A DNA stretch of 43,793 bases. Origin: an uncultured Acidimicrobiia bacterium. GTDB taxonomy: Bacteria > Actinomycetota > Acidimicrobiia > Acidimicrobiales > CAIXPF01. A model generated the notes under the pieces. That model was given only the letters and a program-made list of their open reading frames with translations. It made no database searches and had not been told where the DNA came from. Shown piece by piece: positions 1 through 43,793 of this stretch. The DNA lies in NCBI GenBank assembly GCA_903921205.1, contig CAIXPF010000143.1, forward strand, positions 1 through 43,793, read 5' to 3'. Positions within the stretch are counted from its first letter, which is position 1. Each line of letters opens with the position of its first letter. The translations under genes were made by a program, and so were the position numbers.

Positions 1-119
1 CGCTGGCCAGGACCGATCGCTGGCCAGGACCGATCGCTGGCCAGGACCGATCGCTGGCCAGGACCGATCGCTGGCCAGGACCGATCGCTGGCCAGGACCG
101 ATCGCTGGCCAGGACCGAT
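1..119. repeat. 17-bp tandem repeat, seven exact copies
   Basis: The unit CGCTGGCCAGGACCGAT is repeated seven times without a mismatch and may continue to the left of the window. Each period holds two palindromes, CTGGCCAG and, across the unit junction, CGATCG, separated by GAC. The period is not a multiple of three and the array has no stop codon in any of the six frames, so it could lie inside or outside a gene. There are no spacers, so it is not a CRISPR array. Confidence 0.97.
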
Positions 120-275
120 CGATGGGCCGGACAGGTTGTGGTTGCCGGACTCGGGTCGGTCCGGTACGTTGCGCGCGTCGCCCCGCCGCAGCGGCGTCCC
201 ACTCGAGCGGGACTCGGCCACGGGGGGAACGGGGCGACGGGCGGCCCCGCCCTGCACCGAGGAAAGGCAGATCCC

Positions 276-1487
276 ATGAAGTTCGGCATGATCTACGAAC
301 TGCAGGTCCCCAAGCCCTGGGACGAGGAGAGCGAGTACCGCATCGTCCAGGAGGCCACCGAGCAGGTGGTGCTGGCCGACAAGCTGGGCATCGACCACGC
401 CTGGGCGGTGGAGCACCACTTCCTCGAGGAGTACTCGCACTGCTCGGCGTCCGACGTGTTCCTCGCCTCGCTCGCGGCGAAGACGCAACGCATCCGTATC
501 GGCCTGGGGATCCGCCAGGTCATCCCGAACTACAACCACCCGTCGCGCACCGCCGAGACCGTCGCCATGTTGGACCTGATCTCCAACGGACGCGCCGAGT
601 TCGGCATCGGCGAAGGCGCCACCCGGCTCGAGCTGCGGGGCTACGGCATCAACGCGCAGCGCAAGCAGGCGCTGTCGCTCGAGGCCGCCGAGCAGATCGC
701 CAACATGATGGTGATGGAGCCCTACCCCGGCTACGAGGGCGAGGGCTTCTCCATGCCGTGCCGCAACGTGCTGCCCAAGCCCCGCCAGAAGCCACACCCG
801 CCGATGTGGATGGCCTGCACCAACCGCAAGACCATCGAGGTCGCGGCCCGTAACGGGCTCGGCGCCCTGGCCTTCAGCTTCGTCGACCCCGACGAGGCCC
901 GTCGCTGGGCGCAGCTGTACTACGACATCATCCGCAGCGAGGACTGTGTTCCCATCGGCCATGCGGTCAACGCCAACATCGCCATGGTCGCCGGGTTCTC
1001 GATCCACCGTGACGCCGAGGAGGCCCGCCGCAGAGGCATCGACGGCTTCCAGTTCTTCCGCTACGCGGTGAACGCGCTGGTGGCCAACGAGACCCGCCCC
1101 GGACGCAGCCGGCTGTGGGAGGAGTACGAGGAGCTGCGCGGCCCCGACCTGCCCACCGTGATCGCACCCGGCATCGGGACCCCCGAGAACTACCGGCAGC
1201 TCGTCAGCGAGTTCCAGGATGCGGGGGTCGACCAGATCGTCTTCCTGCAGCAGGGCGGCAAGATCCGCCACGAGCACATCTGCGAGAGCCTCGAGCTGTT
1301 CGCCTCCGACGTGCTGCCGCACTTCCAGGAAGGCCGGGAGGAACGGCTGGCCCGCAAGGAGGAGGAGCTGGCGCCCTACATCGAGGCCGCGCTGGCCCGC
1401 AAGCAGTATCTGAAGCCGCTCACCGACGCCCAGATCCCGATCGTGCCGCCCTCGGCCCAACGTGAGGCGTTCTACGTCCGGTCCTGA
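276..1487 (+). CDS. LLM class flavin/F420-dependent oxidoreductase
   Basis: A 403-residue luciferase-like monooxygenase (TIM barrel). Family members oxidise small organic substrates with reduced FMN or F420. The N-terminal barrel shows the family pattern: MKFGMIYE strand, an AVEHHF segment near residues 46-51, and IRIGLGIRQ near 73-81. The ATG at 276 is chosen because GAGGAAAGG lies 8 bases upstream and the protein then begins as family members do; the frame stays open further upstream, but that part looks non-coding. It is the first of four co-directional genes, followed by a thioesterase, an exporter and a CoA-transferase. The cofactor and substrate cannot be told from sequence alone. An F420 biosynthesis gene (fbiC) elsewhere in the window makes F420 possible but does not prove it. 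Confidence 0.88.
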   Translation: MKFGMIYELQVPKPWDEESEYRIVQEATEQVVLADKLGIDHAWAVEHHFLEEYSHCSASDVFLASLAAKTQRIRIGLGIRQVIPNYNHPSRTAETVAMLDLISNGRAEFGIGEGATRLELRGYGINAQRKQALSLEAAEQIANMMVMEPYPGYEGEGFSMPCRNVLPKPRQKPHPPMWMACTNRKTIEVAARNGLGALAFSFVDPDEARRWAQLYYDIIRSEDCVPIGHAVNANIAMVAGFSIHRDAEEARRRGIDGFQFFRYAVNALVANETRPGRSRLWEEYEELRGPDLPTVIAPGIGTPENYRQLVSEFQDAGVDQIVFLQQGGKIRHEHICESLELFASDVLPHFQEGREERLARKEEELAPYIEAALARKQYLKPLTDAQIPIVPPSAQREAFYVRS

Positions 1488-1595
1488 CCGTCGGGTCGCG
1501 GTGGCCGGGTCCGGTCGGGCAGGGGCGGCGAGTTCCGCCCGTGCCCGGTCGTCCGGCCCGGGCCCTACCGGGCGGCGCGACCGGGTCGGGTTCGT

Positions 1596-1601
1596 TAGGG
1601 T
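1596..1601 (+). promoter_or_regulatory. -10 box of leaderless PaaI thioesterase gene
   Basis: TAGGGT lies 7 bases before the GTG at 1609. This matches the TANNNT plus 6-9 base spacing repeated throughout the window, so transcription probably begins at the start codon. Confidence 0.55.
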
Positions 1602-1608
1602 CCCGTTC

Positions 1609-2022
1609 GTGAGCGACCTGCCTGCGGGCTTCCGACCCGACCCCGAGCTCGACCCGGCCGAGACCCACGTCGGGCCCTTCCTCAGACGGGAGGGGCCGGA
1701 CGGGCCGATCATCGGCCTGGTCGTGCAGGCACATCACTGCAACGAGCACGGGGCCATCCACGGCGGGGTGCAGATGGCGCTGGCCGACTACACCGTTGGG
1801 GTCACCGCACGTCACGGCACCGACGACGCCACCGTCACCGTCAGCTTCGACGCCAACTTCATCGACACCGCCCGGGCCGGCGACGTGGTCGAGGGACGGG
1901 CCGAGATCGTGCGCCGCACCGGGTCGTTGTGCTTCGTCCAGGGCCGGCTGACCTGCGAAGGACGCCCGTTGCTGGCCTTCAACGGCGTCGTGAAGCGACT
2001 GCGACCCAAGCCGGTGGCGTGA
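1609..2022 (+). CDS. PaaI-family hotdog thioesterase
   Basis: A 137-residue single hotdog-fold protein that probably hydrolyses acyl-CoA or phenylacetyl-CoA-like thioesters. The motif HCNEHGAIHGGVQMALAD near residues 44-61 carries the HGG signature and the helix dipole that polarises the thioester; the later strand TVTVSFDANFI is also typical. The longer open frame from 1462 is rejected because GTG 1609 has a -10 box 7 bases upstream and gives normal family length. Its TGA overlaps the GTG of the MFS gene (GTGA), so the two are probably translated together. Substrate unknown. Confidence 0.85.
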   Translation: MSDLPAGFRPDPELDPAETHVGPFLRREGPDGPIIGLVVQAHHCNEHGAIHGGVQMALADYTVGVTARHGTDDATVTVSFDANFIDTARAGDVVEGRAEIVRRTGSLCFVQGRLTCEGRPLLAFNGVVKRLRPKPVA

Positions 2023-3239
2023 CCGCACCCGCCGTTCCCGACCGCCAACCGGGGCCGTTCGCCCCACTGCGGGAGCGGAACTACCGGCTGTTCTTCGTCG
2101 GCAACCTCAGCTCCAACCTGGGTACGTTCTGCCAGTCGATCGCCCAGTCCCTGCTGGTGTTCCGGCTCACCGGGTCGACGGCGCTGGTCGGCGTGGTGAA
2201 CTTCGCCCAGTACGCCGCCGTGCCGGTCCTGGCGCCCACCGCCGGCAGCATCGCCGACCGCTTCGATCGCCGACGGGTCCTCATCGGCGTGCAGTTCGCG
2301 GCGATGGCGGTCAGCGCCGTGCTCACCGTGCTCGCCGCGACCGGACGAGTCACGGCATGGACGGTCATTGCGTTGGCCGGGCTGCTCGGGGTCACCGGCG
2401 CCTTCCAGTTCCCCATCAGCCGGGCGTTGGCCCCGCTGCTGATCAGCGAACGCAACCTCGGCCGGGCCATCAACCTCGACTCGGTGTCGGTGAACCTGGC
2501 CCGCGCCCTCGGGCCGGTGGCGGGGGCCCTCATCGTGGCCCGCTTCGGCGTGGCCTGGGCGTTCGGCATCAACGCCGCGTCGTTCGGGGTGCTGGCCGTC
2601 GCCCTGTTGCTGGTCCATCCGCAGAAGCAGGCGGGCCTGGGCACCCGTTCATCGTTCGTGGAGGGGCTGCGCATCGTGCGACGTCGGCCACTGCTGGCGT
2701 TGCTGCTGTTCATCGTGGCCGCCTGCGCCATCGGGGCCGACCCGCCGGTCACCCTCGGGCCCGAGCTGGCCCACCGCTTCGGCGGGGGAGATCCACTGGC
2801 CGGGCTGATCCTCGGCGCCTTCGGGGCCGGTGGCGTCGCCGGCGCCTTCGTGGCCGGGGCCGAGTCGACCCGCCACCATCGCAAGGTCGGCAGGCTGCTC
2901 GCCCTGTTGGCCGGCGGCATCATCCTGTTCGCACTGTCGTGGGTGCTGCCCCTGACCCTCGTCGGCTCGTTCGTGGCCGGCTTCGGCTACCTCAGCGCCC
3001 AGACGCGTACCAGCACCCTGCTGGTACGCTCCACCGCCGACGCCGAGCGCGGGCGGATCATGGCCCTGTGGTCGATCGCCTTCATCGGCACCCGGCCGCT
3101 GGCCAGCCTGATCGACGGGCTACTGGCCGATTTCGTGAGCCTCCGGCTCGCCGCCGCGGTCATGGCCGTCCCGGCGATCGTCGCAGCGTTGCTGTCGCTG
3201 CGCATGGACCGGCGCCGCAACCCTGCGCCGGCAGGCTGA
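2019..3239 (+). CDS. MFS transporter
   Basis: A 406-residue inner-membrane transporter of the major facilitator superfamily, probably an exporter. It shows about 12 hydrophobic segments. The loop after the second segment, with ADRFDRRRVLIG near residues 77-88, is the family A-motif (DRxxRR). The N terminus FAPLRERNYRLFFVGNLSS is characteristic of the MFS_3/enterobactin-exporter-like group. GTG 2019 is chosen because it overlaps the thioesterase stop as GTGA. Pairing with a thioesterase hints at export of an acid released from CoA, but this is inference. Substrate unknown. Confidence 0.85.
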   Translation: MTAPAVPDRQPGPFAPLRERNYRLFFVGNLSSNLGTFCQSIAQSLLVFRLTGSTALVGVVNFAQYAAVPVLAPTAGSIADRFDRRRVLIGVQFAAMAVSAVLTVLAATGRVTAWTVIALAGLLGVTGAFQFPISRALAPLLISERNLGRAINLDSVSVNLARALGPVAGALIVARFGVAWAFGINAASFGVLAVALLLVHPQKQAGLGTRSSFVEGLRIVRRRPLLALLLFIVAACAIGADPPVTLGPELAHRFGGGDPLAGLILGAFGAGGVAGAFVAGAESTRHHRKVGRLLALLAGGIILFALSWVLPLTLVGSFVAGFGYLSAQTRTSTLLVRSTADAERGRIMALWSIAFIGTRPLASLIDGLLADFVSLRLAAAVMAVPAIVAALLSLRMDRRRNPAPAG

Positions 3240-3278
3240 ACGGCCGCCGACACCGGGTAGCGGACCGCACCGATCTGG

Positions 3279-3284
3279 CAGGAT
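3279..3284 (+). promoter_or_regulatory. possible -10 box of CoA-transferase gene
   Basis: CAGGAT sits 6 bases before GTG 3291. It keeps the second-position A and final T of the local TANNNT pattern but lacks the first T, so it is a weaker match. Confidence 0.3.
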
Positions 3285-3290
3285 GAACGG

Positions 3291-4508
3291 GTGAGCACCC
3301 CGACCCCGTACCTCGAAGGCATTCGCGTCCTCGACTTCACCCAGTACCTCGCCGGCCCGGCCTGCACCCGTCTGCTGACCGAGATGGGCGCCGAGGTCAT
3401 CAAGGTCGAGATGGCGCCCCACGGCGAGCCCACCAGGGCGCAGGAACCGCGCATCAACCGTCGGGCGAGCTATTTCGTGCAGCAGAACCGGGGCAAGCGT
3501 TCGCTGTGTCTCGACCTGCGCAAGCCGGAGGCGGTCCAGGTCATCAAGGACCTGATCCCGCAGATCGACGTGGTCGTCGAGAACTCGACCCCCGGTGTCA
3601 TGGCGCGCCGCGGGCTCGGCTACGAGGACCTGCGGGCCATCAACCCGCGCATCATCATGGCGTCGATCTCGGGGTTCGGACAGACCGGGCCGATGGCGTC
3701 GAAGACCGCGTTCGACTTCATCGCCCAGGCGTACTCGGGCGTGATGCACATGACCGGCGAGCCGGACGGGCCACCGCTGTTCGTCGGCACCGCCATCACC
3801 GACGTCGGCGCCGGGGTCCACGCCTTCGGGGCGATCGGCTACGCCCTGTTCCGACGCGACCGTACCGGCGAGGGCTCCCACATCGACATCGGCATGGTCG
3901 ATTCGCTCTACCACATGCAGGAGATGGCGGTGCACGCCCCGTCGGTGACCAACGGCGCGTACAAGGCCATGCGCAGCGGCCGGCACTACGGCGCCGCTGC
4001 GCCGGCAGGCTCGTTCCGCAGCCCGCAGGGCTGGATCGTGATCTTCTGCACCCAGGCGCAGGTCGCCGAGCTGTTCAAGGCCATGGGCCGGCCCGAGCTG
4101 AAGGACGATCCCCGCTTCGCCATGCCCCAGGCCCGCCTCGACAACCGCGACGAGTTGACCGCCATCATCGAGGACTGGATGGCGCACTTCGCCACCGATG
4201 CCGAGGTGATGGCGATCCTCGAGCGGCACCGCATCCCCTGCGGCCAGGTGATGGAACCGAAGGACCTCGGCACCATCGAGCACTTCCGCCAGCGCGGCAC
4301 GGTGCGAACCGTGACCGATCCGCTCGCCGGCACCTTCGACATCCCCGGTTTCCCGCTCAAGTTCTCCGACGCGCCGCCCGAGCGGGACCTGGTCACCCCG
4401 AACCTCGGCGAGGCCAACGAGTACGTGCTGCGCGAGCTGCTCGGCTACGAGCCCGACCGGGTGGTCGCCTTCGAGCAGGACGGCGTCACCTTCGCCAAGG
4501 ACCGCTGA
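3291..4508 (+). CDS. CaiB/BaiF (class III) CoA-transferase
   Basis: A 405-residue class III CoA-transferase, which moves CoA between carboxylic acids through an aspartyl-CoA thioester. It has the standard layout: LEGIRVLDFTQYLAGP at residues 8-23, the GAEVIKVE strand near 33-40, NRGKRSLCLDLR near 66-77, and GFGQTGP at 128-134. Asp171 in GTAITDVGAG is the likely nucleophile by comparison with formyl-CoA transferase. The C-terminal part carries the IPCGQV hinge usual for the family. It may take part in carnitine, bile-acid, aromatic or branched-chain acid metabolism; the exact acid cannot be read. GTG 3291 gives the normal family length and N terminus. Confidence 0.9.
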   Translation: MSTPTPYLEGIRVLDFTQYLAGPACTRLLTEMGAEVIKVEMAPHGEPTRAQEPRINRRASYFVQQNRGKRSLCLDLRKPEAVQVIKDLIPQIDVVVENSTPGVMARRGLGYEDLRAINPRIIMASISGFGQTGPMASKTAFDFIAQAYSGVMHMTGEPDGPPLFVGTAITDVGAGVHAFGAIGYALFRRDRTGEGSHIDIGMVDSLYHMQEMAVHAPSVTNGAYKAMRSGRHYGAAAPAGSFRSPQGWIVIFCTQAQVAELFKAMGRPELKDDPRFAMPQARLDNRDELTAIIEDWMAHFATDAEVMAILERHRIPCGQVMEPKDLGTIEHFRQRGTVRTVTDPLAGTFDIPGFPLKFSDAPPERDLVTPNLGEANEYVLRELLGYEPDRVVAFEQDGVTFAKDR

Positions 4509-4538
4509 GGCGGCTGCTGGGGCCGGCGACGCCGGGGG

Positions 4539-4997
4539 TCAGCGTCCGCGGCGGCTCGGGCCGCCGCGGTGCTGCCGCCACTGCTCGATGAAGCCGCGAG
4601 CCTTGGCCTCGAAGTCGGCGTCGGGCAGGATCCGTGAGGTGAACGGGGCACTGGGCCGGTAGTACCGGGCCTCGGTCTCGATCTGCAACGCCTTGCGTCC
4701 GCCGCGCTCGGCGATGGTGATGTCGATGATGTCGGCCCATCGGACGAGCTCGGAGCTGCCGATCCCCCGCACGGTCACCCCCTCGGCCTCGAGGTCGATC
4801 CCGGTCCGGCGGTGCAGCGCACCGAGCCCGATCGAGCCGATCCCGGCGCCGAGCAGCAGGCTGCCGAGGTTGCCGCCAACGGCCACGCCGATCACGAACA
4901 GCAGCACGGCCGGCACGAAGGAGGCGACCATCGCCTGACGCAGGGTCGGCCGCAACACCGACGGGACGGCCACGGAGAACGAACGCTCGGCACTCAC
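4539..4997 (-). CDS. PH-domain-containing membrane protein
   Basis: A 152-residue protein with two adjacent membrane segments, around residues 23-43 and 46-62, followed by a soluble beta-rich domain. That domain (GIDLEAEGVTVRG, then VRWADIIDITI) resembles small bacterial PH-like domains of the bPH_6 type. Its function in this family is unknown; it probably sits at the membrane. GTG 4997 is preferred over GTG 5006 because TACCGT at 5005-5010 lies exactly 7 bases upstream of 4997, whereas GTG 5006 overlaps that box. It is convergent with the CoA-transferase gene, 30 bases apart. Confidence 0.6.
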   Translation of the reverse strand: MSAERSFSVAVPSVLRPTLRQAMVASFVPAVLLFVIGVAVGGNLGSLLLGAGIGSIGLGALHRRTGIDLEAEGVTVRGIGSSELVRWADIIDITIAERGGRKALQIETEARYYRPSAPFTSRILPDADFEAKARGFIEQWRQHRGGPSRRGR

Positions 4998-5004
4998 CGG
5001 CCTC

Positions 5005-5010
5005 ACGGTA
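5005..5010 (-). promoter_or_regulatory. -10 box of leaderless PH-domain gene
   Basis: TACCGT on the minus strand, 7 bases before GTG 4997. It decides between two nearby in-frame GTG codons. Confidence 0.5.
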
Positions 5011-5106
5011 GCGGGCGACCGCCGGGGCGACCGAACATCGCTGCCCCGGCCACGCGAGCCACGCCCACCGGTGACAGCCGACCGCGTGGCGTCCGACGGC
5101 GGTTGC

Positions 5107-5112
5107 TAGGTT
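5107..5112 (+). promoter_or_regulatory. -10 box of leaderless SDR gene
   Basis: TAGGTT lies 6 bases before GTG 5119, with no Shine-Dalgarno sequence, consistent with a leaderless transcript. Confidence 0.55.
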
Positions 5113-5118
5113 CCAGCC

Positions 5119-5925
5119 GTGAGCAACGCAGGAACTGTCATCGTCACCGGAGCATCCACCGGCATCGGCGCCGCCACCACCGCCCGCCTCATCGGGGCCG
5201 GGTACGACGTGGTGTCGCTCGACATCAAGACCCCGCCGCCGGGCGTCAGCGCCCACCACCACTGTGATCTCAGCGACCCTGCGTCCATCGAGGCCACGGT
5301 GGCCGAACTGCAGGGGTCCTATGCCTCGCTGCTCAACATCGCCGGGGTACCGGGCACCGTCGGCTCGGAGATGACCATGCGGGTCAACGTCTTCGGCCTG
5401 CGCCAGCTCACCGACAGCCTGTGGGACCGCATCGCCGACGGCGGCACCGTGGTCAACGTGTCCTCGATCGCCGGGAACAACTGGAAGAAGCGCTTCGACC
5501 GCATCGCCGAGGTGCTGGCCACCGCGGATTTCGCCTCGGGCGTCGAGTGGTGGTCGGCCAACAAGAAGACCGTCGGCACCGACGCCTACACCTTCTCCAA
5601 GGAGGCGGTCGTCGTCTACACCATGCAGCTCGCCGGTCGGGGCCTCGGCCGCGGGATCCGGGCCAATGACGTCGGCCCGGGCCCGGTGGACACCCCCATC
5701 TTCCCGGACTTCACCAAGCAGGTGGGCGCCGAGCAGATGCAGTGGGTGGTCGACCAGATCGGCCGGCCGGCCCGTCCCGACGACATCGCCCAGGCCCTGA
5801 CCTGGTTGGCGGTCGGCGATCACGACTGGATCAACGGCCAGCACCTGGTGGTCGACGGTGGCTTCACCGCCGGCGTGCAGGCCAAGTGGATCAGCAAGAC
5901 CACCGCGCCGGCCGCCTCCCGCTGA
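5119..5925 (+). CDS. SDR-family NAD(P)-dependent oxidoreductase
   Basis: A 268-residue classical short-chain dehydrogenase that oxidises or reduces a carbonyl/hydroxyl group with NAD(P). The Rossmann glycine motif TGASTGIG is at residues 10-17, LNIAG at 72-76 contains the structural Asn, SS follows VVNV at 115-116, and the catalytic Tyr157 and Lys161 are in YTFSK. The sequence has a 20-30 residue insertion between the Ser and Tyr motifs, as in 3-alpha-hydroxysteroid-dehydrogenase-like SDRs (coniferyl alcohol dehydrogenase group), which suggests a bulky alcohol or steroid substrate. This subgroup call is tentative. Asp35 at the end of the second strand favours NAD over NADP. Confidence 0.88.
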   Translation: MSNAGTVIVTGASTGIGAATTARLIGAGYDVVSLDIKTPPPGVSAHHHCDLSDPASIEATVAELQGSYASLLNIAGVPGTVGSEMTMRVNVFGLRQLTDSLWDRIADGGTVVNVSSIAGNNWKKRFDRIAEVLATADFASGVEWWSANKKTVGTDAYTFSKEAVVVYTMQLAGRGLGRGIRANDVGPGPVDTPIFPDFTKQVGAEQMQWVVDQIGRPARPDDIAQALTWLAVGDHDWINGQHLVVDGGFTAGVQAKWISKTTAPAASR

Positions 5926-5981
5926 GCGCGCGCGACCCCGGTAGGACCACCTCCCCGAAGAACCCCACACCGTCGCGGCGA

Positions 5982-5987
5982 TAACGT
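5982..5987 (+). promoter_or_regulatory. -10 box of leaderless SRAP gene
   Basis: TAACGT is 7 bases before GTG 5995 but only 1 base before GTG 5989. It therefore supports 5995 as the start, which agrees with the need for Cys at position 2. Confidence 0.6.
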
Positions 5988-5994
5988 CGTGACG

Positions 5995-6750
5995 GTGTGC
6001 GGTCGCTTCGTGTCTTCCTCCAAGCCCGACGAGCTGGCCCGTTACTTCGCCGCTGAACTCGAGCCGGGCGTCGAGCTGGCCGCCAACTACAACGTGGCCC
6101 CGACCAGCGAGGTCTACGTCGTGGTCGAAGAAGACCACCACCGCGTGCTCGAGGCGTTCCGCTGGGGCCTGGTCCCGCCATGGGCGGAGGACCTGCGGGT
6201 CGGGGCACGGATGATCAACGCCCGCCTCGAGACCGTGGCGACCCGTAACGCCTTCCGCCAGGCGTTCCGGCGACGCCGCTGCATCGTGCCTGCCGACGGC
6301 TTCTACGAGTGGACCGCGGTCCCCGGCCAGACCCGCAAGCAGCCGTGGTACATCCACCGGCCCGACGGCGAGCCCTACGCCTTCGCCGGGCTGTGGGAAC
6401 GCTGGCGACCGGCCGGTACCGACGGCCCGTGGGTGCTCAGCTGCTCCGTCATCACAGGCGCCGCCAACCCGCTGATGGCCCGGGTGCACGACCGGATGCC
6501 CGTGGTACTGCCACCCGACGTCTGGAGCGCCTGGCTCGACCCCGACCTGCAGGACGCCGATGCCGTGGCCTCGATGCTGCGACCGACCCCCGCGGAGCTG
6601 GTGGCGTTCCACCCGGTGTCGCTCGAGGTCAACACCGTGCGCAACCGTGGTGCCCACCTCATCGACGAGGTGGCCCTCGGTGAGGGGTCGCCGGACCTGC
6701 GGACCGAGGCGGCGGGCCAGGACCCGACCGGCAGGGGCCCTGCGACCTGA
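5995..6750 (+). CDS. SRAP-family abasic-site processing protein (YedK/HMCES)
   Basis: A 251-residue SRAP protein. The family shields abasic sites in single-stranded DNA by forming a thiazolidine crosslink between the N-terminal Cys and the ring-opened sugar. After removal of the initiator, Cys2 (MCGRF) becomes the reactive N-terminal residue, so GTG 5995 must be the start; an upstream GTG at 5989 would add two residues and inactivate it. With this start, the key residues fall at Asn75 (MINARLET) and Glu105 (GFYEW), the same numbers as in E. coli YedK, and the catalytic His is in ARVHDRMPVVL (His165). It is convergent with the HIT gene. Confidence 0.93.
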   Translation: MCGRFVSSSKPDELARYFAAELEPGVELAANYNVAPTSEVYVVVEEDHHRVLEAFRWGLVPPWAEDLRVGARMINARLETVATRNAFRQAFRRRRCIVPADGFYEWTAVPGQTRKQPWYIHRPDGEPYAFAGLWERWRPAGTDGPWVLSCSVITGAANPLMARVHDRMPVVLPPDVWSAWLDPDLQDADAVASMLRPTPAELVAFHPVSLEVNTVRNRGAHLIDEVALGEGSPDLRTEAAGQDPTGRGPAT

Positions 6751-6789
6751 GCGGCACCCACGTGGGCCGGTGACCGTCGGATGGGTGGG

Positions 6790-7209
6790 TCAGCCCACCT
6801 CGGGGTGACCGGCCCGGCGCAGGGCGACCCGGATCTGCTCGGCGGCCGCGTCGAGCTCCGCCGGGTCGACCGACGTCGCGGCGTTGTCGAAGTCGAGACC
6901 GCCCATGTCCGAGATGGGGATCAGGTGCAGGTGGGTGTGGGGGACCTCGAAGCCGGCGATGATCAGCCCGATCCGGGCCGGCTCGAACGCCGCCTGCTGC
7001 GCCTTGGCGACGTGCTGGCCCACGGTCATGAGGTGCCCGACGGTCGCCGGGTCGAGATCGACCCAGTGGTCCACCTCCCGGCGGGGTACCACCAGCGTAT
7101 GGCCGCGACGGATCGGGTTGATGGACAGGAAGGCGGTACACACCGCGTCCTGCCATACGAACCGTCCGGGCAGCTCACCGTTCATGATCCGGGTGAACAC
7201 GGTTGCCAT
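6790..7209 (-). CDS. HIT-family hydrolase
   Basis: A 139-residue histidine-triad nucleotide-binding protein. HIT proteins hydrolyse phosphoramidates or dinucleoside polyphosphates through a covalent nucleotidyl-histidine. The triad HTHLHLIP gives His91, His93 and His95; the N-terminal FTRIMNGELPGRFVWQD and the PRREVDHW segment are typical of the Hint branch. ATG 7209 has TAGGTT 6 bases upstream. The next + strand gene (carbonic anhydrase) is divergent. Natural substrate unknown. Confidence 0.9.
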   Translation of the reverse strand: MATVFTRIMNGELPGRFVWQDAVCTAFLSINPIRRGHTLVVPRREVDHWVDLDPATVGHLMTVGQHVAKAQQAAFEPARIGLIIAGFEVPHTHLHLIPISDMGGLDFDNAATSVDPAELDAAAEQIRVALRRAGHPEVG

Positions 7210-7215
7210 GGCCGC

Positions 7216-7221
7216 AACCTA
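7216..7221 (-). promoter_or_regulatory. -10 box of leaderless HIT gene
   Basis: TAGGTT on the minus strand, 6 bases before ATG 7209; no ribosome-binding site is visible. Confidence 0.55.
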
Positions 7222-7296
7222 GCCAATGGGACCGGACACGGGGTGCCTCGCTCGGGTGAGCCGACCGGCGGTGGAAGACCGGTAGCCGAAGCCCGG

Positions 7297-7302
7297 TAGT
7301 GT
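7297..7302 (+). promoter_or_regulatory. -10 box upstream of carbonic anhydrase
   Basis: TAGTGT lies 9 bases before ATG 7312, at the long end of the local spacing range. Confidence 0.45.
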
Positions 7303-7311
7303 GCTTCATCT

Positions 7312-7944
7312 ATGGAGAAGATCCTTGCCGGTGTCGCCCATTTCCAGCGGGAGGTCTTTCCGCAGCTGTCAGCCGAGGCGAGCCTCGCGGCAACCGGCCC
7401 GCAGCGCCCGCGGGCGCTGTTCATCACGTGCTCCGACTCGCGGGTGACACCCCACCTCATCACCCAGACCCACCCGGGCGATCTGTTCGGCTGCCAGATC
7501 GTCGGCAACATCGTGCCCGCCTTCGGCGCCACCTACGGCGGCGTGTCGGCGACGATCGAATACGCCCTGTCGGTGCTGGAGATCCCGAACATCATCGTGT
7601 GCGGACACTCCGACTGTGGTGCCATGAAGGTGCTGCTCGAACCTTCCGCGGTCGATGCGATGCCCCACATCAAGACCTGGATCAGCCACGCCGAGGCTGC
7701 CCGGCTGACCGTGACGGAGAACTGGCCCGACGCCGATGACGACGCCAAGCTCCGGTTGCTCACCGAGCACAACGTGGTGGCCCAGTTGATGCACCTGCGC
7801 ACCCATCCATCGGTCGCCTCCCGCCTCGTCGGCGGCAAGCTCCGCCTGCACGGGTGGGTCTACGAGCTGCACACCGGCGAGGTGCGCAGCTACCACGAGG
7901 AGACCGGCGAGTTCGTCCCGGTGGTCACCGCCGGCTCCCGGTAG
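7312..7944 (+). CDS. beta-class carbonic anhydrase
   Basis: A 210-residue beta-carbonic anhydrase, which interconverts CO2 and bicarbonate with zinc. Zinc ligands are Cys40 (in CSDSRV), His99 and Cys102 (in GHSDCGAM). The Asp42-Arg44 pair that gates the zinc is present. The fold markers DLFGCQIVGNIVP and GGVSATIEYAL are in place, and the length is normal. It probably supplies bicarbonate for carboxylases in the cytoplasm. It is convergent with the next small gene, 6 bases apart. Confidence 0.95.
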   Translation: MEKILAGVAHFQREVFPQLSAEASLAATGPQRPRALFITCSDSRVTPHLITQTHPGDLFGCQIVGNIVPAFGATYGGVSATIEYALSVLEIPNIIVCGHSDCGAMKVLLEPSAVDAMPHIKTWISHAEAARLTVTENWPDADDDAKLRLLTEHNVVAQLMHLRTHPSVASRLVGGKLRLHGWVYELHTGEVRSYHEETGEFVPVVTAGSR

Positions 7945-7950
7945 GCGACC

Positions 7951-8220
7951 TCAGGCCTCCACTGCACGCAGCAGGGCCGGCGCACGCAGCCCATGACCCC
8001 GTGCTGTGGCGAGCTCGGCCAGCTCGTCATCGCCCAGCTGGCGGATCATCAGCACCTCGGCGGTGCGCACCGAGAACACCCGGCTGCTCCACGAGTCGAC
8101 CACGTTGCGACACTCATCATTGCGGAAGAACGTGGTCATCTGTCCCTCCTGCTGGTAGGCGTGGGCGTCGGAAACCTGCTCGACCGTGCGGTCCTTCAGG
8201 GTCACCTCGAAGCTCGGCAT
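7951..8220 (-). CDS. small conserved-looking protein, unknown function
   Basis: I do not recognise this 89-residue protein. It starts MPSFEVTLKDRTVEQV, has a middle segment VVDSWSSRVFSVRTAEVLMIRQ that looks like two beta strands, and ends with a helical Leu/Ala-rich tail. There is no signal peptide or membrane segment. ATG 8220 is chosen over GTG 8232 because a full AGGAGG (8231-8236 on the plus strand as its complement) lies about 11 bases upstream of the ATG and would overlap the GTG. It is one of the few genes here with a strong ribosome-binding site. Confidence 0.65.
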   Translation of the reverse strand: MPSFEVTLKDRTVEQVSDAHAYQQEGQMTTFFRNDECRNVVDSWSSRVFSVRTAEVLMIRQLGDDELAELATARGHGLRAPALLRAVEA

Positions 8221-8335
8221 GACTCGTCGCACCTCCTACGCCACCGCGGACTGCGGTCGACACTCCGACGGTACGACGATCCGGCTGTGGGCTACCAGAG
8301 GCCAAACCCTGTGTATTCACGGTGGATTGCCGGGT

Positions 8336-8344
8336 TTGTCCACA
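8336..8344 (+). promoter_or_regulatory. single DnaA-box-like site
   Basis: TTGTCCACA matches the actinobacterial DnaA box exactly. It sits in the 174-base gap between two divergent small genes. There is no cluster of further boxes and no AT-rich unwinding region, so this is not an origin. It could titrate DnaA, regulate a neighbour, or be chance. Confidence 0.35.
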
Positions 8345-8394
8345 GATCCGGGCCGGTCCGCACCCGCCACCGCACGGCGCGCGATGCTGGGACC

Positions 8395-8577
8395 GTGCTC
8401 ACGTTCACCTGCCCCCGCTGCCGTACCGACGCCAGCGACGAGTTCTACGGGCCGTGCTCCGACTGCCGTCAGGCGTTGCGGGCCGAGCAGGGCACCGACC
8501 CGGTCGGCACCGTCACCGAGGCGGCGTACGAGCCGAAGATGAACGTCACGCCCAACGCCGTCGCGCTCAAGGAGTGA
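8395..8577 (+). CDS. small zinc-ribbon protein, unknown function
   Basis: A 60-residue protein with two CxxC knuckles: CPRC at residues 6-9 and CSDC at 22-25, a likely structural zinc ribbon. The C-terminal half (VGTVTEAAYEPKMNVTPNAVALKE) is polar and has no known motif. GTG 8395 is selected because the first Cys pair follows it directly, and GATGCT lies 6 bases upstream. The longer open frame from 7993 is an artefact of high GC. It ends 7 bases before the convergent acyl-CoA synthetase gene. Function not known. Confidence 0.6.
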   Translation: MLTFTCPRCRTDASDEFYGPCSDCRQALRAEQGTDPVGTVTEAAYEPKMNVTPNAVALKE

Positions 8578-8584
8578 CCGCCGT

Positions 8585-10243
8585 TCAGGCCGGGGCCGAC
8601 GCCGCGATCTCCTTGGCCCAGCGGTAGTCGGCCTTGCCCGACGGGCTGCGCTTGACCGCGTCCACCCGGACCACGACCTTGGGCAGCTTGTAGCGGGCCA
8701 CGTGCCGGCCGGCGACCTCCACGAGGGACTCGTCGGTGACCGTCGTCGCAGCGTCGTCACGTAGCTGGAGCACGGCGACCACCTCGTTACCCCAGCGTTC
8801 GCTGGGACGACCCACCACGATGACGTCGATCACCGCCGGATGGGCCTTGAGTGCCTGTTCGACCTCCTCGGCGAAGATCTTCTCGCCACCGGAGTTGATG
8901 GTCACCGAATCCCGCCCGAGCAGCTCGAGGGAGCCGTCGGCGGCGTAGCGGGCCCGGTCACCGGCCACCGAGTAGCGCACGCCGTCGATCACCGGGAAGG
9001 TCCGGGCCGTCTTGGCCTCGTCCCCGAGGTACCCGCGGGGCACTGCACCGGCCTGGCCCAGCCACCCGGTGCGCTCGTCGCCGGGCGGGAGCACGGTGGT
9101 GAGCTCCTCGTCGAGCAGGCGCGCATGGGGACCGGGCTGGAAGGTGCCGGCCTGGTCCTGCTGGTCCTGCTTGACGTTGCGCACCGCTTGGCGGCCCGAC
9201 TCCGACGAGCCGAGGACGTCGACGATGGTCAGGCCCGGGATGCGCTCGAGCAGCGCCGCCTTGTTGGCGGGGGAGAGCACCGCCCCGCCGCTGAGCAGGA
9301 ACCGCAGGCTGGACAGGTCGTAGTCGGCCACGGCGAGCTGCTCGAGGAGCGGCCGGGCGAAGGCGTCTCCGACGATCTGCACCGCGGTGACCTTCTCACG
9401 GGCCACGACGGACCACAGATCGTCGGGCTCGAGCCGTGCCGGCTGGTCCTGGATGACCACCGTGCCTCCGCCCAGCCATGCCGACAGTGCGTTCCAGTGC
9501 GCTGCGCCGTGCATGAACGGCGCCGCCGGCAGGGCCCGTAGCGTCGAACGTGGGGCCGCCTCGGCCAGTTCCGCAGGGCTCTTGGCGACCCCGAGCGCGG
9601 CCTCGAGGAAGTCGCCCTGGCGCCACAGGACGCCCTTGGGCATCCCGGTGGTGCCGCCGGTGTACAAGATGTAGAGGTCGTCCGGGGTCCAACCGGCGAC
9701 CAGCTCGGCGGGCAGCTCCGGGGACGCCTCGGCCAGGGCGTCCTCGTACCACCTCGCCCCGGCCAGGAGCGGCAGGCCGGACTCGTCGGGGACCTGCAGG
9801 ATCATCGGTGACCCGGCCGGGTCGCCGGCCTCCGACAGCGTCGCCATGGCCTCGGCGAGGATCGGCGTGAAGGTGCTGTGGACCACCACGGCCTTCACCG
9901 AGGCGTCGCGCAGCACGTAGGCCAGTTCCTCCGCCACGTAGCGGTAGTTGATGTTGACCGGGCCGCAGCGGGCCTTGAACGATCCGATCATGGCCTCGAG
10001 GTACTCGTTGCCGTTGTGCAGGTACAGCGCCACGTGGTCGTGGGGAGACTCCCACCCGGCGCACGACGCAGGCTCGCGGCGCAGGCCCAGACCGGCACCG
10101 TGCAGCACCGAGGCCAAGCGCCGGGTGCGCTCGGTGAACTCCCGCCAGCTCCACACCCGGCCTCGCCAGACGAAGCAATCACGGTCGGGGACGGCGGCGG
10201 CCACTGCCTCCTGGGCAGCGGGCAGGGATACCTGGGTGCTCAC
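8585..10243 (-). CDS. acyl-CoA synthetase (AMP-forming)
   Basis: A 552-residue ANL-superfamily ligase that activates a fatty or other carboxylic acid to acyl-CoA through an acyl-adenylate. The P-loop YTGGTTGMPKG is at 194-204, the A8 hinge region GRDSVTINSGGEKIFAEEVE is in the C-terminal third, and the adenylation lysine is Lys537 in PSGKADYRW. It resembles actinobacterial FadD-type enzymes annotated for fatty acids or steroid side chains; the acid is not determinable. GTG 10243 is chosen from a -10 box 7 bases upstream; the longer frame adds a low-complexity, Arg/Ser/Thr-rich stretch that is not family-like. It follows the epimerase-like gene on the same strand. Confidence 0.9.
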   Translation of the reverse strand: MSTQVSLPAAQEAVAAAVPDRDCFVWRGRVWSWREFTERTRRLASVLHGAGLGLRREPASCAGWESPHDHVALYLHNGNEYLEAMIGSFKARCGPVNINYRYVAEELAYVLRDASVKAVVVHSTFTPILAEAMATLSEAGDPAGSPMILQVPDESGLPLLAGARWYEDALAEASPELPAELVAGWTPDDLYILYTGGTTGMPKGVLWRQGDFLEAALGVAKSPAELAEAAPRSTLRALPAAPFMHGAAHWNALSAWLGGGTVVIQDQPARLEPDDLWSVVAREKVTAVQIVGDAFARPLLEQLAVADYDLSSLRFLLSGGAVLSPANKAALLERIPGLTIVDVLGSSESGRQAVRNVKQDQQDQAGTFQPGPHARLLDEELTTVLPPGDERTGWLGQAGAVPRGYLGDEAKTARTFPVIDGVRYSVAGDRARYAADGSLELLGRDSVTINSGGEKIFAEEVEQALKAHPAVIDVIVVGRPSERWGNEVVAVLQLRDDAATTVTDESLVEVAGRHVARYKLPKVVVRVDAVKRSPSGKADYRWAKEIAASAPA

Positions 10244-10250
10244 CCGCAGG

Positions 10251-10256
10251 ACGGTA
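10251..10256 (-). promoter_or_regulatory. -10 box of leaderless acyl-CoA synthetase gene
   Basis: TACCGT on the minus strand, 7 bases before GTG 10243. Confidence 0.55.
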
Positions 10257-10292
10257 GCGGACGGGCCCGGCGCGACGCCCGAAGCGCCCGCC

Positions 10293-11390
10293 TCAGCTCT
10301 TGGCGGGCACCAGGCGCCAGTCGTCGGAACCGGGCGCGTAACGATCGCGGAAGTCGGGGTCGTAGGCCGCGGCGACCGGCCCGACACCGCCGAGCAGCGT
10401 GCGATACGCCTCGATGAGCCGGTCCTCGGCCTCGTAGTCGAACGGGTCCTGCAGGCGCATCTCGGTGACCGAGCCGCGTTCGACCGGATTGGCCGCCAGA
10501 TACCGGGCCGTACGTCGGATGGCCTCGGGTGCCGGAACGGGGTCGCGGTAGCCGAGGTCATGGCGGATCGCATCGACACCGGTGAACTTGTGCAGCGTGG
10601 TCTCGGCCGACAGGAACGGACGGGCCGGTGTCGCCAACTCGGCGGGGAGGTTGACGATCTCCATCTCGCAGTCGAGCGCCTCGGCGATCAGCTCGATGGT
10701 CTGCCGTGCGGTCAACGTGAGCTCGTCACCCACGTTGTAGGCCTTGCCGGCGGCGGCGTCGGGGTTGCCGGCAGCGAGCACAAGAGCATGCGAGACGTTG
10801 GGACCGTACCCGGCCGAGCGCAGGGTCAGACCACCGTCGGCGACCACGATCCGACGGCGACCGTCGAGGATCCGCCGCACGATCAGCCATTCACGCGGGT
10901 TGATCTGGCCCGGCCCGTAGATGAGCGGGTAGCGGAACAGCGTGCCGTTCGGATGGTGGGAGAAGAACGTGTCCTCGGTCTGCACGATCCGGGCGACCTT
11001 CACATTGGCGTCGTCCACCGCACGGTCGGCCGTCTCGCGCACCGGCACGAGCATGCCCGCCGGTCGGTTCTGCTGGGGCAGGGCGAAACCCCGATACACC
11101 GGAACGCCACCGACGGCCAGCATCCGTCCGCAGCGACCCTCGAAGAAGCGAGCGAGGTCACGGAGCCGCCCGTACATCGCATAGACCAGATCGAAGGTCC
11201 GCCCGCCGAGGGCCTCCTCGACGGCCTGCACGTCGAAGGGATTGGTGTGGATGTGCTCCACCGACGCCGGGATGGTGTCCACCTCGTGCGCGCCGGTGTG
11301 CAGGATCGTCACCGTGCACCCGGCCTCGATCAACCCGTTGACCAGATGGGGACCTGTTGGACCCGTTCCTCCGATGACCAGAACCTGCAT
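10293..11390 (-). CDS. NAD-dependent epimerase/dehydratase-like protein
   Basis: A 365-residue extended/atypical SDR. The N-terminal dinucleotide motif is MQVLVIGGTGPTGPHLV, with the glycines at residues 7-12. The usual Tyr-x-x-x-Lys pair is not obvious: the region around FRYPLIYGPGQ matches the substrate-side segment of epimerases, but no YxxxK is visible before it, so it may be an atypical SDR with an altered active site. A C-terminal region with YNVGDELTLTARQTIELIAEALD is typical of sugar-epimerase-like proteins. ATG 11390 has TACAGT 6 bases upstream. It lies between a TetR regulator and an acyl-CoA synthetase on one strand. Reaction unknown. Confidence 0.75.
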   Translation of the reverse strand: MQVLVIGGTGPTGPHLVNGLIEAGCTVTILHTGAHEVDTIPASVEHIHTNPFDVQAVEEALGGRTFDLVYAMYGRLRDLARFFEGRCGRMLAVGGVPVYRGFALPQQNRPAGMLVPVRETADRAVDDANVKVARIVQTEDTFFSHHPNGTLFRYPLIYGPGQINPREWLIVRRILDGRRRIVVADGGLTLRSAGYGPNVSHALVLAAGNPDAAAGKAYNVGDELTLTARQTIELIAEALDCEMEIVNLPAELATPARPFLSAETTLHKFTGVDAIRHDLGYRDPVPAPEAIRRTARYLAANPVERGSVTEMRLQDPFDYEAEDRLIEAYRTLLGGVGPVAAAYDPDFRDRYAPGSDDWRLVPAKS

Positions 11391-11396
11391 GGGCGC

Positions 11397-11402
11397 ACTG
11401 TA
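11397..11402 (-). promoter_or_regulatory. -10 box of leaderless epimerase-like gene
   Basis: TACAGT on the minus strand, 6 bases before ATG 11390, in the 42-base gap after the TetR gene. Confidence 0.5.
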
Positions 11403-11432
11403 GGACGGTGGGGGAGAGGCTGCCCGCTGCAC

Positions 11433-12035
11433 TCACCCCGCGAGGGTGCCGACCCGGCGGTCGAGCAGGCCGGAGAACCCGGTCCACACCTGCAGGTCGA
11501 GATGCTCGAGCATCGTCTCGGCCGAACTGCCCGAAGCATCGAGCCAATGCCGGGTCGTGCTCTCGAGCAGTCCGAGCAGCCCGGCGACGGCCAGCTCCGA
11601 CGAATCCGCATCGCCGAGGGTATGGGCGAGGCGCCGGACACGTTCCCGGCGGACGCGCTGCACCGCCGGGTGCTGCACCACGGCAGCATGCGCGAGCATC
11701 TGCCAGGTTCCGGTGCTGGTCTGGGCGAACTCCACGTACCTGCGGGCCAGGTCGCGCAGGCGTGCGGCAGGGGACTGCCCGGATTCCAGCACCTCGAGCA
11801 GCGCCCCGTCGAGGGACCCGAGTGCCTGCCGGTACACCTCGGCCAGCAAGTTCCCCTTGTCCCCGAAGTAGTTGTAGACCAACGCCCGGGACACGCCGGC
11901 CTCGTGGGCGATCTCCTCGAAGGTCACCGCAGAGGGATCCTGGCTCGAGAACACGCGATGCGCCGCAGCGAGAATCTCCTCGCGCCGCTGTTCGGGGGAG
12001 AGGCGCTGGCGACCGTCTCGTCCACGGGCGGACAT
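11433..12035 (-). CDS. TetR-family transcriptional regulator
   Basis: A 200-residue TetR regulator. The N-terminal helix-turn-helix spans about residues 39-58 (TFEEIAHEAGVSRALVYNYF), preceded by the usual REEILAAAHRVF helix. The C-terminal ligand domain is unlabelled and its ligand is unknown. ATG 12035 gives the normal N-terminal arm; the longer frame to 12221 adds Gly-rich sequence unlike the family. It is first in a minus-strand run with an epimerase-like gene and an acyl-CoA synthetase, so it may control lipid metabolism and itself. A candidate operator and -10 box lie about 150 bases upstream. Confidence 0.9.
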   Translation of the reverse strand: MSARGRDGRQRLSPEQRREEILAAAHRVFSSQDPSAVTFEEIAHEAGVSRALVYNYFGDKGNLLAEVYRQALGSLDGALLEVLESGQSPAARLRDLARRYVEFAQTSTGTWQMLAHAAVVQHPAVQRVRRERVRRLAHTLGDADSSELAVAGLLGLLESTTRHWLDASGSSAETMLEHLDLQVWTGFSGLLDRRVGTLAG

Positions 12036-12184
12036 GTCGGTTGCGATCACGGCAGTCGGCCGCGACCGCACATCCCTTCCTCCGCACACGCCATCGCCAC
12101 CGACGCCATCGCCACCCCGAATCGCCGCGCCGTCGCCGGGGCCCACCCCGACGTCCCCCGGCAGTTCGCCGGCCCAGGCTCGAA

Positions 12185-12200
12185 TGTGACGAACGCCACA
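12185..12200. promoter_or_regulatory. candidate TetR operator
   Basis: TGTGACGAACGCCACA is a 16-base quasi-palindrome: 12 of 16 positions are symmetric, with perfect TGTG/CACA ends. It lies just downstream of a minus-strand TATTGT (12200-12205), where a bound repressor would block the TetR gene. The size and symmetry suit TetR operators. No second copy was found near the epimerase or synthetase genes. Confidence 0.4.
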
Positions 12201-12205
12201 CAATA
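12200..12205 (-). promoter_or_regulatory. possible -10 box of the TetR gene
   Basis: TATTGT on the minus strand in the only AT-richer part of the gap. It would give a 5' leader of about 155 bases before ATG 12035. Confidence 0.3.
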
Positions 12206-12316
12206 TCTTCGTCCGCCCCACTTCGCAGCGTCAAGTGTCCACACCACCGGCAAGGGCCATCGCGCCGGCCACACGAGCCATCGCAACCCCGGGCCGGTCG
12301 GCCCGATGACGCCGGG

Positions 12317-12322
12317 TAGCGT
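12317..12322 (+). promoter_or_regulatory. -10 box of leaderless DUF5522 gene
   Basis: TAGCGT lies 7 bases before GTG 12330. Confidence 0.55.
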
Positions 12323-12329
12323 CGTCGGC

Positions 12330-12608
12330 GTGCCGGAAGCGACCCGACCCGACGCGTTGCACCGACCACACCCGCAACGCTTCGGCCCGCACCAGTTCGG
12401 ATACGAAGCCGCGCTGCGGGCCCATGATCGCGCCGTGGCGGTGTCCGAGGCCGGGTATCTCGATCCATCGTCGGGGCTGTTCGTGATGACCGCGGCGCAC
12501 CTGATCGCCCGCGGCTCGTGCTGCAACAGCGGCTGCCGGCACTGCCCCTACGTCGGGGCTACCAGCGCAGCGTCAGGTAACTCTGACGAGCCGCCAGAAC
12601 CCCGTTGA
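12330..12608 (+). CDS. DUF5522 cysteine-rich protein
   Basis: A 92-residue protein with the DUF5522 signature: YLDPSSGLFVMTAAHLIARG followed by the cysteine cluster CCNSGCRHCPY near residues 69-79. The four cysteines and the His probably bind a metal. The biochemical role of the family is not known. GTG 12330 has a -10 box 7 bases upstream, and the very long frame extending back to 9948 is not real. The last 50 bases overlap the 3' end of the convergent transglycosylase gene. Confidence 0.8.
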   Translation: MPEATRPDALHRPHPQRFGPHQFGYEAALRAHDRAVAVSEAGYLDPSSGLFVMTAAHLIARGSCCNSGCRHCPYVGATSAASGNSDEPPEPR

Positions 12609-13929
12609 CGTACTCATCGGAATGGTTGTAGCCGTACACCGCGGCACGGCGACCCTCATCGGTGCCTGTGTCGGCCCCGGCCCGACACAGGTGTTCGGCT
12701 GCGGCAAGCGCGGCGTCGTAGTAGTTGCGCGGATCGCGGTCGCCGTCCCCGTCCCCGTCGAGGCCGAAGATCTGCCACGACGACGGGATGAACTGCATCG
12801 GGCCCACCGCCCGGTCGTAGTGGGGGTCACCGTCGAGCAGCCCGCCGTCGGTGTCCGCCACGACCGCGAAGGGTGAGCCGGGAACCAGCGGTGGTCCGAG
12901 AATGTTCGGGACCTGACCGGCGGCGTCGACCCGCACCCCGCCGGAGGTACCGTGGCCCGACTCGAGCCGCGAGATCGCCGCCAGCAACTGCCAGTCGAGT
13001 CGGCATGCCGGACGATGCTCCGCCTCGTAGCGGACCGCACGGACGAAGGCGTCGAGGATCACCAACGGGAAGTCGGCCCCGACCACGGTCATGGTCCGGC
13101 GGGCCTCTGCCAGCTTCAGCTTGGCCGTCCGCAGCGGCTCCTGCAGCCGCGCCACCTCCGTCAGGGCCGTTCGCTGGGCATCGGCCTGGGCCAAGGTCTC
13201 GAGGTTGTTGCGCCGAGCCGCAGCGGCTCGCTCGGTGAGCTGCCGGTCCAACGAGCGCCGGTCCTGCTCGTGGGCAGCCGCCTCGGCGAGCGCCTCACCC
13301 CGGGCCGCCTGGGCCCGTCTCACCTCACGCAGGGCGAGATCGCGCCGACGCCCCTGTTCGGCAAACACCTCGCGGAGATAGCGGGCACCCTGAGCTGCCG
13401 GTGAGGTCTCGGGGTCACCGAGCAGCGACACGCCCTGCCCACCGACGATGAACGCCTGCGCAGCGAGCTCGTCGAGGACCGTCTGCACGGCGTCGTTGTC
13501 GGCCTGGGCGAGGCGTTGACGGACCCCGGCCTGTTCCGCTGCATCGAGCGCCTGGTAACGCGCCCGGGAGGCTGCCTCGCGCGCCGCGGTCAGCCTCGCG
13601 GTGTCGTCCTGGATGTCGCGCAACGCCAACGCCAGCCGGCCCTGTTCGGCTGCGGCCGCATCGGCGCCGGCCTGCGCGGCGTCGACCAGCCCCTGCGCCG
13701 CATCGAGCTCCTTGAGCACCGTGGTCAAACCGGTGGTCCGCACCGGCACCACGTTCAGCTCGGGCAGCACGGTGGAGGAGGGGTCGGTGACCTCGAGCCG
13801 GCTCTGCTGAGCACCGGCCGGCACGTTCCACGGCAGCACCACCAGCGTCGTCACCACGGCCACGGCGCGCCGGAGCGTGCGCTGCGAGCGGCTGCGCCGC
13901 TGACGGAGGTTGGGTAGGTTGACACGCAT
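12559..13929 (-). CDS. secreted lytic transglycosylase with coiled coil
   Basis: A 456-residue exported cell-wall enzyme. It starts with a basic region and a signal peptide (about residues 18-41, cleavage near AGAQQ). A long Ala/Glu/Arg-rich coiled coil covers roughly residues 65-280. The C-terminal transglycosylase domain has the catalytic Glu323 in AISRLESGHG, then AVGPMQFIPSSW, and an acidic loop DGDGDGDRD near 391-399 that could bind calcium. It most resembles the MltB/SLT-type actinobacterial domain, which cuts peptidoglycan to 1,6-anhydromuropeptides. The coiled coil may position it at the division or growth site, by analogy with NlpC-type RipA-like proteins. ATG 13929 gives the expected basic N terminus. 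Confidence 0.85.
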   Translation of the reverse strand: MRVNLPNLRQRRSRSQRTLRRAVAVVTTLVVLPWNVPAGAQQSRLEVTDPSSTVLPELNVVPVRTTGLTTVLKELDAAQGLVDAAQAGADAAAAEQGRLALALRDIQDDTARLTAAREAASRARYQALDAAEQAGVRQRLAQADNDAVQTVLDELAAQAFIVGGQGVSLLGDPETSPAAQGARYLREVFAEQGRRRDLALREVRRAQAARGEALAEAAAHEQDRRSLDRQLTERAAAARRNNLETLAQADAQRTALTEVARLQEPLRTAKLKLAEARRTMTVVGADFPLVILDAFVRAVRYEAEHRPACRLDWQLLAAISRLESGHGTSGGVRVDAAGQVPNILGPPLVPGSPFAVVADTDGGLLDGDPHYDRAVGPMQFIPSSWQIFGLDGDGDGDRDPRNYYDAALAAAEHLCRAGADTGTDEGRRAAVYGYNHSDEYVNGVLAARQSYLTLRW

Positions 13930-13991
13930 CGAAGCTCAGTGCGGGCACCGGTTCCTCCGGACCCGCTGTTCCCACCCCTATGGGCCAAGTC

Positions 13992-13997
13992 TACGGT
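13992..13997 (+). promoter_or_regulatory. -10 box upstream of crotonase gene
   Basis: TACGGT would start a transcript near 14004, about 40 bases before GTG 14044, which has GAGGAG (14031-14036) 7 bases upstream. This gene therefore has a leader and ribosome-binding site, unlike many neighbours. Confidence 0.35.
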
Positions 13998-14043
13998 CCG
14001 AGCCGCCCGTTTCAACGTGCGGCCCACGACGAGGAGCCAGGCA

Positions 14044-14853
14044 GTGACCAGCAACGATCGGGTGATCGTCACCATCGAGAACGGCGTGGCCGACGTCCGG
14101 CTGAACCGCCCGGAAAAGATGAACGCCCTCGACAGCGCCATGTTCAAGGCACTGGTGGACACCGGCGAGCGACTCAAGCACGACCCGTCGGTACGTGCCG
14201 TGGTGCTCTCGGGCGAGGGTCGGGCCTTCTGCGCCGGACTCGACTTCGGGTCCTTCCAGGCGATGGCCGGCGACGAGGGCATGGAGATCGGCGCCGAGCC
14301 GAAGGGGGACCGCATCACCAACCTGGGCCAGCAGGCGGCGTACGTGTGGGCCGAGATGCCCGCCCCGGTGATCGTGGCGGTGCAGGGCGTGGCTCTCGGC
14401 GGCGGCTGCCAGATCGCCCTCGGCGGCGATCTCCGCTACTGCACCCCCGACGCCCGCTTCTCGGTGTTGGAGATCCGCTGGGGGCTCGCCCCGGACATGA
14501 CCGGGACGCAACTGCTCCCGCGCCTCGTCGGCCTCGACGTGGCCAAGGAGCTCACCTTCACCGGCCGGATGGTCTCGGGTACCGAGGCGGTGGCCATCGG
14601 GCTGGCCACCCGGGTGTGCGAGGACCCACGGGCCGAGGCCTTGAAGACCGCCCACGAGATGGCCTCGTACAACCCCGAGGCGATCCAGGGTGCCAAGTCC
14701 CTGCTGAACCAGGCCGGGTTGATCTCCCTGGCGGAGGGGTTCGCCGGCGAGGAGCACCTCATCCGCCGTCTGATCGGCTCGCCCAACCAGGTCGAAGCGG
14801 TGAAGGCCTACTTCGAGAAGCGGCCGGCGGTCTACGACGACCCCCGCCGCTGA
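14044..14853 (+). CDS. crotonase-family enzyme, dienoyl-CoA isomerase-like
   Basis: A 269-residue crotonase. The oxyanion-hole segments are AFCAGLDF (61-68) and VALGGGCQIALGGD (116-129). The acidic residues are Glu143 in LEIRWGLAPDM and Asp151, eight residues apart, the same spacing as the Glu/Asp pair of delta3,5-delta2,4-dienoyl-CoA isomerases; the standard hydratase second Glu is replaced. It therefore may isomerise unsaturated acyl-CoAs rather than hydrate them. GTG 14044 has a good ribosome-binding site. It is followed after 11 bases by an FAD-linked oxidase gene, possibly in one operon. Generic annotation would be enoyl-CoA hydratase/isomerase. Confidence 0.85.
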   Translation: MTSNDRVIVTIENGVADVRLNRPEKMNALDSAMFKALVDTGERLKHDPSVRAVVLSGEGRAFCAGLDFGSFQAMAGDEGMEIGAEPKGDRITNLGQQAAYVWAEMPAPVIVAVQGVALGGGCQIALGGDLRYCTPDARFSVLEIRWGLAPDMTGTQLLPRLVGLDVAKELTFTGRMVSGTEAVAIGLATRVCEDPRAEALKTAHEMASYNPEAIQGAKSLLNQAGLISLAEGFAGEEHLIRRLIGSPNQVEAVKAYFEKRPAVYDDPRR

Positions 14854-14864
14854 GGGCTGACCCC

Positions 14865-16259
14865 GTGACCGTCATGGACCAACCTTCGGGCTCGCTTCCC
14901 GCCGACGTGCTCGATCGTCTGCTCGACATCGTGGGGAGCCAACACGTCCTCACCGACCCCGACCTGCACCGCGGCTACATCCAGGACTGGACCGGCCGGT
15001 ATGTCGGTGCGACCCCGGCCGTGATCCGTCCCGGTGACACCGCCGAGGTGGCAGCGGTACTCGCCGCCTGTACGGCTGCAGGTGTACGGGTGACCCCGCA
15101 GGGCGGCAACACCGGCCTCGTCGGCGGCGGCGTTCCCCTGCACGGCGAGGTCCTGCTGTCATTGCGGAGGCTCAACGCCGTCGGCAGCGTCGACCTTGCC
15201 GCGCAGCAGGTGACCGTCGGGGCCGGGGTCACCCTGTCGGCCCTGCACGAGGTGGCCCGCGCCGCGGGCCTGGCCTTCGGCGTGGACCTCGGCGCCCGGG
15301 CGAGTGCCACCGTCGGCGGCATGGCCGCCACCAATGCCGGGGGACTGCACCTGCTGCGCTACGGCGGCATGCGCGAACAGGTGCTCGGCTACGAGGCGGT
15401 GCTCAGCGACGGGCGGGTGGTCAGCCACCTCGACGGGCTGCTCAAGGACAACACCGGCTACGACCTCGGCCGGTTGCTGTGCGGCAGCGAGGGAACCCTG
15501 GCGGTCATCACCGCTCTGCGACTCCGTCTGGTCCCGCGTCTGGAGCACAAGGTGGTCGCGCTGCTGGCCTTCGAGGCCATCGAAGCCGCCCTTGCCGCGT
15601 CGGCGACACTGCGCCGCGATCTCGGCGACGTCGAGGCCATCGAGCTGTTCTTCGACGACGGGCTCGACCTGGTGACCACCACCCTCGGCGTGCCGCGCCC
15701 CTTCGCCGCCGATCACCGGGTCCTGCTGCTCGTCGAGTGCGCAGCCCGGCGGGACCCCACCGACGAGCTGGCCGATGCCGTCGGTGCGCTCGAGGGCGTC
15801 GCGGACGCTGCGGTCGCCTCCGAGCCCGGGCCGATGGCCGCCCTGTGGCGTCTGCGCGAGGGCCATACCGAGGCCATCAACACGCTCGGCCCGCCGCACA
15901 AGCTCGACGTCACCCTGCCCGCAGCCAACCTCGCAGCCTTCATCCACAGCGTCCGCGGGGTCATCGCCGCGGTCGACCCGGCCGCCAGGGCCTGGTTGTT
16001 CGGCCATGCCGCTGACGGCAACATCCACGTCAACATCACAGGTGTGGCCCCCGACGACGAGCGCACCGACGAGGCCGTGCTTCGCCACGTGGCTTCCTTC
16101 GGTGGCAGCATCTCCGCCGAGCACGGGATCGGTACGGCGAAGCGGGCCATGCTGCATCTCAATCGCAGCGAGGCCGAGATCGCGGTGTTCCGAGCGCTCA
16201 AGGGTGCCCTCGATCCAGCCCACACGCTCAACCCCGACGTGCTGCTGCCCCCGCACTGA
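14865..16259 (+). CDS. FAD-linked 2-hydroxyacid dehydrogenase (GlcD/D-LDH type)
   Basis: A 464-residue FAD-binding oxidoreductase of the vanillyl-alcohol oxidase superfamily. The FAD-binding part has TPQGGNTGLVGGGVPL near residues 83-98 and GSEGTLAVIT near 206-215. The C-terminal substrate domain carries FGHAADGNIHVNI and SAEHGIGTAKR, typical of D-2-hydroxyglutarate and D-lactate dehydrogenases. It probably passes electrons to ETF, a cytochrome or quinone. GTG 14865 has GAGGG 8 bases upstream; ATG 14874 is an alternative three codons later. It is a second member of this family in the window, separate from the glcDEF set. Confidence 0.88.
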   Translation: MTVMDQPSGSLPADVLDRLLDIVGSQHVLTDPDLHRGYIQDWTGRYVGATPAVIRPGDTAEVAAVLAACTAAGVRVTPQGGNTGLVGGGVPLHGEVLLSLRRLNAVGSVDLAAQQVTVGAGVTLSALHEVARAAGLAFGVDLGARASATVGGMAATNAGGLHLLRYGGMREQVLGYEAVLSDGRVVSHLDGLLKDNTGYDLGRLLCGSEGTLAVITALRLRLVPRLEHKVVALLAFEAIEAALAASATLRRDLGDVEAIELFFDDGLDLVTTTLGVPRPFAADHRVLLLVECAARRDPTDELADAVGALEGVADAAVASEPGPMAALWRLREGHTEAINTLGPPHKLDVTLPAANLAAFIHSVRGVIAAVDPAARAWLFGHAADGNIHVNITGVAPDDERTDEAVLRHVASFGGSISAEHGIGTAKRAMLHLNRSEAEIAVFRALKGALDPAHTLNPDVLLPPH

Positions 16260-16298
16260 ACGCGGCCCGGGACGCGCGTGGCCCGGCCGGACCCGACG

Positions 16299-17102
16299 TC
16301 AATCAGGCCACAGCCCTCGCTCCCGCAGCACCGCGACGGCGAGCCGTGGTTCGTCGGTCATGAACCCGCCGATACCGGCATCGAGCAACGACCGCATCTC
16401 CCTGGCGTCGTTCACCGTCCACACGTGAATCGGCACCCCGAGCCGGTCGCATACGTCCTGGAATCGCCGGTCCACCACCGGCACGGCAGCGGAGCGTCCG
16501 CCGATGGCCGGACCCAACGGCAGCCGAACCGGCACCTGCGCGATCATCCCCGCCGTCGGGCGAAGCGGCCACCCGAAGCAGGCGGCGCGTGACGCTGCCA
16601 CCTCGCGCGGGCCGAGAGAGGTACACAAACTGCTGCCGAACCGCTCGCGAAGCCGTCCGAGCCGACGGTCGGAGAACGCCCCGATGCAGGATCGCTCGAG
16701 CAGATCGTGTCGCTCGAGGAAGTCGCCGAGCGGCCCGACCGTACGGTCCTCCTTGGCGTCGATGTTCCACCGGGCCTGCGGCCAGGTCCGCACGAGCTCC
16801 TCCAGCGTCGGGATGACCTGTGATGACAGGCTGCCGTCGGCCGAGCGCAGCCGCAATGCCGACAGCTCCGAGGCCGTGTGCTGCGAGAGGAGGCCCCGGC
16901 CGTTGCTGACGCGCTCCAGACGACCGTCGTGTACCGCCATCAACACCCCGTCAGCGCTGAGCCGGACATCGGTCTCCAAGTACCGGAACCCGAGCGCCAC
17001 GGCATTGCCGAACGCCGCGAGCGAGTTCTCGGGAGCCTCGCCGCCACCACCACGGTGGGCGTAGATCATCGGCCCGGCGTGGTCGAGGAAGGGATGGGAC
17101 AC
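16299..17102 (-). CDS. glycerophosphodiester phosphodiesterase
   Basis: A 267-residue GDPD-type enzyme that cleaves glycerophosphodiesters to sn-glycerol 3-phosphate and an alcohol using a divalent metal. The motifs are in order: AHRGG with His16-Arg17, PENS with Glu25, LETDV with Glu43 and Asp45, and VHDG with His58, the second catalytic His. There is no signal peptide, so it is probably cytoplasmic (UgpQ-like). GTG 17102 has TACGGT 6 bases upstream. It is convergent with the FAD-oxidase gene and divergent from the SirB1 gene. Confidence 0.92.
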   Translation of the reverse strand: MSHPFLDHAGPMIYAHRGGGGEAPENSLAAFGNAVALGFRYLETDVRLSADGVLMAVHDGRLERVSNGRGLLSQHTASELSALRLRSADGSLSSQVIPTLEELVRTWPQARWNIDAKEDRTVGPLGDFLERHDLLERSCIGAFSDRRLGRLRERFGSSLCTSLGPREVAASRAACFGWPLRPTAGMIAQVPVRLPLGPAIGGRSAAVPVVDRRFQDVCDRLGVPIHVWTVNDAREMRSLLDAGIGGFMTDEPRLAVAVLRERGLWPD

Positions 17103-17108
17103 CGAAAG

Positions 17109-17114
17109 ACCGTA
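17109..17114 (-). promoter_or_regulatory. -10 box of leaderless GDPD gene
   Basis: TACGGT on the minus strand, 6 bases before GTG 17102. The divergent SirB1 gene has its own box 60 bases away. Confidence 0.5.
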
Positions 17115-17172
17115 CCGTCCGACGGCGGCGTCACCCGGTGCGCGTAACCGGGCCGGGAACGCAGTGCGGGCC

Positions 17173-17178
17173 TAACCT
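17173..17178 (+). promoter_or_regulatory. -10 box of leaderless SirB1-type gene
   Basis: TAACCT lies 6 bases before ATG 17185. Confidence 0.55.
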
Positions 17179-17184
17179 GCTGCC

Positions 17185-17967
17185 ATGACCCCCACCGAAC
17201 GGTTCGTCCAGCTCGTCGGCGGACCCGAGGAGGCCCTGCCCCTCGACGAGGCCGCCTTGCTCATCGCAGCACACGCCCGGCCGGGGCTCGACATCACCGC
17301 CGGGCTGGCTGCCCTCGACGCCATCGCCGCGCGGGTCACGTCGCCGGACCTCGGGGCGCTGTGCCATGAGCTGTTCACCGTCGAAGGATTCGGCGGCAAC
17401 CGGGCCGACTACTACGACCCGGAGAACTCCTACCTCGACCGGGTGCTCGAACGGCGCGTCGGCATACCCATCACCCTCTCGGTGGTGGTGCTCGAGGTCG
17501 GCCGGCGCGTCGGAGTCGGCCTCACCGGGATCGGCATGCCCGGCCACTTCCTGGTCGGCACCACCGACGAACCGACCCGCTATGTCGATGCCTTCGACGG
17601 CGGCAAGCTGCTCGACGCAGAAGGCTGTGCCCAGCGTTTCGCTGCGGTCACGGGCGGACAGCGGCTCGACCCGGCAGCTCTGGCCCCGGTGGGTCCGCGT
17701 TCCATCCTGGCCCGGATGCTCGGCAACCTCGGGGCCATCGCCCGCCAGCGCCACGACCGCGAGCTCGAACGATGGGTCCTGCGGCTGCGCGCGGCCATTC
17801 CGTCGCTCGCCCCCGCCGAACGGCGCGATCTCGCCGCTGCGCTCGCCGGCGCCGGGCGCTTCGACGAAGCCGCCGACGTGCTCGAGGCCCTCGCCGATTC
17901 GGTCGCCCTTCCAGCCGAGCACGAGATCCGCCGGCAGGCACGTACCCTGCGCGCCCGGCTGAACTGA
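17185..17967 (+). CDS. SirB1-family (transglutaminase-like) protein
   Basis: A 260-residue protein of the SirB1/Transglut_core2 family. The conserved block is clear: FGGNRADYYDPENSYLDRVLERR, then GIPITLSVVVLEVGRRVG and GIGMPGHFLVG, followed by YVDAFDGGKLL. The usual transglutaminase Cys is not visible in this block (Ser in TLSVV), as in SirB1 members, so catalysis is doubtful. The C-terminal part is Ala/Arg-rich and helical, resembling TPR-like repeats. Function in the cell is unclear; E. coli SirB1 has no settled activity. ATG 17185 has a -10 box 6 bases upstream. Confidence 0.85.
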   Translation: MTPTERFVQLVGGPEEALPLDEAALLIAAHARPGLDITAGLAALDAIAARVTSPDLGALCHELFTVEGFGGNRADYYDPENSYLDRVLERRVGIPITLSVVVLEVGRRVGVGLTGIGMPGHFLVGTTDEPTRYVDAFDGGKLLDAEGCAQRFAAVTGGQRLDPAALAPVGPRSILARMLGNLGAIARQRHDRELERWVLRLRAAIPSLAPAERRDLAAALAGAGRFDEAADVLEALADSVALPAEHEIRRQARTLRARLN

Positions 17968-18031
17968 GCAGCGACTGCCTCGGTCCCGCCACGGCGAAGC
18001 CGACCCGTCGCCGCTCGCGCACGGCCCTCGA

Positions 18032-18037
18032 TAGGCT
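18032..18037 (+). promoter_or_regulatory. -10 box upstream of acyl-CoA dehydrogenase
   Basis: TAGGCT would start a transcript near 18044, giving a leader of about 48 bases with the ribosome-binding site AAAGGA at 18081-18086. Confidence 0.4.
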
Positions 18038-18091
18038 CCGCGGTGCTGCGAGCGGCCGATCGGCCGCCGGTCGACACCGCAAAGGAACGCC

Positions 18092-19291
18092 ATGGCCGAA
18101 GTCCTGGAATCGAGCGCCGACGAGGCACGGGTCATCGCCCTCACGGAACAGCTGCTCGCCGAGCTCGATCCCTCCATGACGCCGGCGCACGAGTTCCTCG
18201 GCCGCCAGTTCGATCTCGGCCTGGCCTGGGTGCACCATCCCGAGGGCCTTGGTGGCCTGGGCCTGTCACCGAAGCTTCAGCGCCTGGTCAACGAACGGGT
18301 CTTCGCAGCTGGTGCGGTCAACCCGATGATGGTGAACCCGATGGGCTACGGCATGGGCGCCCCGACCATCGCCACCCACGGCAGCCCCGAACAGCAGCGG
18401 CGGTACCTGCGCCCGATCTTCACCTGCGAGGAGATCTGGTGCCAGATGTTCTCCGAGCCCGGGGCCGGTTCCGACGTGGCGGGCCTGGGCACCAGGGCGG
18501 TGCGCGACGGCGACGAGTGGATCGTCAACGGCCAGAAGGTGTGGACCAGCCTGGCCCATCTCGCCCGCTGGGGGATGCTGCTCGCCCGCACGAACCCCGA
18601 CGAGCCCAAGCACACCGGTCTCAGCTACTTCGTCATCGACATGCATCAGCCAGGCGTCGAGGTGCGCCCACTGCGCCAGGTCACGGGGGAGGCCGAGTTC
18701 AACGAGGTGTACTTCACCGATGCCCGCATCCCCGACCGCGAGCGGATGGGTGCGGTGGGCGACGGTTGGCGGGTCGCCATCACCACCCTGATGAACGAAC
18801 GGGTCTCCATCGGTGGTGCCATCGCGCCGCGCGGCTCGGGCCTCATCGGGCAGGCGGTGACGCTCTACCAGGAACGCGCCGCCGGCGATCGGGCGCGACG
18901 CGATCAGCTGATGCGGCTGTGGATCCGGGCGGAGATCCTGCGTCTGACCAACGTGCGCGCCGCCGCGAACCGCAAGGCCTCGAATCCCGGGCCGGAGGGG
19001 TCCATCGCCAAGCTGGCCATGGCCGAGCTCAACAAGGAGTTGACCGCGTTCGTGGTCGACCTGCTCGGCAGCGAAGGCATGCTCCTCGGAGACCGTTACG
19101 ACCTGCGTCGGGCAGACCACACCCAGGGCTATGCCAGCTTCCAGAAGCAGTTCCTGCGGGCCCGGGCCAACTCGATCGAGGGCGGGACGTCCGAGGTGAT
19201 GCGCAACATCCTCGGCGAGCGCACCCTCGGCCTGCCGGGCGATGTCCGAGTGGACAAGGACATCGCCTGGAGCGCGATCCCGAAGAACTGA
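18092..19291 (+). CDS. acyl-CoA dehydrogenase
   Basis: A 399-residue FAD-dependent acyl-CoA dehydrogenase, introducing the alpha,beta double bond in fatty-acid or related degradation and passing electrons to ETF. The first signature QMFSEPGAGSDVAGL (near residues 118-132) and the later segment WIVNGQKVWTS are characteristic. The C-terminal flavin-contact region is IEGGTSEVMRNILGER. The exact chain length or substrate (fatty, branched, steroid) cannot be read. ATG 18092 has AAAGGA 5 bases upstream. It probably cooperates with the nearby crotonase and acyl-CoA synthetase, though they are not in one operon. Confidence 0.93.
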   Translation: MAEVLESSADEARVIALTEQLLAELDPSMTPAHEFLGRQFDLGLAWVHHPEGLGGLGLSPKLQRLVNERVFAAGAVNPMMVNPMGYGMGAPTIATHGSPEQQRRYLRPIFTCEEIWCQMFSEPGAGSDVAGLGTRAVRDGDEWIVNGQKVWTSLAHLARWGMLLARTNPDEPKHTGLSYFVIDMHQPGVEVRPLRQVTGEAEFNEVYFTDARIPDRERMGAVGDGWRVAITTLMNERVSIGGAIAPRGSGLIGQAVTLYQERAAGDRARRDQLMRLWIRAEILRLTNVRAAANRKASNPGPEGSIAKLAMAELNKELTAFVVDLLGSEGMLLGDRYDLRRADHTQGYASFQKQFLRARANSIEGGTSEVMRNILGERTLGLPGDVRVDKDIAWSAIPKN

Positions 19292-19303
19292 CGGCCCGGC
19301 ACG

Positions 19304-19340
19304 ACCCGACGGCCCGGCAGGCGGCCGGGGCCGGTCGGGT
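19304..19340. terminator. candidate bidirectional terminator hairpin
   Basis: ACCCGAC (19304-19310) pairs with GTCGGGT (19334-19340), extended by GGCCC with GGGCC (19328-19332) and one bulge. It sits between the convergent acyl-CoA dehydrogenase and lipoprotein genes. No U-tract follows, so it is at most an atypical terminator. Confidence 0.4.
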
Positions 19341-19345
19341 TCAGA

Positions 19346-19996
19346 TCACGAAGCGTTGTAGAGCGACGTGTTGCACACCTTGCGGGTGGTGGCGTCGAGC
19401 CGGGCGGCACCCTGCTGCACGTCGCCCGAGAACGATGCGGCGTCCTGCAGAGTGGTGATCAACCCGTCCATCGTCGTCGCTGCGGTCACCGCGTCGTAGA
19501 AGGTGACCGTGGCATCTCGAACCGCCCGCGCATCCACCGCCAACCCATCAGGCAGAGCGACGGCCATCCGCTCGTAGCCCTCGGTGGCCCGCTTGATCAT
19601 CGGCTTGACCGTCGACAGCGCAGCGATCAACGCCTGGTCCGCAGCAGGGTCGGAGTCCTGGGCCAGCACAGGTCCGAGGGTGCTGCCGATCTCGCTGTCG
19701 GCCGCCACGACGTCGGCCGCGCCGGCACAGATCTCGGCGACCGCGGCATCGGCGATCGGTGGGACGACGTAGCTGGTCGGCTCGGGGCTGGGTGGCCCGG
19801 CGGTGGTGTCGCTCGATGCCTCGGTGTCGCTCCCGCCGCAGGCCGCAAGCGTGAGCAACAGCCCGGCAAAGGCCACCGCCGCACCAGCCCGCACAGCACC
19901 AGCCCGCACAGCACCAGCCCGCACAGCACGCTGATCTCGCCGGTCCACGTGGAACCCGTCACGGGTGGCCTCGTTGTCGGAAATTCGGTCGGCCAT
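19346..19996 (-). CDS. lipoprotein of unknown function with N-terminal repeat
   Basis: A 216-residue protein. A hydrophobic segment AVAFAGLLLTLAACGG holds a lipobox with Cys53, so it is a lipoprotein. The part before it (residues 1-39) is unusually long and contains three pentapeptide repeats RAGAV encoded by a 15-base tandem repeat. Each repeat contains a GTG, and a start at Val35 (19894) would give a normal signal peptide MRAGAAVAFAG. The true start is therefore uncertain: ATG 19996 is chosen only because it is an ATG with a weak GAGG 4 bases upstream. The mature part is Ala/Asp-rich, helical, with no known domain. Confidence 0.6.
   Translation of the reverse strand: MADRISDNEATRDGFHVDRRDQRAVRAGAVRAGAVRAGAAVAFAGLLLTLAACGGSDTEASSDTTAGPPSPEPTSYVVPPIADAAVAEICAGAADVVAADSEIGSTLGPVLAQDSDPAADQALIAALSTVKPMIKRATEGYERMAVALPDGLAVDARAVRDATVTFYDAVTAATTMDGLITTLQDAASFSGDVQQGAARLDATTRKVCNTSLYNAS
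19881..19929. repeat. 15-bp tandem repeat inside lipoprotein gene
   Basis: The unit GCACCAGCCCGCACA is present three times exactly (19881-19925), plus four bases of a fourth. On the coding strand it gives in-frame RAGAV repeats, so copy number changes keep the frame but alter the length before the signal peptide. Confidence 0.95.
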
Positions 19997-20250
19997 GGCG
20001 CCTCGTTCGGTTCGATGATCGTACGCAGGCCCGGGTCGGGCTGCCGCGATGCGTTGCTGGGACGACGCGTCGACGGTCGTCCGGGGCAGGTTCTGGTGAT
20101 GCAACGGTGACACATCGTTGCCGGGTTGTGGTGGCAGGCGGCGGTCGGACCCGATCGGCCCGTGCGGCCACGCCGAACCCTCCCCGTACGGGACGCCCAG
20201 GGTCGGGCCATCCCGTCCGGTAGTGGGCAAGCGCCGATAGCGTACCGTTC
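19997..20250. other. intergenic region between divergent lipoprotein and pyk genes
   Basis: This 254-base gap holds no gene I can support. It contains an inverted repeat, GGACGAC at 20060-20066 and GTCGTCC at 20076-20082 around the palindrome CGTCGACG (20068-20075), a perfect palindrome CCCGTACGGG at 20183-20192, and the pyk -10 box near the right end. These could be regulatory sites for either gene. Confidence 0.5.
20238..20243 (+). promoter_or_regulatory. -10 box of leaderless pyruvate kinase gene
   Basis: TAGCGT lies 7 bases before GTG 20251. Confidence 0.55.
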
Positions 20251-21690
20251 GTGGAAGCACCCAATCGTCGCACCAAGGTCATCGCCACACTCGGCCCGGC
20301 GTCCTCGGACGAACAGACCCTTCGGGCGATGATCGACGCCGGCATGGACTGCGTGCGGATCAACATGTCCCACGGCGAGCTCGACGACGGACTGCAGCTG
20401 TACCACCGTGTGCGGGCCCTGTCCGCCGACGTCGGCCGTCCGGTGGGCACCCTGGTCGACCTGCCCGGCCCCAAGGTGCGGGCGGGGAGCTTCGGTGAGG
20501 ACAGTGTGATGCTCGAGGAGGGTCACCGGCTGCGGCTCACCCCGGGAAGCCGGGCCTCGACGACCGAGGTCGTCGAGATCAACTACGACGACCTGCTCAC
20601 CCACGTCGAGGACGGCGACACGCTCAGCTTCGGCGACGGCGCCATCGACTGCCAGGTGGTGGGCCGTGACGGCGGGAGCCTGATCGCCGAGATCACCCAC
20701 GGCGGACGCCTGTCGGGCCGTCCCGGGGTGCACATCCCCTCCGACCGGCTCCACGTGGCCACGCCCACGCGGGAGGACCTGCACATCCTCGATGCCTTCG
20801 TCGAGGCGGGTGTGGACATGGTGGCCGTGAGCTTCGTGCGCTCGGCCCACGACGTCCGCCGGGTGGGGACCGAACCGCACCCACGGGGCCCGCTCGTGGT
20901 GGCCAAGATCGAGACCCGCGCTGCGGTGCAGAACCTCGAGGGCATCATCGACGCGGCGGGCGCCATCATGATCGCCCGGGGCGATCTCGGCAACGAGTGC
21001 TCCATCGAGGAGCTGCCCCATCTGCAGAAGCACATCATCCGGATGTGCATCGCACAGGGCCGTCCGACGATCACGGCGACCCAGATGCTCGAGTCGATGG
21101 TGTACGCCGCCACGCCGACACGGGCCGAGGCGTCCGACGTGGCCAACGCGGTCTTCGACGGATCGTCAGCGGTCATGCTGTCGGGGGAGACCGCCATCGG
21201 GCACGACCCGGCCAACGTGGTGCGCACCATGGCCCGACTTGCCGCCCGGGCCGATGCCAACTTCGACTACAGCGGCTGGGCCCGGCAAATGGTCGAACTG
21301 CACATGAGCGAGCCGAGCGCGCTCGACGGCAAGGTCACCGACGCACTCACCATGGCAGCGGCCCGGGTGGCCCGCGACCTGCACTGCACCGCCATCATGT
21401 GCATCACCCGTTCGGGCTTCACGGCCAGGGCGATGGCACGGTTCCGGCCCGACGCCAAGATTCTCGCCTTCAGCCCCGACGAGCGCACCATCAACCAGCT
21501 GACCCTGTCGTGGGGTGCGGTGCCGTTGCCACTCACCCAGTTCGCCCCCAATGACGACATGGTGGCGGAGGCGGTGGCGGTCGCGAAGGCCCAGGGCCAC
21601 ATCCGTACCGGTGACATCGTTGCGGTGCTCGCCGGTACGGACGCCCGCTCACGTGCCACCGACGTGCTGCGCGTGGTCAACGTCAGCTGA
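20251..21690 (+). CDS. pyk: pyruvate kinase
   Basis: A 479-residue pyruvate kinase, converting phosphoenolpyruvate and ADP to pyruvate and ATP at the end of glycolysis. It shows RTKVIATLGPASS at 7-19, the NMSHG segment at 38-42, LVDLPGPKVR at 68-77, the catalytic-site block VVAKIETRAAVQNLEGI, MIARGDLGNE, and TATQMLESM. The B domain and the C-terminal allosteric domain are complete, so length is normal. GTG 20251 has a -10 box 7 bases upstream and no ribosome-binding site. The following DUF3151 gene has its own -10 box. Confidence 0.96.
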   Translation: MEAPNRRTKVIATLGPASSDEQTLRAMIDAGMDCVRINMSHGELDDGLQLYHRVRALSADVGRPVGTLVDLPGPKVRAGSFGEDSVMLEEGHRLRLTPGSRASTTEVVEINYDDLLTHVEDGDTLSFGDGAIDCQVVGRDGGSLIAEITHGGRLSGRPGVHIPSDRLHVATPTREDLHILDAFVEAGVDMVAVSFVRSAHDVRRVGTEPHPRGPLVVAKIETRAAVQNLEGIIDAAGAIMIARGDLGNECSIEELPHLQKHIIRMCIAQGRPTITATQMLESMVYAATPTRAEASDVANAVFDGSSAVMLSGETAIGHDPANVVRTMARLAARADANFDYSGWARQMVELHMSEPSALDGKVTDALTMAAARVARDLHCTAIMCITRSGFTARAMARFRPDAKILAFSPDERTINQLTLSWGAVPLPLTQFAPNDDMVAEAVAVAKAQGHIRTGDIVAVLAGTDARSRATDVLRVVNVS

Positions 21691-21734
21691 CCGGCACGGT
21701 CGTACCGTCGGGCGCTCCGGGCGACCGTGGCCCC

Positions 21735-21740
21735 TAGGCT
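21735..21740 (+). promoter_or_regulatory. -10 box of leaderless DUF3151 gene
   Basis: TAGGCT lies 7 bases before ATG 21748. Confidence 0.55.
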
Positions 21741-21747
21741 GCGGGAC

Positions 21748-22188
21748 ATGTCCGAGACCCCGATGCAGTTCACCTCCGGCCCCCCGGAGACCGTCCTCCC
21801 GCCCGAGGACACCACCGCGCTCGAGGCCTTGCAGGCGGCGCTCTCCCGTTCCGTGGAGGACCGCCGGGCCGCGGTGTCCGCCGTCGTCGCCGCCAACCCC
21901 CGCTTCCTCGACGGTTGGGCCCAACTCGGCGCCCTCGCCCGCGACGACATCGAGGCCTACGCGGCGTTCCGCGTCGGCTACCACCGTGGTCTCGACCGGC
22001 TGCGCCAGAACGGCTGGCGGGGCAGCGGCTACGTGCGCTGGCGGCACGAGACCAACCGCGGCTTCCTGCGCTGCATGGCCGGCCTGGCCCGGCAGGCCGC
22101 AGCCATCGGCGAGCAGGACGAGGCACAGCGCTGCGCCCTGTTCCTCCAGCAGTGCGACCCGTCCTGGCCGCCGGCGGACCTGGACTGA
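21748..22188 (+). CDS. DUF3151 family protein
   Basis: A 146-residue protein with the actinobacterial DUF3151 pattern: NPRFLDGWAQLGALA, then EAYAAFRVGYHRGLDRLR, HETNRGFLRCMAGLARQAA and a C-terminal EAQRCALFLQQCDP. The fold looks all-helical, perhaps TPR-like. Its role is unknown. ATG 21748 is preferred to 21727 because of the -10 box 7 bases upstream. It is followed after 7 bases by a MobA-like gene, suggesting co-transcription. Confidence 0.85.
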   Translation: MSETPMQFTSGPPETVLPPEDTTALEALQAALSRSVEDRRAAVSAVVAANPRFLDGWAQLGALARDDIEAYAAFRVGYHRGLDRLRQNGWRGSGYVRWRHETNRGFLRCMAGLARQAAAIGEQDEAQRCALFLQQCDPSWPPADLD

Positions 22189-22195
22189 CGAGGGC

Positions 22196-22858
22196 GTGGG
22201 CCTTCTCGACCCGCCGCCGTCGGTGCCGACGTTCCGCGGGGTCGTGCTCTGCGGAGGGCGGAGCCGCCGCATGGGCCGGGACAAAGCGCTCATCGAGGTC
22301 GACGGGCGGCCCATGGCCCGCATCGCTGCGGACGCCCTGATCGGCGCCGGGGCAACCTCGGTGCGCGCCGTCGGCGGGGACGCAACGGCGCTGGCCCGGC
22401 TGGGCCTCTCTGTCCTCGCCGACCGCCATCCGGGCGAGGGCCCGCTCGGTGCGCTCCTCGATGCCTTCGACGCCGACCAGGCCGACCACACCGACCAGGC
22501 CGACGTGCTCATGGTGCTCACCTGTGACCTGCCCTTCGTCGACGCATCGGTGGTGGCGCCCGTCGTCGAGGCGCTCCTCGCCCGGCCCGACGCAGCGGTG
22601 GCCGCGCCGATGCTGGGTGGACGGCGGCAGCTGCTCAGCGCGGCATACCGACCGGCGCTGGTTCGCGATGCTGCGCGACGGGCCTTCGCGAGCGGCCAAC
22701 GCGCCGTGCGGGCCGGCCTGCACGAACTCCCGGTGGCCGAGGTGCTGCTCGACGCCGACCTGCGGTGGCGACTCGAGGATGCGGACACGCCGCAGGACCT
22801 GCCCGGTGCACCGGGCCGACATCCCGGGTCCGGCGACCCCGATCCCCGTCGGGGCTAA
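22196..22858 (+). CDS. mobA: MobA-like molybdenum cofactor guanylyltransferase
   Basis: A 220-residue nucleotidyltransferase that would attach GMP to molybdopterin. The N-terminal signature LCGGRSRRMGRDKAL (residues 18-32) and the metal-binding CDLPFVD near the middle match MobA. Between them lies an acidic insertion ADQADHTDQAD, encoded by an imperfect 18-base tandem repeat (22473-22504). No other molybdenum-cofactor gene is near, so the link to that pathway rests on the protein alone; another NTP-transferase role is possible. GTG 22196 has GAGGG just upstream and follows DUF3151 by 7 bases. Confidence 0.8.
   Translation: MGLLDPPPSVPTFRGVVLCGGRSRRMGRDKALIEVDGRPMARIAADALIGAGATSVRAVGGDATALARLGLSVLADRHPGEGPLGALLDAFDADQADHTDQADVLMVLTCDLPFVDASVVAPVVEALLARPDAAVAAPMLGGRRQLLSAAYRPALVRDAARRAFASGQRAVRAGLHELPVAEVLLDADLRWRLEDADTPQDLPGAPGRHPGSGDPDPRRG
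22473..22504. repeat. 18-bp imperfect tandem repeat in mobA
   Basis: CCGACCAGGCCGACCACA followed by its first 14 bases again. It is in frame and encodes the acidic insertion of MobA. Confidence 0.7.
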
Positions 22859-22861
22859 GCT
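22856..22861 (+). promoter_or_regulatory. -10 box of rhodanese gene overlapping mobA stop
   Basis: TAAGCT lies 8 bases before GTG 22870. Its first three bases are the TAA stop codon of mobA. Confidence 0.45.
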
Positions 22862-22869
22862 CGCCGTTC

Positions 22870-23199
22870 GTGAGCGAGAACGCCGTGCCCGAGATCGACG
22901 TCCATGAAGCCGCCCGCCGCGTGCAGGCCGGCGTCATCCTGATCGACGTACGCGAGCCCGACGAATATGCCGAGGTCCATGCGGTCGGCGCCCGGCTCCT
23001 GCCGCTCAGCGATCTCACCGGTCGGGCCGACGAGGTCCCCAGAGACCAGCCGGTACTGATCATTTGCCGCAGCGGCGCTCGCAGCGAGCGGGCCGCCGAA
23101 TGGCTCAACGACCGGGGGGCTTCCGCCACCAACGTCGGCGGCGGCACGAATGCCTGGGTCGCAGCAGGGCTGCCCACCGCAACCGGCCCCGCCAACTGA
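22870..23199 (+). CDS. rhodanese-like domain protein
   Basis: A 109-residue single-domain rhodanese, a sulfurtransferase that carries persulfide sulfur on Cys66 in the loop CRSGARS. The entry motif VREPDEYAEVHAVGA is present, and VGGGTNAWVAAGLP closes the fold. The six-residue active loop suggests sulfur rather than a phosphatase substrate. It could feed sulfur to tRNA or cofactor pathways (a sulfur carrier is encoded at 40208), but this is speculation. RNase D begins 5 bases after its stop. Confidence 0.9.
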   Translation: MSENAVPEIDVHEAARRVQAGVILIDVREPDEYAEVHAVGARLLPLSDLTGRADEVPRDQPVLIICRSGARSERAAEWLNDRGASATNVGGGTNAWVAAGLPTATGPAN

Positions 23200-23204
23200 C
23201 CTCG

Positions 23205-24386
23205 ATGCCGGCGAAGCGCACCACGAGCGACGTCCCCACGGTCATCACCACGACGGACGCGTTCGTCGAGGTCCTCGCCGCTCTCCGGCAACAGCCACGT
23301 TTCGCCCTCGACACCGAGTTCCACCGCGAGCGCACGTACTACCCGCGCCTCGCCCTGGTCCAGATCGCCTGGCCCGACAACCTCGTGCTGATCGACCCGC
23401 TGGCGGTCGACATCGCCCCGCTCGGTGAGATCCTCGCAGGCGAGGTCACCGTTGTCCTGCACGCCGCCACGCAGGACCTCGAGGTACTCGAGTTGGCCTG
23501 CGGCACGGTTCCACGCACCATCTTCGACACCCAGGTCGCCGCCGGCTTCGTGGGCATGTCCTCGCCCTCGCTGTCCGAACTGCACGACCGCCGGCTCGGC
23601 AAGTCACTTCCCAAGGGCGACCGCCTCACCGACTGGCTTCGCCGTCCCCTCAGCGACGACCAGCTCCGCTACGCCGCATCCGACGTCGCCGAGCTGCTGC
23701 GTCTGCAGGACCTGCTGTCCGCCGAGCTCGAGCAGCGCGGCCGGCTTGCCTGGGCCGAGGCGGAGTGTGCCCTGCTGGTCAACCGTTCCCGGGGTGGACG
23801 CGACCCCGACGGGGCGTACCTCCGTATCAAGGAGGTCCGTCAGCTGCGCGGCAAGGCATTGGGCGTGGCCCGGGCCGTAGCCGCCTGGCGCGAGCGCAGA
23901 GCCGCTTCCAGTGACATCCCGACCCGCCACGTCCTGTCCGACCTCGCCGTGGCCGGCATCGCCCAGAAGGCCCCGTCCACCGCCGACGAGCTCCGCAAGG
24001 TTCGCGGGGTCGAGGACCGGCACGCACGCGGAGCCCTGGGCGAGGAACTGCTCGCGGCGGTGCGAGCGGGTCAGGACGCACCGGTTCCGGTGCAGGCAAC
24101 CAACACCCGGGGCGAGGTACCCCGCGAGCTGCGCGCCGCAGTCGGGTTGCTGTCAGCGTGGGTGGCGCAACTGGCTCGCGATCTCGAGCTCGACGCCACG
24201 TTGCTGGCCACCCGAACCGACCTCGAGGACTTCCTGCGCGACGACCCGCAGGCGCGGTTGGCGCTCGGCTGGCGCGCCGAGCTGGTCGGTGACCAGATCC
24301 GCCAGCTGCTCAGCGGCGGGGCGGCATTGGCGTTCGATGGCCGGGGTGGACTCCTCATCGAACGGCGTTCCCGCCAGGCGCTCTGA
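23205..24386 (+). CDS. ribonuclease D with HRDC domain
   Basis: A 393-residue 3'-5' exonuclease of the DEDD family. The N-terminal nuclease domain has DTEFHRERTYYPRLALVQI with Asp36 and Glu38, then LHAATQDLEVL and DTQVAAGF, and the YxxxD motif in LRYAASDVAELL, completing the four acidic residues. An HRDC domain covers about residues 205-280 (RIKEVRQLRGKALGVARAVAAWRE...) and a second helical region follows. It probably trims tRNA or rRNA 3' ends. ATG 23205 starts 5 bases after the rhodanese stop, so the two are likely in one transcript. Confidence 0.9.
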   Translation: MPAKRTTSDVPTVITTTDAFVEVLAALRQQPRFALDTEFHRERTYYPRLALVQIAWPDNLVLIDPLAVDIAPLGEILAGEVTVVLHAATQDLEVLELACGTVPRTIFDTQVAAGFVGMSSPSLSELHDRRLGKSLPKGDRLTDWLRRPLSDDQLRYAASDVAELLRLQDLLSAELEQRGRLAWAEAECALLVNRSRGGRDPDGAYLRIKEVRQLRGKALGVARAVAAWRERRAASSDIPTRHVLSDLAVAGIAQKAPSTADELRKVRGVEDRHARGALGEELLAAVRAGQDAPVPVQATNTRGEVPRELRAAVGLLSAWVAQLARDLELDATLLATRTDLEDFLRDDPQARLALGWRAELVGDQIRQLLSGGAALAFDGRGGLLIERRSRQAL

Positions 24387-24582
24387 GCGCCGGCAGGCAC
24401 CCCCCCGACCGGGCAATGCTGGCTCCAGGGTGGTAGCTGCTCTAGTCTGGCTCCACGTCGGCGTCGGCGGCGACATGCTCGCAACAGGCCGTGGCAAGGG
24501 CGTTTGATACTGGAAGGTGGCCAAGGATTGCCGTGCTAGGCTTTCCAGGTCAGGGACGCATGCCAACTTGGGGAGCTGGCCC
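24387..24582. other. intergenic region before Asp-rich peptide gene
   Basis: This 196-base gap shows no gene. It contains two -10-like hexamers, TAGTCT near 24442 and TAGGCT at 24537-24542. The latter would give a leader of about 34 bases for the next gene. The first part looks faintly tRNA-like but has no T-loop or acceptor pairing. Confidence 0.4.
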
Positions 24583-24768
24583 GTGAAAAAGGGTCGACAT
24601 CGCCGCTTCGAAGAGGCTCGGGCGTTGAAGCGTTCGTCGGACATCGACTTCGACAGGCTCTTGGAGAGCTTGCAGAAGGAGGCGCCGGCTCGTGACGCTG
24701 ACGACGATGACATCGAGTACGAAGACACCTACGACGACGACGAGGATGACGAGGACGACGACGACTGA
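24583..24768 (+). CDS. small protein with basic head and Asp/Glu tail
   Basis: I do not recognise this 61-residue protein. The first 15 residues are basic (MKKGRHRRFEEARALK). The middle IDFDRLLESLQKEA is a likely helix, and the last 24 residues are almost entirely Asp and Glu. It could be a nucleic-acid or ribosome-associated peptide, or a histone-chaperone-like acidic tail; none can be shown. GTG 24583 has GGGGAG 7 bases upstream, and an ATG upstream at 24517 is rejected because it lies within the promoter region. Its 3' end overlaps the start of glcD by 23 bases. Confidence 0.6.
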   Translation: MKKGRHRRFEEARALKRSSDIDFDRLLESLQKEAPARDADDDDIEYEDTYDDDEDDEDDDD

Positions 24769-26224
24769 TACGCGTCTCGTGGACGCCACGCTCGTCGCCG
24801 AACTGTCTGCGGCTCTCAGCCCGGACCGGGTCCACACCGACCAACTCGAGCAGGTCCTCTACGGTCGTGACGCATCGTTGATGCGAGGCGACACCGGGGT
24901 CGTGTGCTTCCCGCTCACCACCGCCGAGGTCCAGGCCTGTATCCGGACGGCGCTCCGCCATGACCGGGCGGTCGTCCCCCGTGGCTCAGGAACCGGGTTG
25001 GCCGGTGGTGCGGTGCCGCTCGAGCAGCCCGTGCTGATCGTCACCACCAAGATGACCGACATCGAGGTCGACGTCGACAACCGGGTGGCATGGGTGCAGC
25101 CCGGGGTCATCAACCTCGATCTCACCAGGCACCTCAGGCCCCTCGGCTTCCACTTCGCCCCCGACCCCTCCTCGCAGCAGTCGTGCTCGCTCGGTGGGAA
25201 CATCGCCAACAACTCCGGTGGCCCACACTGCCTCGCCTACGGCGTCACCAGTGCCCACGTGGTCGCCGTCGAGGTCGTGCTGCCCGACGGGGAGTTGACC
25301 ATGCTCGGCGGACTCGGCGCCGATCCGGCCGGCCTGGACCTGCGAGGCGCGTTCGTGGGCAGCGAAGGCTGCATGGGCATCGCCACCCGCATTGCCGTAC
25401 GGCTGACCCCCAACCCCCCGGCCGTGGCCACGCTGCTGGCCGATTTCGTCGAGCCGGCCCACGCCGCTGCGGCGGTCTCGGCCATCATCGCCGCCGGGGT
25501 CGTCCCCGCAGCCATCGAGATGATGGACCAGCGCATCACCCAGGCCGTCGAGGCCTTCGTGGGGGCCGGCTACCCGATCGATGCCGGTGCCATCGTGCTC
25601 ATCGAGGTCGACGGGCTGCCCGGCGGGGTCGCCGCCGAGACCGCCAAGGTCCGTGAGGTGTGCATGGCGCAGGGAGCCCGCTCGGTGCGCGTCGCCGCCG
25701 ACGAGGCCGAGCGGATGCTGCTGTGGAAGGGTCGCAAGACCGCGTTCGGCGCAGTGGCCCGGGTCAAGCCCAACTACTACTTGCACGACACCGTCGTCCC
25801 CCGAACCAAGCTGCTCGACGTGCTGCAGCAGGTGTACGCCATTGCCGACCGCCACGACCTGATCGTCATGAACGTGTTCCATGCCGGCGACGGGAACCTG
25901 CACCCTCTGCTGGTCTTCGACGCCCGCGAGCCGGGCATCCTCGACCGGGTGCATGCCGCAGGGGAGGAGATCGTCCGAGCCTCGCTCGAAGCCGGTGGGG
26001 TCCTTTCCGGCGAGCACGGCATCGGTCTGGAGAAGCAGCCGTTCATGGCCCTGCAGTTCACCCAACCCGATCTCGACGCCCAGGCCCGGCTGCGCGACGC
26101 GTTCGATCCCGATGGTCGCTGCAACCCGGCCAAGGTGCTGCCACAGGGATCGCGCTGCGGCGACCTGGCCCACCTCGACGCCCATCACCGGGAACGGCTG
26201 CTGGCCGACGGGGTCTGGGTGTGA
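24746..26224 (+). CDS. glcD: glycolate oxidase subunit GlcD-like
   Basis: A 492-residue FAD-binding flavoprotein, the catalytic subunit of a glycolate/lactate oxidase. The FAD site has PRGSGTGLAGGAVPLEQPV near residues 76-94, NIANNSGGPHCLAYG, and GSEGCMGIATR. The C-terminal domain carries NVFHAGDGNLHPL with the metal-binding His residues, then LSGEHGIGLEKQPFM. The start is uncertain: ATG 24746 overlaps the acidic peptide gene; GTG 24779 (10 bases after its stop, shortened N terminus) is also reasonable. The stop overlaps the glcE GTG (GTGA), so glcDEF are translated together. Confidence 0.9.
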   Translation: MTRTTTTDTRLVDATLVAELSAALSPDRVHTDQLEQVLYGRDASLMRGDTGVVCFPLTTAEVQACIRTALRHDRAVVPRGSGTGLAGGAVPLEQPVLIVTTKMTDIEVDVDNRVAWVQPGVINLDLTRHLRPLGFHFAPDPSSQQSCSLGGNIANNSGGPHCLAYGVTSAHVVAVEVVLPDGELTMLGGLGADPAGLDLRGAFVGSEGCMGIATRIAVRLTPNPPAVATLLADFVEPAHAAAAVSAIIAAGVVPAAIEMMDQRITQAVEAFVGAGYPIDAGAIVLIEVDGLPGGVAAETAKVREVCMAQGARSVRVAADEAERMLLWKGRKTAFGAVARVKPNYYLHDTVVPRTKLLDVLQQVYAIADRHDLIVMNVFHAGDGNLHPLLVFDAREPGILDRVHAAGEEIVRASLEAGGVLSGEHGIGLEKQPFMALQFTQPDLDAQARLRDAFDPDGRCNPAKVLPQGSRCGDLAHLDAHHRERLLADGVWV

Positions 26225-27216
26225 GCGCCGGGCACGGACCGCTCGCCCCGCTGCCCGACCGGGTCGTGCGCGACCCGGCGCTGCTGGCCTTCGCCGACGA
26301 GGTCGGCGGAGTCGATGCCGGCCCCGTCGCCATCGAGGGTGGACGGACGCAGTGGCACCTCGGCGGCCACTGCGAGCCCGGAACCCGATTGGTGCGCGCC
26401 CCGGCCGGGGTGGTGGCCTTCGAACCGGCCGAGATGACCATCCAGGTCCGGGCAGGTACCACGCTCGACGAACTCGATGCCGCGCTCGAACCCGCAGGCC
26501 AGCGGGTCGCCCTGCAAGGTCTGCCCGGAACGGCCACCGTTGGTGGCGTGCTCAGCGTCGGGCTGAGCGGTCCGACCCGGCTCGGCCACGGCCACCTCCG
26601 CGAGACCCTGCTGCAGGCCCGTTACGTCTCGGCCGAGGGCCTGCTGGTCACCGCCGGGGGAGCGACGGTGAAGAACGTGACCGGCTTCGATCTCTGCCGG
26701 GTGCTGGTCGGATCGTTCGGCACCTTGGGCCTGCTCGGTGAGGTCATCCTGCGCACCCGGCCCCGTCCGCAGGCCGCGGCCTGGCTGTCCGGACCGGCCG
26801 ATCCCACCGCCCTGTTCGACCGGCTGTACCGGCCGGTGTCGCTGTTGTGGGACGGCGCGACGGTGTGGCTGTATCTCGAGGGTTACCCCGAGGACGTCGA
26901 GGCCCAGACCGCCATCGCCCTCGAGGCCGGGCTCGTGCCGGTCGACGGCCCGCCGCCGCTGCCGTCCGGGAGGCACTCAGCCGAACCGGCCGCGCTCCGT
27001 TCGTACCGGCCCGACGCCCCCCGCAGCGGCCGGTTCGTGGCCGAGTTCGGTGTCGGCGTGGTGCACGGCGAGTGGTCCGGTCCGACCCAGGCCCCACCGG
27101 ACGCATCCGTCGTCGCCCTCAACGGCCGCCTGAAGAACCTGTTCGACCCGACCGGGCGGCTCAACCCCGGCCGGGACCCCTTGACCCCGAGCAACGGGAA
27201 GGCCGATCACCGGTGA
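26221..27216 (+). CDS. glcE: glycolate oxidase subunit GlcE-like
   Basis: A 331-residue second FAD-binding subunit of the GlcDEF complex. It has the truncated FAD-binding domain of GlcE: MTIQVRAGTTLDELDAAL, then LPGTATVGGVLSVGLSGP, VTAGGATVKNVTGFDLCRVLVGSFGTLG, and a short C-terminal part ending GRLNPG. It lacks the large HGxG domain present in GlcD. GTG 26221 overlaps the glcD stop by 4 bases (GTGA), and its own stop overlaps glcF in the same way. Confidence 0.88.
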   Translation: MSAGHGPLAPLPDRVVRDPALLAFADEVGGVDAGPVAIEGGRTQWHLGGHCEPGTRLVRAPAGVVAFEPAEMTIQVRAGTTLDELDAALEPAGQRVALQGLPGTATVGGVLSVGLSGPTRLGHGHLRETLLQARYVSAEGLLVTAGGATVKNVTGFDLCRVLVGSFGTLGLLGEVILRTRPRPQAAAWLSGPADPTALFDRLYRPVSLLWDGATVWLYLEGYPEDVEAQTAIALEAGLVPVDGPPPLPSGRHSAEPAALRSYRPDAPRSGRFVAEFGVGVVHGEWSGPTQAPPDASVVALNGRLKNLFDPTGRLNPGRDPLTPSNGKADHR

Positions 27217-28397
27217 AACTCCCCCTCGTCGAGGACGAACTCGCCTCCTGCGTCAGCTGCGGGCTGTGCCTGCCGCACTGTCCCACGTTCCGGGTGACCG
27301 GCGAGGAGCGCTATTCCCCCCGTGGCCGCATCGAGGCCATCCGGCAGGTGCATATCGGCAACCGGCCGGCCGACGCATCCTTCGTCGACATGATGGACAC
27401 CTGCGTGCAGTGCCGCGGGTGCGAGACGGCCTGTCCCTCCGGGGTGCCGTTCGGCCACCTCATGGAGGGCGCCCGTCAGGGGCTCAGTGAACAGACGCGG
27501 TACCAGCCGTGGTATCGCCGTATCGGCTACCGCACGCTGTCGTTCCACCGGGCTCTGCTGATCGGGTCACGGGCGCTGGCGCTTCTGCAGCGCAGCCGGC
27601 TCGTGCCCTCGCGCCGGCTCGGTCTGCCCGAGCGCCTCCCGCTGCGGGTCCCGGCGTTGCGGCCGCATGCCGTCGCCGTCGGCGCGCCCCGGGTCTGGCT
27701 GCACACCGGCTGCGTGATGGATGCCTGGCAGCGCGACGTGCATGCCGCCGCACTGGCGGTGATCGGGGCCACCGGTACAGCAGTGACGCTGCCCGAGCGG
27801 GTACGCGGCGCCGGATGTTGCGGGGCCCTGGCCACCCACGCCGGCCTCGTCGGCGTGGCCCGGGCGCAGGCCGAGGCCACCATGCGGAGTTTCCCGGGCG
27901 AGGACCTCGTGCTGGTCGATTCGGCAGGCTGCGGAGCCCAGCTCAAGGATCTCGGCCACCTGCTCGGCACCGACGAGGGCCGGCACTTCTCGAGCCGGGT
28001 GCGCGACATCCACGAATGGATCGCCGAGCACCTCGACCGACTTCCCGCCGCCGTGGGACCGCGGCAGACCGTCCAGGTTGCGGTACAGGACCCCTGTCAC
28101 CTGCGGCATGTGCAGCGGGCCCACCTGCCGGTCCGCCGGGTCCTCGCTCCGTTCCTCGACCTCGTCGAGCTCGACGACGAGGGACTGTGCTGCGGGGCGG
28201 GGGGCGCGTACTCGGTGCTCCAACCGGAGCTCGCGAGCGACATCCGCACCCGCAAGCTCGAGGCGATCGCCCGTAGCGGCGCGGCCGTGGTGGCCAGCGC
28301 CAACCCCGGGTGTTCGCTGCATCTCGCCGCCGCCGGACTGACCGTTCGCCATCCGGTGCAGTTGCTGGCCGAGTCGCTCGGGCTCGTCGATGGCTGA
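27213..28397 (+). CDS. glcF: glycolate oxidase iron-sulfur subunit GlcF-like
   Basis: A 394-residue iron-sulfur subunit that passes electrons from the flavin subunits to the quinone pool. Two 4Fe-4S ferredoxin motifs are at the N terminus: CVSCGLCLPHCP (residues 13-24) and CVQCRGCETACP (near 64-75). Two CCG-type domains follow: GAGCCGAL and DSAGCGAQLK, then DPCHLRHVQR, LCCGAGGAY and SANPGC. It is complete and of normal size. GTG 27213 overlaps the glcE stop. The next small gene overlaps its end by 8 bases. Confidence 0.92.
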   Translation: MKLPLVEDELASCVSCGLCLPHCPTFRVTGEERYSPRGRIEAIRQVHIGNRPADASFVDMMDTCVQCRGCETACPSGVPFGHLMEGARQGLSEQTRYQPWYRRIGYRTLSFHRALLIGSRALALLQRSRLVPSRRLGLPERLPLRVPALRPHAVAVGAPRVWLHTGCVMDAWQRDVHAAALAVIGATGTAVTLPERVRGAGCCGALATHAGLVGVARAQAEATMRSFPGEDLVLVDSAGCGAQLKDLGHLLGTDEGRHFSSRVRDIHEWIAEHLDRLPAAVGPRQTVQVAVQDPCHLRHVQRAHLPVRRVLAPFLDLVELDDEGLCCGAGGAYSVLQPELASDIRTRKLEAIARSGAAVVASANPGCSLHLAAAGLTVRHPVQLLAESLGLVDG

Positions 28398-28593
28398 CCT
28401 CGACGGCCTCGCCGATCGGCTCGACGCGCTCGCCGAGGAGCTGGCCGACGCAGCGCTCGACGCCCTGCGCGAGGCCATGGCCGCCGGCGAACGCAAGCCG
28501 GAGCTCGAACGTCGCCTGACCCGAGCCCGCCGGGCGGTGGAGCGGGCCGCATCGCTGGTACGCGACGGCGCCACCGACGACCACGACGACTGA
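28390..28593 (+). CDS. small coiled-coil protein
   Basis: A 67-residue, strongly helical protein rich in Ala, Glu, Arg and Leu (LDGLADRLDALAEELADAAL...). Heptad spacing suggests a coiled coil. ATG 28390 overlaps the glcF end by 8 bases, so it is probably translated from the glcDEF transcript. I do not recognise a family; it may be an assembly or stability partner of the oxidase, which is only inferred from position. Confidence 0.65.
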   Translation: MADLDGLADRLDALAEELADAALDALREAMAAGERKPELERRLTRARRAVERAASLVRDGATDDHDD

Positions 28594-28617
28594 CCCCTCG
28601 ACCGACGGACCGGATCG

Positions 28618-29469
28618 TCAGAGCAGGGCCGCGAGACCGATCCCGAACGCCAGACCGTTGTGCAGGCCGTGGGCGATCATGGAGCCACCGAGCCGTCCCT
28701 GGTCTCGACAGGCGATCACCCCGAGCACCAGCCCGACCGTGCTCAACACGACCACCAGGCCGACGTTGCCGATCCCGCGGTGTCCGTCGACGTGGAACAA
28801 CCCGAACGCCGCCGCCTGCACCATCAGCGCCGGCACGATCGGCAGGCGACTGCGTAACGAACGCAGCAGCACGCCGCGGAAGAGCAGCTCCTCGAGCACC
28901 GGAGCGACCGCCACCATCACCACCGCTGCGAGGCCGACGGCGAGCCATTGGGGCAGCGAGGCAGTGGGCGCGTCCCCCCGGGCCGTCAGCGGGTTGTTCG
29001 TGCTCGTCGGAACGCCGACCCGACGCAGCGCCGAGGCCACCACACCGACCAGGCCGACCCCGCAGAGCCAGCCGATCGTGCCATCGAGCCAGTCGGACCG
29101 CCGCAGGCGGAAGCCGAGATCGGCCCGCAGCGAGCCCGTTCCCCAGCGCCGGCACACGGCGAGGCACAGCGCCGCCATGGAGAGGTACTGGACCACGACG
29201 GTCAGCACCATCGACACCGCAGCCGATCCCCGAAGGGCAGCGATCAGCGTCGGCAGGCCGTCGCCGAGCGCCAGGACCAGCCCGAACCCGGCCATCGCCG
29301 CAATCCCGGCGCGAAGGGGGAGACCCCCTGCCGGCAGAGCTTCGGCGCCGACGGCGTCATCCGGAGGATCACCGCCGGGGAGCGACTCGTGCGGGGCGTC
29401 GAGCGGCCGGTCGTCCGATGGTGCAAGGATGGCACCGACAGGTCCTACGGCGTCGGTGCTGTATCCCAC
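28618..29469 (-). CDS. CPBP-family intramembrane metalloprotease
   Basis: A 283-residue membrane protein with about eight hydrophobic segments and the CPBP (CAAX protease/bacteriocin-processing) motifs: EELLFRGVLLRSLRS (motif 1, Glu-Glu and Arg), FGLFHV (motif 2, His) and IAHGLHNGLAF (motif 3, His and Asn). The family cleaves or modifies membrane proteins; roles range from bacteriocin immunity to unknown. GTG 29469 is chosen over TTG 29487, but no clear -10 or ribosome-binding site supports either. It is convergent with the glcF-associated gene and downstream of fbiC on the same strand. Confidence 0.85.
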   Translation of the reverse strand: MGYSTDAVGPVGAILAPSDDRPLDAPHESLPGGDPPDDAVGAEALPAGGLPLRAGIAAMAGFGLVLALGDGLPTLIAALRGSAAVSMVLTVVVQYLSMAALCLAVCRRWGTGSLRADLGFRLRRSDWLDGTIGWLCGVGLVGVVASALRRVGVPTSTNNPLTARGDAPTASLPQWLAVGLAAVVMVAVAPVLEELLFRGVLLRSLRSRLPIVPALMVQAAAFGLFHVDGHRGIGNVGLVVVLSTVGLVLGVIACRDQGRLGGSMIAHGLHNGLAFGIGLAALL

Positions 29470-29524
29470 ATGTTGGGTATGACGCAATCCCCCCGATGGT
29501 GGGATGGGCCGTTCGCCCGGGCCC

Positions 29525-29540
29525 GGCCCGCCGGCGGGCC
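29525..29540. terminator. candidate terminator palindrome after fbiC
   Basis: GGCCCGCCGGCGGGCC is a perfect 16-base palindrome (6-base stem, CCGG loop). It lies about 70 bases past the fbiC stop in the direction of transcription, in the 140-base gap before the CPBP gene. No U-tract follows. Confidence 0.35.
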
Positions 29541-29609
29541 ACCCTGCCGACGCTGATCGCTGCGGCCGTCCGCAACCCGACCAGGGTCACGAACGGCCGG
29601 CTGGTGGTA

Positions 29610-31955
29610 TCAGGCCTGCGCCTCGGCCAGTCCGTACAGGGTGGTCCGGCGGGCCAGGTTCCGACCCGAGCCGTACACCAAGGCCTTGAAGCCGTCCTCG
29701 GTCATCATCTGACCATGGTTCGCGCCGGCTGCCCGGGAGATGTTCTCATCGACCAGGGTCCCACCGAGGTCGTTCACGCCGGCCTGCAGCAGTTGCCGTA
29801 CGCCGGGCACGCCGATCTTCACCCAGCTTGCCTGCACGTTGTCGATCAGCCCGTGGTAGGCGATGCGGCCCACGGCATGCATCAGCAGCACCTCGCGGAA
29901 GGTCATCCCGCGCCTGGACTTACGCTGCAGGTACAGCGGCGCGGCCATGTGCACGAACGGCAGCGGGATGAACTCGGTGAACCCCCCGGTCTCCTTCTGC
30001 AGATCACGGGTGCGCACGATGTGGCGGGCCCAGTGGATCGGCTCCTCGACCGAACCGCACATGATGGTGATGTTCGAACGCAGCCCAACCTGGTGGGCGG
30101 TGCGGTGGCACTCGAGCCATTCCTCGGTGTTGACCTTGTCGGGGCAGAGCACGGCCCGGATGTCGTCGTCGAGGATCTCCGCCGCGGTGCCGGGCAGCGA
30201 GCGCAAGCCGGCGTCCATGAGCCGTCGCAGGTACGCGTCGAGCGGCTCGCCGAGACGCTTGGCCCCCTCGGTCACCTCGAGGGCGGTGAACCCGTGCACG
30301 TGGATCTCCGGTGCTGCGTCCTTCACCGCACGGGCGACGTCGATGTAGTAGTCGCCGTCGAAGTCGGGATGGATGCCGCCCTGCAGCGTCACCTCCGTCG
30401 CCCCCATCTCCCAGGCCTCGCGCACGCGCTGGGCGATGTCGTCGAGGGTGAGCAGGTACGGGGTGCCGCGCAGGTTCAGCGACAGCGGTCCCTTCGAGAA
30501 GCCGCAGAAGCGGCACTTGAAGGTGCACACGTTGGTGTAGTTGATGTTCCGGTTCGCCACCCATGTCACGGTGTCGCCCACCGCCTGGCGGCGCAGCTCG
30601 TCGGCGACCTCGGCCACCGCGGCGACCTCCGGCCCACGGGCCGAGAACAGCGTGACGATCTCGTCGAGACCGACCTCCTCCCCGGCCATGACCCCGTCGA
30701 GCACCTCGCGCACGGCGCCAGCGGCGAAGCTCCGTCCGGGCAGCAGCGTCGGCGGATCGGCGGTGGCGCCGGAGTACCACGCGGTCGAGCGGTCGCCGAT
30801 GAACACCACCTCCGCGCCGTCGGAGCCCTGCTCGAACTTGGCGTTCTCCATCGTCTGGCGGAACAACGCACCCGGATCGTCACGGCCCAGCCACTCGGCG
30901 TCGGAGCGGTCGATCACCGCGAAGTGCAGGGCCGGGTCGATCCAACGGTCGCGCTCGGCGACGTAGCGCGGGTACACCGTCAGGCGCGGCGCCAAGGCGA
31001 ACCCGCGGGCCTCGGTGGCCTCGCGCAGCACGTCGAGGTCGGGCCAAGGACGCTCGGGGTTCACGTGATCGGGGGTGACGGGGGAGACGCCGCCCCAGTC
31101 ATTGATCCCGGCGTCGAGCAGGACCCCGAAGTCGTCGGAGAGGTTCGGCGGGGCCTGCAGCGAGATGTCGGCGGGCAGGATCAGCCGGGCCAGGGCCAAC
31201 GCCTCGAGGTAGTCGTCGGATGGGCAGGCCCCACGCAGGCGCATCCGGGTGCCGTCCTTGGGCAGGAAGTTCTGGACGATCACCTCCTGGACGTGGCCCC
31301 AACGGGCGTGCGACGCGGCGATGGCCTCGAGGGCGTCGACACGGTCCTGCACGCTCTCGCCGATACCGATGAGGATGCCGGTGGTGAACGGGATACCGGC
31401 CTCACCAGCGGCCTCGAGCGTGGCGAGACGCCGGGCGGGCACCTTGTCCGGCGAGCCCTCGTGGCAGGCGAGGTCGGGGTTGATCGATTCGAGCATCATG
31501 CCCTGGCTCGGCGAGATGGTCCGCAGCATCGCCAGTTCGTCGGCGTAGAGGGCACCGCAGTTGGCGTGGGGGAGCAGCCCGATCTCGTCGAGCACCAACT
31601 GCCCCATGGCCCGCACGTAGTCGACGGTGGAGGCGTACCCGTGTGATGTCAGCCATTCCGCAGCGACCGGGTAACGGTCCTCGGGACGCTCGCCGAGGGT
31701 GAACAGCGCCTCGTGGCAGCCACGCCGGGCCCCGGCCCGAGCGATGGCGAGCACCTCCGACGGCTCGAGGTACGGGGAAGCCACCTTGGCCGGCGGCTGA
31801 GCGAAGGTGCAGTAATGGCACCGGTCGTTGCACAGCTTGGTCAGCGGGATGAAGACCTTCGGCGAATAGGTGACCCGGCGGCCGTAGGAGTCGTCGCGCA
31901 CCGATCGGGCCCGAGCCATCAACTCGTCGAGACCCAGCCCAGTAAGTCCTGTCAT
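29610..31955 (-). CDS. fbiC: FO synthase, fused CofG-CofH (FbiC)
   Basis: A 781-residue bifunctional radical-SAM enzyme that makes FO (7,8-didemethyl-8-hydroxy-5-deazariboflavin), the core of coenzyme F420, from tyrosine and a diaminouracil. The CofG half has the cluster motif CNDRCHYC (Cys42, Cys46, Cys49), and the CofH half has CTFKCRFC (Cys477, Cys481, Cys484). Both halves are complete, as in mycobacteria and other actinobacteria; in archaea they are two proteins. ATG 31955 has TAGAGT 7 bases upstream. No other F420 gene is nearby. Confidence 0.96.
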   Translation of the reverse strand: MTGLTGLGLDELMARARSVRDDSYGRRVTYSPKVFIPLTKLCNDRCHYCTFAQPPAKVASPYLEPSEVLAIARAGARRGCHEALFTLGERPEDRYPVAAEWLTSHGYASTVDYVRAMGQLVLDEIGLLPHANCGALYADELAMLRTISPSQGMMLESINPDLACHEGSPDKVPARRLATLEAAGEAGIPFTTGILIGIGESVQDRVDALEAIAASHARWGHVQEVIVQNFLPKDGTRMRLRGACPSDDYLEALALARLILPADISLQAPPNLSDDFGVLLDAGINDWGGVSPVTPDHVNPERPWPDLDVLREATEARGFALAPRLTVYPRYVAERDRWIDPALHFAVIDRSDAEWLGRDDPGALFRQTMENAKFEQGSDGAEVVFIGDRSTAWYSGATADPPTLLPGRSFAAGAVREVLDGVMAGEEVGLDEIVTLFSARGPEVAAVAEVADELRRQAVGDTVTWVANRNINYTNVCTFKCRFCGFSKGPLSLNLRGTPYLLTLDDIAQRVREAWEMGATEVTLQGGIHPDFDGDYYIDVARAVKDAAPEIHVHGFTALEVTEGAKRLGEPLDAYLRRLMDAGLRSLPGTAAEILDDDIRAVLCPDKVNTEEWLECHRTAHQVGLRSNITIMCGSVEEPIHWARHIVRTRDLQKETGGFTEFIPLPFVHMAAPLYLQRKSRRGMTFREVLLMHAVGRIAYHGLIDNVQASWVKIGVPGVRQLLQAGVNDLGGTLVDENISRAAGANHGQMMTEDGFKALVYGSGRNLARRTTLYGLAEAQA

Positions 31956-31962
31956 GAAACGG

Positions 31963-31968
31963 ACTCTA
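31963..31968 (-). promoter_or_regulatory. -10 box of leaderless fbiC
   Basis: TAGAGT on the minus strand, 7 bases before ATG 31955. Confidence 0.55.
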
Positions 31969-32022
31969 GCACGGGGCGCCCGCAGGCTGCGGGCCGAACC
32001 GCCGAGGGCCTCTCCGACCGGC

Positions 32023-33111
32023 TCAGGCGGTGGTTGCCCGTCCGGCGAGCGTCGCCAGCACCTCGTCGAAGGAGGCGATGAACGACGCGACGCCATCGGC
32101 CTCGAGCTTGTCGGTCACCTCGTCCAGGACGATGCCCAGTCGGGCCAACCGGTCCAGTACGTCATAGGCCCCGGCAAGATGGGCGTCGACGGTACGGCCG
32201 ACGATGCCGTGGTCGGCAAACGCCGCCAACGTTGCATCGGGGATGGTGTTGACCGTGTGCGGACCGATCAGCTCATCGACGTACAGCGTGTCCGGGTAGG
32301 TCGGGTTCTTCGTCGAGGTGGATGCCCACAGCGGGCGCTGTACCCGGGCACCACGCGCCGCCAGTGCAGCCCACCGCTGCCCGCTGAAGGTCTCGGTGAA
32401 CACGTCATAGGCCACCTGTGCGTTGGCCACCGCGGCCTTGCCCCGCAGCGGCGCCGCCACCGCCGAGCCGAGTACCTCGAGGCGGGCATCGACCTCGCCG
32501 TCGACCCGTGAGACGAAGAACGACGCGACCGACGAGATGCGCGACAGATCGCCCTTGGCGGCCTCGAGCCCCCGCAGATACGCCTCCATCACCTCGATGT
32601 AGCGCTGACGGGAGAAGATCAAGGTGGCATTGATGCTGATGCCCTCGCCGGTCAACGTCTCGATGGCGGCGACGCCGGCTCGGGTGGCGGGCACCTTCAC
32701 CATCAGGTTCGGCCGGTCGATCCGGCCGTGCAGCTCACGGGCCGCCAGGACCGTGGCCGCCGTGTCATGGGCAAGGCGCGGGTCGACCTCGACCGAGACG
32801 AACCCGTCGCCGCCATCGGAGGCATCGAACACCGGGCGCAACACGGCCAGCGCATCGACGATGTCGGTGACGACCAACTCCCAGTAGGCCTCCTCCACCG
32901 TGCGGCCCGATGCCAGCACGGCATGCAGCTGCTCGTCGTAGACCGCGTTCTGCATGGCCTTGGCGAAGATCGTCGGGTTGGAGGTGACCCCGCGCACGCC
33001 GCGTTCGACCCAACGGGCCAGCTCACCGTCGTGCAACCACCCCCGTTGGAGGTTGTCCAACCAGGGGCTCTGACCACCTTCGGAGTACAAACGGTGCAGA
33101 CGTGACGCCAT
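32023..33111 (-). CDS. tal: transaldolase
   Basis: A 362-residue transaldolase, which exchanges a dihydroxyacetone unit between sedoheptulose 7-phosphate and glyceraldehyde 3-phosphate in the pentose phosphate pathway. The N-terminal SNPTIFAKAM (residues 44-53) and the Schiff-base lysine Lys139 in LMVKVPAT are clear; INATLIFSRQRY and STSTKNPTYPDTLYVDELIG complete the signature. The length matches actinobacterial transaldolases. ATG 33111 has TAGCGT 7 bases upstream, so tal has its own promoter, although it also follows transketolase by 39 bases. Confidence 0.95.
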   Translation of the reverse strand: MASRLHRLYSEGGQSPWLDNLQRGWLHDGELARWVERGVRGVTSNPTIFAKAMQNAVYDEQLHAVLASGRTVEEAYWELVVTDIVDALAVLRPVFDASDGGDGFVSVEVDPRLAHDTAATVLAARELHGRIDRPNLMVKVPATRAGVAAIETLTGEGISINATLIFSRQRYIEVMEAYLRGLEAAKGDLSRISSVASFFVSRVDGEVDARLEVLGSAVAAPLRGKAAVANAQVAYDVFTETFSGQRWAALAARGARVQRPLWASTSTKNPTYPDTLYVDELIGPHTVNTIPDATLAAFADHGIVGRTVDAHLAGAYDVLDRLARLGIVLDEVTDKLEADGVASFIASFDEVLATLAGRATTA

Positions 33112-33118
33112 GGCTGCG

Positions 33119-33124
33119 ACGCTA
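33119..33124 (-). promoter_or_regulatory. -10 box of leaderless tal
   Basis: TAGCGT on the minus strand, 7 bases before ATG 33111, in the gap after the transketolase gene. Confidence 0.5.
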
Positions 33125-33150
33125 GTACGGGCCGGCGCGACGCTCTGCGA

Positions 33151-35106
33151 TCAGCTGAGGGCGACGATCAACTCGCGTGCCCGCTCGGCAACGTGCTCGG
33201 CGGTGAAGCCGAAGCGGGCCAGGACCTCGTCACCCGGAGCGGAGGCCCCGAACCGGTCGATGCCGACCACGTCGTCGGCCCAACGCTCCCAGCCGAAGGT
33301 GATCCCGGCCTCGACCGCCACGATGGGCACGTCGACCGGCAGGACGTCGTCCTGGTAGTCGGGATCGGCGTCCTCGAACAGTTCCCAGCACGGCATGGAC
33401 ACGACGCGTGCACCGATCCCGTCAGCCGCCAGCAACTTCGCAGCGGCGACGCACAGCTGCAGCTCTGAGCCGGTACCGACCAACACGACGTCGGGTTCGC
33501 CGTGGGCCGCGTCGGACAGCACGTAGGCGCCTTGGGCCACCCCGTCGGGGTCGGTGCCCTCGAGCACCGGCACGGCCTGGCGGCTCAGGATCAACGCCGA
33601 CGGTCCGGTGCCCTCGACCGCCTCGCGGAAGGACGCCGCGGTCTCGTTGGCATCGGCAGGGCGAAACACCTTGAGGCCGGGAATGGCCCGCAGCGCGGCG
33701 ACGTGCTCAACCGGCTGATGCGTCGGGCCGTCCTCGCCGACGCCGATCGAGTCGTGGCTCCACACGAACAGGGCGTGGGCCTCCGACAGCGCTGCCATGC
33801 GCACCGACGGGCGGCCGTAGTCGGAGAACACCAGGAACGTGCCACCGAAGGGCAGCACGCCACCGTGGCGCGCCATACCGACGGTCGCTGCGGCCATGGC
33901 GTGCTCGCGCACCCCGAAGGCGATCTGGCGACCGGCAGGGTTGGCAGCGCTGTGCAGTGCCTCGCCCTTGAGCTTGGTCCCGGTGTTCCCGGTCAGGTCG
34001 GCACCTCCGCCGATCAGGCCCGGCAGCAACGGCGCCGCCGCGGCCAGGACCGCTTCGAGGGCCTGACGGGTGGCGACCTTCTCGCCCGCAGACCAGGTCG
34101 GAAGCTGGTCCTCCCAGCCGGCCAGGCCGGTTCCGTACAGGCAGGCGTCGAGCTCGGGGCTGCGGCCGGCCGCGAAGCGGGCCTCCCAGGCGGCACGCTC
34201 GGCGCCACCACGACGGCCGAGCTCGCGATAGTGACCCAGGACCTCGGCGTCGACGTGGAAGGACTCGTCCGCCGGCAGGCCCATCCGACGCTTGGTCTCG
34301 GCGATGTCGGCGTCGAGCAAGGCGTAGCCGTGGGTGGTGTGGTCGTCGGTCTTGGGGGAGGGGTAGCCGATGTGGGTGCGCAACAGCACCAACGACGGCC
34401 GGTCCTGCACCGCCTTGGCCCGCAGCAGGGCCGCCTCGATGGCATCGAGGTCCTCGCCCGCCTCGCCGAGGTCCTCGACGTGCCAACCGTAGGCCTCGAA
34501 CCGCTTCGCGGTGTCGTCGCTGAAGGTGATGTCGGTCGAGCCGTCGATGGTGATCTTGTTGTCGTCGTAGATCACGTTGAGCCGGCCGAGACCGAGGTGG
34601 CCGGCCAGCGACGCGGACTCGTGGCTGATGCCCTCCATCAGGTCGCCATCGGACGCGAGCACCCAGGTGTTGTGGTCGAACAGCTCGGCCCCGAACCGGG
34701 CCCGCAGATAGCGCTCTGCGATGGCGAGGCCGACGGCGTTGCCGAGGCCCTGACCCAACGGTCCCGTGGTGACCTCGACCCCGGCAGTGTGACCGGCCTC
34801 GGGATGGCCGGGTGTTGCGGAGTCCCACTGGCGGAAGGCCCGCAGGTCCTCCAACTCGAGACCGTGCCCGCTGAGGTAGAGATAGGCGTAGAGCAATACC
34901 GAGGCGTGCCCGCACGACAGCACCAGGCGGTCGCGGTCGGCCCAGTTGGGATCCGCAGCGTCGTAGCGCATCACCCGGCCGTACAGGACGTGGGCGACGG
35001 GGGCCAGGGCCATCGCCGTGCCCTGATGGCCCGACTTCGCCGCATGGGGCATGTCCATGGCGAGGCCGCGAACCGTGGCGATCGCGCGCTGCTCGATATC
35101 GGTCAT
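33151..35106 (-). CDS. tkt: transketolase
   Basis: A 651-residue thiamine-diphosphate enzyme of the pentose phosphate pathway that transfers two-carbon units. It has LSCGHASVLLYAYLYLSG near residues 63-80, the cofactor motif SDGDLMEGISHE near 152-163 with YDDNK (180-184), GPLGQGLGNAVGLA (115-128), and the pyrimidine domain FGVREHAMAAATVGM and DSIGVGEDGPTHQPVEH. ATG 35106 overlaps the stop of the FIST gene as ATGA, so translation is coupled to it. Tal lies downstream. Confidence 0.96.
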   Translation of the reverse strand: MTDIEQRAIATVRGLAMDMPHAAKSGHQGTAMALAPVAHVLYGRVMRYDAADPNWADRDRLVLSCGHASVLLYAYLYLSGHGLELEDLRAFRQWDSATPGHPEAGHTAGVEVTTGPLGQGLGNAVGLAIAERYLRARFGAELFDHNTWVLASDGDLMEGISHESASLAGHLGLGRLNVIYDDNKITIDGSTDITFSDDTAKRFEAYGWHVEDLGEAGEDLDAIEAALLRAKAVQDRPSLVLLRTHIGYPSPKTDDHTTHGYALLDADIAETKRRMGLPADESFHVDAEVLGHYRELGRRGGAERAAWEARFAAGRSPELDACLYGTGLAGWEDQLPTWSAGEKVATRQALEAVLAAAAPLLPGLIGGGADLTGNTGTKLKGEALHSAANPAGRQIAFGVREHAMAAATVGMARHGGVLPFGGTFLVFSDYGRPSVRMAALSEAHALFVWSHDSIGVGEDGPTHQPVEHVAALRAIPGLKVFRPADANETAASFREAVEGTGPSALILSRQAVPVLEGTDPDGVAQGAYVLSDAAHGEPDVVLVGTGSELQLCVAAAKLLAADGIGARVVSMPCWELFEDADPDYQDDVLPVDVPIVAVEAGITFGWERWADDVVGIDRFGASAPGDEVLARFGFTAEHVAERARELIVALS

Positions 35107-36305
35107 GTCCTGGCGCTCCGTTCTCGAAACAAGGCCACCGATGCGGTGAAGCCGTGAAGAAAGCTTCGGGACCCTATCGGGCCGATCTCACCGGCGCAGA
35201 AAAGGCCACCGACCGCGTTGGACCCGGTCAGCTCGCACACCGTGCGTGCGTCGTGGTCGGGCTCGCGGAACAGGTCGGTTCCCCGACCGTTGCAGGTGAA
35301 CACCAGGGCTGCGGCGGCCTCGCGGCCCCCCAGTAGCTCGACGAGGTCCTCATGGGCGCTGTCGGCGTCGCGGACCTGGAACTGCACGGTGTCACCGACC
35401 TCGATGTGGTCGCCGACGACCAGGCCGCCGTTTGCCGAGCGGGCCCCGAGCACGGCCCGGATCAGGAAGTCGCCCCGGCCGTGCTCTGCCCGGCGCTCGT
35501 CGACCACCCGTCCGAGATGCACGCCACGCGCCAGCAGGTCGCGGTCACCGGCGCCGAGGCTCAGGGCCAGCTCCTGCAGACGGGTCATCGCCGGCCGGCT
35601 ACCCAGCTCCACCAGCACGTTTCCCTCGGCCCGGGTGACGGTGAAGGGCGAGCCGACCGGTCGGCAACCCTGCGACACCACGGTGTCGAGCCGCTGATCG
35701 AGCACCACGGCAACCGCACCGCGGTCCGCCGTGGACCCGTCGACCTGCAGCGCCACCGCAGCCGGTCGCATCCCCGGCGCGCACAGGCCGCCCACCACCA
35801 CCAGATCGGGATGGGACTGCGTCAGCGCGGCCAGCAGGTCGTCCACCGGGAACGACAACGGGTCGGCGAGCAGCAACAACGTCCGGCCGCGTCCGCCGTC
35901 GGGCAGCAGCCGGTCGAGCTGGTCCCAACCCGACCCCGCCGACCCGCCTTCGAGCGGGTCACGGGCCGGTGCCGCCTCGGTCGTCGCGGCGCCGGTGCGC
36001 CGGTCGAGATGCACGCCGGCCACCTCGCCGAGGTCCCACCCCGCCCACACCGACAGCGCGGGCTGTTCCTCGACCTCCCGGTCGACACCGAGCACCGCCG
36101 AGGAGACCGCGCCCATCAGGCATGCCGGACGCAACAGGCGCCGGGCCAGGCCGCACACATCGGCGAATGCCTGCCGGTGGGCCGACGTGGCGAACACCGC
36201 GAGCAGGTCGGGGTGGGGGCCGTGGGCGTCGAGCAACTGCCCGACGCACTCGCCGATGGCGGCGGCGGCGTCGGGATGCTCGGAGATGGCCGCGGCGAAC
36301 GGCAC
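35103..36305 (-). CDS. FIST-domain protein
   Basis: A 400-residue protein with FIST N and C domains, which bind small ligands in signal-transduction proteins; here they stand alone without kinase or other output domain. The N terminus PFAAAISEHPDAAAAIGECVGQLLD is typical of standalone members, and the C-terminal FIST_C region holds LGARSANGGLVVGDHIEVGDTVQF, LVFTCNGRG and GGLFCAGEIGPIG. GTG 36305 is chosen because it starts 5 bases after the preceding gene's stop; the open frame extends to 36845 but is not family-like there. Its stop overlaps the tkt ATG. Confidence 0.85.
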   Translation of the reverse strand: MPFAAAISEHPDAAAAIGECVGQLLDAHGPHPDLLAVFATSAHRQAFADVCGLARRLLRPACLMGAVSSAVLGVDREVEEQPALSVWAGWDLGEVAGVHLDRRTGAATTEAAPARDPLEGGSAGSGWDQLDRLLPDGGRGRTLLLLADPLSFPVDDLLAALTQSHPDLVVVGGLCAPGMRPAAVALQVDGSTADRGAVAVVLDQRLDTVVSQGCRPVGSPFTVTRAEGNVLVELGSRPAMTRLQELALSLGAGDRDLLARGVHLGRVVDERRAEHGRGDFLIRAVLGARSANGGLVVGDHIEVGDTVQFQVRDADSAHEDLVELLGGREAAAALVFTCNGRGTDLFREPDHDARTVCELTGSNAVGGLFCAGEIGPIGSRSFLHGFTASVALFRERSART

Positions 36306-36310
36306 GACGC

Positions 36311-36700
36311 TCAGCCTGCGACGGGCGGCATGAGGGTGAATGGGACCGACACGACCGGGCCGGCGTCGATCCGGCAGCGGGCGAACACGGTGTCGTAGCC
36401 CTCGAAGGTGATCTCCGGTCGCACCAACTGGCGACCGAAACGGCCGGGCTCGATCTGCAGCGGCTGGACGTTGCGCGCCACCTGCTCGCCGTTCAGCTCG
36501 AACTCGACGGTCAGTGCCGACAGGGCCCGGTGATCGGCCGGGCAGTGGATGAGCACGCACAGGTGCGGCGTCCAGGTGTAAGGCAGCGGTTCCGGCGCCG
36601 GGGCGGAGAACTGGATGCCGGTCAGATCGATGCGGGTGGCCGGGCCGGCCACCTGGCGCATCTCCATGTCGTCGACGAACAGCGCAGCGAGGATGTGCAC
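36311..36700 (-). CDS. small beta-rich protein, DUF6941-like, unknown function
   Basis: A 129-residue soluble protein starting MHILAALFVDDMEMRQVAGPATRIDLTG. Alternating strands (LCVLIHCPAD, LTVEFELNGEQVA, and FARCRIDAGPVVSVPFTL) suggest a beta sandwich, and the layout resembles the DUF6941 family; I am not certain of this. GTG 36700 has TAGCCT 8 bases upstream. It is the first gene of a minus-strand unit followed by FIST and tkt. Confidence 0.55.
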   Translation of the reverse strand: MHILAALFVDDMEMRQVAGPATRIDLTGIQFSAPAPEPLPYTWTPHLCVLIHCPADHRALSALTVEFELNGEQVARNVQPLQIEPGRFGRQLVRPEITFEGYDTVFARCRIDAGPVVSVPFTLMPPVAG

Positions 36701-36708
36701 AGCGGGGA

Positions 36709-36714
36709 AGGCTA
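36709..36714 (-). promoter_or_regulatory. -10 box of leaderless DUF-FIST-tkt unit
   Basis: TAGCCT on the minus strand, 8 bases before GTG 36700. It is the only promoter signal seen for the FIST and transketolase genes, which have none of their own. Confidence 0.5.
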
Positions 36715-36888
36715 GCGCTGCGACGGTGTTCGGACGGCGACCGTGGCCGGACGGCGCACCACGCCGGGGCGGGGGTGCCACCGCCGTGACGCCATCGGCA
36801 ACTACCGTCGGGTCGGACCGGTAATCCCCACCGTCGTCGACCCAACCGGGTCGCCCACGACGGCGGTCACGACCTCGAAAGGACTGTG

Positions 36889-38355
36889 ATGGTGTCGCCG
36901 TTCGGCTCGCCGCGACGCTCTGCACTGGCCGAGACGAGGTACTGGGTCCGGCTGCTGTGGTTACCGGTTCTGTGCTTTGCATTCATGGGCCTCGCGCTCG
37001 TGCAGTCCTCACGAGCCAACCAAGCGGTCGAGCCGAAGCCGCGTGTCGAGCAGGCGGCCGCCACCACGCCGTTGCTGTCGGTCCGTCGTCTGCCCGCCGT
37101 GCTCGCCCTACCGGCCCAGATCGCGGCCTTGCAGGGTCCGGCGCTGGCCGGCCTCGCCGGCCTGCCGCCGGCAACCACCTGTGCGTCGGTCATGAACTCC
37201 CGAGGCGTGCCGGTGTTCCAGCACAACGCCTCGCTGTTGCTGAGCCCGGCCTCGAACCAGAAGGTGCTGCTGGCCTACGGCGCGCTGGCCCAACTCGGGC
37301 CGGCCCACACCTTCAGCACCACCGTCGCCACCGACGCCCAGATCGTGGGTGGCGTGGTGCAGGGCAACGTCTGGCTGGTCGGTGGTGGCGACCCGGTGCT
37401 GGCCACCCAGGACTACGTCGGGGCGTTCGTCGAGCAGCAGCGGGTCTACTCGGCCTTCGAGTCGCTGGCCGACCAGCTGCGCGCCGCCGGCATCACGCGG
37501 ATCAGGGGCAACGTCGTCGGCGATGCGTCGCGCTACGACGACGTGCTGTACCACCCCAACTGGCCCGCGCGATTCGGCGCGAACGGCGTCGTCGGGCCCA
37601 TCAGCGCCCTCGCCCTGAACAACGGATTCGCCGACTTCTCGAAGGGTGGCCAGGAGATGGCCGGTTCCGGGGCGCCGTCGTCGAACCCTCCACGCAGCGC
37701 CGCCGGCTCGCTCATCGAGGTGCTCAAGGAGCGCGGCATCACCGTCGACGGTCGCGCCGACGTCGGCACCGTACCGCAGGGACCCACCGTGCTCGCCGGG
37801 CTGCAGTCGCCACCGCTCAAGGCCATCGTCGGCCAGATGCTGCGCACGTCGGACAACAGCACCGCCGAGATGCTGTTCAAGGAGCTCGGCGTGGCCCGCG
37901 CCGGCGGTGGGTCCTTCGCCAGCGGCTCGGCGGCGCTGGGGGCGATCCTGGCGGAGCACGGCTTCAGCGAGCCCGGGATGGTCCTGTCCGACGGCTCGGG
38001 CCTCGACACCGCCGACCGGCTGTCCTGCGGCATGCTCAATGCGGTCCTCGACGCAGCAGGGCGTTCGTCGGACCTCGCCGCGGGCCTCGCCGTCGCCGGT
38101 CGGTCGGGAACGCTCACGAACCGCTTCGCCGACTCCGCTGCGGTCGGACAGGTACTCGCCAAGACCGGCACCCTCGACACGGTCAGCTCGCTCGCCGGGT
38201 TCGTCGACGCCAGCACCGGTGAGACGGCCACCTTCGCCCTCATCGTCAACGAGCGAGGCGCCGAGCAGTACAAGCCCGTCGAGGAACAGTTCGTGCAGAC
38301 GCTGCTGACCTACCCGGGAGGACCCGACGTCGCCACCCTCCTGCCGCTGCCGTGA
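36889..38355 (+). CDS. D-alanyl-D-alanine carboxypeptidase (PBP4/DacB family)
   Basis: A 488-residue class C penicillin-binding protein acting on peptidoglycan stem peptides in the periplasm/cell wall. A signal-anchor segment lies at about residues 19-39. The active-site motifs are SNQK (Ser122, Lys125), SDN at 321-323, and KTG at 425-427. The insertion typical of S13-type enzymes is present between the first two motifs. ATG 36889 is chosen over GTG 36886 because GAAAGGA (36877-36883) is 5 bases upstream of the ATG and only 2 from the GTG. A hairpin follows the gene. Confidence 0.93.
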   Translation: MVSPFGSPRRSALAETRYWVRLLWLPVLCFAFMGLALVQSSRANQAVEPKPRVEQAAATTPLLSVRRLPAVLALPAQIAALQGPALAGLAGLPPATTCASVMNSRGVPVFQHNASLLLSPASNQKVLLAYGALAQLGPAHTFSTTVATDAQIVGGVVQGNVWLVGGGDPVLATQDYVGAFVEQQRVYSAFESLADQLRAAGITRIRGNVVGDASRYDDVLYHPNWPARFGANGVVGPISALALNNGFADFSKGGQEMAGSGAPSSNPPRSAAGSLIEVLKERGITVDGRADVGTVPQGPTVLAGLQSPPLKAIVGQMLRTSDNSTAEMLFKELGVARAGGGSFASGSAALGAILAEHGFSEPGMVLSDGSGLDTADRLSCGMLNAVLDAAGRSSDLAAGLAVAGRSGTLTNRFADSAAVGQVLAKTGTLDTVSSLAGFVDASTGETATFALIVNERGAEQYKPVEEQFVQTLLTYPGGPDVATLLPLP

Positions 38356-38373
38356 ACAGTCGGCACGTCGGTA

Positions 38374-38391
38374 ATGGCCGAACCCGGCCAT
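38374..38391. terminator. candidate terminator hairpin after PBP4 gene
   Basis: ATGGCCG (38374-38380) pairs with CGGCCAT (38385-38391) around loop AACC. It is between the PBP4 and Lon-domain genes and lacks a U-tract. Confidence 0.4.
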
Positions 38392-38431
38392 GTGCTGGGC
38401 AGAGCGGCCTGAAGACGGCCACGATAGGGCC

Positions 38432-39091
38432 ATGAGCGCCGCACCGGACCCTGTCGTGATGCCGATGTTCCCGCTCGGCACGGTGCTGCTGCCCGGTGGG
38501 GTCCTACCGCTGCAGGTCTTCGAGCCGCGCTACCGGGCCATGGTCCAACACTGCCTCGCCGCCGACCGACGCTTCGGGGTCGTGCTGATCGCCCGGGGCT
38601 ACGAGGTCGGCGGCGACGACGTACGTACCGATGTCGGCACCGTCGCCCAGATGATGCAGGCCACCGAGATGGCCAACGGCCTGTGGTTCCTGGTCGCCGT
38701 GGGGACGCGCCGGCTCCGGGTACGCCGGTGGCTGCCCGACGACCCCTATCCGCGTGCCGAGGTCGAGGAGTGGGACGACGGCCCGGAGGCGGAGCCGATG
38801 GACTCGGCGGCATACGCCGCGCTGGTACGCACGGCACGTCGGGTCCTCGCCCTCGCCGCCGAGGTCGGCCAGGCGGCCGGGCCCGCCACCATCGAGGTCG
38901 CCGACGATCCTGCGCTGGGTACCTTCCAGTTGGCCTCGGCGCTGCCGATCGGACCCTTCGACCGGCAGCGCATCCTCCTCGCAGACGGCAGCCGGGCACG
39001 CGGCGAGCTGCTCGGCGACCTGTGCCGGGACCGCACCGAGGACCTCGAGGGCCTCCTCCGGCTGCGTGACGAGGACGAACCACAGCCCTGA
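38432..39091 (+). CDS. LON substrate-binding-domain protein
   Basis: A 219-residue protein consisting of the N-terminal domain of Lon protease (LON_substr_bdg) without ATPase or protease parts. The signature PMFPLGTVLLPGGVLPLQVFEPRYRAM at 10-36 is clear. Standalone members probably bind unfolded or regulatory proteins; the function is unknown. ATG 38432 follows a short gap; CACGAT 6 bases upstream is a weak -10 match. Confidence 0.85.
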   Translation: MSAAPDPVVMPMFPLGTVLLPGGVLPLQVFEPRYRAMVQHCLAADRRFGVVLIARGYEVGGDDVRTDVGTVAQMMQATEMANGLWFLVAVGTRRLRVRRWLPDDPYPRAEVEEWDDGPEAEPMDSAAYAALVRTARRVLALAAEVGQAAGPATIEVADDPALGTFQLASALPIGPFDRQRILLADGSRARGELLGDLCRDRTEDLEGLLRLRDEDEPQP

Positions 39092-39218
39092 TCAGCACCG
39101 CAGCCGCCCGCACCGGGCCCGCCCGCCCGTCGCCGCAACAGGCCGACCCCGCCTCCGATGCTTGCCGACCCCGCCCCCAGCGGCTAGCAATGATGCTTCA
39201 CGAGGAGGGCGAGGACTG
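39092..39218. other. intergenic region before holin-X-type gene
   Basis: This 127-base gap contains the -10-like TAGCAAT near 39185 and the ribosome-binding site AGGAGGG near 39203-39209 for the next gene. I see nothing else. Confidence 0.4.
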
Positions 39219-39548
39219 TTGGCCACCGCTTCGAAGAGCCCATCTGAGCTGATCCAGGAGTTGCGCAGCCTCGTCGTCGACTACGCCAAGCAGGAGACCG
39301 TCGATCCGCTCAAGGCGCTGGGACGGTACCTGGCCTGGGGGATCGCCGGGTCGATCCTGCTCGGGGTGGGCGCGCTGTTCCTCAGCGTCGGGCTGCTCCG
39401 ACTGATCCAGACGCAGACCGGCGGCTGGTTCGACGGAGCGTGGTCCTTCGTGCCCTACGTGATCGTGTTGTTGTTCGCCGCCGTGGCGATCGGCCTGCTG
39501 GTCAGCGCCGTGCTGCGCACCAAGAAGACGGAGCTGGAGCAACCGTGA
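39219..39548 (+). CDS. holin-X-type (holin superfamily III) membrane protein
   Basis: A 109-residue membrane protein with an amphipathic N-terminal helix (ELIQELRSLVVDYAKQE) and two membrane segments around residues 46-68 and 80-103. It fits the actinobacterial holin-X (Phage_holin_3_6) family, which is widespread in chromosomes and not evidence of a prophage. TTG 39219 is selected because AGGAGGG lies about 9 bases upstream; no ATG/GTG is nearby. Its stop overlaps the next GTG (GTGA). Confidence 0.7.
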   Translation: MATASKSPSELIQELRSLVVDYAKQETVDPLKALGRYLAWGIAGSILLGVGALFLSVGLLRLIQTQTGGWFDGAWSFVPYVIVLLFAAVAIGLLVSAVLRTKKTELEQP

Positions 39549-39766
39549 CCGCTGCCCCGAAATCGGGGGTCAAACTGACCCGTGCCGACCTCGAAGCCAA
39601 GTTCCGTGAGGTGCAGACCGAGCTCACCTCCGGCGCCGAGAGCGCCCGGAGCAAGATCCTCTTCGTCGGGGGCGGCGCGCTGCTCGCCCTGTTGATCCTC
39701 TCGTTCCTGCTCGGCCGGCGGGGCGGCAAGAAGCGGTCCACCATCGTGGAGATCCGTCGGCTCTGA
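39545..39766 (+). CDS. small single-pass membrane protein
   Basis: A 73-residue protein with a soluble N-terminal helix (LTRADLEAKFREVQTEL), one membrane segment near residues 44-59, and a basic tail RRGGKKRSTIVEIRRL. It resembles the small helix-plus-TM proteins found beside holin-X genes in actinobacteria (for example DUF3618-type), but the match is weak. GTG 39545 overlaps the preceding stop by 4 bases, and its own stop shares one base with the next ATG. Confidence 0.65.
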   Translation: MTAAPKSGVKLTRADLEAKFREVQTELTSGAESARSKILFVGGGALLALLILSFLLGRRGGKKRSTIVEIRRL

Positions 39767-40113
39767 TGGACCATCCGCTGCGGCGCCTGTTCTTCACCCG
39801 GTTCCTGCGAGGGGACCTCGGACGAGCGGTCATGTTGCTGACGATGCGCGGCGCCGACGCCCGCCTACGGCGGGTGCTTCTGGCCCGTTTCCTCCGCGGC
39901 GACTCCCGGCGATGGGCGACGTACTTCCTGCTCACCGGCATCTGGGGCCAGTACCGCCGCTACTCCCGACGCGAATCCGAGCTGGTGTACCGGGCCGTGC
40001 TCGGCTCCAGCGCCCAGTTCGGTCTGGCGACGGCGGACCCGCTGCCCAGGCGGCTGCGCAGCCGCAAGTTGCGGCGGTCGTTGCAGGCTGCGTCGAAAGC
40101 CGACCTCGCCTGA
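39766..40113 (+). CDS. basic protein with internal 29-residue duplication
   Basis: A 115-residue Arg/Leu-rich protein that I do not recognise. Residues 5-17 (LRRLFFTRFLRGD) recur at 34-46 (LRRVLLARFLRGD), 9 of 13 identical, with a 29-residue period. Each copy begins with an amphipathic basic helix. No signal peptide is visible. ATG 39766 overlaps the preceding TGA by one base, so the three genes from 39219 form one translationally linked set. It could associate with the membrane through the repeats; this is inference. Confidence 0.65.
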   Translation: MDHPLRRLFFTRFLRGDLGRAVMLLTMRGADARLRRVLLARFLRGDSRRWATYFLLTGIWGQYRRYSRRESELVYRAVLGSSAQFGLATADPLPRRLRSRKLRRSLQAASKADLA

Positions 40114-40193
40114 GCGGCCACCGCTCCCGGTCGCCCCGCCCGGCTTCTCGGCCCGACCTGTCCGCCCACTTCCGACCGCCCGCGCCGCCGGGC

Positions 40194-40199
40194 CAGACT
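40194..40199 (+). promoter_or_regulatory. possible -10 box of the sulfur-carrier operon
   Basis: CAGACT lies 8 bases before GTG 40208. It keeps the A and T of the local TANNNT pattern but lacks the first T. Confidence 0.3.
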
Positions 40200-40207
40200 G
40201 GTACCCG

Positions 40208-40408
40208 GTGAACGTCCGTCTCCGTAACCCTTCCCGAACCGTGCAGATCCAGGGCGGTCGCAGTGTCGCCAAGCTGCTCAACGAGCTCGGCCTGAACCGC
40301 GAGACCGTGCTGGTCATCCGCAACGGCACCCTGGTGCCCGGTGACGGCTTCCTCGAGGACTGCGACGAGGTCGAGCTGCGCCCGGTGATCTCGGGCGGTG
40401 CCGCATGA
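40208..40408 (+). CDS. MoaD/ThiS-type sulfur carrier (TtuB-like), masked Gly-Gly
   Basis: A 66-residue ubiquitin-fold protein of the MoaD/ThiS family. Such carriers transport sulfur as a C-terminal thiocarboxylate. Here the sequence ends ISGGAA: the Gly-Gly is followed by two alanines and is not at the end, so a protease would have to trim it before activation. Its gene overlaps the next one by 4 bases (ATGA), and that gene encodes TtuA, the tRNA thiolase that uses TtuB in Thermus; this suggests a TtuB-like role. A MoaD or ThiS role cannot be excluded on fold alone. Confidence 0.82.
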   Translation: MNVRLRNPSRTVQIQGGRSVAKLLNELGLNRETVLVIRNGTLVPGDGFLEDCDEVELRPVISGGAA

Positions 40409-41385
40409 AGTGCCGGGTCTGCCGCGGTCCGGCGATCATCGACGTCCGGCGCCACAACGCCAACTTCTGTGTCGAGCACTTCATCGAGCAGTGCGAACGG
40501 CAGGTCACGAAGGCAATCGACGCGTTCTCGATGATCGCCCCCGGTGAGCGCGTGCTCGTGGCGGTGTCCGGCGGCAAGGATTCCCTGGCCCTGTGGGATC
40601 TGCTGCACCGCCTCGGCCATCACGCCGAGGGCCTCTACCTCGGCCTCGGCATCGGCGAGTACTCCGACGAGTCCGGCGTCTACGCCCGTGATTTCGCCGC
40701 AGCCCGGGGACTGGTACTGCACGAGGTCGATCTTCGCCGCGACTACGGCTACGACGTGCCCCGCGCCGCGGCGGCGACCCGACGGGTGCCCTGCTCGGCG
40801 TGTGGCCTGTCCAAGCGGCACCTCTTCGACGAGGTGGCCCGGCAGGGGAACTTCGACGTCGTCGCCACCGGCCACAACCTCGACGACGAGGCCGCGGTGC
40901 TCTTCGGCAACGTGCTGCGCTGGCAGACCGAATACCTGGCCCGCCAGATGCCGGTGCTGCCCGCCGGCAACGGGTTCCCCCGCAAGGTGAAGCCACTGGT
41001 GCGGCTGTCGGAACGGGAAATGGCCGCCTACTGCATCGTGACCGGCATCGACTACCAGGTCGAGGAGTGCCCGATGGCGGCCGGGAACAGTCATCTGGGC
41101 TACAAGGAAGCGCTCAACAGCATCGAGGAGCGCTCGCCGGGCACCAAGCACGACTTCTACTTCGGATTCCTCGACCGGGCCGCCGAGGCCTTCCGTGAGG
41201 GCCTGGCGCAGGACGCAGCGGCCTTGAGCAGCTGCCGTGACTGCGGTGCCCCCACCCCGAGCGACCGGTGCGCGTTCTGCCGTCTGGTCGAACGATCCGG
41301 GGGGCGCCTGCCCGAGCACGACGGCCACGATCCCGCCACAGCAACCGGCACGCCGGTGATACTCGGCCGCCGGGAACGGCCATGA
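40405..41385 (+). CDS. ttuA: TtuA-type tRNA 2-thiolation enzyme
   Basis: A 326-residue PP-loop ATPase of the TtcA/TtuA family, which thiolates a uridine in tRNA using a sulfur carrier. The PP-loop VSGGKDS is at 54-60. The [4Fe-4S] ligands are Cys130 and Cys133 (PCSAC) and Cys222 (ECPMAAG), at the same positions described for Thermus TtuA. An N-terminal zinc site (Cys3, Cys6, Cys22, His25) and a C-terminal one (Cys277, Cys280, Cys289, Cys292) complete the TtuA/NcsA pattern. It could instead act as NcsA on U34. Gene overlaps on both sides (ATGA) tie it to the carrier and TrmI. Confidence 0.88.
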   Translation: MKCRVCRGPAIIDVRRHNANFCVEHFIEQCERQVTKAIDAFSMIAPGERVLVAVSGGKDSLALWDLLHRLGHHAEGLYLGLGIGEYSDESGVYARDFAAARGLVLHEVDLRRDYGYDVPRAAAATRRVPCSACGLSKRHLFDEVARQGNFDVVATGHNLDDEAAVLFGNVLRWQTEYLARQMPVLPAGNGFPRKVKPLVRLSEREMAAYCIVTGIDYQVEECPMAAGNSHLGYKEALNSIEERSPGTKHDFYFGFLDRAAEAFREGLAQDAAALSSCRDCGAPTPSDRCAFCRLVERSGGRLPEHDGHDPATATGTPVILGRRERP

Positions 41386-42257
41386 CCGACCCGACCGACG
41401 TGGCCGGCACGGAACGATCCGACGACGAGGACAACCAGGTGAACGAACCGGTCCAGGCCCCTGCAACCGACGACGGGGCGACACCCGTGGCCCGGCCTCT
41501 CCGGGCGGGTGAGGGTGTGCTCCTCATCGACGGCAAGCAGCGTCGCTACCTCATCACCCTCACACCGGGTCAGGAGTTCCACAGCCACACCGGTTTCATC
41601 CGCCACGACGAGCTGATCGGCCGTTCAGAGGGCGTCACCGTGCGCGCCAACCGCAGCGGCAACTTCCTGGTCCTACGACCCACCCTTGCCGACTACGTCC
41701 TCAAGATGCCGCGCGGCGCACAGGTCATCTACCCCAAGGACCTCGGGCCGCTGCTCATGCTCGCCGACATCTTTCCCGGAGCAAGGGTCCTGGAGTCCGG
41801 GGTGGGGTCGGGGGCCCTGTCGATGACCATGCTGCGGGCCGGGGCCGACATCGCCGGCTACGAGCTCCGTGCCGACTTCGCCTCGCGGGCCGTCAAGAAC
41901 GTGACCGCGGTGCTCGGTCCCGACGTGCTCGACCGGTACCGCGTCGAGGAACGTGACACCTACGAGGGCATCGACGAGGTCGATCTCGACCGCGTGGTGC
42001 TCGACCTGCCCGAACCCTGGCAGGTGACCCCTCATGCCGCCACCGCGCTGCGGCCCGGTGGGATCATCGTGGCCTACACGCCGACCATCATCCAGGCCGT
42101 GCAGTTCCGCGAGTCGCTCACCGCACACGGGTTCGCCCAGGCGGAAACGGTCGAGGTCCTCAACCGCACCTGGCACATCGAGGGCCAGTCGGTCCGGCCC
42201 GACCACCGGATGGTGGCCCACACCGGCTTCCTCACCCACGCCCGCCGGGTGGCCTGA
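41382..42257 (+). CDS. trmI: tRNA (adenine58-N1)-methyltransferase TrmI
   Basis: A 291-residue AdoMet-dependent enzyme that methylates A58 in the T-loop of tRNA. The SAM motif I is in VLESGVGSGALSMTM, preceded by a beta-barrel N-terminal domain; QVIYPKDLGPLLMLADI and VVLDLPEPW are TrmI hallmarks. The first 35 residues are acidic and poorly conserved. ATG 41382 overlaps the TtuA stop (ATGA). In Thermus, m1A58 promotes thiolation of T54 by TtuA/TtuB, so sharing one operon is meaningful. Confidence 0.93.
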   Translation: MTDPTDVAGTERSDDEDNQVNEPVQAPATDDGATPVARPLRAGEGVLLIDGKQRRYLITLTPGQEFHSHTGFIRHDELIGRSEGVTVRANRSGNFLVLRPTLADYVLKMPRGAQVIYPKDLGPLLMLADIFPGARVLESGVGSGALSMTMLRAGADIAGYELRADFASRAVKNVTAVLGPDVLDRYRVEERDTYEGIDEVDLDRVVLDLPEPWQVTPHAATALRPGGIIVAYTPTIIQAVQFRESLTAHGFAQAETVEVLNRTWHIEGQSVRPDHRMVAHTGFLTHARRVA

Positions 42258-42323
42258 CCCGCACCGGCCATCGGCGCGCACGCCGTCGCTTGATGACCTG
42301 ACCGGCAACGGGCCGGTCGGCGG

Positions 42324-42329
42324 TACCGT
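42324..42329 (+). promoter_or_regulatory. -10 box upstream of MarP-like protease
   Basis: TACCGT lies 9 bases before GTG 42339, at the long end of the local range. Confidence 0.4.
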
Positions 42330-42338
42330 GGTCGGGGC

Positions 42339-43538
42339 GTGAACGGGTTCGACCTCCTCATCGTGCTGGGCTGTGCCGTGGCGGCGATGGCCGGCTACCG
42401 GCTCGGGTTCCTCGCCAGGGCAGCGGGCTGGCTCGGTGCGATCCTGGGCCTGTTGGCCGCCACCCGTCTGGTACCTGTCGCCCTCGATCGCACCGGTGCC
42501 GCCGAATCGCCGCTGCGGGCCGTCCTCACCGCCGTGGCGTTGTTCGCAGGGGCGATGGCCGGACGCCGGGCCGGCCACCTCGTGGGACGCCGCTGCCGCC
42601 GCCGGTTCGGCAGCGGCGTCGCAGCCGGCGTCGACCGGCAGCTCGGCGCCGTGGCCGGCGTGGTCGTGGTCGGTCTGGCCGTGTGGATGGTGACGCCGAC
42701 GTCCGACAGGGCCGACGGTTGGACCACCCGTCTGACCCGTGGCTCGCTCCTGGTCCACCAGCTCGACCGTCTGACCCCCGACCCGCCCGGTCCGCTCGAC
42801 GCTGCGAGCCGGCTGCTCGGTGCCGACCAGTGGGCGGCGTTGCAGGCGTCCCTCGGCGGTGGCCTGCCCGACGCAGCGGTGCCGGAGCTCCTGACTCCGC
42901 CGGAGTCGCTCGACCGGCGCGTCCGGGCCGCCACCGTCGAGATCGAGGTCGAGGCCTGCGCACACCGGCTGCAGGTCGGCACCGGGTTCATGGCGGCGCC
43001 GGGACTGGTGCTGACCAACGCCCATGTGGTGGCCGGCAACCGTGACCGCACCGCCTCGGTCCTGGTGCGCTCCGAGGCCGGTCGCCGGTACCGCGGTCGG
43101 GTGGTGATCTTCGACCCGGTCAACGATCTCGCCGCCGTGCGGGTCGATGATCTCGATGTGGAGCCGCTGCCCCTCGCCGACCGCTCGCACCGCGGCCAGA
43201 CCGGCTGGGTCTACGGCCATCCCGACGGCGGGCCGCTGCAGGTCCGGTCGTTCCTTGCAGGCACCGAGGGCCCCGCCCGGGTTCCCGGCCTCTACGACGA
43301 TGCGCCGGTTACCCGGCTGATCCTGCCGATCCGCTCGGCGCTCGACCACGGCGACTCCGGCAGCGCACTGGTGTCCACCGACGGCCACGTCGTCGGTGTG
43401 GCCTTCGCCATCTCCCCGGACGACCCGACCCTGGCGCTCGCGGTCGGGATGGCCAGCGTGTCCGATGTCCTGGACCGGGCCGTGGCTGCCGGGATCGACG
43501 CCCCGCGCGTCGACACCGGGGACTGTCTCGCCGACTGA
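42339..43538 (+). CDS. MarP-like CvpA/trypsin-type membrane serine protease
   Basis: A 399-residue protein with an N-terminal CvpA-like membrane part (about four segments, residues 4-120) and a C-terminal trypsin-like protease facing the outside. The triad is His229 (TNAHVV), Asp263 (VNDLA) and Ser340 (GDSGS). The layout matches mycobacterial MarP, needed for acid and oxidative stress resistance; the substrate here is unknown. GTG 42339 gives the expected first membrane helix. Confidence 0.88.
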   Translation: MNGFDLLIVLGCAVAAMAGYRLGFLARAAGWLGAILGLLAATRLVPVALDRTGAAESPLRAVLTAVALFAGAMAGRRAGHLVGRRCRRRFGSGVAAGVDRQLGAVAGVVVVGLAVWMVTPTSDRADGWTTRLTRGSLLVHQLDRLTPDPPGPLDAASRLLGADQWAALQASLGGGLPDAAVPELLTPPESLDRRVRAATVEIEVEACAHRLQVGTGFMAAPGLVLTNAHVVAGNRDRTASVLVRSEAGRRYRGRVVIFDPVNDLAAVRVDDLDVEPLPLADRSHRGQTGWVYGHPDGGPLQVRSFLAGTEGPARVPGLYDDAPVTRLILPIRSALDHGDSGSALVSTDGHVVGVAFAISPDDPTLALAVGMASVSDVLDRAVAAGIDAPRVDTGDCLAD

Positions 43539-43586
43539 GCGGCTGCGGCCGTCGGGGCTGCGCCGGGACGGGGCCCACCGTTCGGG

Positions 43587-43592
43587 CAGACT
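43587..43592 (+). promoter_or_regulatory. possible -10 box of glpD
   Basis: CAGACT lies 7 bases before ATG 43600, the same hexamer as seen before the sulfur-carrier gene. GGAGG overlaps the spacer but is only 2 bases from the ATG. Confidence 0.3.
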
Positions 43593-43599
43593 GGAGGTC

Positions 43600-43793
43600 A
43601 TGGACAGTGAACGGGCAGAGCTCGGCCCTGCCGGACGGCGCCAGGCCCTGGACCGTCTGGGTGCCGAGACGTTCGACATCCTCGTCATCGGTGGCGGGGT
43701 GACCGGTGCCGGCGTCGCCCTCGACGCCGCCACCCGCGGGCTGTCGGTAGCCCTCCTGGAGCAGCGCGACCTCGCATCGGGGACCTCGAGCCG
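43600..43793 (+). CDS. glpD: glycerol-3-phosphate dehydrogenase, 5' part
   Basis: The first 64 residues of an FAD-dependent glycerol-3-phosphate dehydrogenase, cut by the right edge of the window. The FAD Rossmann motif is FDILVIGGGVTGAGVALDAA, followed by GLSVALLEQRDLASGTSS, the typical GlpD N terminus. It oxidises sn-glycerol 3-phosphate to dihydroxyacetone phosphate at the membrane and may use the product of the glycerophosphodiesterase at 16299-17102. Confidence 0.85.
   Translation, partial: MDSERAELGPAGRRQALDRLGAETFDILVIGGGVTGAGVALDAATRGLSVALLEQRDLASGTSS

Follow-up and report, generated by a model that had tools for sequence, protein, structure and literature searches.

A probable intergenic minisatellite of 17-bp units upstream of a luciferase-like monooxygenase gene in an uncultured Acidimicrobiia bacterium

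The window (the whole stretch of DNA analysed, 43,793 nucleotides from an uncultured Acidimicrobiia bacterium) opens with a palindrome-bearing tandem array, which raises the question of what kind of element this is and whether it serves the genes beside it. The original prediction of seven exact 17-bp copies at 1-119 was borne out, and exact periodicity continues even to 121, the earliest mismatch being at 122. The array (1..121, no strand assigned) comprises 7.1 units of CGCTGGCCAGGACCGAT and is cut on its left side by the contig end. TRF gave 7.4 copies and an array reaching 125; the rest of a partial copy that has diverged, bordering the array on the right (122..138, no strand assigned), was delimited by eye, and this copy is possibly the seed from which the array expanded. 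Each 17-bp unit is built of CTGGCCAG, GAC and CGATCG, as first described, and the units are contiguous and run head to tail. With up to 3 mismatches allowed, 7 unit matches were found against a mean of 0.48 and a maximum of 3 in 100 shuffles, which excludes chance. Separate 8-bp and 6-bp palindromes occur in 0.9% of random 17-mers from the window, a rarity that was noticed post hoc and is to be weighed against the 27 arrays later listed in a 567-kb sample. The array is indeed open in all six frames, but this proved unremarkable, since 64% of random window 17-mers would be equally open if tandemly repeated.

The gene to the right of the array (276..1487, + strand; 403 aa) encodes a luciferase-like monooxygenase of family PF00296. 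A ribosome-binding site, GAGGAAAGG (259..267, + strand), lies 8 bp before the ATG at 276 and is conserved in the genome G002. A promoter for the monooxygenase was predicted by eye at 142..170 (+ strand), with TTGCCG at 142-147 and TACGTT at 165-170 separated by 17 bp. The same TTGCCG and TACGTT with 17-bp spacing were found in G003, a genome of another species of the genus, and G002 retains TTG and TACGTT at equal spacing. A strict consensus scan called no promoter site, so the assignment is drawn from conservation. The array is upstream of this predicted promoter, its edge about 55 bp before the putative start site.

The left side of the locus can be read in G003, where three units with 53 bp of exact period are internal to a 101,041-bp contig; the array-containing locus was therefore also assembled independently, in a sister species. 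A luciferase-like monooxygenase gene (PF00296) starts 154 bp to the right of the G003 array. A divergent short-chain dehydrogenase (SDR) gene (PF13561/PF00106) lies about 180-200 bp to its left, according to the start codon chosen, and beyond the SDR is a periplasmic binding protein gene (PF13458). By the gene calls at the G003 locus, the array thus falls outside genes, between the divergent SDR and monooxygenase, and is intergenic. Positions 1569-12000 of the window are 90% identical to, and syntenic with, a region further along this G003 contig, and in G003 about 2.8 kb that is absent from the window separates the monooxygenase from this syntenic region. These 2.8 kb (L032, about 2300-5100, C15), between the monooxygenase and a thioesterase, hold repeats of about 150 bp and, by eye, an NHL-like gene. 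In the window's own genome, contig C122 terminates within a gene 94% identical to the G003 binding protein, and the left neighbour is therefore probably the same. By analogy with the G003 gene order, the SDR would probably be the left neighbour of the array here as well; a left-flank DNA search of the own genome returned no close SDR match.

The genome search for other arrays that had been proposed was run, and all 7 exact unit matches in 4.36 Mb were at the window array. Outside the array the same 4.36 Mb held one site with 1 mismatch and four with 2. A dispersed repeat or a regulon of single sites is unsupported, as exact units are confined to one locus. Among 397 genomes of the order, two had an array of two units with up to 3 mismatches: the window's own genome and G003. 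The exact two-unit pattern was found in one record of a genome collection (the G003 locus, CANJRG010000015.1), a search that the own genome perhaps falls outside. The same pattern was found in 0 viral contigs, which does not support a phage origin.

The array is likely to be an intergenic minisatellite between the divergent SDR and luciferase-like monooxygenase genes, probably of variable copy number. It is genuine and ordinary, and minisatellites as such are already a known kind of element. Near-identical units run head to tail and the array is outside genes, both of which are marks of a minisatellite. The array would have grown from imperfect seed copies, still to be seen at its edges, through slipped-strand replication or unequal recombination; its copy number would change faster than the flanks mutate, and it would itself have little function, if any. 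The array counts 3 units in G003 and at least 7 on the contig here, with the unit and right flank identical, although this is a difference between species and between one complete array and one cut by a contig end. The recent expansion originally suggested is supported by this comparison; the alternative offered with it, strong selection, is unnecessary for explaining the identity of the units. Should the two species truly differ in copy number on a segment otherwise identical for 281 bp, such arrays change far faster than their flanks, and this one could serve to track strains of an uncultured lineage.

Bacterial minisatellites or VNTRs are described, in passages of PMC2884548, as small variable segments used for strain typing. 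The window array resembles them in its short, head-to-tail, intergenic units and, apparently, in a copy number that varies between relatives. It differs in that 17 bp is below the 20-bp cut-off given in that source, and in that variation here is between species only, with one array truncated. REP sequences or palindromic units (PU), as treated in the same passages, are likewise intergenic, palindrome-bearing and clustered, but they are dispersed, whereas the window array occupies one locus only. The array also departs from a CRISPR, as its units are contiguous with no unique spacers between repeats. A search of positions 1-600 for known RNA elements gave none up to E = 1. Iterons are direct repeats of about 17-22 bp at plasmid origins, and the array shares with them direct repeats of comparable unit length. 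Unlike iterons, it stands in chromosome-like synteny with the 101-kb G003 contig. Among six neighbouring genes compared with Pfam, four from the window and two from G003, none was a replication initiator.

Hairpin-driven expansion was also considered. Against dinucleotide shuffles, a control that destroys tandem order, the array folded much better (z -5.4). When tandem order was kept, 20 of 150 arrays of shuffled units and 45 of 300 arrays of random window 17-mers folded as well, and hairpin formation by the array is therefore not exceptional. Hairpin-driven expansion was rejected on these grounds. Furthermore, no consistent hairpin excess was seen across 19 arrays (18 intergenic arrays and the array at the start of C6).

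A stretch of 281 bp (69..349, no strand assigned) is identical to G003 and takes in the array end, the whole non-coding leader and the first 74 bases of the gene. In about 40 kb compared, the next longest identical run was 119 bp, and beyond 350 the identity of 39,056 windows, each of 228 aligned bases, peaked at 0.987 and averaged 0.883. Elsewhere over the window contig, G003 is about 88% identical. At four-fold sites of the monooxygenase beyond 350, 21-23% differ (12/56, 11/49, 11/53 and 9/39), and 0 of 7 such sites differ within its first 75 bases. The same non-coding stretch is identical to G002 at only 94 of 150 positions, so that ordinary constraint is an uncomfortable explanation and long-term constraint is disfavoured as the source of the identity. 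A leader identical amid such four-fold divergence could nevertheless reflect a functional region under strong constraint in this lineage. Judged from sequence comparison, a recent homologous exchange between species would fit the 281 bp, and so would reads of a G003-like strain assembled into the contig end. Under the minisatellite explanation, the array-bearing segment (at least 69-349) would probably have been exchanged recently between the two species.

The possibility was considered that the array is real but that the assembler produced its seven copies, or even the entire identical end of the contig, through a graph loop or by joining reads of a G003-like strain to the contig. This is possible, though less probable than not; it concerns copy number and identity and is compatible with the minisatellite explanation. 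The window is the whole of contig C143 in a 208-contig, 4.36-Mb assembly, and base 1 is an assembly break. "Seven" is therefore unreliable as a copy number, the array being truncated, and the 281-bp identity to G003 likewise sits at the contig end. Pure tandem runs of 64, 111, 121 and 135 bp were found at 4 of 101 readable contig ends, indicating that such arrays repeatedly terminate contigs in this assembly; runs of 21-29 bp were found at 3 further ends. Other contigs that end in tandem arrays are C6 (L050, 1-111), C58 (L149, 1-150) and C44 (L135, 6115-6178).

Exact terminal overlaps of 141 bases join the contig pairs C13/C14 and C14/C34 among the 101 readable ends. In de Bruijn assembly by MEGAHIT, contig ends overlap by maxK, according to a passage of PMC10914622, and the 141-base overlaps are as expected for such an assembly with a largest k of 141, which favours a contribution of the assembler. 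An assembler k of 121 is unsupported, since 141 is the sole overlap length above 100 bases common to two different contig pairs; other contig-to-contig end overlaps were of 122, 79, 75, 64, 58, 40 and 34 bases. The pure run of 121 is shorter than 141, which indicates that its length is not simply fixed by the largest k and argues against an assembly effect, as does the complete array of the identical unit inside the G003 contig. The contig may have stopped at the array for lack of coverage. The case is mostly cautionary: a repeat with which a contig opens marks a break in the assembly, and the number of copies counted there is not to be taken at face value.

A regulatory array is unlikely. Here the units would be operators for a DNA-binding protein controlling the monooxygenase, the SDR or both, and copy number would tune expression, on the model of promoter repeats such as those of Neisseria nadA. 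The location between divergent genes, a short way before the predicted promoter, the palindromic unit, and the identity of unit and leader in two species are all consistent with such a role. However, near-exact single units are missing from other promoters in the 4.36 Mb searched, and looser matches were enriched over a reversed control (its dinucleotides not matched) to a similar degree in the array-less genomes G001 and G002. Moreover, G002 has the gene, a related leader and the conserved promoter core without any array, and a 17-bp spacing does not correspond to whole helical turns.

Phase-variation promoter repeats described in a portion of PMC3899988 include TAAA at nadA and TA in the bidirectional hifA/hifB promoter. 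The window array is like them in lying near promoter elements and between divergent genes. It is unlike them, as far as they are treated in that portion, in that its unit is 17 bp, in that its position is before the predicted -35 and not between promoter elements, and in that its neighbour is not a surface-antigen gene and switching is not evidenced here. By this analogy, a regulatory effect like that of known promoter repeats is possible, position being its one support. With a regulatory role, if true, tuning by promoter repeats would be known from a free-living actinobacterium of the environment as well. More doubtful still is the fuller proposal that a hypervariable repeat serves there as an expression tuner upstream of the divergent monooxygenase/SDR promoter and is moved between species by homologous recombination, its copy number changing before the flanks gain even one substitution.

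Hardly credible is the original suggestion that the array is the tail of an upstream gene, which would then encode C-terminal repeats of a protein translationally coupled to the monooxygenase. Frame 1 does stay open up to a TGA (277-279) that overlaps the ATG (276-278) in the predicted ATGA, but the left neighbour in G003 is the divergent SDR on the opposite strand, 17 bp is not divisible by 3, and the frame ending at 277-279 has no Pfam family match. In G002, moreover, the frame is broken by gaps: 14 columns of the non-coding alignment are gapped, among them a gap of 4 bp and one of 1 bp next to the ATG.

Arrays of this kind are found elsewhere in the genome. In 567 kb of it, 27 arrays had a period of 10-30, at least 2.8 copies and at least 90% match, and 18 of the 27 were intergenic by a simple gene caller that left about 9.5% of the sample non-coding and was crude on starts, beginning the monooxygenase too early, for example. 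Among the 27, the window array ranks first in copies and in score and is otherwise like the others. When three other intergenic arrays were compared with G003, none was kept; the stretch L150, with four arrays, was excluded from this comparison because it matched G003 as two pieces on different contigs. A 14-bp tandem array in L138 (12715-12773, C47) is missing at the corresponding place of the sister species (L160). The four tandem arrays of L150 (9374-10135, C59) have units of 16, 13, 11 and 19 bp within about 760 bp called non-coding, and the flanks of this region match two different G003 contigs.
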